Below, piece by piece: positions 1 through 64,000 of a DNA stretch of 64,000 nucleotides. Every line of letters starts with the position of its first letter. Position 1 is the first letter of the stretch. The stretch lies in the NCBI RefSeq assembly GCF_012295575.1, contig NZ_CP051180.1:1550001-1614000 (forward strand). The letters run 5' to 3'. The position numbers and the translations under genes are program-made. The DNA is from Ferrimonas lipolytica (lineage in GTDB: Bacteria > Pseudomonadota > Gammaproteobacteria > Enterobacterales > Shewanellaceae). Under the pieces are notes generated by a model that was not told the DNA's origin, ran no database searches, and saw only the letters and a program-made list of their open reading frames with translations.

Positions 1-66
1 TGCAATATCGATCTGTTCGCAACCAGTTAGTGTAACCATTAACAACGGTAAAGCCCAAACTCGCAT
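1..66 (-). CDS. Lipoprotein, N-terminal fragment (runs off the window)
   Basis: Only the first 22 codons are present. They read as a lipoprotein signal peptide: Met-Arg, a short hydrophobic stretch and a lipobox L-T-G-C, with the acceptor Cys at residue 16. An AAGGGA ribosome-binding site lies 7 bases before the ATG at 66. The frame is open to the window edge. The gene lies downstream of the sigma factor gene on the same strand. Nothing can be said about the mature protein. Confidence 0.6.
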   Translation of the reverse strand, partial: MRVWALPLLMVTLTGCEQIDIA

Positions 67-258
67 TCAACATCCCTTGTGGTAACCGAGTAATAATAAT
101 TTAGCAGGTGTTAGTAGTCGTTAGTAGGCTCGGCTGGCGCTAACAGATATATCGCTACCAACCACCGCAATAAATAGCATATATCGCTATTAATTTGGTT
201 ACTACCGACGTCAACACTCGACTAGGTAGAACATGAGAGAATGAGGCATGTTAGTCTG

Positions 259-1185
259 CTAACTATAAAATTGCGCTAGTTGATCTATTGTTAATCTGTC
301 CTTTAATTTTCTCAGCGCTTCGTTCTGCAGCTTACGCACTCGCTCTCGGGTAATACCGACGTCCCTCCCCACCTCAGTCAGTGTCATCGGTTCATATTGA
401 AATAGCCCGAATCGACGGACAATAACCTCTTTTTCTTGCGAGTTAAGATCGGCAACCAAACCGTTTAAGGAGCGGTGAACATTTTCTTCCTCTTGGGTTT
501 CATTGAAGTCAATCTGGTCGACTAAGGTATCAACAAACGAGCCTTCACCCTCTGCCGATAGCGCGCTATCAAGCGACAAGGTTTTATCCCGTAGGTTAAG
601 AATACTCTCAACGTGTGCGGCTGTTTTGCCAACCTTAACCGCAATCTCTTCGGATGACGCTTCATGCTCTTCGGTTTGGGCCAGTTTTCGGGCCTCACGG
701 ATATATACATTCATCTCTTTGATGACATGGACCGGCAGCCGAATGGTTCGTCCGGTATTCATGATGCCCCGTTCGATGCTTTCACGGATCCACCAGGTCG
801 CGTATGTAGAAAAACGATAACCAAGTTCAGCATCGAATTTTTCGACCGCTCGAATCAGGCCAACATTGCCCTCTTCAATCAAATCGGACATATCGAGACC
901 ACGGTTTTGATATGAGCGGGCGATTTTCACTACCAAACGTAGATTACTTTCAATCAATCGTTGCCGTGACAATTTGCAACCAGTTTTCTCGTTACGAGAT
1001 AATTCAACAACGTGTTCGTGCTTAAGTAACGGAAAACGATTTAGCTGTGCTAAATAAAGTTGTAGTGAATCCGCGTTGGCTGGCTGACTGGTCGTACTAG
1101 CGAGTGCTGTATCTTTAACATCTCGCTGACACTTGGTTTCACTGTCATCTTGGTTTGGTGTTGAAGCACCTGCTGCGTCTTTCAT
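259..1185 (-). CDS. rpoS: RpoS-class RNA polymerase sigma factor
   Basis: Sigma-70 family protein of 308 aa if it starts at the ATG at 1185, which has a strong AGGGGTGA site; an upstream frame to 1236 lacks such support. Regions 1.2, 2 (ESNLRLVVKIAR, then FSTYATWWIRESIERGIMN), 3 and 4 (EVGRDVGITRERVRKLQ) follow in order. The region 3 segment HVIKEMNVY keeps the Lys typical of RpoS, where RpoD has Glu. It is slightly shorter than E. coli RpoS (330 aa) and diverges in places (RESIERG, RVRKLQ). The usual upstream neighbour nlpD is absent; tRNA-Ser lies there instead. It could be the main RpoS moved from its usual site or a second RpoS-like factor. Confidence 0.85.
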   Translation of the reverse strand: MKDAAGASTPNQDDSETKCQRDVKDTALASTTSQPANADSLQLYLAQLNRFPLLKHEHVVELSRNEKTGCKLSRQRLIESNLRLVVKIARSYQNRGLDMSDLIEEGNVGLIRAVEKFDAELGYRFSTYATWWIRESIERGIMNTGRTIRLPVHVIKEMNVYIREARKLAQTEEHEASSEEIAVKVGKTAAHVESILNLRDKTLSLDSALSAEGEGSFVDTLVDQIDFNETQEEENVHRSLNGLVADLNSQEKEVIVRRFGLFQYEPMTLTEVGRDVGITRERVRKLQNEALRKLKDRLTIDQLAQFYS

Positions 1186-1630
1186 AATATTCACCCCTGC
1201 CTCTTCACGCGACGTGTTAATTCGAAGACTAAGCACCTAACGTCAGCACCCTAGAACAACGTTAACAATTAGTTAGTTACGCGGAGCAACTTACTCATTA
1301 CGATGTTACAGCAATGACAATGCAATGTGACAGCAACTTTACCATTTAGGTGTAAATAATTACGCTTTCCATGTCAAAAATTGAATTCAGACGTACAGCG
1401 TGGATAACAGGCACGTGAGATTGATGCCGTCACAAGGGGAACGTCAATACGTTGTTAATTTGAGTGCTTGGATTTTTTGGGCGATGACTGGCAGAAGCAA
1501 TTCAATCTCATTTGACAACGCGTGTGATAAACAACCAACGTGCATTATGGACGCGGTAAGGGCTCTGTTTTTTAGCGAGCATTACCTTTATAAGTTCATG
1601 CTTATGCCTGCCAAATCATAATTTTTGTCG
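1186..1630. other. Intergenic region upstream of rpoS
   Basis: About 450 bases between the sigma factor start and the tRNA terminator. It should hold the rpoS promoter, but I cannot pick out a convincing -35/-10 pair. A 73-codon reading frame on the + strand (from 1400, GTG start) has no ribosome-binding site and no recognisable product, so I treat it as non-coding. Confidence 0.4.
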
Positions 1631-1640
1631 CTAAAACGAC

Positions 1641-1674
1641 AAAACCCGCGAACTTATTGCTAAGTTCGCGGGTT
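1641..1674 (-). terminator. Intrinsic terminator after tRNA-Ser copy 1
   Basis: A perfect 14-bp stem, AACCCGCGAACTTA paired with TAAGTTCGCGGGTT around a TTGC loop. Read on the minus strand it is followed by a short T run. It lies 10 bases beyond the tRNA 3' end and is identical to the terminator of the second copy at 2496-2529. Confidence 0.85.
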
Positions 1675-1684
1675 CGTCTGCATA

Positions 1685-1775
1685 TGGCGGAGGGATAGGG
1701 ATTTGAACCCTAGAGGAGCTATAAACCCCTGCCGGTTTTCAAGACCGGTGCATTCGACCACTCTGCCATCCCTCC
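1685..1775 (-). tRNA. tRNA-Ser (UGA), copy 1
   Basis: A 91-nt class II tRNA with the CCA end encoded. It begins GGAGGGATGGCAGAGTGG; the anticodon loop CTTGAAAA gives UGA; a long variable arm and the T-loop GGTTCAAATCC follow. The acceptor stem GGAGGGA pairs with TCCCTCC before the discriminator base. Identical copy at 2540-2630. Confidence 0.97.
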
Positions 1776-1895
1776 GAGGCCTGCATTTATACCGTTGTAG
1801 ATAATGGATGTAAATAGCCAAAAAGCCGACTGCGCAACATCCATCCTGCAACTGTTTAGTTTGCCTGCAAACGGCATGAATTACGTGAAACTACG

Positions 1896-2321
1896 TTACG
1901 CTTGGCAGCCTTCAAGCTGCACCAACAAATCGTGGATTTCAGCTTTCAATTCCTTATCAACAATCTTGTTGCTGTCGGTTTTGGCCTTGCTAAGAATCGC
2001 TATTGCCCCTTCAGTATCGCCAGTCTCAACCTTCATAGAAGCAAGAGAGAAACCGATCGAAGAAAGGTAGTCTTTGTTGTTGATTGCAGCCGCTTTCTGC
2101 AAGGCTTTGTCGTAGATCGCGATAGCTAACGAGTAATCATCAGTAAAGTCCGCCAGAGTTTCCCATTGCACTGGGTGATCCTTGTCGGTTCCTTCGTTCT
2201 GTTCACAGACACCCTTTAACTCTAGGTAGCAGCTATCAAAGCCTTTTTGGTCTTTGTGTTGGACACAGAGCATTAAATCTCCTGCCAAAGCGAGTACATG
2301 TTTATAAATTTTGGTATTCAT
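1896..2321 (-). CDS. Small TPR-like protein of unknown function
   Basis: A 141-aa soluble protein with no signal peptide. The second half reads as two helix-turn-helix units of tetratricopeptide type (DDYSLAIAIYDKALQKAA, then GDTEGAIAILSKAKTDS), suggesting a small protein-protein interaction module. A TTAGGT site lies upstream of the ATG at 2321. It sits alone between the two tRNA-Ser copies on the same strand, so it could be read through from the upstream tRNA promoter if the intervening terminator leaks. I do not recognise a named family. Confidence 0.7.
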   Translation of the reverse strand: MNTKIYKHVLALAGDLMLCVQHKDQKGFDSCYLELKGVCEQNEGTDKDHPVQWETLADFTDDYSLAIAIYDKALQKAAAINNKDYLSSIGFSLASMKVETGDTEGAIAILSKAKTDSNKIVDKELKAEIHDLLVQLEGCQA

Positions 2322-2495
2322 TAATCGTTCTACCTAAGGTGCTTAACAATAATCTTTAGCCATTGTATTACGTCTGCCCATGCAAATCCGAGTTGGCATT
2401 ACGTAAGTTTGCGAAGGTCGAGCTCATTGCCGTGCTAGCGAGAGCCAAAGTGAGCACTATTTAGACAGCGTTAAATCGTGCCGCCCTAAAACGAC

Positions 2496-2529
2496 AAAAC
2501 CCGCGAACTTATTGCTAAGTTCGCGGGTT
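2496..2529 (-). terminator. Intrinsic terminator after tRNA-Ser copy 2
   Basis: Same stem-loop as at 1641-1674, lying between tRNA copy 2 and the TPR-like gene, with the T run on the minus strand. Confidence 0.85.
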
Positions 2530-2539
2530 CGTCTATGTA

Positions 2540-2630
2540 TGGCGGAGGGATAGGGATTTGAACCCTAGAGGAGCTATAAACCCCTGCCGGTTTTCAAGAC
2601 CGGTGCATTCGACCACTCTGCCATCCCTCC
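2540..2630 (-). tRNA. tRNA-Ser (UGA), copy 2
   Basis: 91 nt, identical in sequence to the copy at 1685-1775, with encoded CCA and UGA anticodon. The two copies are in direct orientation about 855 bp apart with one gene between them. Confidence 0.97.
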
Positions 2631-2791
2631 AGCGATTTGAATATTACTTGGAGACCGATAAGTAATAAAGAAAAACTTGCTAAAAACGGGTTAACTGCCG
2701 CACTAATGCGCAAGTTGAATAAATCGCAGCCACATCTTCGTTATCAACTACACCCTGATTGGTTGTTTTGAATAACCTAACCACATCACTT

Positions 2792-3013
2792 GGCGGTGTC
2801 GTAGTTAGCTGTTGAGGTTTGTCTTAAACCTTCGGCTCTACCGATTGCAGCACACTTAAGGGGTTATGTCGCGGTGGCGAAAGCACAGTCTTGTATGCAT
2901 TAGGGGAGACCTTTTCCCCCTTTGGAATCGCCCTTTGCCTTAGGTCGCAGTCCAAAACGCTTTGATGGACTGCTCCAACGCAGCAGAAGAACAACATTAG
3001 TTGGCACACAGCC
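2792..3013 (+). mobile_element. MITE-like element, copy A (222 bp)
   Basis: Left end GGCGGTGTCGTAGTTAGCTG and right end AGTTGGCACACAGCC form imperfect terminal inverted repeats. The interior shares long blocks with the copies at 18948, 33735, 51309 and 62803, including TGTATGCATTAGGGG and CCTTAGGTCGCAGTCCAAA. About 70 bp present near the right end of copies B and D is missing. It fills most of the 429-bp gap between tRNA-Ser and the first chemoreceptor gene. A 73-codon reading frame across it is an artefact of the repeat. Confidence 0.75.
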
Positions 3014-3059
3014 CAAATAATGCCCCAACACCAGCTAGGGCTCATTAACAGTAATCGAC

Positions 3060-4967
3060 TTAACTCAACTTAAAGCGGCCAATAACCTCTTTTAACTTGT
3101 CGTTAATGGCGGCCAGATTAGTCGCTTCCGTCGCAGCTTGCTGACCATTTTGAGAAAGGTTAGCAACAATATCTTGGATGCTATTCATATTGCGACTTAG
3201 CTCTAATGCTACTGAGCTTTGCTCTTCCGCAGCGGTTGCTATCTGACTGTTGAGATCATTTAGCTGTACCACCGACTCAACTATACTATCGAGTTCTTCA
3301 ACGACAGCTGCAGTACTAACAGAAGTATTTTCACAGGTTCCTTTGGCTACCGCCATCGCGCTGATGCTAGTCTCGGAGCCGTGTTGCAGCTTCGCTAACG
3401 TCGCCTCTACTTCAGCCGTACTCTTTTGAGTCCGCCCTGCCAACGCTCGTACTTCATCAGCAACCACTGCGAAACCGCGGCCTTGATCTCCTGCTCGGGC
3501 TGCTTCAATTGCAGCGTTTAACGCCAGTAAGTTGGTTTGATCGGCTATATCACCAATGACTTTTAGCACATGGGTAATCTCTACCGTATCCGAATTAATG
3601 GTAGCAATACTACTTGCCGTGCTGTCTACTTCGCCGACTAATCGAGTAACTGTCTTAGCCGTGTCGATAATCATCGCCTGCGAATTTTGAGTCTTCTGGT
3701 TAGTGCGCTCAGTAAATTGAGACGCTTCAGCAGCATTACGAGCGACGTCTTGCGCTGTTGCGTTCATCTCTTCGATAGCGGCAACAATCTGATGGGTTTC
3801 GGCACTATGTGCCTGAAGACCATCATTGGTATCAAGTGCTTGGCGCTTAACCTGATCAATGCTGGCGGTGATATGATCTGAGGCTTGCACAACTTCTGCC
3901 ATTAGTTGCTGCATGTTAGCAACCACCTGGTTAATCGACTCGCTAATCTGACCAATATCGTCGTTGCTGCTAATAGGTAGACGTTTAGTTAGGTCCCCTT
4001 CCCCTTGCGCTAACTCCTGTACCATCGCTTTCAAACGTAAGATTGGTTGGAACATACGATTTAACACTACCAACACCAACAGACAACCAATCGCGAGCAT
4101 AATCAGTGAGCTAATAATTGCACTGGTTAAAGCAGTATCTAGCTCGGCATAAGCGATGCGCTTATCTACCTCGACCATCAAGTGCCAACGTTTGTCATTT
4201 ACCAGTTCGACCGGTTTTACATAAGCCAGACGCTCGACACCGTGCTGTACGTATTCGAGGCGTTGTTGTCCTTCGTTATGTATCTGGTTCCACTGGGTAG
4301 ACATCCCCAATTCGGACAATTTTTCGCCCACGGTCAGGTTAGGATCATCTGTCGCCAGAACGGTACCGCTGTCATCAAAGATAACCGCCATAGCGCCAGG
4401 GAAGTCAATGGACTTAACCGCGTCGTCTAACACGCCTAAATAGATATCCCCTAGAATCACCCCATCTTCAACGGACTTAACCACTGAGATAACTGGTAAG
4501 TTGGTATTGGCATCGAGATAGACTTCAGTTACGTCTAACACACCGGAAGCTTTCCCCAGCTGGTACCAAGGTCTTGTAGTTCCGTCAAAAAGGTCTGGAT
4601 AGGCAACGCCATTATCCCAGTTGTCACCTTCATAGGTAGAGAATGATTGGTTGTCTTCGTTAGAGAACATCACCTCATCAATGCCAGCGCCAGCTTGAGT
4701 GATCTCTGCCAACAGGACGTAATGCTCGGCCGAGTGGCCAGCTAGATAGTTCACTGCCAGTGACTCGATTGCTTTACTGCGACGGGCAAACCATTGACTC
4801 AGGATCTCAGCCTCATAATTTACATTAGTGAGCGAACGCGTATCGATGGTTTCGATCGTTGTATCACGTAGCTGCTTATAAGATAACGCGTTGCTGACGA
4901 TTAAACTTAACGCCAGCAACATCAATACAGAGGCAATCAGTGACCCTTTAAACCCAATAGACTTCAT
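3060..4967 (-). CDS. Methyl-accepting chemotaxis protein, Cache sensor
   Basis: A 635-aa chemoreceptor. One membrane segment lies at the N-terminus (about residues 8-28). A periplasmic double-Cache-like domain follows, with the [16 protein letters not shown] and [17 protein letters not shown] motifs. A second membrane segment near residue 285 leads to a HAMP domain and a signalling domain with the hairpin tip [20 protein letters not shown]. No CheR-docking pentapeptide is seen at the C-terminus. The ATG at 4967 with AAGG upstream is preferred over a GTG seven codons earlier because it aligns with the paralogue at 5362-7293 (IGFKGS). The two form a tandem duplication. The ligand is unknown; Cache domains of this type often bind amino or carboxylic acids. 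Confidence 0.93.
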
Positions 4968-5054
4968 GGTTAACCTTGTCGATTTCACAGTGTGCGCTTA
5001 TACCGGATCGGTGCAACCAGCCGCAGCAACAGCTTTCATAATATGTAGCTACAT

Positions 5055-5081
5055 TTATCGGCACCAATTACGATTTCTACA
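5055..5081 (-). promoter_or_regulatory. Candidate sigma-28 (FliA) promoter for the chemoreceptor
   Basis: On the minus strand the sequence reads TGTA, 15 bases, GCCGATAA. The -10 matches the flagellar sigma-28 consensus exactly and the spacing is right; the -35 differs by one base from TAAA. It lies about 90 bp upstream of the receptor start, as expected for a flagellar-regulon chemoreceptor. Confidence 0.6.
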
Positions 5082-5298
5082 CAACTTTTACGCCACCCTT
5101 GCATTAGTTGTGACCCAGATCTCCTTTGCAAGCTATTCTGATGACAACTTCCCGCCTACCACTTGAGTAAAAACTTATTTAATACAGAGGTTTATACTCA
5201 AAACTGAATATGGAATATAAAGCGCGATTGAATTACTGACTTGTTTATTAGCTACACCAATACCTAATAGCAGCGATAAATTTGCGACACCGATACGA

Positions 5299-5325
5299 CA
5301 AAGCCCACCATAATGGTGGGCTTTT
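5299..5325. terminator. Hairpin terminator below the second chemoreceptor
   Basis: AAAGCCCACCA and TGGTGGGCTTTT pair around a TAA loop. A/T runs on both sides allow function in either direction; it most likely ends the gene at 5362-7293 on the minus strand. Confidence 0.8.
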
Positions 5326-5361
5326 AGTTTCAGCAATAGCGATCCAGTTAGAACATCGAGG

Positions 5362-7293
5362 TTAATTGATCTTAAAACGGCCAATCATCTCTTTTAGTTG
5401 GTCATTGCTGCTGGCTAAGTTAACTGCTTCTGCGGCAGTTTGTTTGCCGCTATTCGCCAGTTGTTCAACAATCGCGTGGATACTATTCATATTCTTGCTC
5501 AGTTCAAGTGAAGTTGAGCTTTGTTGTTCTGCTGCGGTCGCAATTTGACTGTTCAGATCATTCAGTTGCACCACCGACTCGACAATACTACTTAGCTCTC
5601 TTGCCACCGTCTCAGTCTGTACCGAGGTGGTTTCACAAGTCGTTTTTGCCTTATTCATAGCCTGAATGCTGTTGTCAGACCCTTGCTGTAATTTCGCTAA
5701 TGTTGCTTCAACTTCAGCGGTGCTTTGTTGGGTACGGCCAGCCAGAGCACGAACTTCATCAGCTACCACCGCAAAACCTCGGCCCTGTTCACCGGCGCGG
5801 GCAGCTTCAATCGCGGCATTGAGCGCCAACAGGTTGGTTTGCTCGGCAATATCACCAATAACCTTCAACACATGAGTAATCTCAACGGTATCGGCATTGA
5901 TGGTGGTAATGCTAGTGGAGGTGTTTTCAACTTCATCGACCAACCGATTGACCATCGACGACGTGTCGATGACCATCTGTTGTGATGCATGCGTTTGATT
6001 ATTAGTTTTGTCGGTGAAAGATGAGGCTTCAGCGGCGTTGCGAGCAACATCGTGTGCCGTTGCGTTCATCTCTTCGATAGCGGCAACCACCTGATGAGTC
6101 TCGCTACTGTGAGCTTGCAAGTTGTCATTGGTATCAATTGCATTGCGATGAACAAGTTCAACACTCGCAGTGATGTTGTTAGACGCGGCCACCACTCCTT
6201 GCATTAGCTGCTGAATATTAGCCACGACTTGATTAATAGAGTTACCGATTGCGCCGATTTCGTCTCTGCTAGTAATAGGCAAACGCTGGGTCAAATCACA
6301 GTCTCCTTGCGCGAGTTCATGCACCATATCTTTTAACCGTACAATTGGCTTAAACATTAGGTTCAGTACGACTACAGACAGTAAGCTACCGATGATCACC
6401 ATTACGATTGAGCTCACCAACGCATTTTGAATTGCGTCGTCAAGATCCGCATAGGCGACGGCTTTATCCACCTCAACCATCAGATACCAGCGCTTGTTAT
6501 TAACCAACTCTATCGGTTGGATCAACGCCAACATTTCGCTGTCGTTACGACTGTACTCAAAGCGTTTGGTATTGGCATTGGCATTGGCATTGGTATTGGT
6601 ATTGTTAATTAGTTGCCACTGCTCAGCCATACCTGACTGCACTAGAGTTTTAGCAACAGTAATATTACTGTCACTCGAGGCAAGGACGGTACCGTTGTCA
6701 TCAAAAATAACCGCAGCACCACCAGGTAAGTCGATTGACTTCACCGCGTCATTTAATACATCCAGAAAGATATCGCCAAGAATAACGCCATCAGCAACGG
6801 CCTTAACCATTGAGATAACCGGCAGATTGGTATTTACATCCATATAAACATCGGTGACATCCAGCTGACCCGACGCCTTGGCCATGCCATACCAATCACG
6901 AGTTCTCGCGTCGAATACCTCGGGGGTCGCTACGCCTTGATCCCACAGATCACCTTCGTAGGTTGAAAATGAGTAGCCTTGATCGTTGGATACCACTACC
7001 TCATCAATGCCTGCACTTATTTGAGTAAGGTTAGCCAGCAATACATATTGTTCAGCGTCTTGGTCGGCAATATAGTTGGCGGCAAAACCATCGATACCGT
7101 TGGTACGATGTTCAAACCATTCCTCCAGTGCCGTCGCTTCGTAATTGGCATTGGACAGCAAGCTGGCATCGATTCTCTCGACCGTTGTTTGCTCTAACTG
7201 TTGGTAAGACAGGGTATTGCTTATCGACAAACTGACAATCATTAGCGCCAAAACCGATGCGATAATCGAACCTTTAAAACCAATAGACGGCAT
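5362..7293 (-). CDS. Methyl-accepting chemotaxis protein, Cache sensor (paralogue)
   Basis: 643 aa, with the same plan as the receptor at 3060-4967: N-terminal membrane segment, periplasmic Cache-like domain ([32 protein letters not shown]), second membrane segment, HAMP, and a signalling domain with [20 protein letters not shown]. The cytoplasmic halves are much more alike than the periplasmic parts, as expected for duplicated receptors that diverged in ligand. An Asn-Thr/Asn-Ala run in the periplasmic domain (about residue 230) comes from a hexanucleotide repeat. AAGGATAAG precedes the ATG at 7293. A weak sigma-28-like -10 (TCCGATAG on the minus strand, 7367-7374) lies upstream. Confidence 0.93.
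6566..6601 (-). repeat. In-frame hexanucleotide repeat (six TTGGYA units)
   Basis: Six tandem copies of TTGGYA on the + strand lie inside the chemoreceptor gene, encoding alternating Asn-Thr/Asn-Ala. Because the unit is six bases, copy-number change would lengthen or shorten the loop without a frameshift. The paralogue lacks the run. Confidence 0.85.
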
Positions 7294-7460
7294 ACTTATC
7301 CTTATATTCTAACTAATGCATTACGACTAGAACGCATGCGCTTACAACTGTACATGTCGACATACACTATCGGATTTCACTGATAATTCTAGGGAATAAT
7401 TTATGAATAAAAGATATATACGTTCTAAGGTTGATTGGCGTGATCTATGTAACATCGAGA

Positions 7461-7500
7461 ATCGCCCGAGCGCCAAATAAATTACTGGCGCCAGGGCGAT
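7461..7500 (-). terminator. Hairpin downstream of hrpA
   Basis: ATCGCCC and GGGCGAT form an outer stem; GCGCCA and TGGCGC form an inner stem around an A/T-rich loop. It starts 8 bases past the hrpA stop. There is no proper T run on the minus strand, so it may stabilise the mRNA end rather than terminate on its own. Confidence 0.55.
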
Positions 7501-7508
7501 ACTAGTTG

Positions 7509-10500
7509 CTAAAGCGCCTCTAATGCATTGCTAATTCGTTTATCGGAAATTGGATATTTAGTCCCCAAGTTCTGGGCAAAACAACTGACGCGATATTCCT
7601 CCAACATCCAACGCACCTCAACCAAACCATCAGGAATGGCCTGACCTTTCGGCAACTTCGTTAGCGCTTGGCTATAAGCTTGCTCAACCTTCTGGATCTT
7701 GAGGAGCTGCAAACGATCTCGGTTAGGGTCAGCTGGTAACTTTTCTAGGCGGCGTTCAATCGCTTTAAGGTAACGAACAATATCGTCCAAACGCGACCAC
7801 CCGGTATCAACCACAAAGCCCTTGTAAACCAAACGATCCAAATGAGCTTGGATGTCCGACATAGCAAAGGCGATATCGAAACTAATACGCCCTTTAAGAC
7901 GTTTTTTCACTTTACCCCAAGTGGTTAATACCTGCTCAACCTTCTTACTGATCTCGACAACGGTGTCACCAAGTTCGGCACGGACAACCTCACGCGCATT
8001 GTTAAAGCTGGCTTCGTCATTAACTACGAGCTTTTCAGTAACCAACAGTTGATCAATGCCGGCATCGATACAGTCAGCAATAAGTAGATCAACCCGCCCA
8101 AACGGATTGAAGTACATCGCCAACTTCGATTTGTTAGGCAGGTTCTTTTGTAGATATTTAACTGGATTAGGCACATTAATAAGCAGCATTCGTCGAAGGC
8201 CTGCACGGTTGGCATTGTCGGCCTTCTCTTTTGAGTCAAACAGCTTAACCGCGACGGTTTCTCCTTCATCCACCAACGCAGGAAACGCCTTGATCTCGTA
8301 GTTGCCGCGCTTTTGTTGGAAACTCGTTGGCAGATCCCCTAAGGTCCATTCGGTTAAACCGGTTTTCTCAATGCCGTTATCGGCCACCTTAGCAATCACT
8401 TGCTTAACCTTCCCCTGCAACTTCTCTTTAAGGGCATAGAGATCACGACCTTGGTCAAGCACCTTGCCATTATCGTCTTCCACCTTAAAGTTGAATCGCA
8501 AGTGGTTGGCTAACTGGCTTAAATCAAAATCGTCAGGGGTAACACCGGTTCCAGTCATGCGCAGCAATTGTTTGCATAGCGCATCCAGCAACGGCATTTC
8601 AAACGGGGTAATTGACCCAAGTGCAGCATCTGCATAATTAGGGGCAGGTACGAAATTACGACGTAAGGGCTTAGGTAACGTCTTAATCAACGCAATTAAC
8701 AGCTCTAGTCTCAGCCCTGGCACTAAGTAATCAAAACCCTCTGGCTCAATCTGATTCAATAACGCCAGCGGCAGATGCAATGACACACCATCGTCTACTT
8801 CGGTGGGTTCAAACTGATAGCTAATAGGTAGGGTTAGATCCGCTTGAGTCCAAAAGTCGGGAAATTGCTGCTCGCTAATATGAGCGGCATCGTGCTTCAT
8901 CAACTCGGCTTTGGAGAAATCGAGTAGATCTGCATCTTTGCGCTTAGCCTTACCCCACCAACCTTGAAACAACTGACGGGTGAATATCCCCTCACCGACT
9001 TTGTCGTCATAAAATGCAAACAAGGTTTGTTCATCAACCAAAATGTCGCGGCGACGGGATTTGTGCTCGAGCGACTCAACCTCGTCCAATAACGCCATAT
9101 TGCGTTGCATAAACTTCTCGTTAAGGCCGAGTTCACCATTAACTAGGGCCTCGCGCAGGAAGATCTCGCGCGCCTCAACCGGTTGAATTGGGCCAAACTG
9201 AACTTTACGTTTTGAGACGATAATTAAGCCAAACAAAGCAACCTGTTCAAAGGCGAGTACCGAACCGGGCTTTTTCTCCCAGTGTGGTTCGGAGTGACTT
9301 TTCTTAATTAGGTGCGCAGCTAAGGGCTCAATCCAAGCAGGATCGATCTTTGCTACAGTTCGAGCAAACAGGCGGCTGGTTTCGGTCAATTCCGCTGCCA
9401 TAATCCACTTTGGCGGCTTCTTGGCGAGTTTTGAGCCGGGAAAAACAAAAAACTTGCTATTACGGGCACCTTTGAAGTGCCCTTCTGGCTCTTTATGCCC
9501 GATATGGGACAGCAATCCCGCCAGCAATGAACGGTGGATCTGCTCGTAATCCGCTCGTTCACCAATGGTCATTCGGATATCGAGGTCGGTAAGACTGTGG
9601 CGCAGTTGCGAATAGAGATCTTGCCACTCTCGAACACGTAAATAGTTGAGATAGTCACTTTTACACTGACGTCTGAATTGACCACTGGAGAGTGATTTTT
9701 GTTGTTCGCGCAAATACTCCCACATATTGAGGAATGAGATAAAGTCCGACTCTTTATCAGCAAAGCGTGCGTGCTTTTCATCGCTGGCTTGCTGTCTATC
9801 GATTGGTCGTTCACGGGGATCTTGAATCGATAACGCTGAGGCGATCACCATCACTTCGTGGACACAACCATTAGGCTTTGCTTCCAAAACCATGCGCGCC
9901 AAACGAGGGTCAATAGGCAAACGCGCTAGTTGGCGCCCAAGTTTGGTCATGCTTGGGAGTCCACGCTTAACGGTAATGGCGCTAAGTTCTTGGAGCAGCG
10001 TCATACCATCGTTGATGTGGCGGCTATCAGGCGGCTGAATAAATGGGAATGCAGCGACGTCGCCCAGGCCAAGAGCAAGCATTTGTAAGATAACCGAACC
10101 TAAGTTAGTGCGGAGGATTTCAGGATCGGTAAACTCCGGCCGCGATAGATAATCGTCTTCGCTGTAAAGACGAATACAGATCCCTTCCGAAACACGACCA
10201 CACCGACCAGCTCGCTGGTTAGCCGATGCTTGCGATATTGGCTCGATTGGTAATCGTTGTACCTTAGTGCGGTAGCTATAACGACTTATCCGCGCTGTAC
10301 CAGGATCAATGACATACTTGATGCCTGGTACCGTCAGTGAGGTTTCTGCTACGTTGGTAGAAAGAACGATACGACGACCGCGATGGTTGGCGAAAATCCG
10401 TGCTTGCTCAACGTGAGACAGGCGCGCATACAACGGAAGGATCTCCGTGTCACGCAAATTCCGTCGATTCAGTGCATCGGCGGCGTCACGGATTTCACGC

Positions 10501-11393
10501 TCACCATTCATAAAGATAAGGATGTCACCGGGACCTTCACTGCACAGTTCATCAACCGCAGCAAAAATGCCTTCCATCATCTCTAGATCTTGACCTTCAT
10601 CCCGCACCAACGGCATATAGCGCTGTTCTACTGGGAAGGTTCGACCAGATACCTCTATCACCGGTGCTTCATTGAAGTGGGCAGAAAAACGATCAACGTC
10701 GATGGTTGCCGAGGTTATAACCACCTTCAGATCAGGACGCTTTGGCAACAGTTGTTTTAGATAACCAAGGATAAAATCGATGTTAAGGCTTCGTTCGTGT
10801 GCTTCATCGATAATGATGGTGTCGTACTGGTCGAGCCAACGATCGTGCTGGATCTCCGCCAGCAAAATACCATCGGTCATCAACTTAACGTAACTTTCAT
10901 CACTGGTTTGATCAGCGAAACGAACCTTAAAACCAACGTGCTGGCCGAGCTCCGATTCTAGTTCTTGCGCTATCCGAGTGGCGACAGCTCGAGCCGCCAA
11001 ACGACGCGGCTGGGTATGACCAATCAAGCCACGTGTGCCACGTCCTAGCTCCATACAGATCTTAGGCAGCTGAGTGGTTTTACCAGATCCTGTTTCACCC
11101 GCCACAATCACCACTTGGTGACTGGCAATTGCTGCCGCGATCTCATCACGGCGCTCGGAGACAGGCAGTTCTGGATAACTTACCTTAGGTAGATTCAAAG
11201 TGCGGATTGCAACCTGCTCTTGGCTACGTTCAACCAAGGTTTGTAAGTCACTGTGCAATTTCTGACGCTTATCAGTGTCCTTTATCTTTTTCATCCCACT
11301 TAAGCGACGACGCACTGAAGCGGCGTCCTTAGCAAGACACAGGGCAAGTTGTTCAGGGGCAAACGGGTTTGATTGACTCAAGGCTTTTTCCAT
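7509..11393 (-). CDS. hrpA: ATP-dependent RNA helicase HrpA
   Basis: A 1294-aa DEAH-box helicase, the usual length for HrpA. Walker A GETGSGKTTQLPK is near residue 102 and DEAH near residue 198, followed by motif III SAT, helicase C motifs (TNVAETSLTVPGIKYVIDPG, QRAGRCGR), the helicase-associated OB region, and the long HrpA-specific C-terminal DUF3418-type domain. HrpA acts on RNA in the cytoplasm and has been linked to mRNA processing and rescue of stalled ribosomes. It stands alone: folE lies upstream on the same strand, separated by a terminator. Confidence 0.97.
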   Translation of the reverse strand: MEKALSQSNPFAPEQLALCLAKDAASVRRRLSGMKKIKDTDKRQKLHSDLQTLVERSQEQVAIRTLNLPKVSYPELPVSERRDEIAAAIASHQVVIVAGETGSGKTTQLPKICMELGRGTRGLIGHTQPRRLAARAVATRIAQELESELGQHVGFKVRFADQTSDESYVKLMTDGILLAEIQHDRWLDQYDTIIIDEAHERSLNIDFILGYLKQLLPKRPDLKVVITSATIDVDRFSAHFNEAPVIEVSGRTFPVEQRYMPLVRDEGQDLEMMEGIFAAVDELCSEGPGDILIFMNGEREIRDAADALNRRNLRDTEILPLYARLSHVEQARIFANHRGRRIVLSTNVAETSLTVPGIKYVIDPGTARISRYSYRTKVQRLPIEPISQASANQRAGRCGRVSEGICIRLYSEDDYLSRPEFTDPEILRTNLGSVILQMLALGLGDVAAFPFIQPPDSRHINDGMTLLQELSAITVKRGLPSMTKLGRQLARLPIDPRLARMVLEAKPNGCVHEVMVIASALSIQDPRERPIDRQQASDEKHARFADKESDFISFLNMWEYLREQQKSLSSGQFRRQCKSDYLNYLRVREWQDLYSQLRHSLTDLDIRMTIGERADYEQIHRSLLAGLLSHIGHKEPEGHFKGARNSKFFVFPGSKLAKKPPKWIMAAELTETSRLFARTVAKIDPAWIEPLAAHLIKKSHSEPHWEKKPGSVLAFEQVALFGLIIVSKRKVQFGPIQPVEAREIFLREALVNGELGLNEKFMQRNMALLDEVESLEHKSRRRDILVDEQTLFAFYDDKVGEGIFTRQLFQGWWGKAKRKDADLLDFSKAELMKHDAAHISEQQFPDFWTQADLTLPISYQFEPTEVDDGVSLHLPLALLNQIEPEGFDYLVPGLRLELLIALIKTLPKPLRRNFVPAPNYADAALGSITPFEMPLLDALCKQLLRMTGTGVTPDDFDLSQLANHLRFNFKVEDDNGKVLDQGRDLYALKEKLQGKVKQVIAKVADNGIEKTGLTEWTLGDLPTSFQQKRGNYEIKAFPALVDEGETVAVKLFDSKEKADNANRAGLRRMLLINVPNPVKYLQKNLPNKSKLAMYFNPFGRVDLLIADCIDAGIDQLLVTEKLVVNDEASFNNAREVVRAELGDTVVEISKKVEQVLTTWGKVKKRLKGRISFDIAFAMSDIQAHLDRLVYKGFVVDTGWSRLDDIVRYLKAIERRLEKLPADPNRDRLQLLKIQKVEQAYSQALTKLPKGQAIPDGLVEVRWMLEEYRVSCFAQNLGTKYPISDKRISNALEAL

Positions 11394-11538
11394 TACGACG
11401 CAGTTAACCGATTGATCCTAGCAGGGGCGATGGCAGAAGCGAAGCGCCAGAACATTACTAGAGTGCAGTTAAACCAGAAAAGCCGATGCCTGTTGAGCTA
11501 GTTTTAATCAATTCTAATTCGGATAAGCAGTTGGGACT

Positions 11539-11569
11539 AAAAAAACGAGCTCTTACTGAGAGCTCGTTT
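11539..11569 (-). terminator. Intrinsic terminator of folE
   Basis: The stem AAACGAGCTCT/AGAGCTCGTTT with a five-base loop is followed on the minus strand by a run of Ts. It lies 37 bases past the folE stop. Confidence 0.88.
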
Positions 11570-11606
11570 CCAACAATTATTGCAACAATCGCCATTGGCC
11601 AACGCT

Positions 11607-12248
11607 CTATAGCCGCAGAAACTCTGATCTAGTGCGGCCATCACTACGGAAATTACCACCGAGCGCAGTGGTGGTGGTATGGGAGCTGGCGTCCATAATG
11701 CCACGCGCTTTAACACAATAATGGGTGGCATTAATCGATACCGCTACGTTGTCGGTGCCCAACAGCGTTTGTAACGACACCAACACCTGCCGAGTGAGTC
11801 GCTCCTGCACCTGAGGGCGCTGTGCAAAGAACCTTACAATACGGTTTATCTTGGACAAACCAATCACCTTTTCCTTCGGGATATACGACACCTTTGCTGA
11901 GCCATCAATGGTGACAAAATGATGCTCACAGGTGCTGGTTAGGCTGATGTCAGCGACGGTAATCATCTCATCAACTCCCATCTTATTATCAATAACTGAC
12001 ATTTTGGGAAAGTTAGCGTAATCCAAGCCACCAAATACTTCGTCGACATACATCTTCGCGACCCGATGTGGTGTCTTTTCGAGGCTATCGTCGTCACGAT
12101 CTAAGCCCAAGGTATCCATCATCTCACCAACGAGTATCTGGATGCGATGATACTTTTCGTCACGGCTTAAGCCATTGTCGATTATTGGCGTTTCGAGTCC
12201 CTGCGCCTCTAACGCGCTTCTGACCAACTGCGCTTCTGCGGAGATCAT
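11607..12248 (-). CDS. folE: GTP cyclohydrolase I
   Basis: 213 aa. Converts GTP to dihydroneopterin triphosphate, the first step of folate synthesis. The zinc and active-site signature [10 protein letters not shown], then [12 protein letters not shown] and RLTRQV, and the late Cys in [11 protein letters not shown] are all present, so this is the zinc-dependent type I enzyme. The ATG at 12248 is preferred over a GTG three codons earlier because the AAAGGTGA site is correctly spaced and the protein then aligns with the E. coli N-terminus. It is monocistronic. Confidence 0.97.
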
Positions 12249-12502
12249 CTCGTTCACCTTTGATATGTAGTGTTAATAAAGAGTTTGAAGCGAAAATTGA
12301 TTTAACTCAACTAAACCGCCAAAACAATTCCTCGCAGCAAAATCACAAATCCATCACAATAGTGTAACCACTGTAGCGATTTTAGCTCTACTGTGGCTCA
12401 ATTATCGCTTATCAATCAATACAGCACTCGGCAAATCCAGTCTAATCTAGCTACGCTGTACAGTTAGAAACCCGTATTTCAGTTCTGAGGGAGTAACCAA
12501 CT

Positions 12503-15313
12503 ATGTCCATCGATTACCAACTGGTTCATCAGCAGCTTAAGCAGGTCATTGGTGAGGACGCTGTGACCGACGATCCAGTTCGCCGCTTCGCCTGGTCTAC
12601 CGATGGCAGTTATTTTCGCATTGTTCCAGAACTAGTGGTTACCGCGAACAGCCTCGAACAAGTAAAGCAGACCTTAGCTGTGGCGCGTAATCATCAAGTA
12701 CCTATTACCTTTCGCGCCGCTGGTACTAGCCTCTCTGGGCAAGCGGTCGGTGAAGGGATTCTCTTACGCCTCGGTTACGACGGCTTTCGTAATATCGACA
12801 TCAGTGACGACCATCAACATGTCACCTTAGGTTCTGCCGTTATCGGTGCCGACGCTAACGCTAAGTTAAAACCGTTGGATAAGAAGATTGGCCCCGACCC
12901 AGCCACGTTGGCATCCTGTATGGTAGGTGGAATCGTCAACAACAACGCATCCGGCATGTGTTGCGGTACGACCGAGAACAGCTATAAGACCATCGACAGT
13001 GCTAAGTTATTGTTTGCCGACGGAACCTTCCTCAATACCGGTTGTGAAGAGTCGAAACAGGCATTTAAACAAGCACGGCCTGAGCTATTGCAAACCATTG
13101 CTGAGTTAACGGCTAAAACGCAGGCAAACGTTGAGCTTAGCAAACGCATCAAGCAGAAATTTGAGATAAAGAACACCACCGGCTACAGCCTTAATGCGCT
13201 GATCGACTACAACGATCCCTTCGATGTCCTCAATCATCTAGTTGTTGGTTCCGAGGGTACCTTTGCCTTTGTTGAAGAAGTAACCTACCGCACCGTTGAA
13301 GAAGCCAGATACAAGGCATCGGCAATGGCCGTATTTTACAACATGGTTGATGCCGCCAACGCGATTCCACCGCTAAAGATCCCAGCTGTTGCCGCGGCAG
13401 AGTTGTTGGATTGGGCCTCAATTAAGGCCATTACTGGTAAAAAAGGCATGCCTAACTGGCTCGACCAACTACCGGAAGGGGCAGCGATTCTCCTTATTGA
13501 ATGTCGTGCCAACGACGATGACACCTTAGCCAAGTACACCAAGCAAGCCTCTCAAGCCATCGCTCATATCAAAACTGAGCGCCCAATTGAGTTTTCAACC
13601 GATCCTTCCGTCTATGGCAAATACTGGGCGATGCGTTCTGGTTTATTCCCAATCATCGGTGGCGAGCGCCCTGCCGGCAGTTCTGTGATCATTGAGGATG
13701 TAGCCTTTAGGGTTGAGGACCTCGCCGCAGGCGCGGCCGATCTTACTGAGTTGTTCCATAAGCACGGTTACCCGGAAGGGGTTATCTACGGTCACGCAAA
13801 GGACGGTAACTTTCATTTCATCATCACCCCACACTTCCGCAGCCAAGCGGATATCGACCAATTCGAACGCTTTATGGCGGACGTAGCTACCTTAGTTATC
13901 GACAAATACGACGGCTCAATGAAGGCGGAACACGGTACCGGTCGAGCAGTTGCTCCCTTTGTTGAAATGGAATGGGGAGTTCAAGCCTACGAGTTAATGA
14001 AGGAGCTCAAAGCAGCATTCGATCCAACCAACCTGTTAAACCCTGGTGTGGTTATCAACGATGATAAAGATATCCATATTAAAGACATCAAACAGGCGGC
14101 GGTTGTTGATGGTTGGGTCGACCGTTGTATTGAGTGTGGCTTTTGTGAAAAGACTTGCCCCACCTCTGCGTTGAACATGTCGCCGCGGCAGCGGATCACA
14201 ACCTTACGCGAGATCGCACGCTTAGAGGACAGCGGTGCAGCAGCCGAGGCAGCCGAACTGCGCCAAGCGGCCCAATATGACGTGATCGACACCTGTGTTG
14301 CCTGCCAGTTATGTGTTATTTCATGTCCGGTTGATAACAACATGGGCATGTTGGTACGTAAACTTCGTGGCCCACAAATCGACAGCACTGCACAAAAAGT
14401 GTTGGATTTTCAGGCCAATAATTTCGGTGCTGTTAACCAAGTGCTTAGTACCGGTTTCGATGTTTTGCATGGAGTACACAAGATCACCGGCAGCACCGTT
14501 ACCAAAAAGTTGATGGATATAGGCCGTAAAATTAGTAGCGAAGTGCCCTACTGGGATCCAAGCTTCCCTCGCGGAGGTAATCTACCTAAGCCGTCAACGC
14601 CAACAACTGGTCAGCCTACCGTGGTTTATTTCGCGGCCTGTGGTGGCCGCACCTTCGGTCCTACACCTGAAGATCCAGATAGCACAACCCTCCCCGATGT
14701 AATGACCACCCTACTCGAGCGGGCCGGCTTTAACGTCGTTATCCCTAACAAAACTCGACAACTTTGCTGTGGTCAGATGTGGGAGTCAAAGGGTGACTAT
14801 AAAAATGCTGACATGAAACGCGATGAACTGATTGACGCACTCGCTCAAATGACCAACAACGGTGAATATCCGGTCATTATTGACGCTTTGTCTTGCACTA
14901 AGCGTACCCTTCAGGACAGTGATATCGACTTCACAATGCTCGATGCAGTTGAGTTTATTCACGACCAAGTGATGCCAAAACTGCCAGCGAAGAAACGGAA
15001 GTCGAGTGTTGCTCTGCACATTGGTTGTACCGCAACTCACATGAATGCTGGCGGCATGATGGAGGCGATTGTCCGAGCTTACTGTGATGAGATAGTAAAA
15101 CCAGAAGGGATAATCTGCTGTGGCTTCGCTGGCGAGAAAGGCCTATACAAGCCAGAAATCAATGAGTCGGCATTACGTCACTTAAAGACTAAGTTGCCGA
15201 GTGAAATTGATGAAGGTTACTACGCCAACCGCATGTGTGAGATGGGGTTAACCCGTCATAGCGGCATTTCATATCGCCACCTGGCCTATCTGGTTGAGGA
15301 GTGCACCCGTTAG
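12503..15313 (+). CDS. dld: FAD- and Fe-S-dependent D-lactate dehydrogenase (Dld-II type)
   Basis: 936 aa, matching the size of Shewanella Dld-II. A PCMH-type FAD-binding domain (RAAGTSLSGQAVGEG) and FAD-oxidase C domain fill the first ~525 residues. Two 4Fe-4S motifs follow (CIECGFCEKTCP near 543 and CVACQLCVISCP near 598), then two CCG domains (QLCCGQMWES near 754, ICCGFAGEKG near 870). It oxidises D-lactate to pyruvate and passes electrons to the quinone pool, probably on the inner face of the membrane. The Shewanella partners lldEFG and lldP are not adjacent. An uncharacterised YdiJ-like oxidase is the main alternative. Start supported by GAGGGAG. Confidence 0.88.
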   Translation: MSIDYQLVHQQLKQVIGEDAVTDDPVRRFAWSTDGSYFRIVPELVVTANSLEQVKQTLAVARNHQVPITFRAAGTSLSGQAVGEGILLRLGYDGFRNIDISDDHQHVTLGSAVIGADANAKLKPLDKKIGPDPATLASCMVGGIVNNNASGMCCGTTENSYKTIDSAKLLFADGTFLNTGCEESKQAFKQARPELLQTIAELTAKTQANVELSKRIKQKFEIKNTTGYSLNALIDYNDPFDVLNHLVVGSEGTFAFVEEVTYRTVEEARYKASAMAVFYNMVDAANAIPPLKIPAVAAAELLDWASIKAITGKKGMPNWLDQLPEGAAILLIECRANDDDTLAKYTKQASQAIAHIKTERPIEFSTDPSVYGKYWAMRSGLFPIIGGERPAGSSVIIEDVAFRVEDLAAGAADLTELFHKHGYPEGVIYGHAKDGNFHFIITPHFRSQADIDQFERFMADVATLVIDKYDGSMKAEHGTGRAVAPFVEMEWGVQAYELMKELKAAFDPTNLLNPGVVINDDKDIHIKDIKQAAVVDGWVDRCIECGFCEKTCPTSALNMSPRQRITTLREIARLEDSGAAAEAAELRQAAQYDVIDTCVACQLCVISCPVDNNMGMLVRKLRGPQIDSTAQKVLDFQANNFGAVNQVLSTGFDVLHGVHKITGSTVTKKLMDIGRKISSEVPYWDPSFPRGGNLPKPSTPTTGQPTVVYFAACGGRTFGPTPEDPDSTTLPDVMTTLLERAGFNVVIPNKTRQLCCGQMWESKGDYKNADMKRDELIDALAQMTNNGEYPVIIDALSCTKRTLQDSDIDFTMLDAVEFIHDQVMPKLPAKKRKSSVALHIGCTATHMNAGGMMEAIVRAYCDEIVKPEGIICCGFAGEKGLYKPEINESALRHLKTKLPSEIDEGYYANRMCEMGLTRHSGISYRHLAYLVEECTR

Positions 15314-15330
15314 GAGTACGGCTTAATCGT

Positions 15331-15369
15331 GTATTGCCACAGCGTTGGTTAACATTGCTGTGGCAATAC
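15331..15369. terminator. Strong hairpin after the D-lactate dehydrogenase gene
   Basis: A perfect 13-bp stem, GTATTGCCACAGC with GCTGTGGCAATAC, around a 13-base loop, 17 bases past the stop codon. No T run follows, so termination may need help from Rho, or the hairpin may protect the mRNA 3' end. Confidence 0.6.
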
Positions 15370-15370
15370 G

Positions 15371-15506
15371 CCAAGGATCTGCTCAGCTTCACCAGTCACA
15401 CAATATTTACAGTGGCTTGATGGTCGTTACCCTAAGACTTCTTGCCTCTGCCCGCTTGGCTGGATTAGGTTCAGTAAACTAATGCAGTTACGCAAGAGAT
15501 CCTTGG
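15371..15506 (+). promoter_or_regulatory. Possible structured leader of hmgA
   Basis: CCAAGGATCT at 15371-15380 is the exact reverse complement of AGATCCTTGG at 15497-15506, the ten bases just before the hmgA start codon. Pairing would enclose about 116 bases and bury the start-proximal translation signal. The interior matches no riboswitch I know. Whether this is a functional RNA switch or a chance inverted repeat cannot be told from one sequence. Confidence 0.35.
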
Positions 15507-16808
15507 ATGAGCCACCACCAATTTAACTACCTCACCGGTTTTGGTAATGAACACCAAACTGAAGCGTTGCCCGGTGCCTTGCCACAAGGTCAATTTAGCC
15601 CGCAACGCTGTCCTTACGATCTCTACGCAGAACAGCTATCGAGCACTGCATTTACGGCCCCTCGTTCGGCTAATCGGCGTACTTGGACCTATCGCATTCG
15701 CCCCTCTGTTGCTCAGGCGGCCAACTACCGGCCGCTTTCATTACCGCTGCTCGAGACGGCACCTATCGCAACTTCGACGCCACCGGACCCAATGCGTTGG
15801 GATCCACTGCCCATGCCGACTAAGGCAACAAGCTTTATTGAGGGATTGGTTACAATTGCGGTTAATGGCAGCGCCGAATCGCAACATGGATTAGCGATAC
15901 ATTATTATCGTGCCAACCGGAGTATGAACTCGCAGCTGTTTAACTGCGCTGATGGTGAGCTATTGTTGGTACCGCAACTTGGTGAATTGCAGCTCGATAC
16001 CGAATTAGGACAGTTGTCGTTAGCAGCGGGAGAGATTGCGGTCATACCACGAGGTATAAAGTTCCGTGTGCAATTGCTTGGGGCCGAAGCACGTGGCTAC
16101 CTGTGCGAAAACTATGGCGCGGCGCTTGAGCTGCCAGAGCGAGGCCCAGTTGGTGCCAACGGCTATGCCAATGATCGTGATTTCCTATACCCAACTGCAT
16201 GGTTTGAAGACGTCGAATCCGAACACCAGTTGATAACCAAGTTCTGTGGCCTTTGTTACCACAGTAAGCTGAGTTATTCACCCTTTGACGTGGTCGCTTG
16301 GACCGGTAACAGTGCACCATACAAATACGATCTTGCGCGATTTAACGTCATCAATACGGTTAGCTTCGATCATCCAGATCCATCCATCTTTACCGTGTTA
16401 ACCTCACCGAGCGAAACCAACGGTTGGGCCAACCTCGACTTTGTTATATTTCCACCTCGATGGATGGTAGCTGAAAACAGCTTTCGCCCTCCTTGGTACC
16501 ATCGTAATGTAATGAGCGAGTTTATGGGATTAATTGAGGGCAGTTACGATGCAAAGCAGCATGGCTTCAGTCCTGGAGGAATGAGCCTTCATAATTGCAT
16601 GACCCCGCACGGGCCCGAAGCAGAAGTTTTTGCTAAGGCCAGTACGATGGATCTAGCGCCACAACGTTATCAAGACACCATGGCATTTATGTTCGAGTCA
16701 CGCTACGTGATTAAACCCACCACCACAGCGTTGCATGCCACCGAGCGTCAATTGAATTACGCCAATTGTTGGCAAAATATCGAAAAGCTATTCAAAGATA
16801 GTCAATAA
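15507..16808 (+). CDS. hmgA: Homogentisate 1,2-dioxygenase
   Basis: 433 aa, the normal length. Opens the ring of homogentisate to maleylacetoacetate in tyrosine and phenylalanine breakdown. The family start ([19 protein letters not shown]) and the iron ligands (His and Glu in [12 protein letters not shown], His in MTPHGPE) are present. Cytoplasmic. The next two enzymes, fumarylacetoacetase and maleylacetoacetate isomerase, usually adjacent, are not in the window; neither is an HmgR-type regulator. The gene is single, between dld and a secreted unknown. Confidence 0.97.
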
Positions 16809-17017
16809 CGATTTGGCATGAATCGGCCTCAGCCTTGGTGTTAAGTAGTGGACTATAACGACTTTACTAAACAAGCCAGTCGAGAAACAACAGTTAGCAG
16901 CCCAAGCCAGCACATATGCGTAACTTAGTTGCCTTAGTGCGAGTAATTTAGGCACACCGTAAATTGCAATACCCTTTCATATCAGTTACATAATTGTAAC
17001 AACCGGAGGGAACCGCA

Positions 17018-17764
17018 ATGAGATCTTGGGCATTAGGTGTCGTGTTGATAGCAGTCACTGCTACAACGTACGCACAAAACAGCTACCCGAAATACTATAA
17101 CAACGTTGACCATATGCCAGCGTATCAACAAGCACTAGTTAAAGAGGATTGGTATCTACCTACCGCTCAGCAGCGTGCATTGGTTGCTGGACTGCTTAGT
17201 ACAGACTTAGTCCGTCCGGAGTATCAATGGAAGGTACAGCAGATGGTTTACGACCCAAATTTTTACGAGGGGATCAGGCGGGTCGGTAGCGAAGTAGCCT
17301 GTTTGATATTCCGCTATAGCAAGCGTTATTACGAACGAACAACCTGCAACAGTTCGACCACATCAAAAAAAATCGAGGCCGCCCCATTCATTGATAAAGA
17401 CAATCAGTTTTTTGCCAAGCCACTGATAATCGAGTCGCCAACCAAACTAAGTGGCAATGAGGATCTGCGCTACCAATTTTGGATACCTGCCGGTAATGCC
17501 TACGCACAATCAAAGCGTCACTACCCGGTGCAACGGCTTGGCCACGATTACAAAAACGCCAACCCAGACGATCTTGTACTAACAACCTTCGTCACTATTT
17601 ATGAAAAAAAAGACAACACATGGCGCAAGTTTAAACTTTCCAATCAGCCAATAACGATGGTGCTTAAGATTCCGTCGATCGACAAGATCGCAAAGAATAA
17701 AACAGCACAACAGGCCTTTAGACAAACAGAACACTCTGTTCGCATTTTGGACTATAGAGAATAA
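17018..17764 (+). CDS. Secreted protein of unknown function
   Basis: 248 aa with a clear signal peptide ending in TYA-Q (cleavage about residue 19), so probably periplasmic. The mature part is rich in Tyr, Lys and Asn with one Cys pair (CLIFRYSKRYYERTTC) that may form a disulfide. No domain is recognised. A good CGGAGGG site precedes the ATG. It stands alone, with hmgA upstream and a tiny membrane protein downstream. Confidence 0.75.
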   Translation: MRSWALGVVLIAVTATTYAQNSYPKYYNNVDHMPAYQQALVKEDWYLPTAQQRALVAGLLSTDLVRPEYQWKVQQMVYDPNFYEGIRRVGSEVACLIFRYSKRYYERTTCNSSTTSKKIEAAPFIDKDNQFFAKPLIIESPTKLSGNEDLRYQFWIPAGNAYAQSKRHYPVQRLGHDYKNANPDDLVLTTFVTIYEKKDNTWRKFKLSNQPITMVLKIPSIDKIAKNKTAQQAFRQTEHSVRILDYRE

Positions 17765-17892
17765 TGCAAGGTGGTTGGTAACAGCACTCATGAGTACTGT
17801 CCCAAATATCAAATTTACTGAGCAGAACAGCGTTGCTTCGCCGCAAAATAACTTACAGTTTAGTTATGGTAAATTAACGCGGTTATGAGGCG

Positions 17893-18036
17893 ATGTTAGA
17901 CGATATACTTACCCTGATAATTTGGTCCCCAGGATTATGCCTCGTTTTAGCGGCGCTGTTTCCGCTCTATCGCCGCTATAAAATTCGCCGTGATATTAAA
18001 CGTTATCGAGAGAATATCGAACATAATCGCGGCTAA
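17893..18036 (+). CDS. Small single-span membrane protein (47 aa)
   Basis: An ATG at 17893 with a GAGG site opens a 47-codon frame. A hydrophobic stretch (ILTLIIWSPGLCLVLAALFPLY) is followed by a strongly basic tail (RRYKIRRDIKRYREN). This is the layout of a small inner-membrane protein with its C-terminus in the cytoplasm. No family recognised. Confidence 0.5.
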   Translation: MLDDILTLIIWSPGLCLVLAALFPLYRRYKIRRDIKRYRENIEHNRG

Positions 18037-18057
18037 TACTTAGCAATGATTGACCGC

Positions 18058-18819
18058 TTAACCACGGGCTAGCGCGAGGATCGCATCGATATCCAATGGA
18101 TGTTGGTATTGTTTTAACTGTGGCTCTCGCTCTGTCACAGCGACAACACTCATTCGGTCTGCCAATTCATTCCCCTCAATACCGGCGTGACCTGCAACAT
18201 GGCGAATAACCACCCGATCTGCTACTTCAAGGTAGAGCTCATAGAGCGGTTGAATAATCTCAAGGTTTTTAACCGGTTCGTTACCACCGCGTTTCCAGCC
18301 TTTAGCTTTCCAGCCCTTAGCCCATTGTGTTACTGCATTAATACTATAGCTCGAATCTGAATAGATTAGTGCTGGCTCGTCACCTTGGGCAAGTTGAACC
18401 ATCTTTAAGGCATAATGTAACCCGAGCAACTCCGCAGTATTGTTGGTTCCATTAGGATTATATAGGCCGTACCAACACTCGGTTAATTTACCGAACTGAT
18501 ACACAGCAATACCCGTTCCTGCTTTACCGGGGTTAGGGTCGCAAGCTCCATCACAGAATATCGCCAACGGTGCATCGACCATCTGGCACTTAATTTGTGC
18601 TTCATTTAGCTTTGCGGGCTTTTTCACTACTTTTGAAGAAACCGTAGCTCCCTTTCCAGCAGAAGTTGGGGCACTTCCAAAAGCGGCTTTGGCTTCTGCT
18701 TCGGTTTTGAACGATTTATACCTAGCTCCAGCAAAGCCATCTACCTGCGCTTTGCAGCTATTCCAATCAGTATAAATCCCAGACTTTCGTCCCTTCCAAA
18801 CCACATAAAACTTAGCCAC
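18058..18819 (-). CDS. Ribonuclease H with N-terminal viroplasmin-type domain
   Basis: 253 aa. Residues 1-45 form a hybrid-binding (viroplasmin/Cauli_VI) domain (KFYVVWKGRKSGIYTDW...); after a linker, the RNase H fold spans about 85-225 with catalytic acids in FCDGACDPNPG, NTAELLGL, YSDSSYS and GNELADRM. It cleaves RNA in RNA-DNA hybrids. This layout is that of eukaryote-type RNase H1, unlike the ~155-aa bacterial RnhA. The GTG at 18819 fits the GGAG site better than the GTG two codons upstream. Transcribed alone. Confidence 0.9.
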   Translation of the reverse strand: MAKFYVVWKGRKSGIYTDWNSCKAQVDGFAGARYKSFKTEAEAKAAFGSAPTSAGKGATVSSKVVKKPAKLNEAQIKCQMVDAPLAIFCDGACDPNPGKAGTGIAVYQFGKLTECWYGLYNPNGTNNTAELLGLHYALKMVQLAQGDEPALIYSDSSYSINAVTQWAKGWKAKGWKRGGNEPVKNLEIIQPLYELYLEVADRVVIRHVAGHAGIEGNELADRMSVVAVTEREPQLKQYQHPLDIDAILALARG

Positions 18820-18916
18820 ACACACTCCTAGCTACTCAATTTAGTCAACGGAGCGACTGTGAATGTTTTACTTGTGATTAGCAAGCCGTATCACCTCTAT
18901 CGCTTGTTACCACAGC

Positions 18917-18945
18917 AAAAAGGCCAACATTTATTGGCCTTATAT
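18917..18945 (-). terminator. Intrinsic terminator beyond adhE and MITE copy B
   Basis: AGGCCAA and TTGGCCT form a 7-bp stem with a six-base loop, followed on the minus strand by TTTTTGC. It lies 315 bp past the adhE stop; the MITE copy sits directly between them, which suggests insertion separated the gene from its terminator. Confidence 0.75.
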
Positions 18946-18947
18946 TA

Positions 18948-19233
18948 AGCTGTGTACCAATTAAGTGTTGTTCTTTCTAAGGCTATTAAAGTACTGGCGA
19001 GTCGCGATACAAAGGATAAAGCACTACCGCTATTGATCTTCTGCCGTAATGGACCAGTTCAGCGAAGCGTTTTGGACTGCGACCTAAGGCAAGGGGGATT
19101 CCAAAGGGGGCGAAGCGCCCCCTAATGCATACAAGAATGTGCCGTCGCCACCGCGACATCCGCCCTTAAAAGCACCGAAAGTGGTGAAGCCGAAGGATTA
19201 AGATAAACTTCAACAGCTTACTACGACACAGCC
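18948..19233 (-). mobile_element. MITE-like element, copy B (286 bp)
   Basis: Near full-length copy, inverted relative to A, D and E. Ends AGCTGTGTACCAATTAAGTG and CTACGACACAGCC are inverted repeats of each other over about 25 bp with mismatches. TTATATTA on the left and TTTTATTA on the right may be an 8-bp target duplication with one change. It occupies most of the gap between the adhE terminator and the adhE stop codon. Confidence 0.8.
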
Positions 19234-19259
19234 TTTTATTAGGTTCGCAGTCAACCAAT

Positions 19260-21860
19260 TCAATCATCGCTATACGGACGGCCATAGTAGCTAGCTAACA
19301 AGACTTGCTTCAGCTCGGCGATTAACGGATAGCGTGGGTTCGCACCAGTGCATTGATCATCAAAGGCATCCTCCGCCAACTCGTCGAGCTTCGCTAAAAA
19401 ATCGGCTTCATTAACACCTGCATCTTGAATCGACATTGGGATTCCAATCGCTTGCTTGAGCGAGTCGATTGCGACAATCAGACTGTCGACCTTCTGTTGA
19501 TCCGTTTTACCCTTCAACCCTAGGTGGTTTGCAATAGCCGCATAGCGGCACAACGCTTGCGGACGGTCGTACTGGCTGAACGCCGCTTGCTTGGTTGGTA
19601 GGTCGGTTGCGTTAAAGCGAATCACATTGGTAATTAACAGCGCATTTGCCAAGCCATGGGGAATATGGAATTCAGCGCCAAGCTTGTGTGCCATTGAGTG
19701 ACAAATTCCTAGGAAGGCATTAGCAAAGGCAATGCCCGCTATGGTGGCACCGTTATGGACCTTTTCTCTTGCAACCGGTGCCGCAGCACCTTGCTGATAA
19801 GACTCTGGCAGATAGCGGAACAACAGCTGCAACGCTTGCAGTGCTTGGCCGTCACTGTATTCGTTGGCCATCACACTCACATACGCTTCAAGGGCATGAG
19901 TCACCGCGTCAATCCCACCAAATGCGGTCAGTGACTTCGGCATATCCATCACCAAGTTGGCGTCGACAATCGCCATATTGGGGGTAAGTTCATAATCAGC
20001 CAATGGGTATTTTTGGCCAGTTTTTTCATCAGTCACCACAGCAAACGGAGTTACTTCTGAGCCGGTGCCCGAGGTCGTTGGGATCGCCACCAATTTTGCT
20101 TTAACGCCAAGTTTTGGAAATTTATAGATACGCTTACGAATATCCATAAATCGCAATGCAAGATCAGCAAAATGAACCTCAGGGTGTTCATACATAACCC
20201 ACATGATCTTAGCGGCGTCCATAGGTGAACCGCCACCCAGAGCGATTATGACATCAGGGGCAAAGCTGTGCGCTACCTTAGTACCCGCCTCTACAACCGC
20301 TAAGGTTGGATCGGCCTCTACTTCGTAAAACACTTGGGTCTCAACCCCCTGCGCTTTAAGAATTTTAATGGTCTCGTCACAGTAACCGTTATTAAACAGG
20401 TATTTGTCGGTGACAATCAGAGCACGCTTATTGCTGCTCAACTCCTCTAATGCGATCGGTAGACTGCCACGACGGAAGTAGATGGATGACGGAAGTTTAT
20501 GCCACAACATATTTTCGGCTCGCTTTGCCACAGTTTTCTTGTTGATAAGGTGGCTTGGGCCAACGTTTTCAGAGATGGAGTTTCCACCCCAAGAGCCGCA
20601 CCCTAGGGTTAATGAAGGGGCTAATTTGAAGTTATAGAGATCACCAATACCACCTTGAGATGCTGGCGTATTTATCAAAATTCGGGCCGTTTTCATGCGA
20701 AAACCAAACTGCTTTACCCGTTCCTCTTGGGTATCTTGATCGGTGTAGAGCCCTGAGGTATGGCCAATACCGCCTAAAGCGATCAGCGCTTCAGCTTTGT
20801 CCATCGCCTCCTCAAAATCTTTAGCGCGATACATGCCCAATAGTGGTGACAATTTTTCATGGGCAAACGCTTCTTGCTCAGTCAAATCACTGACTTCGCC
20901 AATCAATACCTTGGTCGATTTAGGCACCTCAATATTGGCCATTGCAGCGATATCAACAGCAGATTGGCCCACAATATCAGCGTTCAAACCACCGTCTTTG
21001 AGAATGACCTTTTGCAGCGCCTTGTTCTGCTTGGCGTTAAGGAGGTAACCACCATGACTAGCAAATCGCTGTTTCACATCAGCGTAAATCTCATCAACCA
21101 CAATTACTGCTTGTTCTGATGCACAGACAACCCCGTTATCGAAGGTTTTCGACATCAAAATGGAACTAACCGCTCGTTTTAGATCGGCGCTTTCATCAAT
21201 AACAATTGGGGTGTTACCAGCTCCAACACCGATGGCAGGCTTACCTGAGGAGTATGCGGCCTTAACCATACCAGGTCCCCCAGTAGCGAGAATCAAATTG
21301 ATGTGTTGGTGGGTCATTAACTGATTTGAGAGTGCGACGCTGGGTTCATCAATCCAGCCAATAATGTCCTTAGGAGCACCAGCGGCTACCGCAGCATCAA
21401 GCACCAGTTTCGCGGCGGTTGTAGTAGCGACCTTCGCTCGCGGGTGTGGTGAAAACACAATACCATTACGGGTCTTTAGGCTGATAAGCGCTTTAAAAAT
21501 CGCTGTAGAGGTTGGGTTAGTGGTTGGAACAATGCCGCAGATAATGCCGACTGGTTCGGCAATGGTAATGGTTCCGAAGGTTGGATCCTCTTCCAATATT
21601 CCACAGGTTTTTTCATCTTTATATTTGTTGTAAATATACTCAGAAGCAAAGTGGTTTTTGATCACCTTGTCTTCCAGCACTCCCATTCGAGATTCAGTCG
21701 CTGCCAGCTTAGCCAAACTGATGCGTGCATCCGCCGCCGCAAATGCCGCAGCTCGAAATATCTCATCAACTTGTTGTTGTGAGAAATTGGCAAACTCCGC
21801 TTGAGCCTTGGCTACCCGCTCCATTAGTTGATCGAGTTGTTTTTCGTTGGTAACAGCCAT
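19260..21860 (-). CDS. adhE: Bifunctional acetaldehyde-CoA / alcohol dehydrogenase
   Basis: 866 aa. Reduces acetyl-CoA to acetaldehyde and then ethanol, regenerating NAD during fermentation. N-terminal aldehyde dehydrogenase half with the catalytic Cys in GVVCASEQAVIV (about residue 245); C-terminal iron alcohol dehydrogenase half with GGGSPMDAAK and metal ligands in GICHSMAHKLGAEFHIPHG. The protein forms filaments (spirosomes) in relatives. The ATG at 21860 matches the E. coli start and is spaced correctly from GGAG; an earlier in-frame ATG at 21875 overlaps that site. Confidence 0.97.
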   Translation of the reverse strand: MAVTNEKQLDQLMERVAKAQAEFANFSQQQVDEIFRAAAFAAADARISLAKLAATESRMGVLEDKVIKNHFASEYIYNKYKDEKTCGILEEDPTFGTITIAEPVGIICGIVPTTNPTSTAIFKALISLKTRNGIVFSPHPRAKVATTTAAKLVLDAAVAAGAPKDIIGWIDEPSVALSNQLMTHQHINLILATGGPGMVKAAYSSGKPAIGVGAGNTPIVIDESADLKRAVSSILMSKTFDNGVVCASEQAVIVVDEIYADVKQRFASHGGYLLNAKQNKALQKVILKDGGLNADIVGQSAVDIAAMANIEVPKSTKVLIGEVSDLTEQEAFAHEKLSPLLGMYRAKDFEEAMDKAEALIALGGIGHTSGLYTDQDTQEERVKQFGFRMKTARILINTPASQGGIGDLYNFKLAPSLTLGCGSWGGNSISENVGPSHLINKKTVAKRAENMLWHKLPSSIYFRRGSLPIALEELSSNKRALIVTDKYLFNNGYCDETIKILKAQGVETQVFYEVEADPTLAVVEAGTKVAHSFAPDVIIALGGGSPMDAAKIMWVMYEHPEVHFADLALRFMDIRKRIYKFPKLGVKAKLVAIPTTSGTGSEVTPFAVVTDEKTGQKYPLADYELTPNMAIVDANLVMDMPKSLTAFGGIDAVTHALEAYVSVMANEYSDGQALQALQLLFRYLPESYQQGAAAPVAREKVHNGATIAGIAFANAFLGICHSMAHKLGAEFHIPHGLANALLITNVIRFNATDLPTKQAAFSQYDRPQALCRYAAIANHLGLKGKTDQQKVDSLIVAIDSLKQAIGIPMSIQDAGVNEADFLAKLDELAEDAFDDQCTGANPRYPLIAELKQVLLASYYGRPYSDD

Positions 21861-21951
21861 CTGATGATGCTCCATATAATTTAAAAAGTTTAGCCAAATG
21901 GCCTTTGGCTAAACTCTCTATACATAGAAATTAGTAGATAACTCGAAACCA

Positions 21952-22006
21952 TGTTGTGACAAATCACACAGCCAAAGAACATAACTAAGGTGTTGTGTCA
22001 CAACAC
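21952..22006 (-). promoter_or_regulatory. Palindromes upstream of adhE
   Basis: GTGTTGTGTCACAACAC at 21990-22006 is a palindrome with 8-bp arms around one base. TTGTGACAAATCACAC at 21955-21969 is a related inverted repeat with one mismatch. Both share TTGTG/CACAA half-sites, suggesting operator sites for one dimeric regulator. The 4-base spacer of the second is unlike CRP or FNR sites. The rest of the 457-bp gap shows nothing clear. Confidence 0.45.
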
Positions 22007-22317
22007 AAAAAAGTAACTCACTGCGGTGTGACTAAGTGTCAAAATTGTGCCCTATGCGTGCAGACAAATATTCAGTGCTGCTGTTAGTAATAGTCTCTGT
22101 TGCAGTTATTTGTTTAGGTTGGGAAATGATTTTGAAGATTTATCAACAATTAAGTATGTAGGCAACATTACGTGCGCAACACCTAATGCAATTGAGCGTT
22201 AATGAGTTAGCGACCTTCATAACGTCAACTTATTAAAATTATCACCAATTATCATTATGGCTAATTTCAATACCGGCCTACACTGTGGCCATTATATTTT
22301 TGCTTCAGGTAACCATC

Positions 22318-23115
22318 ATGGATCTTAAACTCAGTGACAAAAACGTACTCGTTACAGGCTCAACCTCTGGTATTGGCCGTGCGATCGCTACTGCCTATCT
22401 AAAAGAAGGTGCCACTGTATTTATCAATGGCCGTGATGCTACTCGATGCGATGCCGCTGCGGCTGAATTGGCCAGTGAACTGAATGCGGAAGGTCGTGTT
22501 AAGGTTGCCGTTGCTGATCTATCCAACGGCAGCGAAACAGATACGTTGGTTGCGCAGCTGAAGGCTGAGGGTGGCATCGACATTCTTATCAACAACACCG
22601 GTATTTTCGAAGTAAAGGCATTTGAAGATATCGATGACGCAGAGTGGATGCACTACTTCAATGTCAACATCATGTCAGCAGTTCGCCTGTCACGTGCGCT
22701 GTTGCCAACCATGCTTGATAATGACTACGGTCGTATTGTTAATATCTCGTCCGAGTGCGCTATTAAGCCGTTGGGGCAAATGGTGCATTACAGCGTTACC
22801 AAAACCGCACTATTGAGCTTGTCTCGTGCCCTAGCTGAGTTAACCAAAGGCAAAAACGTTACCGTTAACTCGGTACTGCCGGGGCCAACCTGGACCGAAG
22901 GCGTTGCAAACTATTTTGACACCCTTGCAGCAAAAGAAGGTAAACCTGCACAAGAGTTGATGGCTAACTATTTTGCAGAGCATGAGCCAACTTCGTTATT
23001 GCAGCGATTCGTGTCGGTGGAAGAAGTAGCAGAATCGACGGTTTATCTAACCAGCAACCGTGCTATGAATGGTCAATCGTTGCGGGTCGAGGGCGGAATT
23101 GTCCGCTCAATCTAA
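22318..23115 (+). CDS. Short-chain dehydrogenase/reductase
   Basis: 265 aa, classical SDR. Nucleotide-binding TGSTSGIGRAIA near the N-terminus, NNTG, then catalytic Ser in NISSECA and the YxxxK pair in YSVTK. The C-terminal part ends in SLRVEGGIVRSI, typical of the family. The substrate cannot be told from sequence; the longer loop near residue 200 is common in SDRs acting on sugars or ketones. The start at 22318 follows AGGT and gives the usual SDR N-terminus. Monocistronic with its own terminator. Confidence 0.9.
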   Translation: MDLKLSDKNVLVTGSTSGIGRAIATAYLKEGATVFINGRDATRCDAAAAELASELNAEGRVKVAVADLSNGSETDTLVAQLKAEGGIDILINNTGIFEVKAFEDIDDAEWMHYFNVNIMSAVRLSRALLPTMLDNDYGRIVNISSECAIKPLGQMVHYSVTKTALLSLSRALAELTKGKNVTVNSVLPGPTWTEGVANYFDTLAAKEGKPAQELMANYFAEHEPTSLLQRFVSVEEVAESTVYLTSNRAMNGQSLRVEGGIVRSI

Positions 23116-23131
23116 GCTGACAATCGCTTCA

Positions 23132-23159
23132 CAAAAACCACCTATTTAGGTGGTTTTTC
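23132..23159. terminator. Intrinsic terminator of the SDR gene
   Basis: AAAAACCACCTA paired with TAGGTGGTTTTT around a short loop, 17 bases past the stop, with T and A runs on both sides. Confidence 0.88.
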
Positions 23160-23231
23160 TATTTCGGATGACAACATGGCGTGGCACTAATGCGTTATCA
23201 TGGCCAGTACTGAGCCCTTAGAATAAATACT

Positions 23232-23795
23232 ATGCGTCAGCCTCTTATCAGCGCAGAGCGATTCACCCTCCGCTTGTTACAGCCTACTGAAGCGGACATT
23301 GCCCTCAACTACTATTTGAGCAACAGTGTTCACCTCAACCCGTGGGAACCAAGCAGGCCGCATGGTTTTTTCTCAGGCTCGTACTGGCAAAATCTACTGC
23401 AAATGCGACTGCAACAGTTCAATTTAGGCGAAGCAGTTCATCTAGGTGCTATCGATAATCACAGTCAGATGATGATAGCCAGTTGCAACTTTACCCAGAT
23501 AGATTCCACCCTGCCCCATGGCTGTTTTCTCGGCTATTCCATCGATCAATATTACCAAGGTAGTGGCCTAATGACGCAAATAGTGACCAGTGCTCTCGAC
23601 TATATCTATTCCGAGCGGCACATCCATACCGTCACAGCAGCTTATATGCCAAGCAACCTGCGCAGCGGCCAATTACTGGCTCGATTAGGGTTTCAGTCGT
23701 TAGGACTAGAGCGCGACTACCTAGAGATAAATGGCAAGCTGGAAGACCATCAGATCACCACTAAAAGCAATCCTAATCAGTTTCAGCTGCGTTAA
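23232..23795 (+). CDS. rimJ: Ribosomal protein uS5 alanine N-acetyltransferase (RimJ)
   Basis: 187-aa GNAT-fold acetyltransferase. It keeps the RimJ pattern: AERFTLRLL at the start, LNPWEPSRP, FLGYSIDQYYQGSGLM around the acetyl-CoA loop, and HIHTVTAAYMPSNLRSGQLLARLGF. RimJ acetylates the N-terminal alanine of ribosomal protein S5; some relatives act on other proteins. Cytoplasmic. It is followed by idi on the same strand about 100 bp later, probably with a separate promoter. Confidence 0.88.
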   Translation: MRQPLISAERFTLRLLQPTEADIALNYYLSNSVHLNPWEPSRPHGFFSGSYWQNLLQMRLQQFNLGEAVHLGAIDNHSQMMIASCNFTQIDSTLPHGCFLGYSIDQYYQGSGLMTQIVTSALDYIYSERHIHTVTAAYMPSNLRSGQLLARLGFQSLGLERDYLEINGKLEDHQITTKSNPNQFQLR

Positions 23796-23897
23796 AGCAA
23801 ACAACAAACCATAGCGATGTCGCATTTTGGCTGACAAGCTGAGCGCCATTTGAACAAATTTGCTATTTTGCCGCGGTTATCAGTATTGGGTGATGGA

Positions 23898-24434
23898 ATG
23901 ACAAACGAATTAGTAGTGCTTGTTGATGAACACGGCAACTGCATCGGCACTGAAGAGAAGATGGCAGCTCATCAAAAAGGTCTGCTCCATGCAGCCTTTT
24001 CGGTTTTTGTTTTTAATAGCAACCATGAAATGCTGCTCCAGCGCCGAGCTCAGCATAAGTACCATTCTGGAGGCTTATGGACCAACACCTGTTGCAGCCA
24101 CCCTCGCCCCAATGAAACCACTGATAGCGCAGCTCACCGTCGCCTAGTCGAAGAGATGGGCTTTGATTGCCCGCTTCAGTACAAATTTGAATTCATCTAT
24201 CACGCTAAACTCGATCTCGGAATGACCGAGCATGAGCTCGATCAGGTGTTATTTGGCTATAGTGACACCCTTCCTAAGCCCAACCCAGCGGAAGTGTGTG
24301 AGTATCGATATATTGATTTAACCAGCCTTGAAGCTGAACTGAAGCAATATCCTGAACGTTACACCGCTTGGTTTAAACTTTCGTATCAACAAGTTCGTCA
24401 ACACTGGCTTAAGTTAATCAAGCAGGTAGCTTAA
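23898..24434 (+). CDS. idi: Isopentenyl-diphosphate delta-isomerase, type I
   Basis: 178-aa Nudix-fold isomerase that interconverts IPP and DMAPP. The catalytic Cys lies in TNTCCSHP, metal-binding His in LLHAAFSVF, and Glu residues in RRLVEEMGF and TEHELDQV. The ATG at 23898 is chosen; the frame could extend upstream to a TTG at 23850, but that stretch lacks a ribosome-binding site and family similarity. Ends 11 bp from the convergent yoaH stop with no terminator visible between. Confidence 0.95.
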   Translation: MTNELVVLVDEHGNCIGTEEKMAAHQKGLLHAAFSVFVFNSNHEMLLQRRAQHKYHSGGLWTNTCCSHPRPNETTDSAAHRRLVEEMGFDCPLQYKFEFIYHAKLDLGMTEHELDQVLFGYSDTLPKPNPAEVCEYRYIDLTSLEAELKQYPERYTAWFKLSYQQVRQHWLKLIKQVA

Positions 24435-24445
24435 ACGGTTAATCG

Positions 24446-24604
24446 TCAAGATGAACGGTCGCCGTTCTGTGCTGCTTCATCACGCAGCGCTTGCGCCACT
24501 TGCTTAATCGCATCGTCTGGCTTTACGCCTTTAGCCATCAACGCTTGAATACGCTCAACCGCTTGCTGTTGCTGCTCATGGGTTAGCCCTAATAGATTCG
24601 ACAT
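24446..24604 (-). CDS. yoaH: YoaH family protein (UPF0181), 52 aa
   Basis: Small soluble protein with the family core LTHEQQQQAVERIQALMAKG followed by DAIKQVAQALRDE, closely matching E. coli YoaH. GCAGGAG lies well placed before the ATG at 24604. Function unknown. In E. coli yoaH lies near pabB; here the two are about 19 kb apart. Confidence 0.88.
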   Translation of the reverse strand: MSNLLGLTHEQQQQAVERIQALMAKGVKPDDAIKQVAQALRDEAAQNGDRSS

Positions 24605-24805
24605 TATTCTACTCCTGCAATTTTTGCTGCATTCTCGACAGAATTAATGCCAATAGCAACAACAGATAATAGAGTTATTCATCTACGCAGCAGCAAATAC
24701 CGATGTTTTAGCGCAACCAAGGCCACTGCAACCATTCTGAGCCGGCCCATTGCCCAAGTGACAATTGATTGCTAATCTTGCTGGCCGCAATTTAGGAGTA
24801 TGCTT

Positions 24806-25477
24806 GTGACCCCGCTGTTAGAACGTGACATCTACTTGTTTGACTTAGACAACACCCTGTACCAACCAAAAGAACAACTGATTGAACAGATCATTGTACG
24901 TATGCGTGATTCCGTCGCCAAACAGATGCAAGTATCTAAACAGCATGCTTACGACCTATGTGAAGAGTACTACCGCTTATATGGGGGCACCCTCAGGGGT
25001 ATTCAGCTTCATCACCCAGAGCTCGACCTCAACTCGATATCATTTGAAGCGCACCACGTAGATCTGCAAAATGTGCAGCAGCAACCAGCACTGCAACAGG
25101 CGTTGCGTGACAACAGCAAGACCCGTTATGTGTTCACCAACTCACCCCGTCCCTATGCCGAACGCGTGCTGCAACATTTGGGGCTGAGCAATTATTTTAA
25201 TGGTATCTTCAGCGTCGAGCAGACGGATTATCAAATGAAGCCAGACCCATTTGCGTTTGAACGGATCTGTAACCATTTTAGTTTTCAGCCGCAGCAAGCG
25301 GTGATGTTCGACGATCAGCCTTCGAATCTAGCTACGGCTAAAGAGATGGGAATGCGGACGGTATTAGTGAATCGCAATGATCTGGATGAACACTCAGCCT
25401 GTTACCGCACCGAACAACTACCGAATTTTATTGATGCATTGAACAGCACAGCAACGCCGAGTAGCAAAAAAACGTAA
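24806..25477 (+). CDS. Pyrimidine 5'-nucleotidase-like HAD hydrolase
   Basis: About 223 aa. HAD motif I FDLDNTLY with nucleophile Asp, motif II FTNSP, motif III Lys in MKPDP and motif IV FDDQPSN. The cap region (YYRLYGGTLRGI) matches the pyrimidine 5'-nucleotidase/SDT1-like branch, which removes phosphate from UMP or CMP. The GTG at 24806 is 7 bases from AGGAG; the ATG at 24800 is only one base from it, so GTG is preferred. Confidence 0.85.
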   Translation: MTPLLERDIYLFDLDNTLYQPKEQLIEQIIVRMRDSVAKQMQVSKQHAYDLCEEYYRLYGGTLRGIQLHHPELDLNSISFEAHHVDLQNVQQQPALQQALRDNSKTRYVFTNSPRPYAERVLQHLGLSNYFNGIFSVEQTDYQMKPDPFAFERICNHFSFQPQQAVMFDDQPSNLATAKEMGMRTVLVNRNDLDEHSACYRTEQLPNFIDALNSTATPSSKKT

Positions 25478-25482
25478 TAATA

Positions 25483-25518
25483 TTAAGCAGAAACGATTTC
25501 AGCATCGCTTCTGCTTAA
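25483..25518. terminator. Shared hairpin between convergent genes
   Basis: TTAAGCAGAA pairs with TTCTGCTTAA, with an inner CGAT/ATCG extension after one unpaired base. It lies between the nucleotidase gene and the convergent membrane protein gene, so it may serve both. Confidence 0.6.
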
Positions 25519-25541
25519 TTATCCAGCCAAGTTACTTTACC

Positions 25542-26117
25542 CTACTGGTAGTAACCTAACGGCAGATTCACCATCAAGCCAACCAATAGCCAAAGCATCA
25601 GCATAGCCAGAAAATAACGCTGTAACAGCGCCATGCGGTGATACCCATCACTTAGACGTTGCTGCCAGAAAGACTGTAATACTGCCGTCCACGCCAGCAA
25701 GCCAACCATTAGCAATAACTCCATCACGCCGTAATGCCAAAGAATAAAATCAACGCCGGCGACGTCACTTAAATTACTGCCTTGGCTTTTGATGAACAGC
25801 ACGACATTAAGCCCAGCTCCAATCAGCACCAGCTGTGACATTAGTGGCTTGCGATAGAATAACCACTGCCCAACAATAAACAACAACGTTGCGACTAGCA
25901 GGTAGACCCCGCTATAACCGTGAACTGACGTTGGTAACAGTACCTGTGTCGACGGTTGATAACCGGCACTGTCTCGTAGATGCCAAAATAGGCTAAACAC
26001 CAGCAGTAAAGTGGTAGCTACCAACGCATTCGTCAGCCAAACCATCTGGCTATTAAAACGTCGCTTTGCTTGAACCTGCAGTTCCAGCACTTGCCAAGGA
26101 GTTAATGGATTACTCAT
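25542..26117 (-). CDS. Multi-pass membrane protein of unknown function
   Basis: 191 aa with about five hydrophobic segments (near residues 26-45, 68-85, 93-108, 125-146 and 165-186). The first 25 residues are soluble and basic. No conserved domain recognised. A GAGGTAGG site precedes the ATG. It follows the cytochrome c lipoprotein gene on the same strand after about 100 bp, so the two may be cotranscribed and the protein could be a membrane partner of that cytochrome. That link is inference. Confidence 0.7.
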   Translation of the reverse strand: MSNPLTPWQVLELQVQAKRRFNSQMVWLTNALVATTLLLVFSLFWHLRDSAGYQPSTQVLLPTSVHGYSGVYLLVATLLFIVGQWLFYRKPLMSQLVLIGAGLNVVLFIKSQGSNLSDVAGVDFILWHYGVMELLLMVGLLAWTAVLQSFWQQRLSDGYHRMALLQRYFLAMLMLWLLVGLMVNLPLGYYQ

Positions 26118-26218
26118 AGTCCTACCTCTGCAGATTGGGTCAACAAAGTATGGTTCAATTTGTTAAAACCGCTAATAAAACAGCCATTAGCACAGCAAGG
26201 TGAAAGGCAGAGGCCACA

Positions 26219-26800
26219 TCATTTAAGGGTATTAATATACTCAACCAAGGCTTCAACTTCAGCGTCTGTCAGCGGCATTGCAGGCATACTTGGTACAAAA
26301 CCCTCGACAATCTGCGCGTTTGGATTAGTAATTGCGGCACGAAGGTAGGCGTCGTCAGCAATTGCAGTGGTGCCATCAACAAAACTACGTTCGGAGCCAG
26401 CTAGCCCCCCCCAACCTGGGCCAATCAAGCCATCACTAGTCGCTTTATGACAAGCAATGCAACCTTTGCTAAGTGCTAGTGCTTTACCATCTAATTTGGG
26501 GGATGCAGCGGCATCTTCAACTCTAGCCACCGTTTCGGTTACGTTAGCCTCGACATGTTGTGCTAACTCATCAACCTTTGCAGCGCCATTAGCCAATTCA
26601 GCCTCAACGGTTTTCATCGTGGTTTTAGCGGCTTGTTCGACCTCTGTGGCAACACTTTGCACCTTGTCTAACTGTTGTTGTGCTGTCGCAGTAATAGTCG
26701 GTTGATCGCGGTCTGCTTTAGGCTGCTCAGAACAGCCACTTACACACGCCAGTAATAACACCGGGGCGATCAATTCCCAACAGGTTTTGTCAGTCTTCAT
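26219..26800 (-). CDS. Lipoprotein c-type cytochrome with coiled-coil stalk
   Basis: 193 aa. A signal peptide ends in lipobox V-S-G-C (Cys about 23). Residues 35-95 are Ala/Glu/Val-rich and predicted helical or coiled-coil, like a spacer. A class I cytochrome c domain follows, with heme motif CIACH, then GLIGPGWGGLAGSER, AITNPNAQIVEGF and the Met ligand in PSMPAMPLTD. This domain closely resembles the cytochrome c domain fused to cytochrome oxidase subunit II. It likely carries electrons in the periplasm while tethered to a membrane. GAGGTAA site before the ATG. Confidence 0.88.
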   Translation of the reverse strand: MKTDKTCWELIAPVLLLACVSGCSEQPKADRDQPTITATAQQQLDKVQSVATEVEQAAKTTMKTVEAELANGAAKVDELAQHVEANVTETVARVEDAAASPKLDGKALALSKGCIACHKATSDGLIGPGWGGLAGSERSFVDGTTAIADDAYLRAAITNPNAQIVEGFVPSMPAMPLTDAEVEALVEYINTLK

Positions 26801-26918
26801 TCACTTACCTCTTCCTTACTAACCGGGATACTTCGGTGGCAGTAACATAACTCGTCAGCCATCGACCTGTTATTAAAGCTTAGATTAATAACAACAACAC
26901 ATTAGCGCCGATTAGATA

Positions 26919-26944
26919 CAAAAATGCCGTCTTTCGACGGCATT
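26919..26944 (-). terminator. Intrinsic terminator
   Basis: AATGCCGTC and GACGGCATT form a 9-bp stem around GAAA on the minus strand, followed by TTTTTG. It lies 41 bases past the stop of the gene at 26986. Confidence 0.88.
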
Positions 26945-26985
26945 GATTGCTTAACATGTATTTGTCTATGTCTACACAGTGGCAG

Positions 26986-28029
26986 TTATTTTTTCGTATA
27001 CAAAGCAAAAGCAGGGTTGGCCTTCAGTGGCTTCATACTGCCCTGCAAGGAGAAATCATAACCGCAGAGCGTGAAGCTACCGCGCATCGCTACATCAAAA
27101 ACAATATCAGCGGTATCCAACGGCGAAAAGTAGGCGAAATAAATATCATCTACCCATACATCGACTTTGACCGGTCTAAAACTATCACCGTTATTAAAAG
27201 TCGCTGCAGCACAACTGCGATCGCCCTCGGCGCTTAACAAAGACCAAAGTTCTCCTTTGGGGGCTGCATCGCCAGGCCAGCTGATCATCAGCATGTCGTT
27301 TTGCAGTAGTAACTGGAAACTGTCTGGCAGTACCACCTTTGCCTCAAACTCTGGCGCCGAAGTGGTGGGCTCAGCAACAGCAGCAACCGGTTCAGGGTTT
27401 TCCAGTGACTCAGTTGAAACCTGCTTAACCCAAATACTAACCATCGCAATCATGATGGTAACGACTGCTCCCCCAGCTAACCACTTCCAATGCCGTTGCA
27501 ATATAGGTACCGCTGAACTAACCAATTTAGAGAATTCGAACGATGATGCAGGTAGTTGATCCCAGTCGACACTGACTGCAGCATTAGCCTGCTGATTGTG
27601 CATCGAAGGCTCAACTCGACCTGGGCGATTATGCGGCTGTTGATTGGCGGGGCCACTATAGCCGAGCGACGAACGGCCGGACTTTTTAACCACCGGCAGC
27701 CAAGCAAAGTACGCCGTGGCTGCGATAGGGGCAATCAGGCTCCACCAGCCATATACACTACTCAGCAACTGCGCTACGGCAACAATGGTCCAAGCAGCTA
27801 CGAGTAGCCATGCGTGCATAAGCGGACGCTTGGCTTGATTTAGCCGTCGCACCCCAGCAAGGTATGCGATTGGGAGCAACAGTATCGTCACGATGGCAAC
27901 TGCGACCTGCGCAATGCCGGTGTTATAAAACAGACCACTGACAAGCAGCAAGACTATTAATAGTGCGATTTGAATCGACACGGTGCGCAAGGCGCTGTCA
28001 TGGCCACGGCTACACACCAAGGTTCGCAT
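26986..28029 (-). CDS. Membrane protein of unknown function
   Basis: About 347 aa. Four hydrophobic segments lie in the first ~120 residues; a polar linker rich in Gln, Asn and Pro follows; a single membrane segment near residue 190 (LAGGAVVTIMIAMVSIWV) leads to a C-terminal ~145-residue domain with three Cys that should be periplasmic. No family recognised. The ATG at 28029 is chosen over a TTG three codons upstream, but no good ribosome-binding site supports either. Confidence 0.65.
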   Translation of the reverse strand: MRTLVCSRGHDSALRTVSIQIALLIVLLLVSGLFYNTGIAQVAVAIVTILLLPIAYLAGVRRLNQAKRPLMHAWLLVAAWTIVAVAQLLSSVYGWWSLIAPIAATAYFAWLPVVKKSGRSSLGYSGPANQQPHNRPGRVEPSMHNQQANAAVSVDWDQLPASSFEFSKLVSSAVPILQRHWKWLAGGAVVTIMIAMVSIWVKQVSTESLENPEPVAAVAEPTTSAPEFEAKVVLPDSFQLLLQNDMLMISWPGDAAPKGELWSLLSAEGDRSCAAATFNNGDSFRPVKVDVWVDDIYFAYFSPLDTADIVFDVAMRGSFTLCGYDFSLQGSMKPLKANPAFALYTKK

Positions 28030-28168
28030 CAAAGACAAGGTAAATCCCCAAAATAAAGCTATGTTTTAAGGCATCTAACAACGGTGCTAACTATGGTAAC
28101 TACCGGTGTTGTAGCGGATGCCGTTGTTATCGAAAAAGTGGCGCTTGTAGTAAACGATTCCTGTTAAC

Positions 28169-28471
28169 TTAGTCTTGCCTAATTTGTACGGTAAACACCG
28201 GCACTGGCACAACCACGGACTGCACCGCTTTGTGCAACCAAACGAGCTCGTTTTTATAGCTACCATCGGCAGAGAAATAACAAAGCTCAAGCTCAAACTG
28301 ACCATCATTGTAGCCACAGGTAACGATTTCCGTTGCCACATCTGGGTGGTCGACATAAGCGCCCAATGCCATTTCAATTTGCTCTACTAGAGCTTGTTCG
28401 AGCTCAAAACTGATATCGATACGCATCAATGAAAACGGCGCCGGTTGTTTCCCTTTAAATCTCGAGTTCAT
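28169..28471 (-). CDS. Small protein of unknown function
   Basis: About 100 aa, soluble, acidic, with a compact alpha/beta pattern (FELEQALVEQIEMALGAYV, then strand-like ELELCYFSADG and VPVFTVQIRQD). No signal peptide or known motif. The start at 28471 is uncertain: the AGG directly before it is too close, and an internal Met at codon 16 also fits. It lies upstream of the membrane protein at 26986, same strand, with a 139-bp gap. Confidence 0.5.
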   Translation of the reverse strand: MNSRFKGKQPAPFSLMRIDISFELEQALVEQIEMALGAYVDHPDVATEIVTCGYNDGQFELELCYFSADGSYKNELVWLHKAVQSVVVPVPVFTVQIRQD

Positions 28472-28748
28472 CCTGTTTCAACCACTATATGTTGCGTTTC
28501 AAGCAGTTTAACCTATCTACAAAAGCTATCAACAACTTAGATAGCGGCAAAATTCTTTGTCGCAAACTGGTCAATTTCGCTTGCAAAAATTATTTATCAA
28601 CGCAGCTGTTTGTTTACTATCCACTCTCAAAAAAAAGTGCCCGTCGGTGGCTTTTTTTCATGGAAACCGGCCAGACATTTCTTTAGAATTTGCCGCCTTC
28701 GAAAGAAGCGTGTCCATAAATCCATCATGCAGTTGTTGAGGCAGTAGA

Positions 28749-29378
28749 ATGAAACCAAAATTTGAATTAGTCGCAGTGGAAGGCAATATTGGTGTAGGTA
28801 AGTCTACCCTTGTGCCTAAGCTCGTCGCTCACCTCAACAATCTGGACGAACGTCCTTGGAAGATGATCTTAGAAGACGTTGATACCAACCCTGAGTTCCG
28901 CCGTCTGCTGGCTGAATTCACTCAGGATCCGACTAAACGTATCAACTTCCAACGTTTTATTACTAATCACCGTGCAGAACTGTGTGCTGATCTTGATCCG
29001 GCCTACAACTACGTACTAGAGCGTTCGCTATACTCTGACTTGGTTTTCTGTCAAGCCAACCTACAAGAAGCCTGCCGCCCAGATGGTGACGATTTAACCT
29101 ACTACTACGACATCTGGGACAAGCTGGACGATTACCCACGGGTAACTTCGGTCATGTACCTGCGTTCAAACCCACAGATCGCATTCCAGCGCATGCTTAA
29201 CCGCGCCCGTGATGCTGAGAATGGCACCCCACTGAGCTACATTCAGCTGATTTCCGATTGTCACGATGCGTTTCTACCGCACATATGTGAACGCAAAGGC
29301 ACCATGCTGTTGACTGAACAGTGGGATCACTTCGGCGACTCTGAGCGTTTGGCTCGCCGTATCCTGCATCGCTTGTAA
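28749..29378 (+). CDS. Deoxynucleoside kinase
   Basis: 209 aa, dNK/dGK fold. P-loop GNIGVGKST near residue 12, the substrate-binding ERS motif in VLERSLYSD near residue 95, and the arginine lid MLNRARDAE near residue 155. It phosphorylates deoxynucleosides (often deoxyadenosine or deoxyguanosine) for nucleotide salvage. The exact base preference is not clear. GAGGCAG site before ATG; terminator 17 bases after the stop. Confidence 0.88.
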   Translation: MKPKFELVAVEGNIGVGKSTLVPKLVAHLNNLDERPWKMILEDVDTNPEFRRLLAEFTQDPTKRINFQRFITNHRAELCADLDPAYNYVLERSLYSDLVFCQANLQEACRPDGDDLTYYYDIWDKLDDYPRVTSVMYLRSNPQIAFQRMLNRARDAENGTPLSYIQLISDCHDAFLPHICERKGTMLLTEQWDHFGDSERLARRILHRL

Positions 29379-29395
29379 GCCGCTGCAGTGCGATC

Positions 29396-29423
29396 AAAAA
29401 AACCGGCTAAGGCCGGTTTTTTG
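29396..29423 (+). terminator. Intrinsic terminator of the kinase gene
   Basis: AAAACCGGC and GCCGGTTTT around a TAAG loop, followed by a T run. Confidence 0.9.
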
Positions 29424-29457
29424 CTATCTGCAATTTGAGATATTCAGCTCATATCAA

Positions 29458-30705
29458 TTATGAGTGAAGATCCTTAACCAAGTAATGGAATTGGCCAGAT
29501 TGCTGCTGCAACTTAACTACGTGCTCTTGGCTTTGCTCCATCAGCACGGTTACCCGCGCCGCCTCTTGGCGCAGCACTTCAATGTTTTCAACTAATGAAG
29601 TCGCGACGCTGCTTTGTTGTACCGTCGCTGCGGCTATTTCGCCACTATTCTGGGCGATGGTTTGGGTACGGTTGCCCGCTTGCTCAATCTCATTTCGCAC
29701 CATCTCCATTAGGTTGGCGCTGTTTTTAGCTCGCTCGACAGTCCGCTCCATCACATCAATAAGCTGAGTACGATCCTTTTGGAGTGAATCCATCATTCCT
29801 TGTATCGACACTGTGGCTTGTTGTGTACGTCCGGCCAAGGTCCTTACTTCATCAGCAACCACGGCAAAACCACGCCCCTGCTCCCCTGCCCGCGCTGCTT
29901 CGATCGCCGCATTCAGAGCCAATAGGTTGGTCTGTTCTGAAATGTCATTGATACCACCAAGCACCTGATTAATCTGAATAATATTTTGTTCTAATTGATA
30001 TGCTGCAGCGGAAGCGTCAGTCACCTCAACCTCTAACGCAGCCAAACTCTGTTGGGTTTGTTCAAGTTTACGTTGACCTTCTTGGCCAGCAGCCACTGCA
30101 GCATCGGTACTCGCTGAACTCTGTGTCGCGTTGTTAGCAACGTCGCGAATTGAGTGCTCCATCTCTTCTGACGCGCTGGCAAGGCTGGTTAATCGGTTGG
30201 CCTGATGACTTGCCATGGTTGCTGACTCTGAGCTCATATCCCGCAACAAGTCACTAATGTCATTCAATAACATCCCACCGGACTTCATCTCTTTAACCAG
30301 TATTTGTTCCCGTTCTGCGACTTTATCGATAGTCATGGCAATCTGACTAAACTCATCCCGAGTTGCAACAAAATTTAGACGCTGAGTCAGATCACCGTTG
30401 GCAAGATGATTTAGAGCGCGATTCATAACGAACATGGCGCCACCAACAAAACTCATTAAATAATAAGTACTCATAACCAACAGCACCATTACTGCTGCTG
30501 CGGTAGCCATAACAACATCCGATACAGGTGCCCAAAATGAAGCGGAAGGGTCGCCGACTAACGCGATTGTATGAGCTTCATATAACACCACACCTACGCA
30601 GAGCAACAACGAAGTTAAAAAGAGTACCAGTAACAGTCCAAACTTCTCGGTTACCGTTAACTTGATGAATAGCTTATCTATCCATCGAAAGGGAATTGCA
30701 CGCAT
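29458..30705 (-). CDS. Methyl-accepting chemotaxis protein without a periplasmic sensor
   Basis: 415 aa. Two membrane segments (about 22-44 and 65-88) are separated by only about 20 residues, so there is no room for a periplasmic ligand domain. HAMP follows (residues 90-140), then a signalling domain with tip [20 protein letters not shown] and flanking methylation helices. It may sense a membrane-associated or internal signal or act with another protein. AGGAAT site before the ATG. Single gene, not part of a che cluster. Confidence 0.9.
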
Positions 30706-30838
30706 CGATTTTATTCCTATCGAACTACTACGTTGACCTGATTATGAGTATGAACGGCGTGAACTAACAAGTCGTTTACCCGTTAACGGTCGATTTAATG
30801 AGCCATTGCACCTTTTCGACCCAATCCAGTGACAGCCA

Positions 30839-31876
30839 TTACTCTGCCAAAATCGACAGCTTAGACACCCTATTAGTGACAATTTGGTCAGCAAGCATGC
30901 CCCCTAAAAAATAAACCTGCTGATTAACAACAACGGCTCCGCGAAGATCCATCACCGCCTCAGCGGACGATGATAATAACCACTGGTTGTTGTCGAGTTG
31001 ATAACGGGCAACTCGAGCCGATGGTTGGGCCGGCACCTTGTTGTAACCTATGCCATTGTAGTTATATGGGTTATCGCTACCGCCAATAAACCACAGCTCG
31101 GTGTTGTCGGGGCTGGCTATTGCCGCCATACGATAATGAGAGTCCCCATCGGGGTGGGCAATGGTACGCCAATCAATTCGGCGTGGGTCATCGCCGTTGA
31201 TCACCCCTTTATAACAAGCTGCTTCATCACTAAAGCTGCGACGACGTTCCGGGTGATAATCTACTTTGACGCCATCGCAAACGACCATGCTCTGACCAAT
31301 AATGGCCCCGGAACCGCCAAATATAGGCAACCCAGGAAACGGACTGGCTTGTTGCCATGAGTCGTTTTCGGTGTCGTATAGCTGCACTAAATTGACATTA
31401 CCGTCGTTGTGCCAGCCGGAAATAAGGTAGATATAGCGGTTACTAAAGGGGATAGCGACGGCATCATCCACCGGTACTGGCATCGACGCCAACCGTTGAA
31501 ACTTACCAATACCGGGGTGGTAACGAAATACATCCGGCAGAGAGACTTCACTGTGATCCGGCTCAACCGTATAACCGCCGAACAGATAGGCGAACTCACC
31601 AATGCCAACGGCTACCGAAGCTAACCGACCTTGCTGTGATCCCGGCAACGGCGGCAGTGCTTGCCACTCGTTTTGCCCTACGATAAGCCCAAAGCCATTA
31701 GCATGAACGTCTTTATCGGTTTTACCGGCGCCGATACCATTGAAGCTCAACAAGTGCTGCTGGCCGTCAACTATCACCGAGGCCACGGCGTTATTCGATA
31801 CCGCTTGTGGTAGGGGCGGTAACGTTGTCGCCGTTGCAGCTAAAGGCAGCAACGCTGCCAACGAAATCCTTTTCAT
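30839..31876 (-). CDS. Periplasmic kelch-repeat protein
   Basis: 345 aa with a short signal peptide (cleavage about residue 18). Repeated beta-blade motifs of kelch type (FAYLFGGYTVEP, YIYLISGWHNDG, ELWFIGGSDNP, QVYFLGGMLAD) suggest a beta-propeller. Some bacterial relatives such as NanM are sialic acid mutarotases, but no sialic acid genes are near, so a function cannot be assigned. Nine bases separate it from the upstream membrane protein gene: one operon. Confidence 0.78.
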   Translation of the reverse strand: MKRISLAALLPLAATATTLPPLPQAVSNNAVASVIVDGQQHLLSFNGIGAGKTDKDVHANGFGLIVGQNEWQALPPLPGSQQGRLASVAVGIGEFAYLFGGYTVEPDHSEVSLPDVFRYHPGIGKFQRLASMPVPVDDAVAIPFSNRYIYLISGWHNDGNVNLVQLYDTENDSWQQASPFPGLPIFGGSGAIIGQSMVVCDGVKVDYHPERRRSFSDEAACYKGVINGDDPRRIDWRTIAHPDGDSHYRMAAIASPDNTELWFIGGSDNPYNYNGIGYNKVPAQPSARVARYQLDNNQWLLSSSAEAVMDLRGAVVVNQQVYFLGGMLADQIVTNRVSKLSILAE

Positions 31877-31885
31877 TAACTTATC

Positions 31886-32881
31886 CTATTTTATCGCCGG
31901 TAGACGAGCTTGAAACGGCTGTGGCAACTGGCTAACAATCATCGCGCGAATTCGGTGCCAACCAACAGACAATGCGATGAGGCCCAAGCCAACTACCGCC
32001 CCGGTAATGGTTGCCCCTTGAGTAACAAAGCCATTATCCGCCAATAGGCTTGCGAAAGCGGAAATAACATAAATCAATGCAGAGACCATCATAGCGCGAC
32101 GATCGATAATTACCGAAACCAGCGCCAGCACGAGATACAACAGCAAAATCGCAATCGACTGAGCCATACCGATGTCATTTTCTAATGCTCCGGTGGCAAA
32201 GAATATTGGGTGTACGATTAGTGGTGAAGCAACCAAGTGCAGCCAAAACGCCACATCAGAGCGGCCACTGGTACGTTGTCGATCAGAGAAATCCCATCTC
32301 AGTGCCAATGCAAACAATCCTAAACCAGCGACCAAGCAGATAACGTTAAGCCATAACAATGCTTCGGGGAATGCGGCAATCAAACTGGTGGCAAAACCGA
32401 CAACCAATGATACCGCCGCCGCCGCAATCGTGATCGGCACTTTAAAGGTTCGCCAATGGAAGTACGCTGCCAGCGCTGCTGCGATGCCTGCTGGTATGGT
32501 GCGGTTACTTGGGCTGAACATCGTCGCCAACGTTTCAACACCACTAAAAATCCCATAAACGAACACAACCAACAACACAATTGCTGGGAGCGACATCCGT
32601 TTTTTCAAAACAAAATACAATGCTAGTAACCACGAAGCACCAGCGGCTACAAAGCCGCCAATGCCAGCAACCCAACTGTCAACGAGGTCACCAATACCCG
32701 CTAGCAGTAATAAACAAGCAATAACGACAAAGATGTCATTAAACCCGGTAACTAAACGAAAGTGCTCCTGGTCGACATCACTGCCCTGCCGCTTGCTCAT
32801 AAATTGTCGAAATGCAGTAACTGACTGCGGTGAAATCGCACCGGCCTTCACTGCAGCATCAAGGTCGTCATCGTTGTACAT
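31886..32881 (-). CDS. DUF2157-like multi-pass membrane protein
   Basis: 331 aa. A soluble N-terminal ~45 residues (DDLDAAVKAGAISPQSVTAFRQ) resembles the helical start of DUF2157 proteins; about ten hydrophobic segments follow. Function unknown. It leads the two-gene operon with the kelch protein, and is divergent from the YjdF-like gene across a 200-bp gap. Confidence 0.75.
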   Translation of the reverse strand: MYNDDDLDAAVKAGAISPQSVTAFRQFMSKRQGSDVDQEHFRLVTGFNDIFVVIACLLLLAGIGDLVDSWVAGIGGFVAAGASWLLALYFVLKKRMSLPAIVLLVVFVYGIFSGVETLATMFSPSNRTIPAGIAAALAAYFHWRTFKVPITIAAAAVSLVVGFATSLIAAFPEALLWLNVICLVAGLGLFALALRWDFSDRQRTSGRSDVAFWLHLVASPLIVHPIFFATGALENDIGMAQSIAILLLYLVLALVSVIIDRRAMMVSALIYVISAFASLLADNGFVTQGATITGAVVGLGLIALSVGWHRIRAMIVSQLPQPFQARLPAIK

Positions 32882-33083
32882 AGCTTATTGGTATCCAAAA
32901 CTTATTAACTGTGGCAAAACTATCACGATTTGGGCTGCGGGTGTGGTCCAAGCTCACTGCATCCAAGTTAATTGAGCGAAATCATTACAGATTGGTATTA
33001 TTAGTCATTGCTGGTCAGCCTTAACGAACTGACTTTGTTACTATTCCCCTATTCGATTCAGAGTCAAACTAAGTAATCAAACT

Positions 33084-33680
33084 ATGAATAAATTTATCTG
33101 GGCTACGATCTTCACTGTAGTAATGGTGTGGTCAGGTTATCAACCAAAGGACCAATTCACCTGGTTTTTAGAGGTTCTTCCAGCCATGCTTGGTGCCATC
33201 ATTCTGTTGGTTACCATCAAGCATTACCCGCTAACGCCACTGGTCTATTTATTGATCTTGATCCACTGCGTCATTCTAATGATCGGCGGCCACTACACTT
33301 ACGCTGAAGTACCACTATTTGATTACTTTAAAGAATGGTTTGGGTTTGAGCGCAACAATTACGATAAGGTGGGCCACCTAGCGCAAGGGTTTATACCAGC
33401 AATGATCGCCCGCGAAATCTTCATCCGCAATAACGTGGTCAATACCGCCGCATGGCGAAACTTTCTTATCGTCTGTTTCTGTTTAGGCTTCAGTGCCTTT
33501 TATGAGCTGATTGAATGGTGGGTTGCCGCTGCTACTGGTGAAGACGCAGAAGCATTCCTTGGTACTCAAGGTTATGTATGGGATACCCAATCCGACATGA
33601 TGCTGGCTCTAATCGGTTCAATTCTGGCGCTACTGTTATTAAACCGCATCCACGACAAGCAATTAAAGCGGTTGATCTAA
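33084..33680 (+). CDS. YjdF-like inner-membrane protein (DUF2238)
   Basis: 198 aa, about six membrane segments. Carries the family blocks NYDKVGHLAQGFIPAMIARE and SAFYELIEWWVAA, with GYVWDTQSDMMLALIG near the end. The conserved His, Asp and Glu residues suggest a catalytic or metal site in the membrane, but the function is unknown. Single gene with its own terminator. Confidence 0.88.
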   Translation: MNKFIWATIFTVVMVWSGYQPKDQFTWFLEVLPAMLGAIILLVTIKHYPLTPLVYLLILIHCVILMIGGHYTYAEVPLFDYFKEWFGFERNNYDKVGHLAQGFIPAMIAREIFIRNNVVNTAAWRNFLIVCFCLGFSAFYELIEWWVAAATGEDAEAFLGTQGYVWDTQSDMMLALIGSILALLLLNRIHDKQLKRLI

Positions 33681-33701
33681 CCACGCTAAGTTGTTGCTAA
33701 C

Positions 33702-33731
33702 AGGGCGACCTCTACATGGGTCGCCCTTTTT
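33702..33731 (+). terminator. Intrinsic terminator of the DUF2238 gene
   Basis: AGGGCGACC and GGTCGCCCT form the stem, followed by TTTTT. MITE copy C begins four bases further on. Confidence 0.9.
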
Positions 33732-33734
33732 AAT

Positions 33735-33998
33735 GGTTGTTTTCCAACTAAGTGTTGTTCTTTCCAATGCTGTTAAAGCACCGACTAGGCGAGTTTTGAT
33801 ACCAGGGGAAAGCACTATTGCCGTAGATCTTCTGCTGCATTGGGTCAGTCCAGCGAAGCGTTTAGGACTGCTAAGGCAACGGGGATTTCAAAAGGGGCTT
33901 GGGTGCCGTAGCCACCGCGACACAACCCCCTTAAGCGTACTGCAACCGGTAGAGCCGAAGGCTTGATATAAACCTCAACAGTTAACTGTGACACTGTT
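33735..33998 (-). mobile_element. MITE-like element, copy C (264 bp)
   Basis: Same orientation as copy B. The left end TTTTCCAACTAAGTGTTGTT and right end CAACAGTTAACTGTGACAC match the terminal repeats with some decay. TTTTAAT flanks both sides exactly (33728-33734 and 33999-34005), a probable target duplication. It fills the gap between the DUF2238 terminator and the hybrid kinase stop. Confidence 0.78.
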
Positions 33999-34011
33999 TT
34001 TTAATCTAGCC

Positions 34012-37000
34012 TCAATATTGTGTGGGCAATTCACTTTGCAATTGATGCAGCACTACCAGTGCTGCATCAAAATCAAATTGCGCTAGCGACTTTTCTATTC
34101 GTCGTAACTTGTCATCAAAGGGTGCCAAGGACGGCTGTTGCTGCAATTTCGTCAGTTGCTCAACCGCTGCGATGTCATATTGTTGCAGTTGGCTTGCGAG
34201 TAACTCGATCACCTCAGCGACTGCTACCACATTAATGTTTTCAAGGATATTTTCTGACGCGGGAATCGAATTAATTGTCGTTACAAAACGTTCAAATTTG
34301 GGGGCGAGTTGGTGCAGCTGCTGTTGCAACTCAGCCAAGCACTCGGTGGTATTTGCTCCAATCGAACCCTCACTATCGAAACTCAACTCCAACCTGCTAA
34401 CTACATCCGCTAACGCGGCTAATCCCATGTTGGCCGCCACCCCTTTAAGGGTATGGACACTGCGTTTGGCGGCCTCACTGTCGTCACTAGCCAACTCTCG
34501 CTCAAACACACTACGGTAATCTCGGTTTTGGGACCAAAACTCTCCTAGCAATCTGCTATATAGCTCAACATTTTGCGCACACCGGGCCAATCCCTGCTCC
34601 ACCATCGCCTCTGGCGCCAATGCGTCAAGGGCATTCAACAACGCCTCTTCTCGAGGCGAGTATGTTGATCCGGGGGACGATAAAACCGGCTGCGGTGTAA
34701 CCAGTTTCGGACGGATCCAGTGCGCCATGGTTTTAAGCATCTGATGGGGCTCAATCGGTTTAGCGATATGATCGTTCATACCCGCCGCCAGCACCTTTTC
34801 TTTATCGCCGGCCATAGCATTGGCAGTAAGCGCTAAAATCGGTAATCGCGCAAATTTAGGCTGCTCTCGGATCTTTTTAGTCGCGCTATAGCCGTCCATC
34901 ACAGGCATCTGACAATCCATCAGCACCCCATCGAACTCTAGCCCTGACATCAGTTGCAGCGCTTCCTTACCGTGATTGGCGACCACCACATCCATGCCAT
35001 TATTCTTTAAGATAGCAACCGCCAGTTCCTGATTAAATTCGTTGTCCTCTACCAGTAATATCTTCGCACCGCGTAACTTACCTACCAAATTGGCGCTATC
35101 TTGTTGCTTGGCTTTGCTGCGAGTTCGGATCCACTCCTCTTTGCCCAAGGCATGCATGATTGCATCAAACAAACTGGAAGGATTAAGTGGCTTGGTCAAA
35201 AACTGCTTGATTTCGACTCCTCTGGCAGCGCTAACGACCTCCTCCCGCGACGAAGCCGTAACCATAATGCAGCTTGGCAATACCGACTGTGCTTTGCCGG
35301 TTTGTAACCGCCGCATGGTCTCTATGCCATCGATCCCTGCCAGCTTCCAATCCATAATCAGCAATTGATAAGGATCGCTATCTGCTACTTTGCTGATCTG
35401 TTCAATCGCTGCGAGGCCATCGGCACAGCTGTGTACCTCAAAACCAAAACCGCCAAGCATAGAGCAGATGATCTTGGTTGAGGTCTTGTTATCGTCAACC
35501 ACTAACACGCGAATGGGGCCTAAGCTTTGTTCAATGCCTAGGTTGACCACAGGGTGCTGCGCATCGATACCAAAACGCGCGGTAAAGGTGAAACAGGAGC
35601 CTTTATCTAGCTCCGATTCAACCGAGATTTTACCCTGCATCAATTCCGTTAACTCTTTGGAAATAGCTAACCCTAACCCAGTGCCGCCATACTCTCGGGT
35701 AATTGAGCTATCGGCCTGAGTAAACGACTCAAACAGTTGCTGTTGCTGTTCAACGCTCATGCCGATGCCATCATCGATCACTGAGAACGCTAACTCGGTA
35801 TGGTCCGAATCGACGTTCAGCTGACGTACCTTCAACAACACTTCACCATTGCCGGTAAACTTAATGGCGTTATTCCCTAAGTTAACCAAGATTTGTCCCA
35901 GCCGTAGAGCATCACCAATTAAATAGTTAGGCACGTCCGGGCTGATATCAAACAGCAGCTCCAACCCTTTATCTTGCGCCTTTAGCGCAATCACATTGGC
36001 TAGGTTTTCAAATACCCAATCCAAGCGAAATGGAGCATGCTCGAGCTCCAACTTACCCGCTTCGATCTTGGAAAAATCCAGGATGTCATTAATGATCCCC
36101 AACAACAGTTCGGCAGAACGGTTGACCTTATCAATGTAGTTTCGTTGTTGGTCCTCTAGCTCGGTTTCCAGCACCAGCCGTGACATCCCAATAATGGCGT
36201 TCATGGGAGTACGGATCTCATGGGACATGTTAGCGAGAAAGTCGCTTTTGGCACGGGTTGCCTCCTCTGCCTTATCTTTGGCTGCCAACAACTCCTCTTC
36301 CATCTTCTTGCGTGCACTAATATCACGGATCGCCGCCGATACTAATGTGCCTTGATCTGACTGCATCGGACTTAAACTGATCTCAACTGGAATTTCAACG
36401 CCATCTTTACGCCGTGCGGTAAGGGCAGCTCCCGCGCTCATTTGCCTTACCCGAGGTAAGTCGAAATACCCCTGTCGCAGCACTGGATGAGCATGTTGAA
36501 ACCGTTGCGGTAGCAACTTTTCCACTGGTTGATTAAGCAGTTCAGCACGCTTGTATTGGAACAACCGCTCGGTTTGCTCATTTACCAGCACAATCAAACC
36601 ATCTTCATTGATAATCACCATGCCATCCGGCGCCGACTCCAGCAGCCCTCGAAACTGGTCTTCACTGTGTTTGCGGTAGGTGATGTCGAGAATAGTGCCG
36701 TGCAACACCTCAGCACGGCCGAACCGATTTAACACCGCTTGACCGCGTTCAAGTACCCAGTGGATGACCCCATCACGATCGTAGATTCGATATTCAATGG
36801 TGTAATCGGATCCATCATGCATCGCATCGTCTACGGTCGCTCCAACCATATCAACGTCATCTGGGTGAATAAGATCAGCCATGTTGATGATCCCGCGCTC
36901 GGTAAAGTCCGCAGGTTGATAGCCGGTTAACTTCTCAACCTCTTGATTGATAAACAGCATCGTCCAGTACTGATCGTGCAGGCAACTGTAAACCGTTCCC

Positions 37001-39147
37001 GGGATAGTATTTACCAGCGCACTGAAATGGCTTTCACGCGAGGCAAGTTCTTTCAGCAGGTTGTTGCGCTCTTTATCACGGCTATCGGATTGGCGCAGAT
37101 AAAATGCCAAACCCAATGACATCAGCAAGATCAGCGTAGGCACAAACACCACTGATAGCGACCACGTTGGATAGGCTTTGGAGGATGCCGGGGTCACAAT
37201 CATCTGCCATTGACGATTAGCAAAGGTGAGCGGAATGGTTACTTGATAGGCAGGCTGACGTTGGTTGTAATCAAGATCCAGTGGCTGTGTGCGGCCATCA
37301 GCAAGGCGGGATGTGTGCCGATAAAGTAAACGGTTAACCGCAGGAGCATCAACATCTTCAAAGTGTAGATGCAGCGCCGATGGTTCTGTGGTGCGATTTA
37401 GGATCACCTCCACCATCGAACCTAGGTTAAATACCGCTACTGCGAAGCCAGCTAGAGCGTCAAGCCGCTGCGCTGGGGTATCGATTCCACTGCCCGGTTG
37501 ATACACCGGCAGCGTTAATACCACCCCGGCATTATGCTGACTGGTCTGCACCAATTCAAGCCGCTCCGAGGCAACTAATTGATCGTGGCCAACAGAATCA
37601 AGCAGAGCCGTTTCACCGGGAGGGTTGGTGGCGATATCAAAACCTAGCGCGCCGATATTAAGGTCAAAGGGTTCTGAGTAGCGAATTGGGAAATAACGCG
37701 TTCGCGTAGGCGACGGAATCACTCTTGCGCCATCGCTGCTAGGATTAAGCTCGTTTATGACGAAGCTTGGTATCACTCCTTCACCGTAACGAAGTTCAAA
37801 TTCAGTATTTACCATTTGTTCAAACTGCTTCCGTCTTCGGTGTTCAACCAAAGGCGCCCATTGCAATGACAACACCCCGGGAAGTCGCTCAAGATCCCGT
37901 TCGGTAAATAGCTTAAATTCATTCTGAGTAACAAAACTGGAAGAGTGATAAGCGGTACGGATGTGATACAGCGCTTCAACGTATGGTAAAAAACCCTGTT
38001 GCAATGACTTGCCGTGGGATTCCGCTGCATGCTCAAAACGTTGCTTTACATTCGCCCGCAAGTTGCCATGCAGCACCTCTAACAATGCAACCGAGAGAAC
38101 AAGCCCCATTATGATCACTAACCATGAAGCAAAGCGCCGAGCCGGCGCCCACGCCTTTGCATCGCTGTTGGTTTGTTTTTTAACGTAAAGCAGTAACGAT
38201 AAGGTCGCCACCGCACCAAACACTATCAGATTAACCCCAGCAAAACCGTGGGCCCGTTCCCCCAGTAGGGTTTCGAGGGAACGTTCGTGGGCTCGCACTG
38301 CTTGCCATAAACTGGTGGTAATGGTGATCCCAGCAATAAGTACCGGCCAATGCAACCAGTCGGGCAATAAGGCACTAACGCGATGGAAGTGACAACAAAA
38401 CACATAACTGAAAATGCCCACCCCCAACAACATAAAACCGGCCGAGGTGTGTACCGCCATATGGGTGGGCAAACCCAGACTATAGGCATTCTCAAGATCA
38501 ACTACATAACCACTAAATGCCACCAAACCGATGGAAAATACCAGCGTCCCTAAGCGCGCGATCCACGCTAGTAACGGTGCTTGGGCTTTGCCAACGCTAA
38601 CCAACAACAGCGCTACGCCCATCAAGCTAAAACACAGAGCCGTATTGGGGGCCATTCGACCAGGATGTGAGGTGTTGATCTCGATATAATGCTGCATAAA
38701 CAGCTGATCAATGTGCAAGTCGATATTAAACAGGTATTGGCTCAGCGTCATCGCGCCAATCAGTACGGTCGCAGCGGCAACAACCATCACCACAGTTGGC
38801 TTAGGTAGCAGCTTCGCCGGTCGGTTGAGTCCTTGCTCGAGTCGGCGTGGTGATGTTTGTGGTCTACGCTTTAACTCGCTAACACTGCACGCCAGCAAGC
38901 CAATACCACAACAAATGAACCCTAGTGCCGTGTTGTACTGCATCGCCACAAAGGCATCATTAATCTGAATTAAGGTCGAATTGTTGCTGTGCCAACCGTA
39001 GATAACCGTCAACCCAAGCAACAACGCCAAACCACCGCCAGCAATCGCAATAAACTGCAGCACAATAATCAAAAGCTCGTTCTTCTGATCTAGTAACGCC
39101 GTTTCGCTACTTTGCTCAGTGCCGCTATTAACTCGGTAGTAAGGCAT
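34012..39147 (-). CDS. Large hybrid sensor histidine kinase (CHASE-PAS-PAS-HK-REC-REC-Hpt)
   Basis: About 1711 aa. The first ~360 residues hold about eight membrane segments, a MASE-like sensor. A periplasmic CHASE domain spans about 405-585 and a membrane segment lies near 670. Two PAS domains follow (about 715-825 and 835-945), then HisKA with phospho-His in [14 protein letters not shown] (about 980), HATPase_c, REC1 (Asp in [10 protein letters not shown], ~1268), REC2 ([10 protein letters not shown], ~1416) and Hpt with phospho-His in HTLKG (~1566). It resembles ArcB/BarA-type phosphorelay kinases with an unusually large input part. No response regulator gene is adjacent, so its output is unknown. 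The second ATG (39147) is better spaced from AGG than the first. Confidence 0.92.
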
Positions 39148-39402
39148 TAACATCCTGAAAATTAAGATTAAATAAAAGCTAACGATACGTTACTATAGTT
39201 CGTTACCGTTGCAGCAGCGCGACCGCTCAGCTACACCATTGGCTCTGAGTGATCTACCGTTAACTAAGCGCTAACCCCAGCCACCAGCAGCGTTGTGCTG
39301 GCCTCGTTTAGTGCTCTCAGCTGAGCCTAGCTGCTGAAGTTATCTTTGTGCTGACCTGTTTTACTGTAGTCACTCTCCCTTGGTTCGTCGTACTGGAGTC
39401 TT

Positions 39403-41136
39403 ATGTCCCTGTTTCTTCACTTAGGCTGGTTTTTTCGGAAACACTATCGTACCTACCTATTAGCTTTAACCATGTTAATTACGGTGGCACTACTTGAGCT
39501 CAGTGTTCCCTACCTCGTTGGGCAAACACTCGATCTACTACTAGCAACTGATCAGTCACACTGGGACATGACCAACCTCTATATTTTGGCCGCGATTGGC
39601 TTAGCGCTGTATGCATTGCGGTTCGGTTGGCGGGTTATTTTGTTTAGTGCTTCCTACCGACTAGGAAGTCATATCCGTAACGACTTTTTCGGCCGCTTAA
39701 CCAAACAGGGACAGGCGTTCTTTAGCCGCCATAGCACCGGCGATTTGATGGCTCAAGCTACCAATGATGTTGATGCAGTTGAGATGGCTGCGGGTGAAGG
39801 GATCCTTGCTGGCTTCGACGGTTTACTGACCTTTGTGTTGATCCTAATCATGATGCTCAGTGTGATTGACTGGCGCTTAACCCTTGTCGCACTTATCCCA
39901 TTTCCGTTTATGGGCTATAGCTTCTACCGTATCTCCAATACCCTGCATAAGCATTTTAAAGACTCTTTAGACAAGTTCTCCCGGCTCAATGAACGCAGTC
40001 AACAAGCGATTGCAGGAGTCCGTTTGGTGAAAGCAATGGGGCGCGAGCAAGTTGAGAGCCAGCAGTTTGAAAAAATCGCTGACGATACCGCCAAGAGCAA
40101 CTTCCTCGTTGCCCGCAGTGAAGCGATGTATGATCCCGCCGTATTCATTAGCTTGAGTTGCGCAACAGCCTTGACCTTAGGGTTCGGTACTTGGTTAATC
40201 ATTAACGATCAGCTCACTATCGGTGAACTGACCAGCTTCTCAATGTACCTCGGCCAGCTTATCTGGCCGATGTTTGCGTTCGGCTGGCTACTGAACATCA
40301 TCGAGCGTGGTAGCGCCGCTAACCAACGTCTCACTAAGCTATTGAGTGTGCCAGACTCGGTTTCAGATCATGGTTGCAGCACTCGCACTGGTGCCGACAT
40401 CAGCGTAGCGCGACTCTCCTTCACCTACCCAGATGACGATAAGCCCAGTATTGAGCAGATCAATTTTGAGCTGCCATTAGGAAAAAACCTCGCTATCGCT
40501 GGGCCAACCGGTTCAGGCAAGACCACCCTGTTGCGTTTGCTAATGCGCCAATTTGACACCGACGGTATTAGCCTCGACCAGCAGCCATTAACTGCATACC
40601 GACTGGCGGAGTTACGTAGCTTGTACTCAGTAGTACCACAAGATCCGTTCCTGTTTTCCGCCAGCATCCACGACAACATCGCTTTGGGTAAACCGGATGC
40701 AACCGCAGCAGAAGTAAAACAAGCAGCAAAATTAGCAGCCGTTGATAACGACATAATGCGCTTTCCGCTGGGATACCAAACCGAGGTAGGTGAACGAGGA
40801 GTAACTTTATCCGGCGGTCAACGACAGCGGATTGCCATAGCTAGAGCGCTGTTGATTGATGCACCAATACTGGTGTTAGACGATGCCCTGTCCGCGGTTG
40901 ATACCAGCACCGAGCAGGAGATATTGAATCACCTCAAACAGCAAAACCGTAGCCAAAGCCGCATTATTATTGGCCATCGCTTGTCGTCACTGATGGACGC
41001 CGATGAGATCCTTGTACTTAATCAGGGTCATATTGCTGAACGCGGCAGTCATCAACAACTTATCAAACAAGATGGCTGGTACAGCCGCATGTGGAAATAT
41101 CAACAGATGGAGGAGCAACTGCATGTCAGCCACTAA
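39403..41136 (+). CDS. mdlA: ABC exporter half-transporter MdlA
   Basis: 577 aa, permease fused to ATPase. Six membrane segments fill residues 1-300; the ATPase has Walker A GPTGSGKTT, signature LSGGQRQRIA and Walker B ILVLDDALSAVD. The N-terminus (LGWFFRKHYRTYLLAL) aligns with E. coli MdlA. It probably pairs with MdlB as a heterodimeric inner-membrane exporter, possibly of drugs or lipids; the natural substrate is not known. GGAG before the start at 39403. Confidence 0.92.
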   Translation: MSLFLHLGWFFRKHYRTYLLALTMLITVALLELSVPYLVGQTLDLLLATDQSHWDMTNLYILAAIGLALYALRFGWRVILFSASYRLGSHIRNDFFGRLTKQGQAFFSRHSTGDLMAQATNDVDAVEMAAGEGILAGFDGLLTFVLILIMMLSVIDWRLTLVALIPFPFMGYSFYRISNTLHKHFKDSLDKFSRLNERSQQAIAGVRLVKAMGREQVESQQFEKIADDTAKSNFLVARSEAMYDPAVFISLSCATALTLGFGTWLIINDQLTIGELTSFSMYLGQLIWPMFAFGWLLNIIERGSAANQRLTKLLSVPDSVSDHGCSTRTGADISVARLSFTYPDDDKPSIEQINFELPLGKNLAIAGPTGSGKTTLLRLLMRQFDTDGISLDQQPLTAYRLAELRSLYSVVPQDPFLFSASIHDNIALGKPDATAAEVKQAAKLAAVDNDIMRFPLGYQTEVGERGVTLSGGQRQRIAIARALLIDAPILVLDDALSAVDTSTEQEILNHLKQQNRSQSRIIIGHRLSSLMDADEILVLNQGHIAERGSHQQLIKQDGWYSRMWKYQQMEEQLHVSH

Positions 41137-42904
41137 CCCCCAAGGCCGCCAGCGCAGCACCTTTAACCTGTTGTTCAGATATGTCTTTGCCGATAAACCA
41201 CTACTGTATAAGTCACTCTTTCTATTAGTGCTTGCTACCATGGGTGATGTCGCAGGGCCACTCATTGCCAAAGTTTACATCGATGATTACTTGTTGGCCG
41301 GCAATCTTGAAGCTACACCACTTATCAGTTTGTTGTTGCTCTATATCGTACTGCAACTGAGCTCTGCAGCACTGCGCTATATGCAAGCCATCAGTTTTAC
41401 CAAGATGGCACTGGCTGCAGTGCAGGACATCCGTAAACGAGTGTTTGATCGTGTCGTCCGTTTGCCAATGAGTTACTTCGATCATGCCCGCACAGGCCAG
41501 TTAGTTAGCCGCATTACCAACGACACCGAAGCCATTAAGGATCTGTACGTACAGTTTTTATCCAACGTACTGGGTAACGTAATGTTGCTAATTGGCATAC
41601 TAGTAGCGATGGCCATCCTTAACGTTAAGCTGATGCTGATCGCTTTAGGGTTGATTCCTGCGGTACTGCTGATCATCTATCTGTATCAAAAGATCAGCGG
41701 TAAGGTGGTTGCTGAAAGCCGCGCCTTACGCTCAGACATTAACGCCAACTTAGCGGAATCGATTGGCGGTATGACGGTATTACAAGCGACGAATCAACAG
41801 CAACGCTTTGCTGATAAATTCAGTCAACTCAATCAACGCTATTACATTGCCAGACTGAAAACCATTAAAGCCAGTGGCGCGCTATTGCGCCCTGCCATCT
41901 CGTTTTTGAGCGTACTTACCACTGTCTTTCTGTTATACGTCTTTGGCGAACAGGTGGTCACTGGCGTAGCGGAGATTGGAGTGCTTTACGCCTTTCTAAA
42001 CTACATGGGTCGATTCACTGAACCGCTGGCTGAGATCACTCAACGTTTTAACCTGTATCAACAGGCGATGACTGCTGGCGACCGAGTATCGACGCTGTTG
42101 AATGAACAACAACAACATTATGGCGAACAACAATCGTCAATCAGTTCAGGCTCTATCTCAATAAAAGAGCTCAACTTTGGTTACAACAATGGCGATATGG
42201 TACTGAAAAAGATCAATCTAGATATTGCTGACGGTAGCTTCTATGCGATTGTTGGTCACACTGGCTCCGGTAAAAGTACGCTACTAAGCCTGCTTCTTGA
42301 CTTCTATCCCGTCGCCAAAGACCAGCTTAAGTTAGGTAATGTCGATATCAATGACCTGAGCCAACAAGCGCTGCGCAATGGCATCGGTTTGATCCCGCAA
42401 GAACCATTTATTTTGGCATCAACGGTGTTTGCTAACATCGATATGGGACGAGGTTTAACACAGGCTCAGGTTGAGCAAGCAGCGATTGCCGCCGATCTGC
42501 ACCACACCATTATAGCGTTAACCAACGGCTATCAAACTGAGCTTGGTGAAGGTGGTATGCGCCTGTCGACCGGACAACGACAACAGTTGGTCATCGCCCG
42601 TGCTTTAGCATCGAAACCGAAGATATTGCTACTTGACGAAGCCACAGCCAACGTCGACAGCGAAACTGAGCAGGTGGTACAGCAAGCACTAAATCAACTG
42701 CGTGGTGAGATTACCATTATCGCGGTTGCACACCGTTTAAGTACCATCAGCCATGCGGATAATATCGTCTTGTTGGAACAGGGGATGATCACCGAACAGG
42801 GCGACCACAGTCAGCTAATGCAGCGTGAGGGAGGCACCTACCGCGCCATGTACCTGTTACAGCAGCAGGCTGCTCGAGTTGAGCAAGCGGAGTTGACAGC
42901 CTAG
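41123..42904 (+). CDS. mdlB: ABC exporter half-transporter MdlB
   Basis: 593 aa, with permease and ATPase. Walker A GHTGSGKST, signature altered to LSTGQRQQLV (Thr for the second Gly), Walker B ILLLDEATANVD. MdlB-type blocks include YVQFLSNVLGNV and VGVLYAFLNYMGR. The start at 41123 overlaps the last 14 bases of mdlA, with GGAGGAG upstream, so the two are translationally coupled. The changed signature motif is usual for one half of heterodimeric exporters. Confidence 0.92.
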   Translation: MSATNPQGRQRSTFNLLFRYVFADKPLLYKSLFLLVLATMGDVAGPLIAKVYIDDYLLAGNLEATPLISLLLLYIVLQLSSAALRYMQAISFTKMALAAVQDIRKRVFDRVVRLPMSYFDHARTGQLVSRITNDTEAIKDLYVQFLSNVLGNVMLLIGILVAMAILNVKLMLIALGLIPAVLLIIYLYQKISGKVVAESRALRSDINANLAESIGGMTVLQATNQQQRFADKFSQLNQRYYIARLKTIKASGALLRPAISFLSVLTTVFLLYVFGEQVVTGVAEIGVLYAFLNYMGRFTEPLAEITQRFNLYQQAMTAGDRVSTLLNEQQQHYGEQQSSISSGSISIKELNFGYNNGDMVLKKINLDIADGSFYAIVGHTGSGKSTLLSLLLDFYPVAKDQLKLGNVDINDLSQQALRNGIGLIPQEPFILASTVFANIDMGRGLTQAQVEQAAIAADLHHTIIALTNGYQTELGEGGMRLSTGQRQQLVIARALASKPKILLLDEATANVDSETEQVVQQALNQLRGEITIIAVAHRLSTISHADNIVLLEQGMITEQGDHSQLMQREGGTYRAMYLLQQQAARVEQAELTA

Positions 42905-42927
42905 GTCGTACTAATCGGTCAAAATGG

Positions 42928-42960
42928 GTAATTTTGTCCATCGCTCGATGGACAAATTAC
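42928..42960 (+). terminator. Long hairpin after mdlB
   Basis: GTAATTTTGTCCATCG pairs with CGATGGACAAATTAC over 15 bp with one bulged T. It begins 23 bases after the mdlB stop. No T run follows, so it may be a Rho-assisted or mRNA-protecting structure. Confidence 0.55.
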
Positions 42961-43089
42961 TAACCATTGTTATTTATTGGCATTAAATGGTGAGTTATTA
43001 AATTCACTCAAGCAAGCAATTACCAAAAAATATACTATTAATCGTATTTACTAAACAGTTATTAATATAAATAATTTGTCATTAGCAAT

Positions 43090-43123
43090 AAAAAGCCGCA
43101 ACGGATAACCGTCGCGGCTTTTT
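43090..43123. terminator. Terminator between mdlB and mop
   Basis: AAAAAGCCGCAACGG and CCGTCGCGGCTTTTT pair with one mismatch around ATAA. A and T runs on both sides allow use in both directions, for mop on the minus strand and mdlAB on the plus. Confidence 0.85.
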
Positions 43124-43138
43124 ATTAAATATAGATAT

Positions 43139-43348
43139 TTAGTCTACTGCAACCATAACATCGCTTGCTTTAATAACAGCGTAAGCGTCCGCGCCAACAG
43201 TCAGGCCTAGCGCTTCACACGAGGCTTTGGTTACTACAGAGGTGATCTCAACTCCAGCTGCGATTTCAATAACAACTTCGTTATTTACTGCGCCTTCGTT
43301 AATTGATTTAACTTTGCCGATAAGTGAATTACGTGCACTAATTTTCAT
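43139..43348 (-). CDS. mop: Molbindin (single-domain molybdate-binding protein)
   Basis: 69-aa single Mop/TOBE domain (ISARNSLIGKVKSINEGAVNNEVVIEI, then VTKASCEALGLTVGADAYAVIKASDVMVA). Such proteins assemble as hexamers and bind molybdate or tungstate in the cytoplasm for storage or supply. No modABC or molybdenum cofactor genes are nearby; it is transcribed alone. Confidence 0.9.
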   Translation of the reverse strand: MKISARNSLIGKVKSINEGAVNNEVVIEIAAGVEITSVVTKASCEALGLTVGADAYAVIKASDVMVAVD

Positions 43349-43626
43349 TATATTTCCTACAACAAGTTCGGGGAATATCGAGCATACTTCATCATAAGTT
43401 ATCAGTAGAATTAAATTTTAATGACAAAGATTAAATTCCGACACGCATCACAATACTAATGAACTTAATACTTACCAGTGAATGTAACAATACACATTGA
43501 CGCTTAGACAACCACATAACCTAAACACACTTCCACCAACGCCATAACATTCAAATGGCTAGCAAGGCTTCAACAACGTAATCGCAACTGGTAATCTCTC
43601 GCCTCCACAATTGTTGGTCTCAAACC

Positions 43627-45012
43627 ATGGTCAAATCGAATCAGAAATCACTTCAGCGCTCGCCAGTCTCACTTGAAGTGAACGCAGTCGCCCTGTTTGC
43701 ACCGCTCGCCCACCTTCCTTGGGCAATGCTCCTCGATTCAGCTACAACGAAACAAGTAGATGCTCACCCGGATGCACGCTTCGATGTGATTGTAGCCGAG
43801 CCGGTCGCGACCATTGTTACCAACGGTAATGTGAGTGAAATCACCGCAAACAAGCTCTCCTCCTTTAGCAACGAGGATCCATTCGATTTGCTCGAACAGT
43901 GGCAACAGCAGTTGCTTGGCGATCCAATCCAATGCAACGACCTGCCATTTACTGGCGGGTGCCTAGGTTACTTTAGTTATGATCTCGGCCGCCGTTTCGA
44001 GCGCCTGCCATGCGATGCTATTGATGACATTGGGCTGCCGGAGATGGCCGTTGGCATCTACGATTGGGCACTGATTATCGACAACGAGCAACAGGCGGTC
44101 GAGTTGATTGTTTTTGGTAGTAATGATGATTGGCACCGGCGCTGGCAGTGGCTACAGAATCAACACGCGGCTGTATTTAATCCGTTTCTATTGCATGGCG
44201 AATGGCAACATCAGATCACTCGTGAACGCTATCAGCAGCAATTTGATCAGGTTCAGCAATATCTGCTTAGCGGTGATTGCTATCAAATCAACCTAACCCA
44301 ACGCTTCCAAGCGCAGTATCAAGGCGACGAGTGGCAAGCCTATGTAAAACTTCGTGCCGGCAATCAAGCCCCCTTTTCGGCCTTCATTCGACTGCCAGAT
44401 TGTGCACTGTTATCGGTTTCGCCAGAGCGCTTCTTACAACTCGATGGTGACCTTATTCAAACAAAGCCCATCAAAGGCACTCGCCCTCGTGACAGCAACG
44501 CCGAGCAAGACCAACTCAGCGCGCAGGCGTTGCAATCTGCCAGTAAAGACCGAGCAGAGAACCTAATGATCGTTGATCTGCTTCGTAACGACATTGGTCG
44601 TGTTGCAACACCTGGCTCAGTAAGGGTACCCAAGCTATTCCAGATAGAGAGCTTTCCGGCGGTACACCATTTGGTCAGTACCATTACCGCCTCACTGGAC
44701 CCGCAATATCGAGGCACCGACCTACTGCGGTCAGCCTTCCCAGGTGGATCAATTACTGGTGCGCCTAAGATCCGCGCGATGGAGATCATTGAGCAACTGG
44801 AACCGCATCGACGCAGCCTCTACTGCGGCTCCATTGGCTACCTATCGCTAAATGGCAAAATCGACACCTCAATCACCATTCGCTCTTTGGTGGCAAAAAA
44901 CAACACCATCTACTGCTGGGCTGGTGGCGGTATCGTTGCCGATTCAGACTGTGACGCTGAGTATCAAGAAGTGTTTGATAAGCTCAGCAAGGTCTTACCG
45001 CTATTGAAGTAG
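43627..45012 (+). CDS. pabB: Aminodeoxychorismate synthase component I
   Basis: 461 aa. With PabA, turns chorismate into 4-amino-4-deoxychorismate for folate. The chorismate-binding domain has SGDCYQINLTQRF, KPIKGTRPR, NLMIVDLLRNDIGRV and GGSITGAPKIRAMEII. The Lys in KPIKGTRPR is the PabB-specific nucleophile (anthranilate synthase has Ala). The ribosome-binding site before the ATG is poor. The tlpA-like gene follows after 83 bp; in E. coli nudL follows pabB directly. Confidence 0.95.
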   Translation: MVKSNQKSLQRSPVSLEVNAVALFAPLAHLPWAMLLDSATTKQVDAHPDARFDVIVAEPVATIVTNGNVSEITANKLSSFSNEDPFDLLEQWQQQLLGDPIQCNDLPFTGGCLGYFSYDLGRRFERLPCDAIDDIGLPEMAVGIYDWALIIDNEQQAVELIVFGSNDDWHRRWQWLQNQHAAVFNPFLLHGEWQHQITRERYQQQFDQVQQYLLSGDCYQINLTQRFQAQYQGDEWQAYVKLRAGNQAPFSAFIRLPDCALLSVSPERFLQLDGDLIQTKPIKGTRPRDSNAEQDQLSAQALQSASKDRAENLMIVDLLRNDIGRVATPGSVRVPKLFQIESFPAVHHLVSTITASLDPQYRGTDLLRSAFPGGSITGAPKIRAMEIIEQLEPHRRSLYCGSIGYLSLNGKIDTSITIRSLVAKNNTIYCWAGGGIVADSDCDAEYQEVFDKLSKVLPLLK

Positions 45013-45095
45013 ATCACATTATTGGCCGGTCTGGGTTACTATCGAATCATAGGCTGTTATTACAGCGCATTTTCACGAATACAATGGAGCGTAAC

Positions 45096-45566
45096 GTGTT
45101 GAAAAGAACCTTAGTAGCGTTGTCATTTATGCTGTTTGCTGGGGCAATTAATGCCAAACCTGCACCAGACTTTCCGCTCACATTAGAACAACCGACCACC
45201 CTTCATGCACTGTCTAAGCAGGGCTATGTTTACGTTGACTTTTGGGCCAGTTGGTGTGGCCCCTGCCGCTATAGCTTCCCATTTATGAATCGACTTAAGG
45301 CTGAGTTGGGAGATAAGGGCCTTACCGTAATCGCGGTTAATGTTGATGTTGACCCTGCTGACGCTAAACCGTTTTTAGTAGAGCACCCTGCTGACTTTAC
45401 CATCCACTACGATCCCGACGGCGACATCGCCACCGCTTTCGCAGTGCGCGGTATGCCATCAAGCTACCTAATCCATAACGGTGAAATTGTTATGACACAC
45501 GTCGGCTTTCGCACTAGCAAACAACAACAGATGTTTGACGAGATTGCCGCACACCTTGCCGATTAG
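45096..45566 (+). CDS. Periplasmic TlpA-like thioredoxin
   Basis: 156 aa with a signal peptide (cleavage after INA, about residue 20). Thioredoxin fold with active site WCGPC in FWASWCGPCRYSFP and the cis-Pro loop RGMPSSYLI. A TlpA/ResA-type thiol-disulfide oxidoreductase facing the periplasm, likely a reductase. The GTG at 45096 is spaced 7 bases from GGAG; an ATG at 45084 overlaps that site. It is placed between pabB and nudL and probably belongs with the DUF4266-DUF3570-ApbE genes downstream. Confidence 0.9.
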   Translation: MLKRTLVALSFMLFAGAINAKPAPDFPLTLEQPTTLHALSKQGYVYVDFWASWCGPCRYSFPFMNRLKAELGDKGLTVIAVNVDVDPADAKPFLVEHPADFTIHYDPDGDIATAFAVRGMPSSYLIHNGEIVMTHVGFRTSKQQQMFDEIAAHLAD

Positions 45567-45591
45567 CTCATCGTTTACAGGACGTAATACT

Positions 45592-46200
45592 TTGACCACG
45601 GAAGAGTTCCTCACTCGGTTCAACCTTAATCCATTGCCAGCTTTGGAAGATCCACTGCAATCGGTGATGGCTAACAACCCTAAATTACGTCACGCCGCTG
45701 TGCTGATTGCGCTAGAGCCTAGCTCACAAGGGTTACAGCTATTGCTGACGGAGCGCACCAATGACATGCCTACCCATGCCGGTGAAATCGCATTCCCCGG
45801 CGGCAAGGTTGACGATGGTGACAGCAATGCTTGGCATACCGCCACCCGCGAGTCGTGGGAGGAGATCGGTTTGCCTGCTTCGCATCTGCAGCACGTAGGC
45901 GAATTAGCACCGTTTCATACCATCAGTCGCTTTCGAGTGTCACCGCAAGTCGCGATTGTTGCTCGACCTTTTGTTGAAAATTTGTCTAATCGCGAAGTGG
46001 CTAGATTATTTCGAGCACCACTAACCGATTTTTTGGACGCAGATAAACGCAGCTATATTCGGGTGCCACGTCGACACGGTATGCAGCCGGTTTACTTCAT
46101 GCCCCATCACGTCTGGGGGGCAACGGCAGCAATGCTGGAACAGCTAGTGCGCCACTTGGGCTACGGCAAAGCAGCAACTCAACTCAATCTGTTTGGCTAG
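45592..46200 (+). CDS. nudL: CoA pyrophosphatase (Nudix)
   Basis: 202 aa. Hydrolyses CoA and its derivatives to 3',5'-ADP and phosphopantetheine. The Nudix box GGKVDDGDSNAWHTATRESWEEIG and the family-specific block THAGEIAFPGGK are present. The start is a TTG at 45592 preceded by AGGA; from there the protein aligns with E. coli NudL (LTTEEFLTRF), while upstream codons overlap tlpA and do not align. 25 bases separate it from the tlpA stop. Confidence 0.92.
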   Translation: MTTEEFLTRFNLNPLPALEDPLQSVMANNPKLRHAAVLIALEPSSQGLQLLLTERTNDMPTHAGEIAFPGGKVDDGDSNAWHTATRESWEEIGLPASHLQHVGELAPFHTISRFRVSPQVAIVARPFVENLSNREVARLFRAPLTDFLDADKRSYIRVPRRHGMQPVYFMPHHVWGATAAMLEQLVRHLGYGKAATQLNLFG

Positions 46201-46227
46201 TACTCAAGCCACCATAAAGGACCTAGC

Positions 46228-46446
46228 ATGTTCCGCACAGCCTTTGCTATCACCACAATGCTTACTTTCCTAAGCGGTTGCAGCTCTATCGGCGTCGAGC
46301 CGTGGCAACGGGATCGGCTCGCCGATCCGCGGATGGCGTTAGAAGCCAATGTAATTGATAAGAGTTTTGACGATCACATCTATTTCTCCAAAGAAGCCAG
46401 CAGTGGTGGCCGTGGTAGTGCTGGAGGTGGTTGCGGATGCAATTAA
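46228..46446 (+). CDS. DUF4266 small lipoprotein with Gly/Cys tail
   Basis: 72 aa. A signal peptide ends in lipobox L-S-G-C (Cys about 18). The mature part has the family motif VEPWQRDRLADPRMALE and DDHIYFSKEAS, then a Gly-rich tail ending GGGCGCN with two Cys. AAAGGA site before the ATG. Its stop overlaps the DUF3570 start by 10 bases, so the two are translationally coupled. Function unknown. The tail could bind metal, form a disulfide handled by the TlpA-like protein, or be modified. Confidence 0.88.
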   Translation: MFRTAFAITTMLTFLSGCSSIGVEPWQRDRLADPRMALEANVIDKSFDDHIYFSKEASSGGRGSAGGGCGCN

Positions 46447-47732
46447 CACCCTTCAAATCAGTGAGTCAGGCTCTCGCGACAGCCAGCCTCACTGCGGTTA
46501 TTCCTGCCCAAGCCAGTTGGTTTGAGGATGATCAATGGCAGGTCGACAGCGCCATCATGAGCTACGCCGAAGATGGCGACCGAGTCGAAGCACTAGAAGG
46601 CGCCGTTATCGCTACCCGAACTGACGGTGACGAACGAACCCTTACCCTTGGAGTTACCATTGATTCACTTACCGGAGCCTCTGCCAACGGTGCAGTAGAA
46701 CAAAATCAGCCACAAAGTTTTACCCGTCCTTCTGGTAACGGAAGCTATCGTGTCGGCGCTGGTGAAACGCCCCTTGATGACACCTTTAAAGACACCCGGT
46801 TACAGCTTAACGCCGGCTGGGCCGAAGCCCTAAACTCACAGTGGCAATATGACATTGGTGCTCATTTGAGCAAAGAGTATGACTACCTGTCGATTGGCCT
46901 AAACGGCGGCATTGCTCGCCACTTCAATAAAAAGAACACCACGGTGCGTTTCGGCGCTAGTGTGTTTTACGATCGGCTGGAACCAGAAGGCGGTATGCCA
47001 GTGCCACTCGCCGCCATGGTGCTCGCTGCTGACTACGATAGTGGCCAAGCATTCGATCTGGCCTTTGACGCAACCCGTGCCGCTGATGATGAACATAAAA
47101 TCATTACTGAGATGACAGTAGGATTAACCCAAGTTATCAATCGCTTCATGCTGATGCAGTTTAACTACAGTTATGCCAACAGTGACGGCTATCTAACCGA
47201 CCCTTTCAAACTGGTAAGTATTGTCGACAGCAGCGGTACAGTGCGACAAAATCGCTATGAGTCACGACCGAATAGCCGGAATAAACACGCACTTTTCTGG
47301 CAAACTAAGGTCCATCTCGGCGCACCGATCATTGATATCAGCTACCGCTTTATGAGCGATGACTGGCAAGTTGATTCACATACCGCAGATCTGCGAGTTA
47401 ACTATTTGTTTAGCAACGGCCACTACGTCGAGCCCCACCTGCGTTTTTACACCCAGACTGACGCTGAATTCTTTCGGCCATACCTTACTGACGCTGAGTC
47501 TTTGCCAACCTATGTCTCGGCGGATTATCGCTTGGCGCAGATGGATACCTACACCATCGGCTTTAAATACGGTATTCCGTTAGCCGGTGGCGACGAGATG
47601 GCACTGCGCATTGAGTACTACCAACAGTCGCCGGATGGCGGTAACAAGAACCAACCAGGCCAACTTGCTAATGTTGACCTCACCCCGGAGGTAAATGCGG
47701 TAACGCTGCAGTTTAGCTACCACTATCATTGA
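46437..47732 (+). CDS. DUF3570 outer-membrane beta-barrel protein
   Basis: 431 aa with a signal peptide (cleavage after AQA, about residue 27). Many alternating, aromatic-capped strands and a C-terminal LQFSYHYH fit an outer-membrane barrel. Near residues 76-82 lies D-S-L-T-G-A-S, close to the ApbE flavinylation motif. Recalled conserved neighbours of the family are DUF4266, a thioredoxin and ApbE, all present here. The ATG at 46437 follows GGAGGTGG; a TTG two codons earlier is less likely. Role unknown; perhaps an envelope redox or metal-related porin. Confidence 0.88.
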   Translation: MQLTPFKSVSQALATASLTAVIPAQASWFEDDQWQVDSAIMSYAEDGDRVEALEGAVIATRTDGDERTLTLGVTIDSLTGASANGAVEQNQPQSFTRPSGNGSYRVGAGETPLDDTFKDTRLQLNAGWAEALNSQWQYDIGAHLSKEYDYLSIGLNGGIARHFNKKNTTVRFGASVFYDRLEPEGGMPVPLAAMVLAADYDSGQAFDLAFDATRAADDEHKIITEMTVGLTQVINRFMLMQFNYSYANSDGYLTDPFKLVSIVDSSGTVRQNRYESRPNSRNKHALFWQTKVHLGAPIIDISYRFMSDDWQVDSHTADLRVNYLFSNGHYVEPHLRFYTQTDAEFFRPYLTDAESLPTYVSADYRLAQMDTYTIGFKYGIPLAGGDEMALRIEYYQQSPDGGNKNQPGQLANVDLTPEVNAVTLQFSYHYH

Positions 47733-47860
47733 CCCGCTGCTGTAAACGTAAGGCTTCACCTACCCCTTACCGACGTTGGTAAAACCCCAGCCAGTTAACA
47801 CAATCGACTGAAACAAAAAGATAATATGGAAAAACTATCCTGTTGCACTCGGAACCCTAA

Positions 47861-48652
47861 ATGAACTCAATCTACCAGCAACTACTCGCCAGCGCACCGG
47901 CCGATCTGCCGACCATTGGTGCCATTCACCTGTGCTCCGATCAGAACAATCCCAGTGCCAAATTTGGCGCTATTGAACTGAGCGACGGCACCATCGGTTT
48001 GACCTACGTAAAACTTGGTAACGCCTTCATTGAGTTACAAGATAGCTCGCTATATCAGCCATTTATTGGCAAGCCTGTAATCGAGCTTGCCCAACTCAGT
48101 CTCAGCGACTTGGATTGGCAACAGGTGCTTGGTGCCGGGGCGCTTAATGCCATCAGCCAATACGTGCTGAAACAGCGAGGTTTCAACTACCATAATGCCG
48201 AAGATAGTTTAGAGTTGCTTGATATCCAACCTGGCGAACGTGTTGGTATGGTGGGCTACTTTGCACCGCTGATCGCCCAGCTGCGGGAGCAAATGACACC
48301 GTTAACGGTTATTGAGTTGCGTCAGGATCTGGTTATGAGCAGTGATAATTTTGAGGTAACAACCGACCCATCCAAACTGACTCAGTGCGACAAAGTGTTG
48401 ATCACCGGTACCAGCGTGATTAATCACACCTTAGAGGGTTTATTGCAACACTGCCGCAATGCGAAAGAGATCGCATTGGTTGGACCGAGCGTCGGCTTGT
48501 TACCGGAGGTGCTGTTTGCCCACGGTATTACTCGCATCGGCGGACGTGCCGTAGTTGATAGTGAACGATTCCTACAACGCTGGCAAAGCGGTGAAAAATG
48601 GCAAGACTCGGTCACGCGTTACTCACTGCGTAACAGCGATTATCACGCTTAA
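47861..48652 (+). CDS. DUF364-like Rossmann protein
   Basis: 263 aa, no signal peptide. The N-terminal half resembles the ENOD-like DUF4213 domain. The C-terminal half is Rossmann-like (GERVGMVGYFAPLIAQL, CDKVLITGTSVINHTLEGLL, EIALVGPSVGLLPEVLFAHGITRIGG) as in DUF364, a putative heavy-metal chelation family. It is 128 bp after DUF3570 on the same strand and may be part of the module, perhaps handling a metal or cofactor. That role is inference. Confidence 0.78.
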   Translation: MNSIYQQLLASAPADLPTIGAIHLCSDQNNPSAKFGAIELSDGTIGLTYVKLGNAFIELQDSSLYQPFIGKPVIELAQLSLSDLDWQQVLGAGALNAISQYVLKQRGFNYHNAEDSLELLDIQPGERVGMVGYFAPLIAQLREQMTPLTVIELRQDLVMSSDNFEVTTDPSKLTQCDKVLITGTSVINHTLEGLLQHCRNAKEIALVGPSVGLLPEVLFAHGITRIGGRAVVDSERFLQRWQSGEKWQDSVTRYSLRNSDYHA

Positions 48653-48663
48653 TCTACATAGTA

Positions 48664-48690
48664 CCAACATCAGCAAGCGATTGATGTTGG
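48664..48690 (+). terminator. Hairpin after the DUF364-like gene
   Basis: CCAACATCA and TGATGTTGG form a 9-bp stem with a 9-base loop, 11 bases past the stop codon. No clear T run, so termination is uncertain. Confidence 0.4.
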
Positions 48691-48760
48691 TGCTTAATAC
48701 CCTAATCACAAATTCCACTGCTATGTTGGCGCTAAGAGTAATCATTAAACACCATAATCT

Positions 48761-49684
48761 ATGCCTGCCACAGCTTCCTTAACCCAACACCCTACTCATT
48801 GGCAAGGTAACTTTGATGCTATGGCCTGCCAGTGCCAACTATTGATTGAACCATGCCCACGCGCTGTCGCCGCTAAGTTGCTTGCTTTGGCCGCTTCGAT
48901 AACTCAGCAAATTGAAAGTAAATACAGTCGTTATCGTCATGACAACCTATGCTTTGCCATCAATAACGCCGCTGGTAGCGCAGTGAACATTGATGCCGAA
49001 ACCCACCGCTTATTACAGTTTGGCGACACCTGTTATCAACTAAGCGGCGGCCTGTTCGACCTCACTTCAGGGATCCTACGTCAAGTGTGGCAATTTGACG
49101 GCAGCGACAACATCCCAACAGCGCAGCAGATTGACTCACTTATGCCGTTAATCGGTTGGCCTAAGGTCGAGTTCAGCCCTACTCAACTCATTATGCCAGC
49201 GGGTATGGAGATCGATTTTGGCGGTATTGGTAAGGAGTATGCCGTCGATAAAGTGGCGCAAACGCTTAAAGCGGTGGCACCAACCTTATCAATATTGGTT
49301 AATTTTGGTGGCGACATTGCTGTATCCCAGCCGAAGGCGGACGGTTCACCATGGCGGGTCGGTATCAGCACCGTAGAGGATCCAACCACGGCAGGACAAC
49401 GAGTTAAAATTAACCACGGTGGGCTTGCCACCAGCGGCGATACTGAGCGGTTTTTACTCAAGCACGGTGTCCGTTACAGCCATATCATCAATCCACTCAC
49501 AGGCTATGCCACCGTTGGTGCGCCAGCACAACTGACAGTGGCGGCATCTACTTGTTTACAAGCAGGATTGTTAAGTACGCTGGCGCTTCTTCATGGCAAC
49601 CAAGCCGAAGCATATATCGCCAGTCAAGATGTACCTTATTGGCTAACATCAACAACCGTAACTGGCGACAAAAAAAGCAAATAA
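48761..49684 (+). CDS. apbE: FAD:protein FMN transferase
   Basis: 307 aa. Transfers FMN from FAD to a Thr or Ser of target flavoproteins. The family motifs DFGGIGKEYAVDKV (Mg/FAD site), ATSGDTERF and HIINPLTGYAT are present. There is no signal peptide or lipobox, although many ApbE proteins are periplasmic lipoproteins; here the enzyme appears cytoplasmic, unless the start is wrong. No Nqr, Rnf or other classic target is in the window; the DUF3570 barrel two genes upstream carries a candidate acceptor motif. Confidence 0.93.
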   Translation: MPATASLTQHPTHWQGNFDAMACQCQLLIEPCPRAVAAKLLALAASITQQIESKYSRYRHDNLCFAINNAAGSAVNIDAETHRLLQFGDTCYQLSGGLFDLTSGILRQVWQFDGSDNIPTAQQIDSLMPLIGWPKVEFSPTQLIMPAGMEIDFGGIGKEYAVDKVAQTLKAVAPTLSILVNFGGDIAVSQPKADGSPWRVGISTVEDPTTAGQRVKINHGGLATSGDTERFLLKHGVRYSHIINPLTGYATVGAPAQLTVAASTCLQAGLLSTLALLHGNQAEAYIASQDVPYWLTSTTVTGDKKSK

Positions 49685-49857
49685 CACCATCAACGCTATG
49701 CTTGTGCTGTTCGTCGCAACGATCTGAGCAGTTTGTCCCTCTTCGCTATTGAGAAACTGCGCCATGACGGTAAGATGGGCGATTCTCAGATTTCCCTGAG
49801 ACAGGCCGGTGATTCCGGCATTTAATAGATTTCGACTCGTTGGAGAGCATTTCGAGT

Positions 49858-51258
49858 ATGACAGTGGCAACCATTGCTGAAGTCCTAAAAGGCGACCACG
49901 CGGTCGGCACAGAAGTTACGGTACGCGGTTGGGTCCGCACACGCCGTGATTCAAAAGCCGGCATTTCCTTCCTGGCCGTGTACGACGGCTCCTGTTTTGA
50001 TCCAATTCAGGGCGTGGTACCTAACGAGCTGCCAAATTACGAGAATGAGATCCTGCGCCTCACCGCAGGCTGTTCAGTAGAGCTAACCGGTGAAGTTGTA
50101 GAATCACCTGGCAAAGGCCAGCAGTTTGAGTTGAAGGCTACTGGTGTAACCGTTGTTGGCATGGTTGAAGATCCAGATACCTACCCAATGGCTGCAAAGC
50201 GTCACTCTATCGAGTACTTACGCGAAGTTGCCCACTTGCGCCCACGCACCAACATTACCGGTGCGGTAATGCGCGTTCGCAACAGCCTGTCCCAAGCGAT
50301 CCACCGCTTCTATCATGAGCAAGGCTTCATCTGGGTATCTACCCCGCTGCTGACCGCTTCCGACTGTGAAGGCGCTGGTGAGATGTTCCGCGTGTCTACT
50401 TTAGACATGAACAACATCCCAAAAACCGATCTTGGCGAGATTGATTACGACCAAGATTTCTTTGGCAAGGAAACCTTCCTCACCGTATCAGGTCAGTTGA
50501 ACGCTGAAACCTACGCTTGTTCTATGAGCAAGGTTTACACCTTCGGTCCGACCTTCCGTGCTGAGAACTCAAACACCTCTCGCCACTTGGCTGAGTTTTG
50601 GATGGTTGAACCAGAAGTAGCATTTGCCGATCTAGATGACGCAGCCGCTCTTGCTGAAGGCATGCTGAAATACTGCTTTAAGGCAGTTCTGGCTGAACGT
50701 ATGGACGACCTTAAGTTCTTCGAACAGCGCGTAAACAAAGAGGTTATCTCTCGTCTACAAGCGTTTGTAGAAGCAGATTTTGCTCAGGTTGATTACACCG
50801 ACGCCATTAAGATCCTTGAAGAGTGTGGTCGCGAATTCGAATTCCCAGTTGAATGGGGCATCGATATGTCATCTGAGCACGAGCGCTACCTAGCTGAAGA
50901 GCACTTCAACGCCCCTGTGGTTGTTAAGAACTACCCTAAAGACATCAAAGCCTTCTACATGCGCATGAACGACGACGGTAAAACTGTTGCCGCAATGGAC
51001 GTATTGGCACCAGGCATCGGTGAATTGATTGGCGGTTCTCAGCGCGAAGAGCGTTTAGACATTCTTGACCAACGTATGGATGAGATGGGCCTGCCTAAGG
51101 ATGAAATGTACTGGTACCGCGACCTACGTCGTTACGGTACCGTACCGCACGCAGGTTTTGGTTTGGGCTTCGAGCGTTTGGTCTCTTACGTGACTGGCGT
51201 ATCCAATATCCGTGATGTGATCCCGTTCCCACGTGCACCACGCACCTGTAACTTCTAA
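49858..51258 (+). CDS. asnS: Asparaginyl-tRNA synthetase
   Basis: 466 aa, class IIb. An OB-fold anticodon-binding domain ([24 protein letters not shown]) is followed by the catalytic core with motif 2 [21 protein letters not shown] and motif 3 [10 protein letters not shown]. Very close to the E. coli enzyme. The start at 49858 matches it; an in-frame codon six residues earlier overlaps the GGAGAG region. Small hairpins (49783-49800, 49805-49819) lie in the leader. Confidence 0.98.
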
Positions 51259-51276
51259 ATCAATTTAGCTGTTACC

Positions 51277-51307
51277 AAAAACCCGCCAACATTGGCGGGT
51301 TTTTTTA
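51277..51307 (+). terminator. Intrinsic terminator of asnS
   Basis: ACCCGCCAA and TTGGCGGGT around a short loop, with As before and a run of Ts after. MITE copy D starts at its end. Confidence 0.92.
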
Positions 51308-51308
51308 A

Positions 51309-51598
51309 CGCCGTGTAGTAGTTAACTGTTGAAGTTTATCTTAAGCCTTCGGCTCTACCGATTTCGGCGCTTTTAGGGGACGATGTCACGGTGGCGACGG
51401 CACATTATTGTATGCATTAGGGGGAGTTCCGCCGCTTTGGAATCCCCTTTGCCTTAGGTCGCCGTCCAAAAAGCTTCGCTGGACTGCTTAAATGCGGCAG
51501 AAGATTTCAGCGACGGCAATGCTTTCCCCTTGTACCAGAACATGCCTAGGCGGTGCTTTAACGGCATTGAAAAAACAACACTTAGTTGGTACACAGCC
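51309..51598 (+). mobile_element. MITE-like element, copy D (290 bp, longest)
   Basis: Best full-length copy. Ends GCCGTGTAGTAGTTAACTG and CACTTAGTTGGTACACAGCC are inverted repeats. It aligns along its whole length with the reverse complement of copy B, including TTGTATGCATTAGGGGG, GGAATCCCC, CCTTAGGTCG and GGCAGAAGAT. No reading frame spans it. It begins one base after the asnS terminator T run and accounts for most of the 382-bp gap before the VanZ-like gene. Confidence 0.82.
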
Positions 51599-51640
51599 TT
51601 ATTAATAACTAAAACTAGTTCCTATCTCTAACAGCTAACC

Positions 51641-52084
51641 TTATTGGCTATTTTTCTGTTTCTTCGCAGCAAGCCACCACGATAGGCCATGAAACAAACC
51701 GATACCAGCGGCATCAGCCAACAGATCACGCCAATCTAGGGTACGAGAAGGCAACCATGCCTGACTGATCTCTTCTACAAGCACAAACAGCACTACCAGA
51801 AACGTACCTAACAACATAGGTATCGAACCCAGATTAACCTTTCTAAACCGCAAGCCCCAGTTAGCAAGCAGCGTCAACAGGCCAAACAGCATAAAGTGGC
51901 CAACCTTATCGCCATAGGGAACCTGTCGAACCAAGCCAAAAAACACACTGGATTGACCGGTATTAGCTAAATAAATGACCCACAAAATAAAACCAAAAAA
52001 TAGTAACGCGATAACACTACCGAGCCACCTACACTGATTTTCGATAATCACTCCTTGTTCGCTAAACAATTGCACTAACAGCAA
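51641..52084 (-). CDS. VanZ-like membrane protein
   Basis: Up to 147 aa with four membrane segments and the VanZ signature: YGDKVGHFMLFGLL, EEISQAWLPSRTLDWRDLLADAAGI. Relatives of VanZ give low teicoplanin resistance in Gram-positives; in proteobacteria the role is unknown. The start is uncertain: the frame opens with a TTG at 52084, and in-frame GTG codons further in also lack a clear site. Single gene. Confidence 0.8.
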   Translation of the reverse strand: MLLVQLFSEQGVIIENQCRWLGSVIALLFFGFILWVIYLANTGQSSVFFGLVRQVPYGDKVGHFMLFGLLTLLANWGLRFRKVNLGSIPMLLGTFLVVLFVLVEEISQAWLPSRTLDWRDLLADAAGIGLFHGLSWWLAAKKQKNSQ

Positions 52085-52317
52085 AATACTTCAGTTTTAT
52101 TTAAAAAGTAACCATTGCTGCTAGGAGAAGTTAACTGGGCTATTAGCGCCGTTGCTGTAAACCAGCTAAATCCAGTTCAAGCGATCATTGAGGCGGATCA
52201 CAGTTGCCACTAAGACTACGGCTATGGCATTGAGAATACCGATGGAAGTGACTAAGATTTAGATAAGGCGCATATAATATGTAGCTTTAAGGCCGTGTTC
52301 TCTAACTAGGAATAACT

Positions 52318-52725
52318 ATGAGCTCTGAACTATTAACGGGTCGATTAGCCAAAGAGCATAAAACCATCACCCACATGCTTCAGATCTACTGCCGTCACCA
52401 CCATCAGCATCAACTGCCGTTGAACGGCTTATGTGACCAGTGCCTTGAACTCGCGGACTACGCCGCCCAAAAATTAGACCGTTGCCCCTACGGCGACACT
52501 AAACCAGATTGCGCCCGCTGCCCTATCCACTGCTACAAACCGGAACAGCGCCAACAGGCCCGCGTCGCAATGCGTTTTGCCGGCCCAAAAATGTTGTGGC
52601 ATCACCCTATCGAGGCGCTACAGCACCTAATTGATAAAAAACGAGCGATTCCAGCGCGTCCTCCTCAGGGAAAGAGTCAATATGCCCTGCGTAAAGCCGC
52701 TAATAACAACAGCAGCAGTAACTAG
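52318..52725 (+). CDS. ygbA: YgbA family protein (nitrous oxide-stimulated promoter family)
   Basis: 135 aa. Conserved Cys-rich pattern: CRHHHQHQLPLNGLCDQCLEL, RCPYGDTKPDCARCPIHCYKP, then MRFAGPKMLWHHPIEALQHL. The Cys and His residues suggest a metal or Fe-S site. In relatives the gene is induced by nitric oxide through NsrR; no clear NsrR site was found upstream here. Its stop overlaps the stop of the convergent lipoprotein gene by four bases. Confidence 0.88.
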   Translation: MSSELLTGRLAKEHKTITHMLQIYCRHHHQHQLPLNGLCDQCLELADYAAQKLDRCPYGDTKPDCARCPIHCYKPEQRQQARVAMRFAGPKMLWHHPIEALQHLIDKKRAIPARPPQGKSQYALRKAANNNSSSN

Positions 52726-53849
52726 CCTCCATTACTCTCCCTCGCAGCGTGGCTTTCAGCCCAGTTTTTAAACGACGCAGACTGTAAAAATTGCTGGCCC
52801 AGTTCAGGATACAGCTGGGTTAACAGCTCTTGGTCAATCGGTAGATCATTAAAGCGCTGTAATAACTTATCTAAGCTATCCACAGTAGCCTGATGATCTT
52901 GGAGCAGAATAGCCATCTGTAACTGCAACCAATAGGCTGGGAAAAACTCACTTTTCTGCTCTGTCAATAACTCAACGTACGGTTGAGCCGTTAGCGGTAA
53001 ATCGCTATTAAGCAGCCTAATACCTATCTCAGAGATTAGGCTAACGTCACCGCGAAGATCCATTGGTAGCTGTTGGTACTCAGCACGACAATCGTCGCCT
53101 TGATTTTGCAGACAAAGCACCGCATTAACCAACGGATAATCATCACCAATAAGGGTCGCCCGTGCTGCAGTTGGCATAGCCAACATCCAGCCATCATCTC
53201 GAGCCATTAGAGCACGAAGAATGAGCTCTTTGATCAACCGGTCTTGTTGAAACTCCGCCGTTTCTTCCATGTAGGCAGCCAATATGTGAGACGAGCCAAT
53301 CTGGCCTTGGTTAAATCGCGCTAAGTGTTCGAAGAAACGTTCAAAGGCAGGGTTTATCTGGCTCGGATTAACGGCTACTCGATAGTACAGCTCCGACATT
53401 AATGTCACTTGGCTGTAGTGATAGAGACGATTACCAATATCGTAGATACGTATGCCGTTTTCACCCTCTGCACCAACCAAATAGAAAAACTCGGCGCTGT
53501 AGTCACCGTGAACCAAACGATATTCATAGCGACTTTGACCTTCAGCCGTGACAACCGAACGCAGCTGCCATTCGCCAGCGTTGCCGTGTCGAACCAAATC
53601 CGCTATCCACTCTTTCGACAACGAATTCCAGCTTCGGTCATGGTTAAGGCTTGGGTCAAACGACTCCAATGGATGGTCTGGGTTAAAGGCAGCTTGCAGT
53701 AAAGGTAGATCACTGTGATTTAGCGCACTGGTAATGCGGCTGATTTGCGCCGGAGGAGATGCATCTGTTGGTGCTGCAACGAGTGGAGTTACCTCATTAC
53801 CAGAGCTGGCGCAGCCAGCTAACACCAATAAACCGAGGTATCTGAACAT
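52722..53849 (-). CDS. Lipoprotein of unknown function
   Basis: 375 aa from the ATG at 53849. The signal peptide ends in lipobox L-A-G-C. The mature protein is mostly helical and acidic, with repeat-like helical pairs in the C-terminal half (LTAQPYVELLTEQ, ATVDSLDKLLQRF) suggesting a TPR-like solenoid, and one Cys pair (CLQNQGDDC). An ATG at 53876 is a possible longer start. Function unknown; located between ygbA and grxD. Confidence 0.75.
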   Translation of the reverse strand: MFRYLGLLVLAGCASSGNEVTPLVAAPTDASPPAQISRITSALNHSDLPLLQAAFNPDHPLESFDPSLNHDRSWNSLSKEWIADLVRHGNAGEWQLRSVVTAEGQSRYEYRLVHGDYSAEFFYLVGAEGENGIRIYDIGNRLYHYSQVTLMSELYYRVAVNPSQINPAFERFFEHLARFNQGQIGSSHILAAYMEETAEFQQDRLIKELILRALMARDDGWMLAMPTAARATLIGDDYPLVNAVLCLQNQGDDCRAEYQQLPMDLRGDVSLISEIGIRLLNSDLPLTAQPYVELLTEQKSEFFPAYWLQLQMAILLQDHQATVDSLDKLLQRFNDLPIDQELLTQLYPELGQQFLQSASFKNWAESHAARESNGG

Positions 53850-53934
53850 AGACCTGATGCCTTCATTGCCGCTCATATCTAAATTTATGACGGAAATTCA
53901 AGCTTGTCCAACCACCGACGCAACTTTTAGCAAC

Positions 53935-53957
53935 AAAAAACGGAGCCTAAGCTCCGT
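53935..53957 (-). terminator. Intrinsic terminator of grxD
   Basis: CGGAGC and GCTCCG around CTAA, followed on the minus strand by a run of Ts. Lies 87 bases past the grxD stop. Confidence 0.8.
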
Positions 53958-54043
53958 CTCTTTTGCTGCTATCTACAAACCGTAAATCAGCTGTGAAGTG
54001 CCACTATGTTAATAAAATCAACAGCCAACCCAGACTAGCAGTA

Positions 54044-54379
54044 TTATGCTTCGGCGCTAGGGTTACGCTCAGCGGCTTCAGAAACCAACTGCTGCAGTTC
54101 CCCCTTTTGGAACATCTCCATAATGATGTCACAACCGCCAATCAGTTCACCTTCAACCCAAAGTTGCGGGAAAGTCGGCCAGTTGGCGAATGCTGGCAAC
54201 TCGGCACGGATATCTGGATTTTGCAGAATATCAACATAAGCAAACTGCTGACCGCACTGCATCAAAGCTTGAGAAGCCTGTGACGAAAAACCACAGCTTG
54301 GCAATTTAGGTGAGCCCTTCATGTATAAAATGATGGTATTTTGCTCAATCTGGCTTTTGATTTTTTCTACGGTTTCCAT
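54044..54379 (-). CDS. grxD: Monothiol glutaredoxin
   Basis: 111 aa with active site CGFS in GSPKLPSCGFSSQA and glutathione-binding WPTFPQLWV and GGCDIIMEM. Binds and delivers Fe-S clusters, usually with BolA proteins. The ATG at 54379 aligns with E. coli GrxD; a GTG four codons upstream is less likely. Divergent from sodB, an arrangement that links iron-sulfur and oxidative stress functions. Confidence 0.96.
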   Translation of the reverse strand: METVEKIKSQIEQNTIILYMKGSPKLPSCGFSSQASQALMQCGQQFAYVDILQNPDIRAELPAFANWPTFPQLWVEGELIGGCDIIMEMFQKGELQQLVSEAAERNPSAEA

Positions 54380-54576
54380 TACTTCAGTCACTCTAAAGAT
54401 GTAAGTTACATCCCATTCTAAGGGAAAATCCTCCCATAACCTAGATATCTCAAGAGAATAATGGCGATTTGTCTAATCGAGATTTTGGGTGCATTTGTTG
54501 ATGCGCATCACACTGTTGTCCGGTAGTATTACGTCCAATTAAAGGATATAACCACAATCTGATCAGGAGATTAGCA

Positions 54577-55158
54577 ATGGCTTTTCAATTACCGGCTCTG
54601 CCTTACGCTAAAGATGCACTGGAACCACACATTTCCGCTGAGACTTTAGATTATCACCATGGCAAGCACCACAACACCTATGTGGTAAAACTTAACGGTT
54701 TGATTGAAGGCACCGATCTGGGAAGCAAAACCTTAGAAGAGATCATCAAGACCTCTGAAGGTGGCGTATTTAACAATGCAGCTCAGATTTGGAACCACAC
54801 TTTTTACTGGCACTGTTTGGCGCCAAACGGCGGCGGTGCAGCTACCGGCGCAATTGCCGAAGCCATCAACGCTACCTTTGGTTCTTTTGAAGAGTTCAAA
54901 GCCAAATTTACTGATTCCGCTGTTAACAACTTCGGTTCTAGCTGGACTTGGCTAGTGAAGAAAGCGGACGGTTCATTAGCGATTGTGAATACAAGCAACG
55001 CGGCAACTCCGGTATCCGGTGACGATACGGCCCTACTTACCGTTGATTTGTGGGAACACGCTTACTACATTGATTACCGTAACGCTCGCCCTAACTACAT
55101 GGCAGCGTTTTGGAATCTGGTTAACTGGGATTTCGTTAACGATAACTTCCAGAGCTAA
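54577..55158 (+). CDS. sodB: Superoxide dismutase, iron type
   Basis: 193 aa. Metal ligands: His in LDYHHGKHH, His in WNHTFYW, and Asp/His in DLWEHAYYIDYRN. AAQIWNHTFYW carries the Gln typical of iron rather than manganese enzymes. Cytoplasmic, no signal peptide. AGGAGA site before the ATG; terminator 20 bases after the stop. Confidence 0.97.
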   Translation: MAFQLPALPYAKDALEPHISAETLDYHHGKHHNTYVVKLNGLIEGTDLGSKTLEEIIKTSEGGVFNNAAQIWNHTFYWHCLAPNGGGAATGAIAEAINATFGSFEEFKAKFTDSAVNNFGSSWTWLVKKADGSLAIVNTSNAATPVSGDDTALLTVDLWEHAYYIDYRNARPNYMAAFWNLVNWDFVNDNFQS

Positions 55159-55177
55159 GGCCACTACAAACACTACA

Positions 55178-55201
55178 AAGGAGCCTAATGGCTCCTTTTT
55201 T
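55178..55201 (+). terminator. Intrinsic terminator of sodB
   Basis: AAAGGAGCC and GGCTCCTTT around a TAAT loop, followed by T residues. Confidence 0.9.
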
Positions 55202-55418
55202 GATCTTATTCTGCTGAAATAATGAACCCCGTGTAACTTTTTGCCGTAAAACGAGGTCTATATAGATAGCATCTTAGATAGACCAAAACCGCTTTAAATT
55301 CCTCAGCCAAATTTGCTAACGCGCCAATATAAAAGCGCTTTTGGGTCTACGCTTACAGTTAAAGCCGTTTGCAATTGGTCCAGTAAGCGGCTCTCAGTAA
55401 CAACCTTGGGGGTGGCAC

Positions 55419-57353
55419 ATGAGTATCTTCGATCATTATCAACGCCGTTACGAACACACCAGAGATGAAGACTACAGTCTTCAAGATTTTCTCGCTTTCT
55501 GTAAAGACGACAGAAGTGCATACGCAACCAGTGCTGAACGCCTATTAAGCGCTTTCGGTGATCCTGAACAGGTCGATACCGCGACAGATCCGAGACTGTC
55601 ACGAATCTTTAGTAACCGCATTATCAGCCGTTATCCGGCATTCGCCGAGTTCTACGGGATGGAAGAAGCGATTGAACAGATTGTCGCTTACCTTAAGCAT
55701 GCTGCCCAAGGTCTGGAAGAGTCAAAACAGATACTTTATCTACTCGGTCCAGTTGGTGGTGGTAAATCCTCGTTAGCTGAGAAACTTAAGAAGCTGATTA
55801 CCAAGGTGCCTATCTACGTGTTAACCGCCGATGGCGTGCGTAGCCCGGTCAACGACTCACCATTATGTTTGTTTGACGTTGAAGAGGACGGAGACATTCT
55901 TGAAAACGAATTTGGCATTCCTAAACGTTATATCCGTTCGGTTATGTCTCCTTGGGCAGCAAAGCGTCTACATGAGTTTGGCGGTGACATTACCCGTTTC
56001 CGAGTCGCCAAGGTATTCCCATCGGTGTTAGACCAAATCGCCGTTGCCAAAACAGAGCCCGGCGATGAAAACAACCAAGATATATCCTCGCTGGTTGGTA
56101 AGGTCGATATTCGCCAGTTAGAACACTTTTCCCAAGACGACGCTGACGCCTACTCCTATTCCGGCGCATTGTGTAAAGCAAACCAAGGGATAATGGAGTT
56201 TGTGGAGATGTTTAAAGCACCAATTAAGGTGCTGCACCCACTATTAACCGCAACCCAAGAGGGTAACTACAACGGTACCGAAGGGTTATCAGCATTACCG
56301 TTCTCCGGCATGATTTTGGCACACTCAAATGAGTCAGAGTGGCAAACCTTCCGCAACAACAAGAATAACGAAGCATTCCTTGACCGGGTTTATATCGTTA
56401 AGGTGCCCTACTGCTTACGCTTGTCTGAAGAGCAACGGATCTACGAAAAACTGCTGGCTCACTCCGCCTTGGTCAATGCTCAATGCGCACCGGGAACGTT
56501 GGAGTTGCTGGCACAGTTTAGTGTGCTCTCCCGTTTAAACGAGCCAGAAAACTCGTCAATCTACTCGAAGATGCGGGTCTACAACGGTGAAACACTCAAA
56601 GACACCGACCCCAAAGCGAAATCCCATCAAGAGTACCGCGACTTTGCTGGTGTTGATGAAGGCATGGCTGGGCTATCTACCCGTTTCGCCTTTAAGATCT
56701 TATCTCGCGTATTTAACTTCGATCAAACCGAGGTCGCTGCCAACCCAGTTCACCTGTTCTATGTGCTTGAGAAGCAGATTGAGCGGGAGCAATTCCCAGC
56801 AGAATTGGCCGAGAAGTACTTAGAGCACCTCAAAGGCTACATCATTCCCAAATATGTCGAGTTTATCGGCAAAGAGATCCAAACCGCCTATCTCGAGTCC
56901 TACTCTGAGTACGGCCAGAACATCTTCGACCGTTACGTCACTTATGCTGATTTCTGGATTCAAGACCAAGAATATCGTGACCCAGAAACCGGCCAACTGT
57001 TTGACCGAGCAGCACTTAATGCGGAGTTGGAGAAGATCGAAAAACCGGCCGGGATCAGCAACCCTAAGGATTTCCGCAACGAGATCGTTAATTTTGTCTT
57101 ACGGGCTCGTGCCAACCACAGTGGAAAAAATCCAACGTGGACCAGCTACGAGAAACTGCGGGCTGTTATCGAGAAGAAGATGTTCTCCAACACCGAGGAT
57201 CTGCTGCCAGTTATCTCATTCAATACCAAGACCTCCACTGACGATCAGCAGAAACACGATGACTTCGTTGAACGGATGATGGAAAAAGGTTACACCCGCA
57301 AACAAGTTCGGTTGTTGTCTGAATGGTATCTGCGTGTACGTAAATCCAGCTGA
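55419..57353 (+). CDS. yeaG: PrkA-family serine protein kinase YeaG
   Basis: 644 aa. N-terminal AAA-like PrkA domain with P-loop LLGPVGGGKSS (about residue 108), then the C-terminal kinase-like PrkA region. E. coli YeaG is an RpoS-dependent protein of nitrogen starvation and stationary phase. It leads the yeaG-yeaH-ycgB operon (gaps of 14 and 16 bases). GTCTATATAG at 55257-55266 could be a -10 region of sigma-S type, but this is weak. GGGGGT site before the ATG. Confidence 0.95.
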   Translation: MSIFDHYQRRYEHTRDEDYSLQDFLAFCKDDRSAYATSAERLLSAFGDPEQVDTATDPRLSRIFSNRIISRYPAFAEFYGMEEAIEQIVAYLKHAAQGLEESKQILYLLGPVGGGKSSLAEKLKKLITKVPIYVLTADGVRSPVNDSPLCLFDVEEDGDILENEFGIPKRYIRSVMSPWAAKRLHEFGGDITRFRVAKVFPSVLDQIAVAKTEPGDENNQDISSLVGKVDIRQLEHFSQDDADAYSYSGALCKANQGIMEFVEMFKAPIKVLHPLLTATQEGNYNGTEGLSALPFSGMILAHSNESEWQTFRNNKNNEAFLDRVYIVKVPYCLRLSEEQRIYEKLLAHSALVNAQCAPGTLELLAQFSVLSRLNEPENSSIYSKMRVYNGETLKDTDPKAKSHQEYRDFAGVDEGMAGLSTRFAFKILSRVFNFDQTEVAANPVHLFYVLEKQIEREQFPAELAEKYLEHLKGYIIPKYVEFIGKEIQTAYLESYSEYGQNIFDRYVTYADFWIQDQEYRDPETGQLFDRAALNAELEKIEKPAGISNPKDFRNEIVNFVLRARANHSGKNPTWTSYEKLRAVIEKKMFSNTEDLLPVISFNTKTSTDDQQKHDDFVERMMEKGYTRKQVRLLSEWYLRVRKSS

Positions 57354-57367
57354 TTAAGGGGTAGCTC

Positions 57368-58639
57368 ATGGCGCACTTTATCGATAGACGATTAAATGCC
57401 AAAGGTAAGAGCACCGTAAACCGACAGCGCTTTTTACGTCGCTACAAACAGCAGATTAAAAAGGCGGTGTCGGACTCGATTACCAAACGCAGTGTCACCG
57501 ACGTCGACAGTGGTGAGAAGATAAGTATTCCAACTCGGAATATTTCTGAGCCGATTTTTCACCACGGCAGCGGCGGCAATCGAGAACGTGTACACCCTGG
57601 TAATGACCAGTTCACTACCGGTGACCGGATTGAACGTCCACCAGGAGGTGGCGGCAGTGGCAGCGGCGATGGCAGTGCTTCTAACTCCGGCGAAGGCCAG
57701 GACAGTTTTGAGTTCGATATCTCTAAAGACGAATATCTAGATATGCTGTTTGACGATCTCGAGTTACCAAACCTGCAACGAACCACTTTGGATAAATTGG
57801 TGGAGTTCAAAACCTGCCGTGCCGGTGTTACCACCGACGGAGTACCTGCAAATATTCATATTGTGCGATCACTGCGACAGTCATTGGCACGGCGTATCGC
57901 CATGGCCGGCGGCAAGAAACGGCGTTTGGCTGAGATTGAACTGCAATTACGGGAACTGATCGACACCCCAGGCTCAAGCAGTGAACAGATAAGACAGCTT
58001 AAGGAAGAGATAACCTCACTGAAACGGCGTATCGCCGCAGTGCCGTTTATCGATACCTTCGATCTACGCTACAACGCTTTCGTGAAGCGACCAGTACCTA
58101 CCTCGAAGGCGGTTATGTTTTGTTTGATGGACGTGTCTGGTTCAATGGATCAGGCCACCAAAGATATGGCCAAACGCTTCTATATTTTGCTTTATCTGTT
58201 CCTGACTCGGACCTACAAATCGCTGGATGTGGTGTTTATTCGCCACCATACCCAAGCGAAAGAGGTAGACGAACACGAGTTCTTCTACAGCCAGGAAACC
58301 GGCGGAACCATTGTATCCAGTGCTCTCAAGTTGATGCATGAAATTCAGCAGAAACGTTACCCGGCCAACGAATGGAACATCTACGCTGCACAAGCATCAG
58401 ATGGTGATAACTGGGCTGACGATTCGCCCCAGTGTAAAGAGTTGATGGCCAATAAGATTCTGCCGGTGTGTCGTTACTACAGCTACATCGAAATCACCAA
58501 CCGAGCGCACCAAACACTGTGGCGAGAATATGAATCACTAGCCAAATCATCGCCCCACTTTGCACTGCAACACATCCGCAGCATTGAGGATATCTACCCA
58601 GTATTTAGAGAGCTGTTTCGTAAGCAACAAGCGGCATAA
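57368..58639 (+). CDS. yeaH: YeaH family protein (DUF444)
   Basis: 423 aa. A basic N-terminus ([24 protein letters not shown]) is followed by a Gly/Ser-rich linker (about 95-115) and a von Willebrand A-like domain with MIDAS motif DVSGSMD (about residue 255) and [10 protein letters not shown]. Such proteins act with PrkA kinases; the exact role is unknown. Middle gene of the operon. Confidence 0.94.
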
Positions 58640-58655
58640 ATGACAGGAGTCGGCG

Positions 58656-60179
58656 ATGCATAAACGTGAACCTTTATCCGATGGTCCTGACTGGACTTTC
58701 ACCTTGTTGGAGCAATACCAAACGGAGATAGCCGCCGTTGCCGCCCATTACCGTTTGGACTCATACCCCAATCAGATCGAAGTGATCGCTGCTGAACAGA
58801 TGATGGATGCCTACGCCAGCGTAGGCATGCCAATTGGTTATTCCCACTGGTCTTTCGGTAAGAAGTTTATCGAAACCCAGCAACATTATAAACGCGGGCA
58901 AATGGGCTTGGCCTACGAGATTGTGATCAACTCAAACCCTTGTATCTCCTATCTGATGGAGGAGAACACCATTACCATGCAAGCCTTGGTAATGGCGCAC
59001 GCCTGCTATGGCCACAACAGCTTTTTTAAGGGTAACTACCTGTTTCGCACCTGGACCGATGCAGACTCCATCATCGATTACCTTGTGTTTGCTAAAAACT
59101 TCATTGCTGAATGTGAACTGCAACACGGCATAGACGCGGTGGAAGATGTGTTGGACTCTTGCCACGCCTTGATGAACCTCGGCGTCGACAGATATAAACG
59201 CCCAAGCGAGATCTCACTTAGAGAGGAGAAATTGCGTCAACAGGAACGCGAAGCCTACCTGCAGACCCAAGTTAACGATCTATGGCGCACCCTGCCGCAA
59301 TCTAAGGATCCGATAGAGCAAGAACAGCAACAACGATTCCCCAGTGAACCGCAGGAAAACATCCTTTACTTCGTCGAGAAAAACGCGCCGCTGTTAGAGC
59401 CGTGGCAGCGAGAGTTGGTGCGCATCGTGCGCAAGATTTCACAGTATTTCTATCCGCAAAAACAAACTCAGGTGATGAACGAAGGTTGGGCAACCTTTTG
59501 GCACTACACCATTTTGAATCATCTCTATGACGACGGTGTAGTCACCGATAGATTTATGATGGAGTTTCTCCATAACCACACCAATGTGGTTACTCAGCCC
59601 CCGTACAATAGTCCCTACTACAATGGTATTAACCCTTATGCGCTGGGCTTTGCGATGTTTCAGGATATCCGCCGGATCTGTGAACAGCCAGATGACGAAG
59701 ACCGAGAGTGGTTTCCTAACCTCGTCGACACCAACTGGCTGGATGCGGTCCATTTCGCGATGGAAAATTTTAAAGATGAAAGCTTTATCGCTCAGTATCT
59801 GTCACCAAAGCTGATCCGCGAATTTCATCTATTCCAGATCCGCGACAACGATCATCACAACTATCTCGAAGTCGGCGCTATCCACAATGAATCCGGCTAT
59901 CGTGAGGTTCGAGCAGCCTTAGCTAAGCAATACAACCTAAGCAACCTAGAGCCAAACATTCAGGTATATAACGTTAAGGTAAGAGGCGACCGTAGCATGG
60001 TGTTACGTTACACAGCGCAGGATCGGATACCATTAGCCAAAAGCATGAATGAAGTAGTACTCCACCTGCATCGGTTGTGGGGTTTTGATGTGGTGTTAGA
60101 GCAAGAACAGGACAACGGCAAAATCGATGTTTTAGCACGTTGTCCTGAACCGGATGAACTTAAACGCTCATCTCGATGA
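58656..60179 (+). CDS. ycgB: SpoVR family protein YcgB
   Basis: 507 aa. Family blocks include [47 protein letters not shown] and [15 protein letters not shown]. Related to Bacillus SpoVR, needed for the spore cortex; in Gram-negatives it accompanies yeaGH and its role is unknown. AGGAG site before ATG. Its last 20 bases overlap the end of convergent fadR. Confidence 0.95.
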
Positions 60180-60879
60180 TGTCGGTGGGCATGTCATCGC
60201 GCATGCCCATCCATACCTTCCCTGACTCAATCCCGTAACGACGCACCAGTGGCAGCACCTCGTCGTGGTTTTTCTGTTCAGCAACAGTCGCAAGCATCGC
60301 ATAGTATTTCAATGCCAACTCACGCGCTTCGGCGCTGCTGAAATAATAGCCCCCTGCACTGCTATAAAGCTTACGGAAACCATTAAGAATTAGTGTGTAG
60401 ATTGGATTACCAGAGATAAACGCTAATGAGTGATTCAAGCGATAATCGAAATCAGCAAAGGCTTCACCGGTTGGGTCCAATTCATTGATCTCTTTAAGTA
60501 GTTCAATGACCTTATCAGGGTTATTGCGTACTGCCGAACGAATATAGATAGAGCTTATATTCGTACGAGCCGACAGCAGCTGGTCCATCAGATCTGGGAC
60601 ACCGTCTTGATCTAATTTAGCAATGGTTTCGAGGATATTGAGCCCAGAAGTTTCCCAAAAATTATTTACCCGAGTCGGCTTACCATGTTGAATGGTCAGC
60701 CAGCCATCGCGAGCTAATCGTTGCAATACTTCACGCAACGTTGTCCGAGTTACCCCAATAAGTTCAGACAGTTCACGCTCTGCAGGAAGAATGGTTCCCG
60801 GTGGAAACTTGTTATTCCAGATGGACTTAACAATGTACTCTTCAGCAAAACCGGCTGGGCTTTGAGCTTTTATTATCAT
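60160..60879 (-). CDS. fadR: Fatty acid metabolism regulator FadR
   Basis: 239 aa. An N-terminal GntR-type winged helix ([30 protein letters not shown]) is followed by the helical acyl-CoA-binding domain of FadR. Represses fatty acid breakdown and activates unsaturated fatty acid synthesis; long-chain acyl-CoA releases it from DNA. Divergent from nhaB, as in Vibrio and Shewanella. The 20-bp overlap with the ycgB end means the two transcripts are complementary at their 3' ends. Confidence 0.96.
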
Positions 60880-60925
60880 CTTTAAGCAGCCTGTGTATTG
60901 TTATAGTTAATTGTATAGTTGTGTG

Positions 60926-60940
60926 ATGATCATACCAGAG
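60926..60940 (-). promoter_or_regulatory. Possible FadR operator
   Basis: On the minus strand CTCTGGTATGATCAT shares the CTGGT half-site and spacing with the FadR consensus CTGGTCNGACCAG; the second half is degenerate. It lies 47 bases before the fadR start, a position suited to autoregulation. Confidence 0.3.
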
Positions 60941-61165
60941 CACAACAAAATAGTAATCTTCCCCCGCCAGCGACACCCCCCCTTCGTGATAACAACACGC
61001 AAATGAATCTAAAGATCAATATTTATGACTACTTTGTCACCACACAGAACAGTTATCCTCATCAATTCACACGCTACTGTGACTGAGGCGGTTAAATTTA
61101 TGTGGTGGTTACGGTAATCTTACTGGCTTAATTTGTACGTAAGAAAAATAATATCCGAGGGAGTT

Positions 61166-62752
61166 ATGGGATTAACTTTACCGCAGGCATTTATCCACAA
61201 CTTTTTGGGCAATGCACCAAAGTGGTATAAAGCAGCCATTTTAAGCTTTCTATTGATCAACCCGTTTCTATTCTACATCGACCCGTTCATTGCAGGTTGG
61301 GCGTTGGTTGTTCAGTTTATCTTTACCCTAGCCATGGCGCTTAAGTGTTACCCTTTGCAACCGGGCGGATTGCTCGCCATTGAAGCCGTAGCGATAGGAA
61401 TGACTTCACCAGACATGGTGCTGCACGAGATCCAGAATAATCTCGAGGTTATCCTATTGTTGGTGTTCATGGTTGCCGGTATCTACTTTATGAAGCAACT
61501 GCTTCTATTTGTATTTACTAAACTAGTCACCAAGATTGAATCGAAGATAGTCTTGTCACTGGCCTTCTGTGCAGCAGCGGCATTCTTGTCTGCGTTCCTC
61601 GATGCCTTAACCGTAATTGCGGTAGTTATCAGTGTTGCAGTCGGCTTCTACTCTATTTACCACAAGGTAGCCTCTGGCAAAGACTTCAGTCAAAGCCACG
61701 ACCACAGCAACGATAAAGCTATCGAGTTGTGTGCAGATGACCTAGAAAACTTCCGTGCATTCTTACGTAATCTGATGATGCACGCTGGTGTTGGTACCGC
61801 GCTTGGTGGTGTTTGTACCATGGTAGGTGAGCCACAAAACCTTATCATTGCTGCACAAGCAAACTGGGGCTTTGGCGAATTCTTCCTGCGCATGGCACCA
61901 GTTACTATCCCGGTATTAGTTGCTGGCTTAGCTACCTGTGTCATCGTTGAGAAGTTCAGCATCTTCGGTTATGGCGCTAAACTGCCAGACGCAGTACATC
62001 GTATCTTAGTTGAATACTCTGAGTACGAAGACGCCAAGCGCACTAACAGAGAGAACATGCAGCTTATCATTCAGGTACTTGTTGGTATCTGGTTGATTAT
62101 CGGCTTGGCATTTCACTTGGCATCCGTTGGTTTGATCGGCTTGTCTGTAATCATCCTTTGTACTGCATTCAACGGCATCATTGATGAACACTCATTGGGT
62201 AAGGCATTTGAAGAGGCACTGCCATTCACTGCGTTACTGGCAGTGTTCTTCGCTGTTGTCGGTGTGATCATCGATCAAGGTTTGTTTACTCCAGTAATTA
62301 ACTGGGTACTGACCTTCGAAGGTAACATGCAGGCGGTGATGTTCTATCTCGCCAATGGTGTCCTGTCGATGGTATCGGATAACGTATTCGTTGGTACTGT
62401 TTACATCAACGAAGTTAAGGCTGCGTTGATTTCCGGTAAGATCACCGTTGAGCAGTTTGAAACCTTAGCCGTTGCGATTAATACTGGTACTAACCTACCG
62501 TCCGTGGCTACTCCAAACGGTCAAGCGGCGTTCCTGTTCTTGCTAACTTCAGCATTGGCACCGCTAATCCGTCTGTCTTACGGCCGCATGGTGATTCTGG
62601 CACTGCCTTACACCATCGTACTGACTCTGGTTGGTCTGGTAATGATCCAATCTGGATTCCTAGAATACGCTACCCACATGATGCATCACGCTGGTTTGAT
62701 CATTACACCCGATCATCTTCCTGCAACACCAGGAATGAGCAGCGGCCATTAA
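61166..62752 (+). CDS. nhaB: Na+/H+ antiporter NhaB
   Basis: 528 aa, about 12 membrane segments. Matches Nha[20 protein letters not shown] at the start, [44 protein letters not shown] and [13 protein letters not shown]. Expels Na+ in exchange for protons, which suits a marine habitat. The ATG at 61166 follows GAGGGAG; a frame extension of 11 codons upstream is not supported. Confidence 0.97.
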
Positions 62753-62775
62753 TAACGGTTACGTTAAGTATCTTT

Positions 62776-62802
62776 AAAGGCACCTATTGGTGCCTTTTTT
62801 TT
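62776..62802 (+). terminator. Intrinsic terminator of nhaB
   Basis: AAAGGCACC and GGTGCCTTT around TATT, followed by a run of eight Ts that reaches the first base of MITE copy E. Confidence 0.92.
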
Positions 62803-62962
62803 AGCTGTATTGTAGCTAGCTGTTGAAGCTTGTCTTAAGCCTTAGGTCGCAGTCCAAAGCGGCAAAAGATAAACGGCGGTTGTGCTTTACCCTTGTATCA
62901 AAACTCGCCTTACCTGAGCTTTAACCGTATTAGAAGAAACTACACTTAATTATTACACAGCC
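62803..62962 (+). mobile_element. MITE-like element, copy E (160 bp, internally deleted)
   Basis: Ends AGCTGTATTGTAGCTAGCTG and TTAATTATTACACAGCC match the family. The central ~130 bp seen in copy D (the GCGGTGGCGAC and TGCATTAGGGGG part) is missing, with a clean join of CTTAAGCC to TTAGGTCGCAGTCC. A run of T flanks both sides (62795-62802 and 62963-62969), as expected for duplication of the terminator T tract. Confidence 0.78.
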
Positions 62963-63031
62963 TTTTTTTGCCTGTTGGCCGATTGACGCTGTTACACTAA
63001 ATGTACGTTTCGATTACATATTTTATTTGCC

Positions 63032-63556
63032 ATGCTCAACAAGTTGTTTCGATTTAGCCACCAACGCATAAGTTGGTTACTTCTCGCCGCTACTGCTATT
63101 GCGCTGTTTGTCACAGCCCTGTGGTTTCAACACTACCAACATCTCGAACCATGCTTATTATGTGTCTATATCCGAGTTGCAGTGGTAGGGATATTGTTAG
63201 CCGCACTCGTGGGAGTAGTGTCACCACAACAAAGTGCATTGAGACTAACTGGCCTCGCGATATGGATAGTCAGTGCGCTGTGGGGATTACAACAGTCATT
63301 TGTTTTGGTAGAGAAACAATCCGGACAAGCGCCAACAACTCTGTTTGGTAACACCTGCGACTACATACCTAACTTTCCAAATTGGATGCCGTTACATGAG
63401 TGGCTGCCGGAGTTGTTTCAACCAAGGGGTCAATGCGGCGATGAAGCATGGCAATGGCTAGGAGTTACCATGGCGCAATGGATGGTTATCGCATTTAGCG
63501 TCTACCTGATTGCCGCTCTTGTGATTTCAATATCCCAGCTGGCTCGGAACCGATAA
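63032..63556 (+). CDS. dsbB: Disulfide bond formation protein DsbB
   Basis: 174 aa, four membrane segments. First periplasmic Cys pair in CLLCVYIR (CxxC), second pair formed by TCDYIPNFP and QCGDEAW. Reoxidises DsbA and passes electrons to quinones. The Vibrio/Shewanella order fadR-nhaB-dsbB is kept, with MITE copy E inserted between nhaB and dsbB. Confidence 0.95.
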   Translation: MLNKLFRFSHQRISWLLLAATAIALFVTALWFQHYQHLEPCLLCVYIRVAVVGILLAALVGVVSPQQSALRLTGLAIWIVSALWGLQQSFVLVEKQSGQAPTTLFGNTCDYIPNFPNWMPLHEWLPELFQPRGQCGDEAWQWLGVTMAQWMVIAFSVYLIAALVISISQLARNR

Positions 63557-63586
63557 TAAAAACGCCGACATTTCGTCGGCGTTTTG
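63557..63586. terminator. Terminator between dsbB and ycgN
   Basis: AAAAACGCCGAC and GTCGGCGTTTT around a short loop, with A and T runs on both sides, serving the convergent dsbB and ycgN genes. Confidence 0.9.
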
Positions 63587-63595
63587 TTGTTGCTA

Positions 63596-64000
63596 TTAGT
63601 CTAGATCGGCTGCTGGCCAATGAGCAATGCAACCGATCAAGATGTCACTTTCAGTGCCAACATCATCTTCATTTAGCACCTTGTTACGGATAGACATTCC
63701 CGCCGCGTGCATTGCTGACTGATTGCCAGTAATCAGCGGGTGCCAGCTTGGCAAATCGCGTCCTTCATGAAGACGACGATAAGCACAGCTTGGTGGAAAC
63801 CAGTACAATTCGTCTAGGTTCTCAATCGAAACTTTGTGGCAGTCCGGCACATACTTAAACCGCTGCGGATACTTTTTACACTGACAGCTCTTATGATTTA
63901 ACAATTTGCAGGCGACGTTGGTGAAATACACCTCTTCGGTATCGTCATCGATCAACTTGTTAAGACAACACTTACCACAACCGTCACAGAGTGACTCCCA
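63596..64000 (-). CDS. ycgN: YcgN family cysteine-cluster protein (UPF0260), 5' end beyond window
   Basis: 135 codons up to the window edge, with no stop. Upstream of an internal Met at 63955 the frame continues with [18 protein letters not shown], the Cys-rich family start, so that Met is not the start. Further Cys occur in [20 protein letters not shown] and PPSCAYRRL; the end is [12 protein letters not shown]. Probably binds a metal or Fe-S cluster; function unknown. About 10-15 codons are missing. Confidence 0.93.

Follow-up and report, generated by a model that had tools for sequence, protein, structure and literature searches.

Five intergenic segments in a 64-kb window of the Ferrimonas lipolytica chromosome (the window being the whole stretch of 64,000 nucleotides analysed here) align with one another, and they raise the question of what they are, what moved them and why they lie where they do. 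An initial annotation of the window described them as a dispersed, MITE-like family of five copies that occurs in both orientations, encodes nothing, has a high genome-wide number and is not linked to any transposase. In this study, we examine the size of the family, its insertion sites, its relationship to transposons of the same genus and its possible function. The segments belong to a new, very abundant IS1595-type MITE, 292 bp long and non-coding, and of the properties just listed only the last has to be withdrawn.

In the window, a search with the 23-base terminal repeat, allowing up to 3 mismatches, returned 9 matches, as compared to 0.19 expected from 100 shuffles. These account for nine of the ten ends that five copies should have, all at the boundaries listed in Table 1 with no others, and the tenth, the right end of the leftmost copy, was located at 3013. 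The five segments of the initial annotation were thereby recovered with the ends it had described, three in the orientation of the copy at 51309-51598 (copy D, counted among the three) and two in the opposite one.

Table 1. MITE copies and adjoining features in the 64-kb window. The orientation of MITE copies is relative to copy D.
Feature	Position	Strand	Remarks
MITE copy, 222 bp, internal deletion	2792..3013	+	End pattern; right end placed separately
Hairpin + ATATTA (weak T-tract) adjoining copy 18948-19233	18920..18947	+	Our terminator scan
MITE copy, 286 bp	18948..19233	-	Flanks 7/8 identical
Terminator hairpin + TTTTAAT adjoining copy 33735-33998	33702..33734	+	Our terminator scan
MITE copy, 264 bp	33735..33998	-	End pattern
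asnS gene, upstream of copy D	49840-51258		Gene name assigned
asnS intrinsic terminator, GGCGGG hairpin + T7	51276..51306	+	T-tract overlaps copy D insertion target
MITE copy D, 290 bp	51309..51598	+	Orientation reference; just beyond asnS terminator T-tract
Terminator hairpin + T8 at left junction of copy 62803-62962	62779..62802	+	T7 on right side
Short MITE copy, 160 bp, internal deletion	62803..62962	+	Downstream of nhaB gene; flanks 7/8 identical

The family extends far beyond the window, as the initial annotation had supposed. The genome, a single contig of 4,133,133 bp, contains 275 forward and 274 reverse matches to the end and none to a reversed-pattern control, which at two ends per copy amounts to about 275 copies. 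In twenty 20-kb stretches spaced evenly along the contig, 39 copies or fragments were counted, a density that corresponds to about 400 for the whole genome. The copy number in the 4.13-Mb Ferrimonas chromosome is thus about 275-400, that is, several hundred. Together, the window and the sample (464 kb) hold 44 copies, 35 of them with both ends; the other nine, the copy at 2792-3013 included, are without two recognised ends. None of the 44 lies inside a long open frame, and copies cover 2.6% of these sampled bases when partial copies are counted at full length. The 292-bp consensus begins with GG at both ends (GGCTGTGT...ACACAGCC) and has a longest open stretch of 80 codons, leaving no coding capacity for a transposase. 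The 22 near-full-length copies in the sample are on average 90% identical to the consensus (range 85-95%), so the burst that produced them is not very recent. Of the 35 two-ended copies, 7 have internal deletions that reduce them to 105-227 bp.

Larger arrangements of the element were also observed. At L111:9390-10299 (909390-910299 of the genome), three copies stand in tandem, separated by identical 8-bp spacers (AAATAAAA), and the outer flanks of this array are a different matching pair (TTTTTGTT) with a terminator next to them. Transposition of all three copies together, by way of the outer ends, may explain this arrangement. Copies apparently nested within other copies are found at L108:9297-9661 and L114:5140-5523.

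The flanks of most two-ended copies point to transposition. Seven or eight of the eight flanking bases are identical on the two sides of 22 of the 35 two-ended copies, as compared to 53 of 1190 pairs of mispaired flanks, and the duplicated target sites are A+T-rich; 13 of the 35 copies fall below this level of matching. The flanks of copy D agree in 6 of 7 bases (TTTTTAA and TTATTAA), and those of the copy at 33735-33998 form an 8-base match, ATTAAAAA, once one boundary is shifted by one base. The copy at 2792-3013, which our scripts treated as one-ended and left unscored, has no flank duplication and no terminator discernible by eye. Sites without the element were sought in 13 relatives, the closest of which by the asnS gene (87%) is G013. 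At the G013 site corresponding to the copy at 62803-62962, the hairpin is present and leads into a single T7, with the element absent. The asnS terminator hairpin and T-tract are present without copy D in 13 of 13 relatives, as judged by eye over 300-330 bp. Because the DNA downstream of copy D has no match in G013 or G010, the comparison there demonstrates absence and not an exactly restored target. Of the empty sites expected in relatives, the one at 62803 thus has a single T-tract in G013, and the one at copy D shows absence of the element only. The inverted repeats at the termini, the 8-bp duplications of the target, the identity of about 90% to the consensus and the absence of two copies at relatives' sites together uphold the designation as MITE-like.

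The assertion that the family is not linked to any transposase does not survive a search for genes lying between the same ends. The sole PF12762 match in the genome lies inside a 1029-bp element (L061, 1402-2430) that is bounded by two facing copies of MITE-type ends; 7 of its 8 flank bases match, and its transposase gene is interrupted. At L250:357-795 (about 3351056-3351494 of the genome) lies a 439-bp deletion derivative that has both ends and only the two termini of the transposase gene; such a derivative may represent an early stage in the formation of a MITE. In two sister species, G005 and G012, the same kind of ends enclose 1023-bp elements with open frames of 329 and 319 codons, and transposons with the shared ends are located at L083 (1015-2037) and L101 (215-1237). 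The 23-bp end common to the MITE and these transposons is GGCTGTGTnnnAnnTAAnTGTTG.

The partner proteins are IS1595-family transposases. All four matched the NCBIfam model of that family, NF033547, with 174-194 bits (cut-off 75), and the three that were compared with PF12762 lay above its cut-off. The N-terminal zinc-binding model NF050000 was above cut-off in three of the four, L069 being slightly under, and PF12760 was detected under cut-off in two of three. An alignment of the four proteins shows no variation at D146, D224, N260 and K267, residues that may correspond to the DDNK motif of the IS1595 family. Two G012 transposon copies that were compared are 99.9% identical, and the G005 transposase proteins are 100% identical; G005 corresponds to Ferrimonas futtsuensis, of which a named record (L147) matches the G005 transposase at 100%. 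In G012, two of the five transposon copies have a split transposase gene and the other three are open; at L103 and L253, the gene is split into two frames of 188 and 168 codons. A protein search of 14 genomes of the genus yielded in the host only interrupted or partial transposase matches and none intact. PF12762 was dropped as a transposase detector when it missed the G012 copies, and for this reason the statement that no intact copy was found rests on the protein search.

The similarity between the MITE and the transposons is limited to the ends, where it extends up to 37 bp, and the interiors are unrelated; the MITE therefore cannot have arisen simply by deletion from the transposon copies known so far. 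The unrelated interior, and the fact that no intact IS1595 transposase of the partner kind was found in the genome, might be expected if the MITE depends on a transposase of another family that generates 8-bp duplications and has come to resemble IS1595 at its ends by convergence. The best-matching ends of L061 and L083, however, are 91-92% identical to the MITE over 23-26 bp (their other ends, 81-83%), and in the sister species transposons and MITEs have the same target duplication and the same association with terminators, as described below. Such convergence is thus very improbable, and we retain an IS1595-family transposase as the partner of the MITE.

The locations of the copies were examined with our own scan for intrinsic terminators, which requires a hairpin and, after it, a T-rich tract close to the junction, and which was applied identically to copies and controls. 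A terminator adjoins 19 of the 35 two-ended copies, on the left in 9 and on the right in 10. At control positions in intergenic DNA, the figure was 3.2% for 2000 chosen at random and 10.1% for 2000 that are A+T-rich. The distance from T-tract to junction in these 19 copies is 0 bases in 16, 1 base in two and 10 bases in one; the remaining 16 of the 35 lie away from any recognised terminator. The association of MITE copies with terminators is firm. A generic promoter and terminator scan of positions 51200-51700 gave 0 terminator-like sites and no promoter, but this negative carries little weight because the same scan missed the asnS terminator, perhaps through extension of the stem into flanking A/T runs.

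The association recurs outside the host. In sister species, all 17 distinct two-ended insertions examined lie at terminators (9 in G013, 5 in G012, 2 in G005 and 1 in G010), and 13 of the 15 whose flanks were scored (all but L098 and L104) have flanks that match in 7 or 8 of 8 bases. The G013 loci are 11 stretches chosen from 59 end matches, and the G010 locus is one pair among 3 matches; L095, L105 and L106, which have no facing pair of ends, were omitted from the junction count, and L071 and L079, which have identical duplications, were taken to complete the insertions that are cut off at contig ends in L083 and L085. In 80 kb of G013, 57 of 116 intergenic homopolymer sites lie at terminators, and the corresponding count for 100 kb of G010 is 35 of 111, so part of the sister-species association is expected from a preference for A/T runs alone. 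Among transposon loci from named genomes, 14 of the 37 with confident ends adjoin a terminator, the control counts at the same loci being 217 of 14,800 for random positions and 23 of 456 for A+T-rich ones; 43 of the 80 loci were without confident ends, and one that was kept, L147, is the same insertion as L083. Neither of the two transposon remnants in the host's own genome (L061 and L250) is at a terminator. Three elements were drawn from further genera of the host's family; of these, L069 adjoins a terminator and L068 and L070 do not.

How the association arises is a separate matter. When each copy was compared with A+T-rich 8-mers of its own intergenic gap, a control that covers 30 of the 35 copies, 15 lay at terminators against 11.6 expected (P = 0.056), and because this result is only borderline, targeting is not separated from selection. 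With less than even confidence, we suggest that what an IS1595 lineage and its MITEs recognise at the target is the intrinsic terminator itself, a hairpin with its T-tract, which the transposase may sense as a DNA cruciform, a paused RNA polymerase or the nascent RNA. If so, gene ends would be a general safe harbour, which would have enabled growth to about 2.6% of the sampled sequence. It is possible, though we would not call it probable, that the bias instead reflects survivorship, with a transposase that prefers A+T-rich 8-mers and purging of the insertions that fall outside harmless gene ends. The same-gap figures are in keeping with this, in that A+T-rich 8-mers in gaps that hold copies are often at terminators anyway, as is the finding that gaps between convergent genes (genes being taken as long open frames) hold 23 of the 43 copies with neighbours on both sides, as compared to 46 of 227 background gaps; pneumococcal repeats have likewise been explained by tolerance downstream of genes, in the portion of PMC3049150 consulted. 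Homopolymer-matched sites argue against survivorship: among junctions with an A or T run of at least 5, 16 of 20 are at terminators, versus 166 of 620 such intergenic 8-mers (27%; Fisher P of about 2e-6, with overlapping positions treated as independent). So do the closely alike, presumably young transposon insertions of G012 (5 of 5) and G005 (2 of 2), which lie at terminators, and the position of the T-tract, whose end coincides with the junction or is a single base away from it in 18 of the 19 terminator copies.

The element might also have spread by usefulness, as a structured RNA or regulatory unit such as an mRNA-stabilising or sRNA element. The consensus does fold better than shuffled sequences in both directions (z of -2.7 and -4.2), although the terminal repeats alone account for part of this fold, and the interior is conserved, with a mean column identity of 88%. 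Base-pair evolution was assessed on an alignment (A3) of 32 rows, three of which are repeat reads of included copies; pair counting removed one of these as identical. Three measures slightly exceeded the shuffles, namely the percentage paired (a value reached in 12 of 500 shuffles), double-change cells (30 of 500) and the covariation score (17 of 500), but these can rise from relatedness alone, and a single pair supplies 8 of the 10 double-change cells. The two measures least affected by relatedness were at chance level: 3 of the 69 pairs had double changes, a number reached in 217 of 500 shuffles, and the value for further pair types was reached in 218 of 500. The consensus folds and an RNAalifold result had looked suggestive; the three measures above the shuffles are not relied upon here. 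The frequency of the 105-227-bp deletion variants also speaks against a conserved RNA, and the only Rfam matches in the window are two tRNAs. These tRNA genes (1688-1775 and 2543-2630) have identical Rfam scores and flank a 141-aa open frame. The case for an RNA role is weak, a useful RNA being a very unlikely reason for the spread of this family, and we take the element to be selfish.

We are confident that the five segments represent a non-autonomous MITE that was mobilised in trans by an IS1595-family transposase, that was very often inserted into T-tract targets, and whose helper has since decayed. The transposase would recognise the 23-bp ends, which MITE and transposons share, and would act on the MITE in trans. 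Insertion would duplicate an 8-bp A+T-rich target, as seen at most two-ended copies, and that target would very often be the T-tract of an intrinsic terminator, as the observed association suggests. Because the T-tract is duplicated on insertion, the terminator would keep its tail, and the insertion would probably be of little cost to the host; build-up to several hundred copies would follow from so low a cost. The helper transposon would then have decayed to what is now seen, one broken copy and one deletion derivative with no intact cognate gene. Since the searches gave no intact cognate transposase gene, the MITE has probably lost its mobility for now and would need a transposase of external origin to move again.

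These findings name a likely partner for a repeat that seemed orphaned and provide a case of a MITE burst that has outlived its helper transposon. The association with terminators in several hosts raises the question of whether a DDE transposase senses terminators, and by what; if terminators are sensed, this would be a naturally gene-sparing insertion system. For genome annotation, MITE copies beside terminators could pass for regulatory RNA.

The ends, at up to 2 mismatches, are matched in 14 of 116 genomes of the host's family, with 492 matches in the host (G000), 59 in G013 and 1 to 5 in each of the other twelve; a reversed control gave one match in each of three genomes, which places single matches at chance level. 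No match to the MITE was found in plasmid and phage collections. G013 has a related MITE family (L091-L100), in 264-bp and 490-619-bp forms with the same kind of ends. It resembles the Ferrimonas lipolytica MITE in that 8 of 9 two-ended copies have 7-8 of 8 matching flank bases and 9 of 9 are at terminators, and its interior similarity is patchy (76% over 95 bp in one). It differs in that its members are mostly longer and its end matches, at the same stringency, far fewer.

The IS1595 family comprises the IS1016, ISPna2, ISH4, IS1595, ISSod11, ISNwi and ISNha5 groups, as listed in the part of PMC8101967 consulted. The partner transposon agrees with this family in its one transposase gene, its IS1595 DDE domain and zinc-binding N-terminus, its 8-bp duplications and its GG ends; the MITE differs in that it has no gene. 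The excerpts of the IS1595 literature considered here make no mention of a terminator preference, and the open-licence literature, in the portions available to us, contains no report of the Ferrimonas MITE and none of terminator choice by IS1595. A close counterpart by description is ISHwa6, a Haloquadratum walsbyi MITE assigned to IS1595 (165 bp, 7 copies, IR 25, DR 8; summary data in PMC3852290). It too is short and non-autonomous, with 25-bp repeats and 8-bp duplications, but its host is archaeal and its 7 copies contrast with the 275-400 or so found here. The SPRITE, BOX and RUP elements of Streptococcus pneumoniae, as described in part of PMC3049150, are likewise high-copy small repeats that cluster between convergent genes. 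SPRITE, however, is itself terminator-like, whereas the Ferrimonas MITE adjoins host terminators that are present without the element in relatives.
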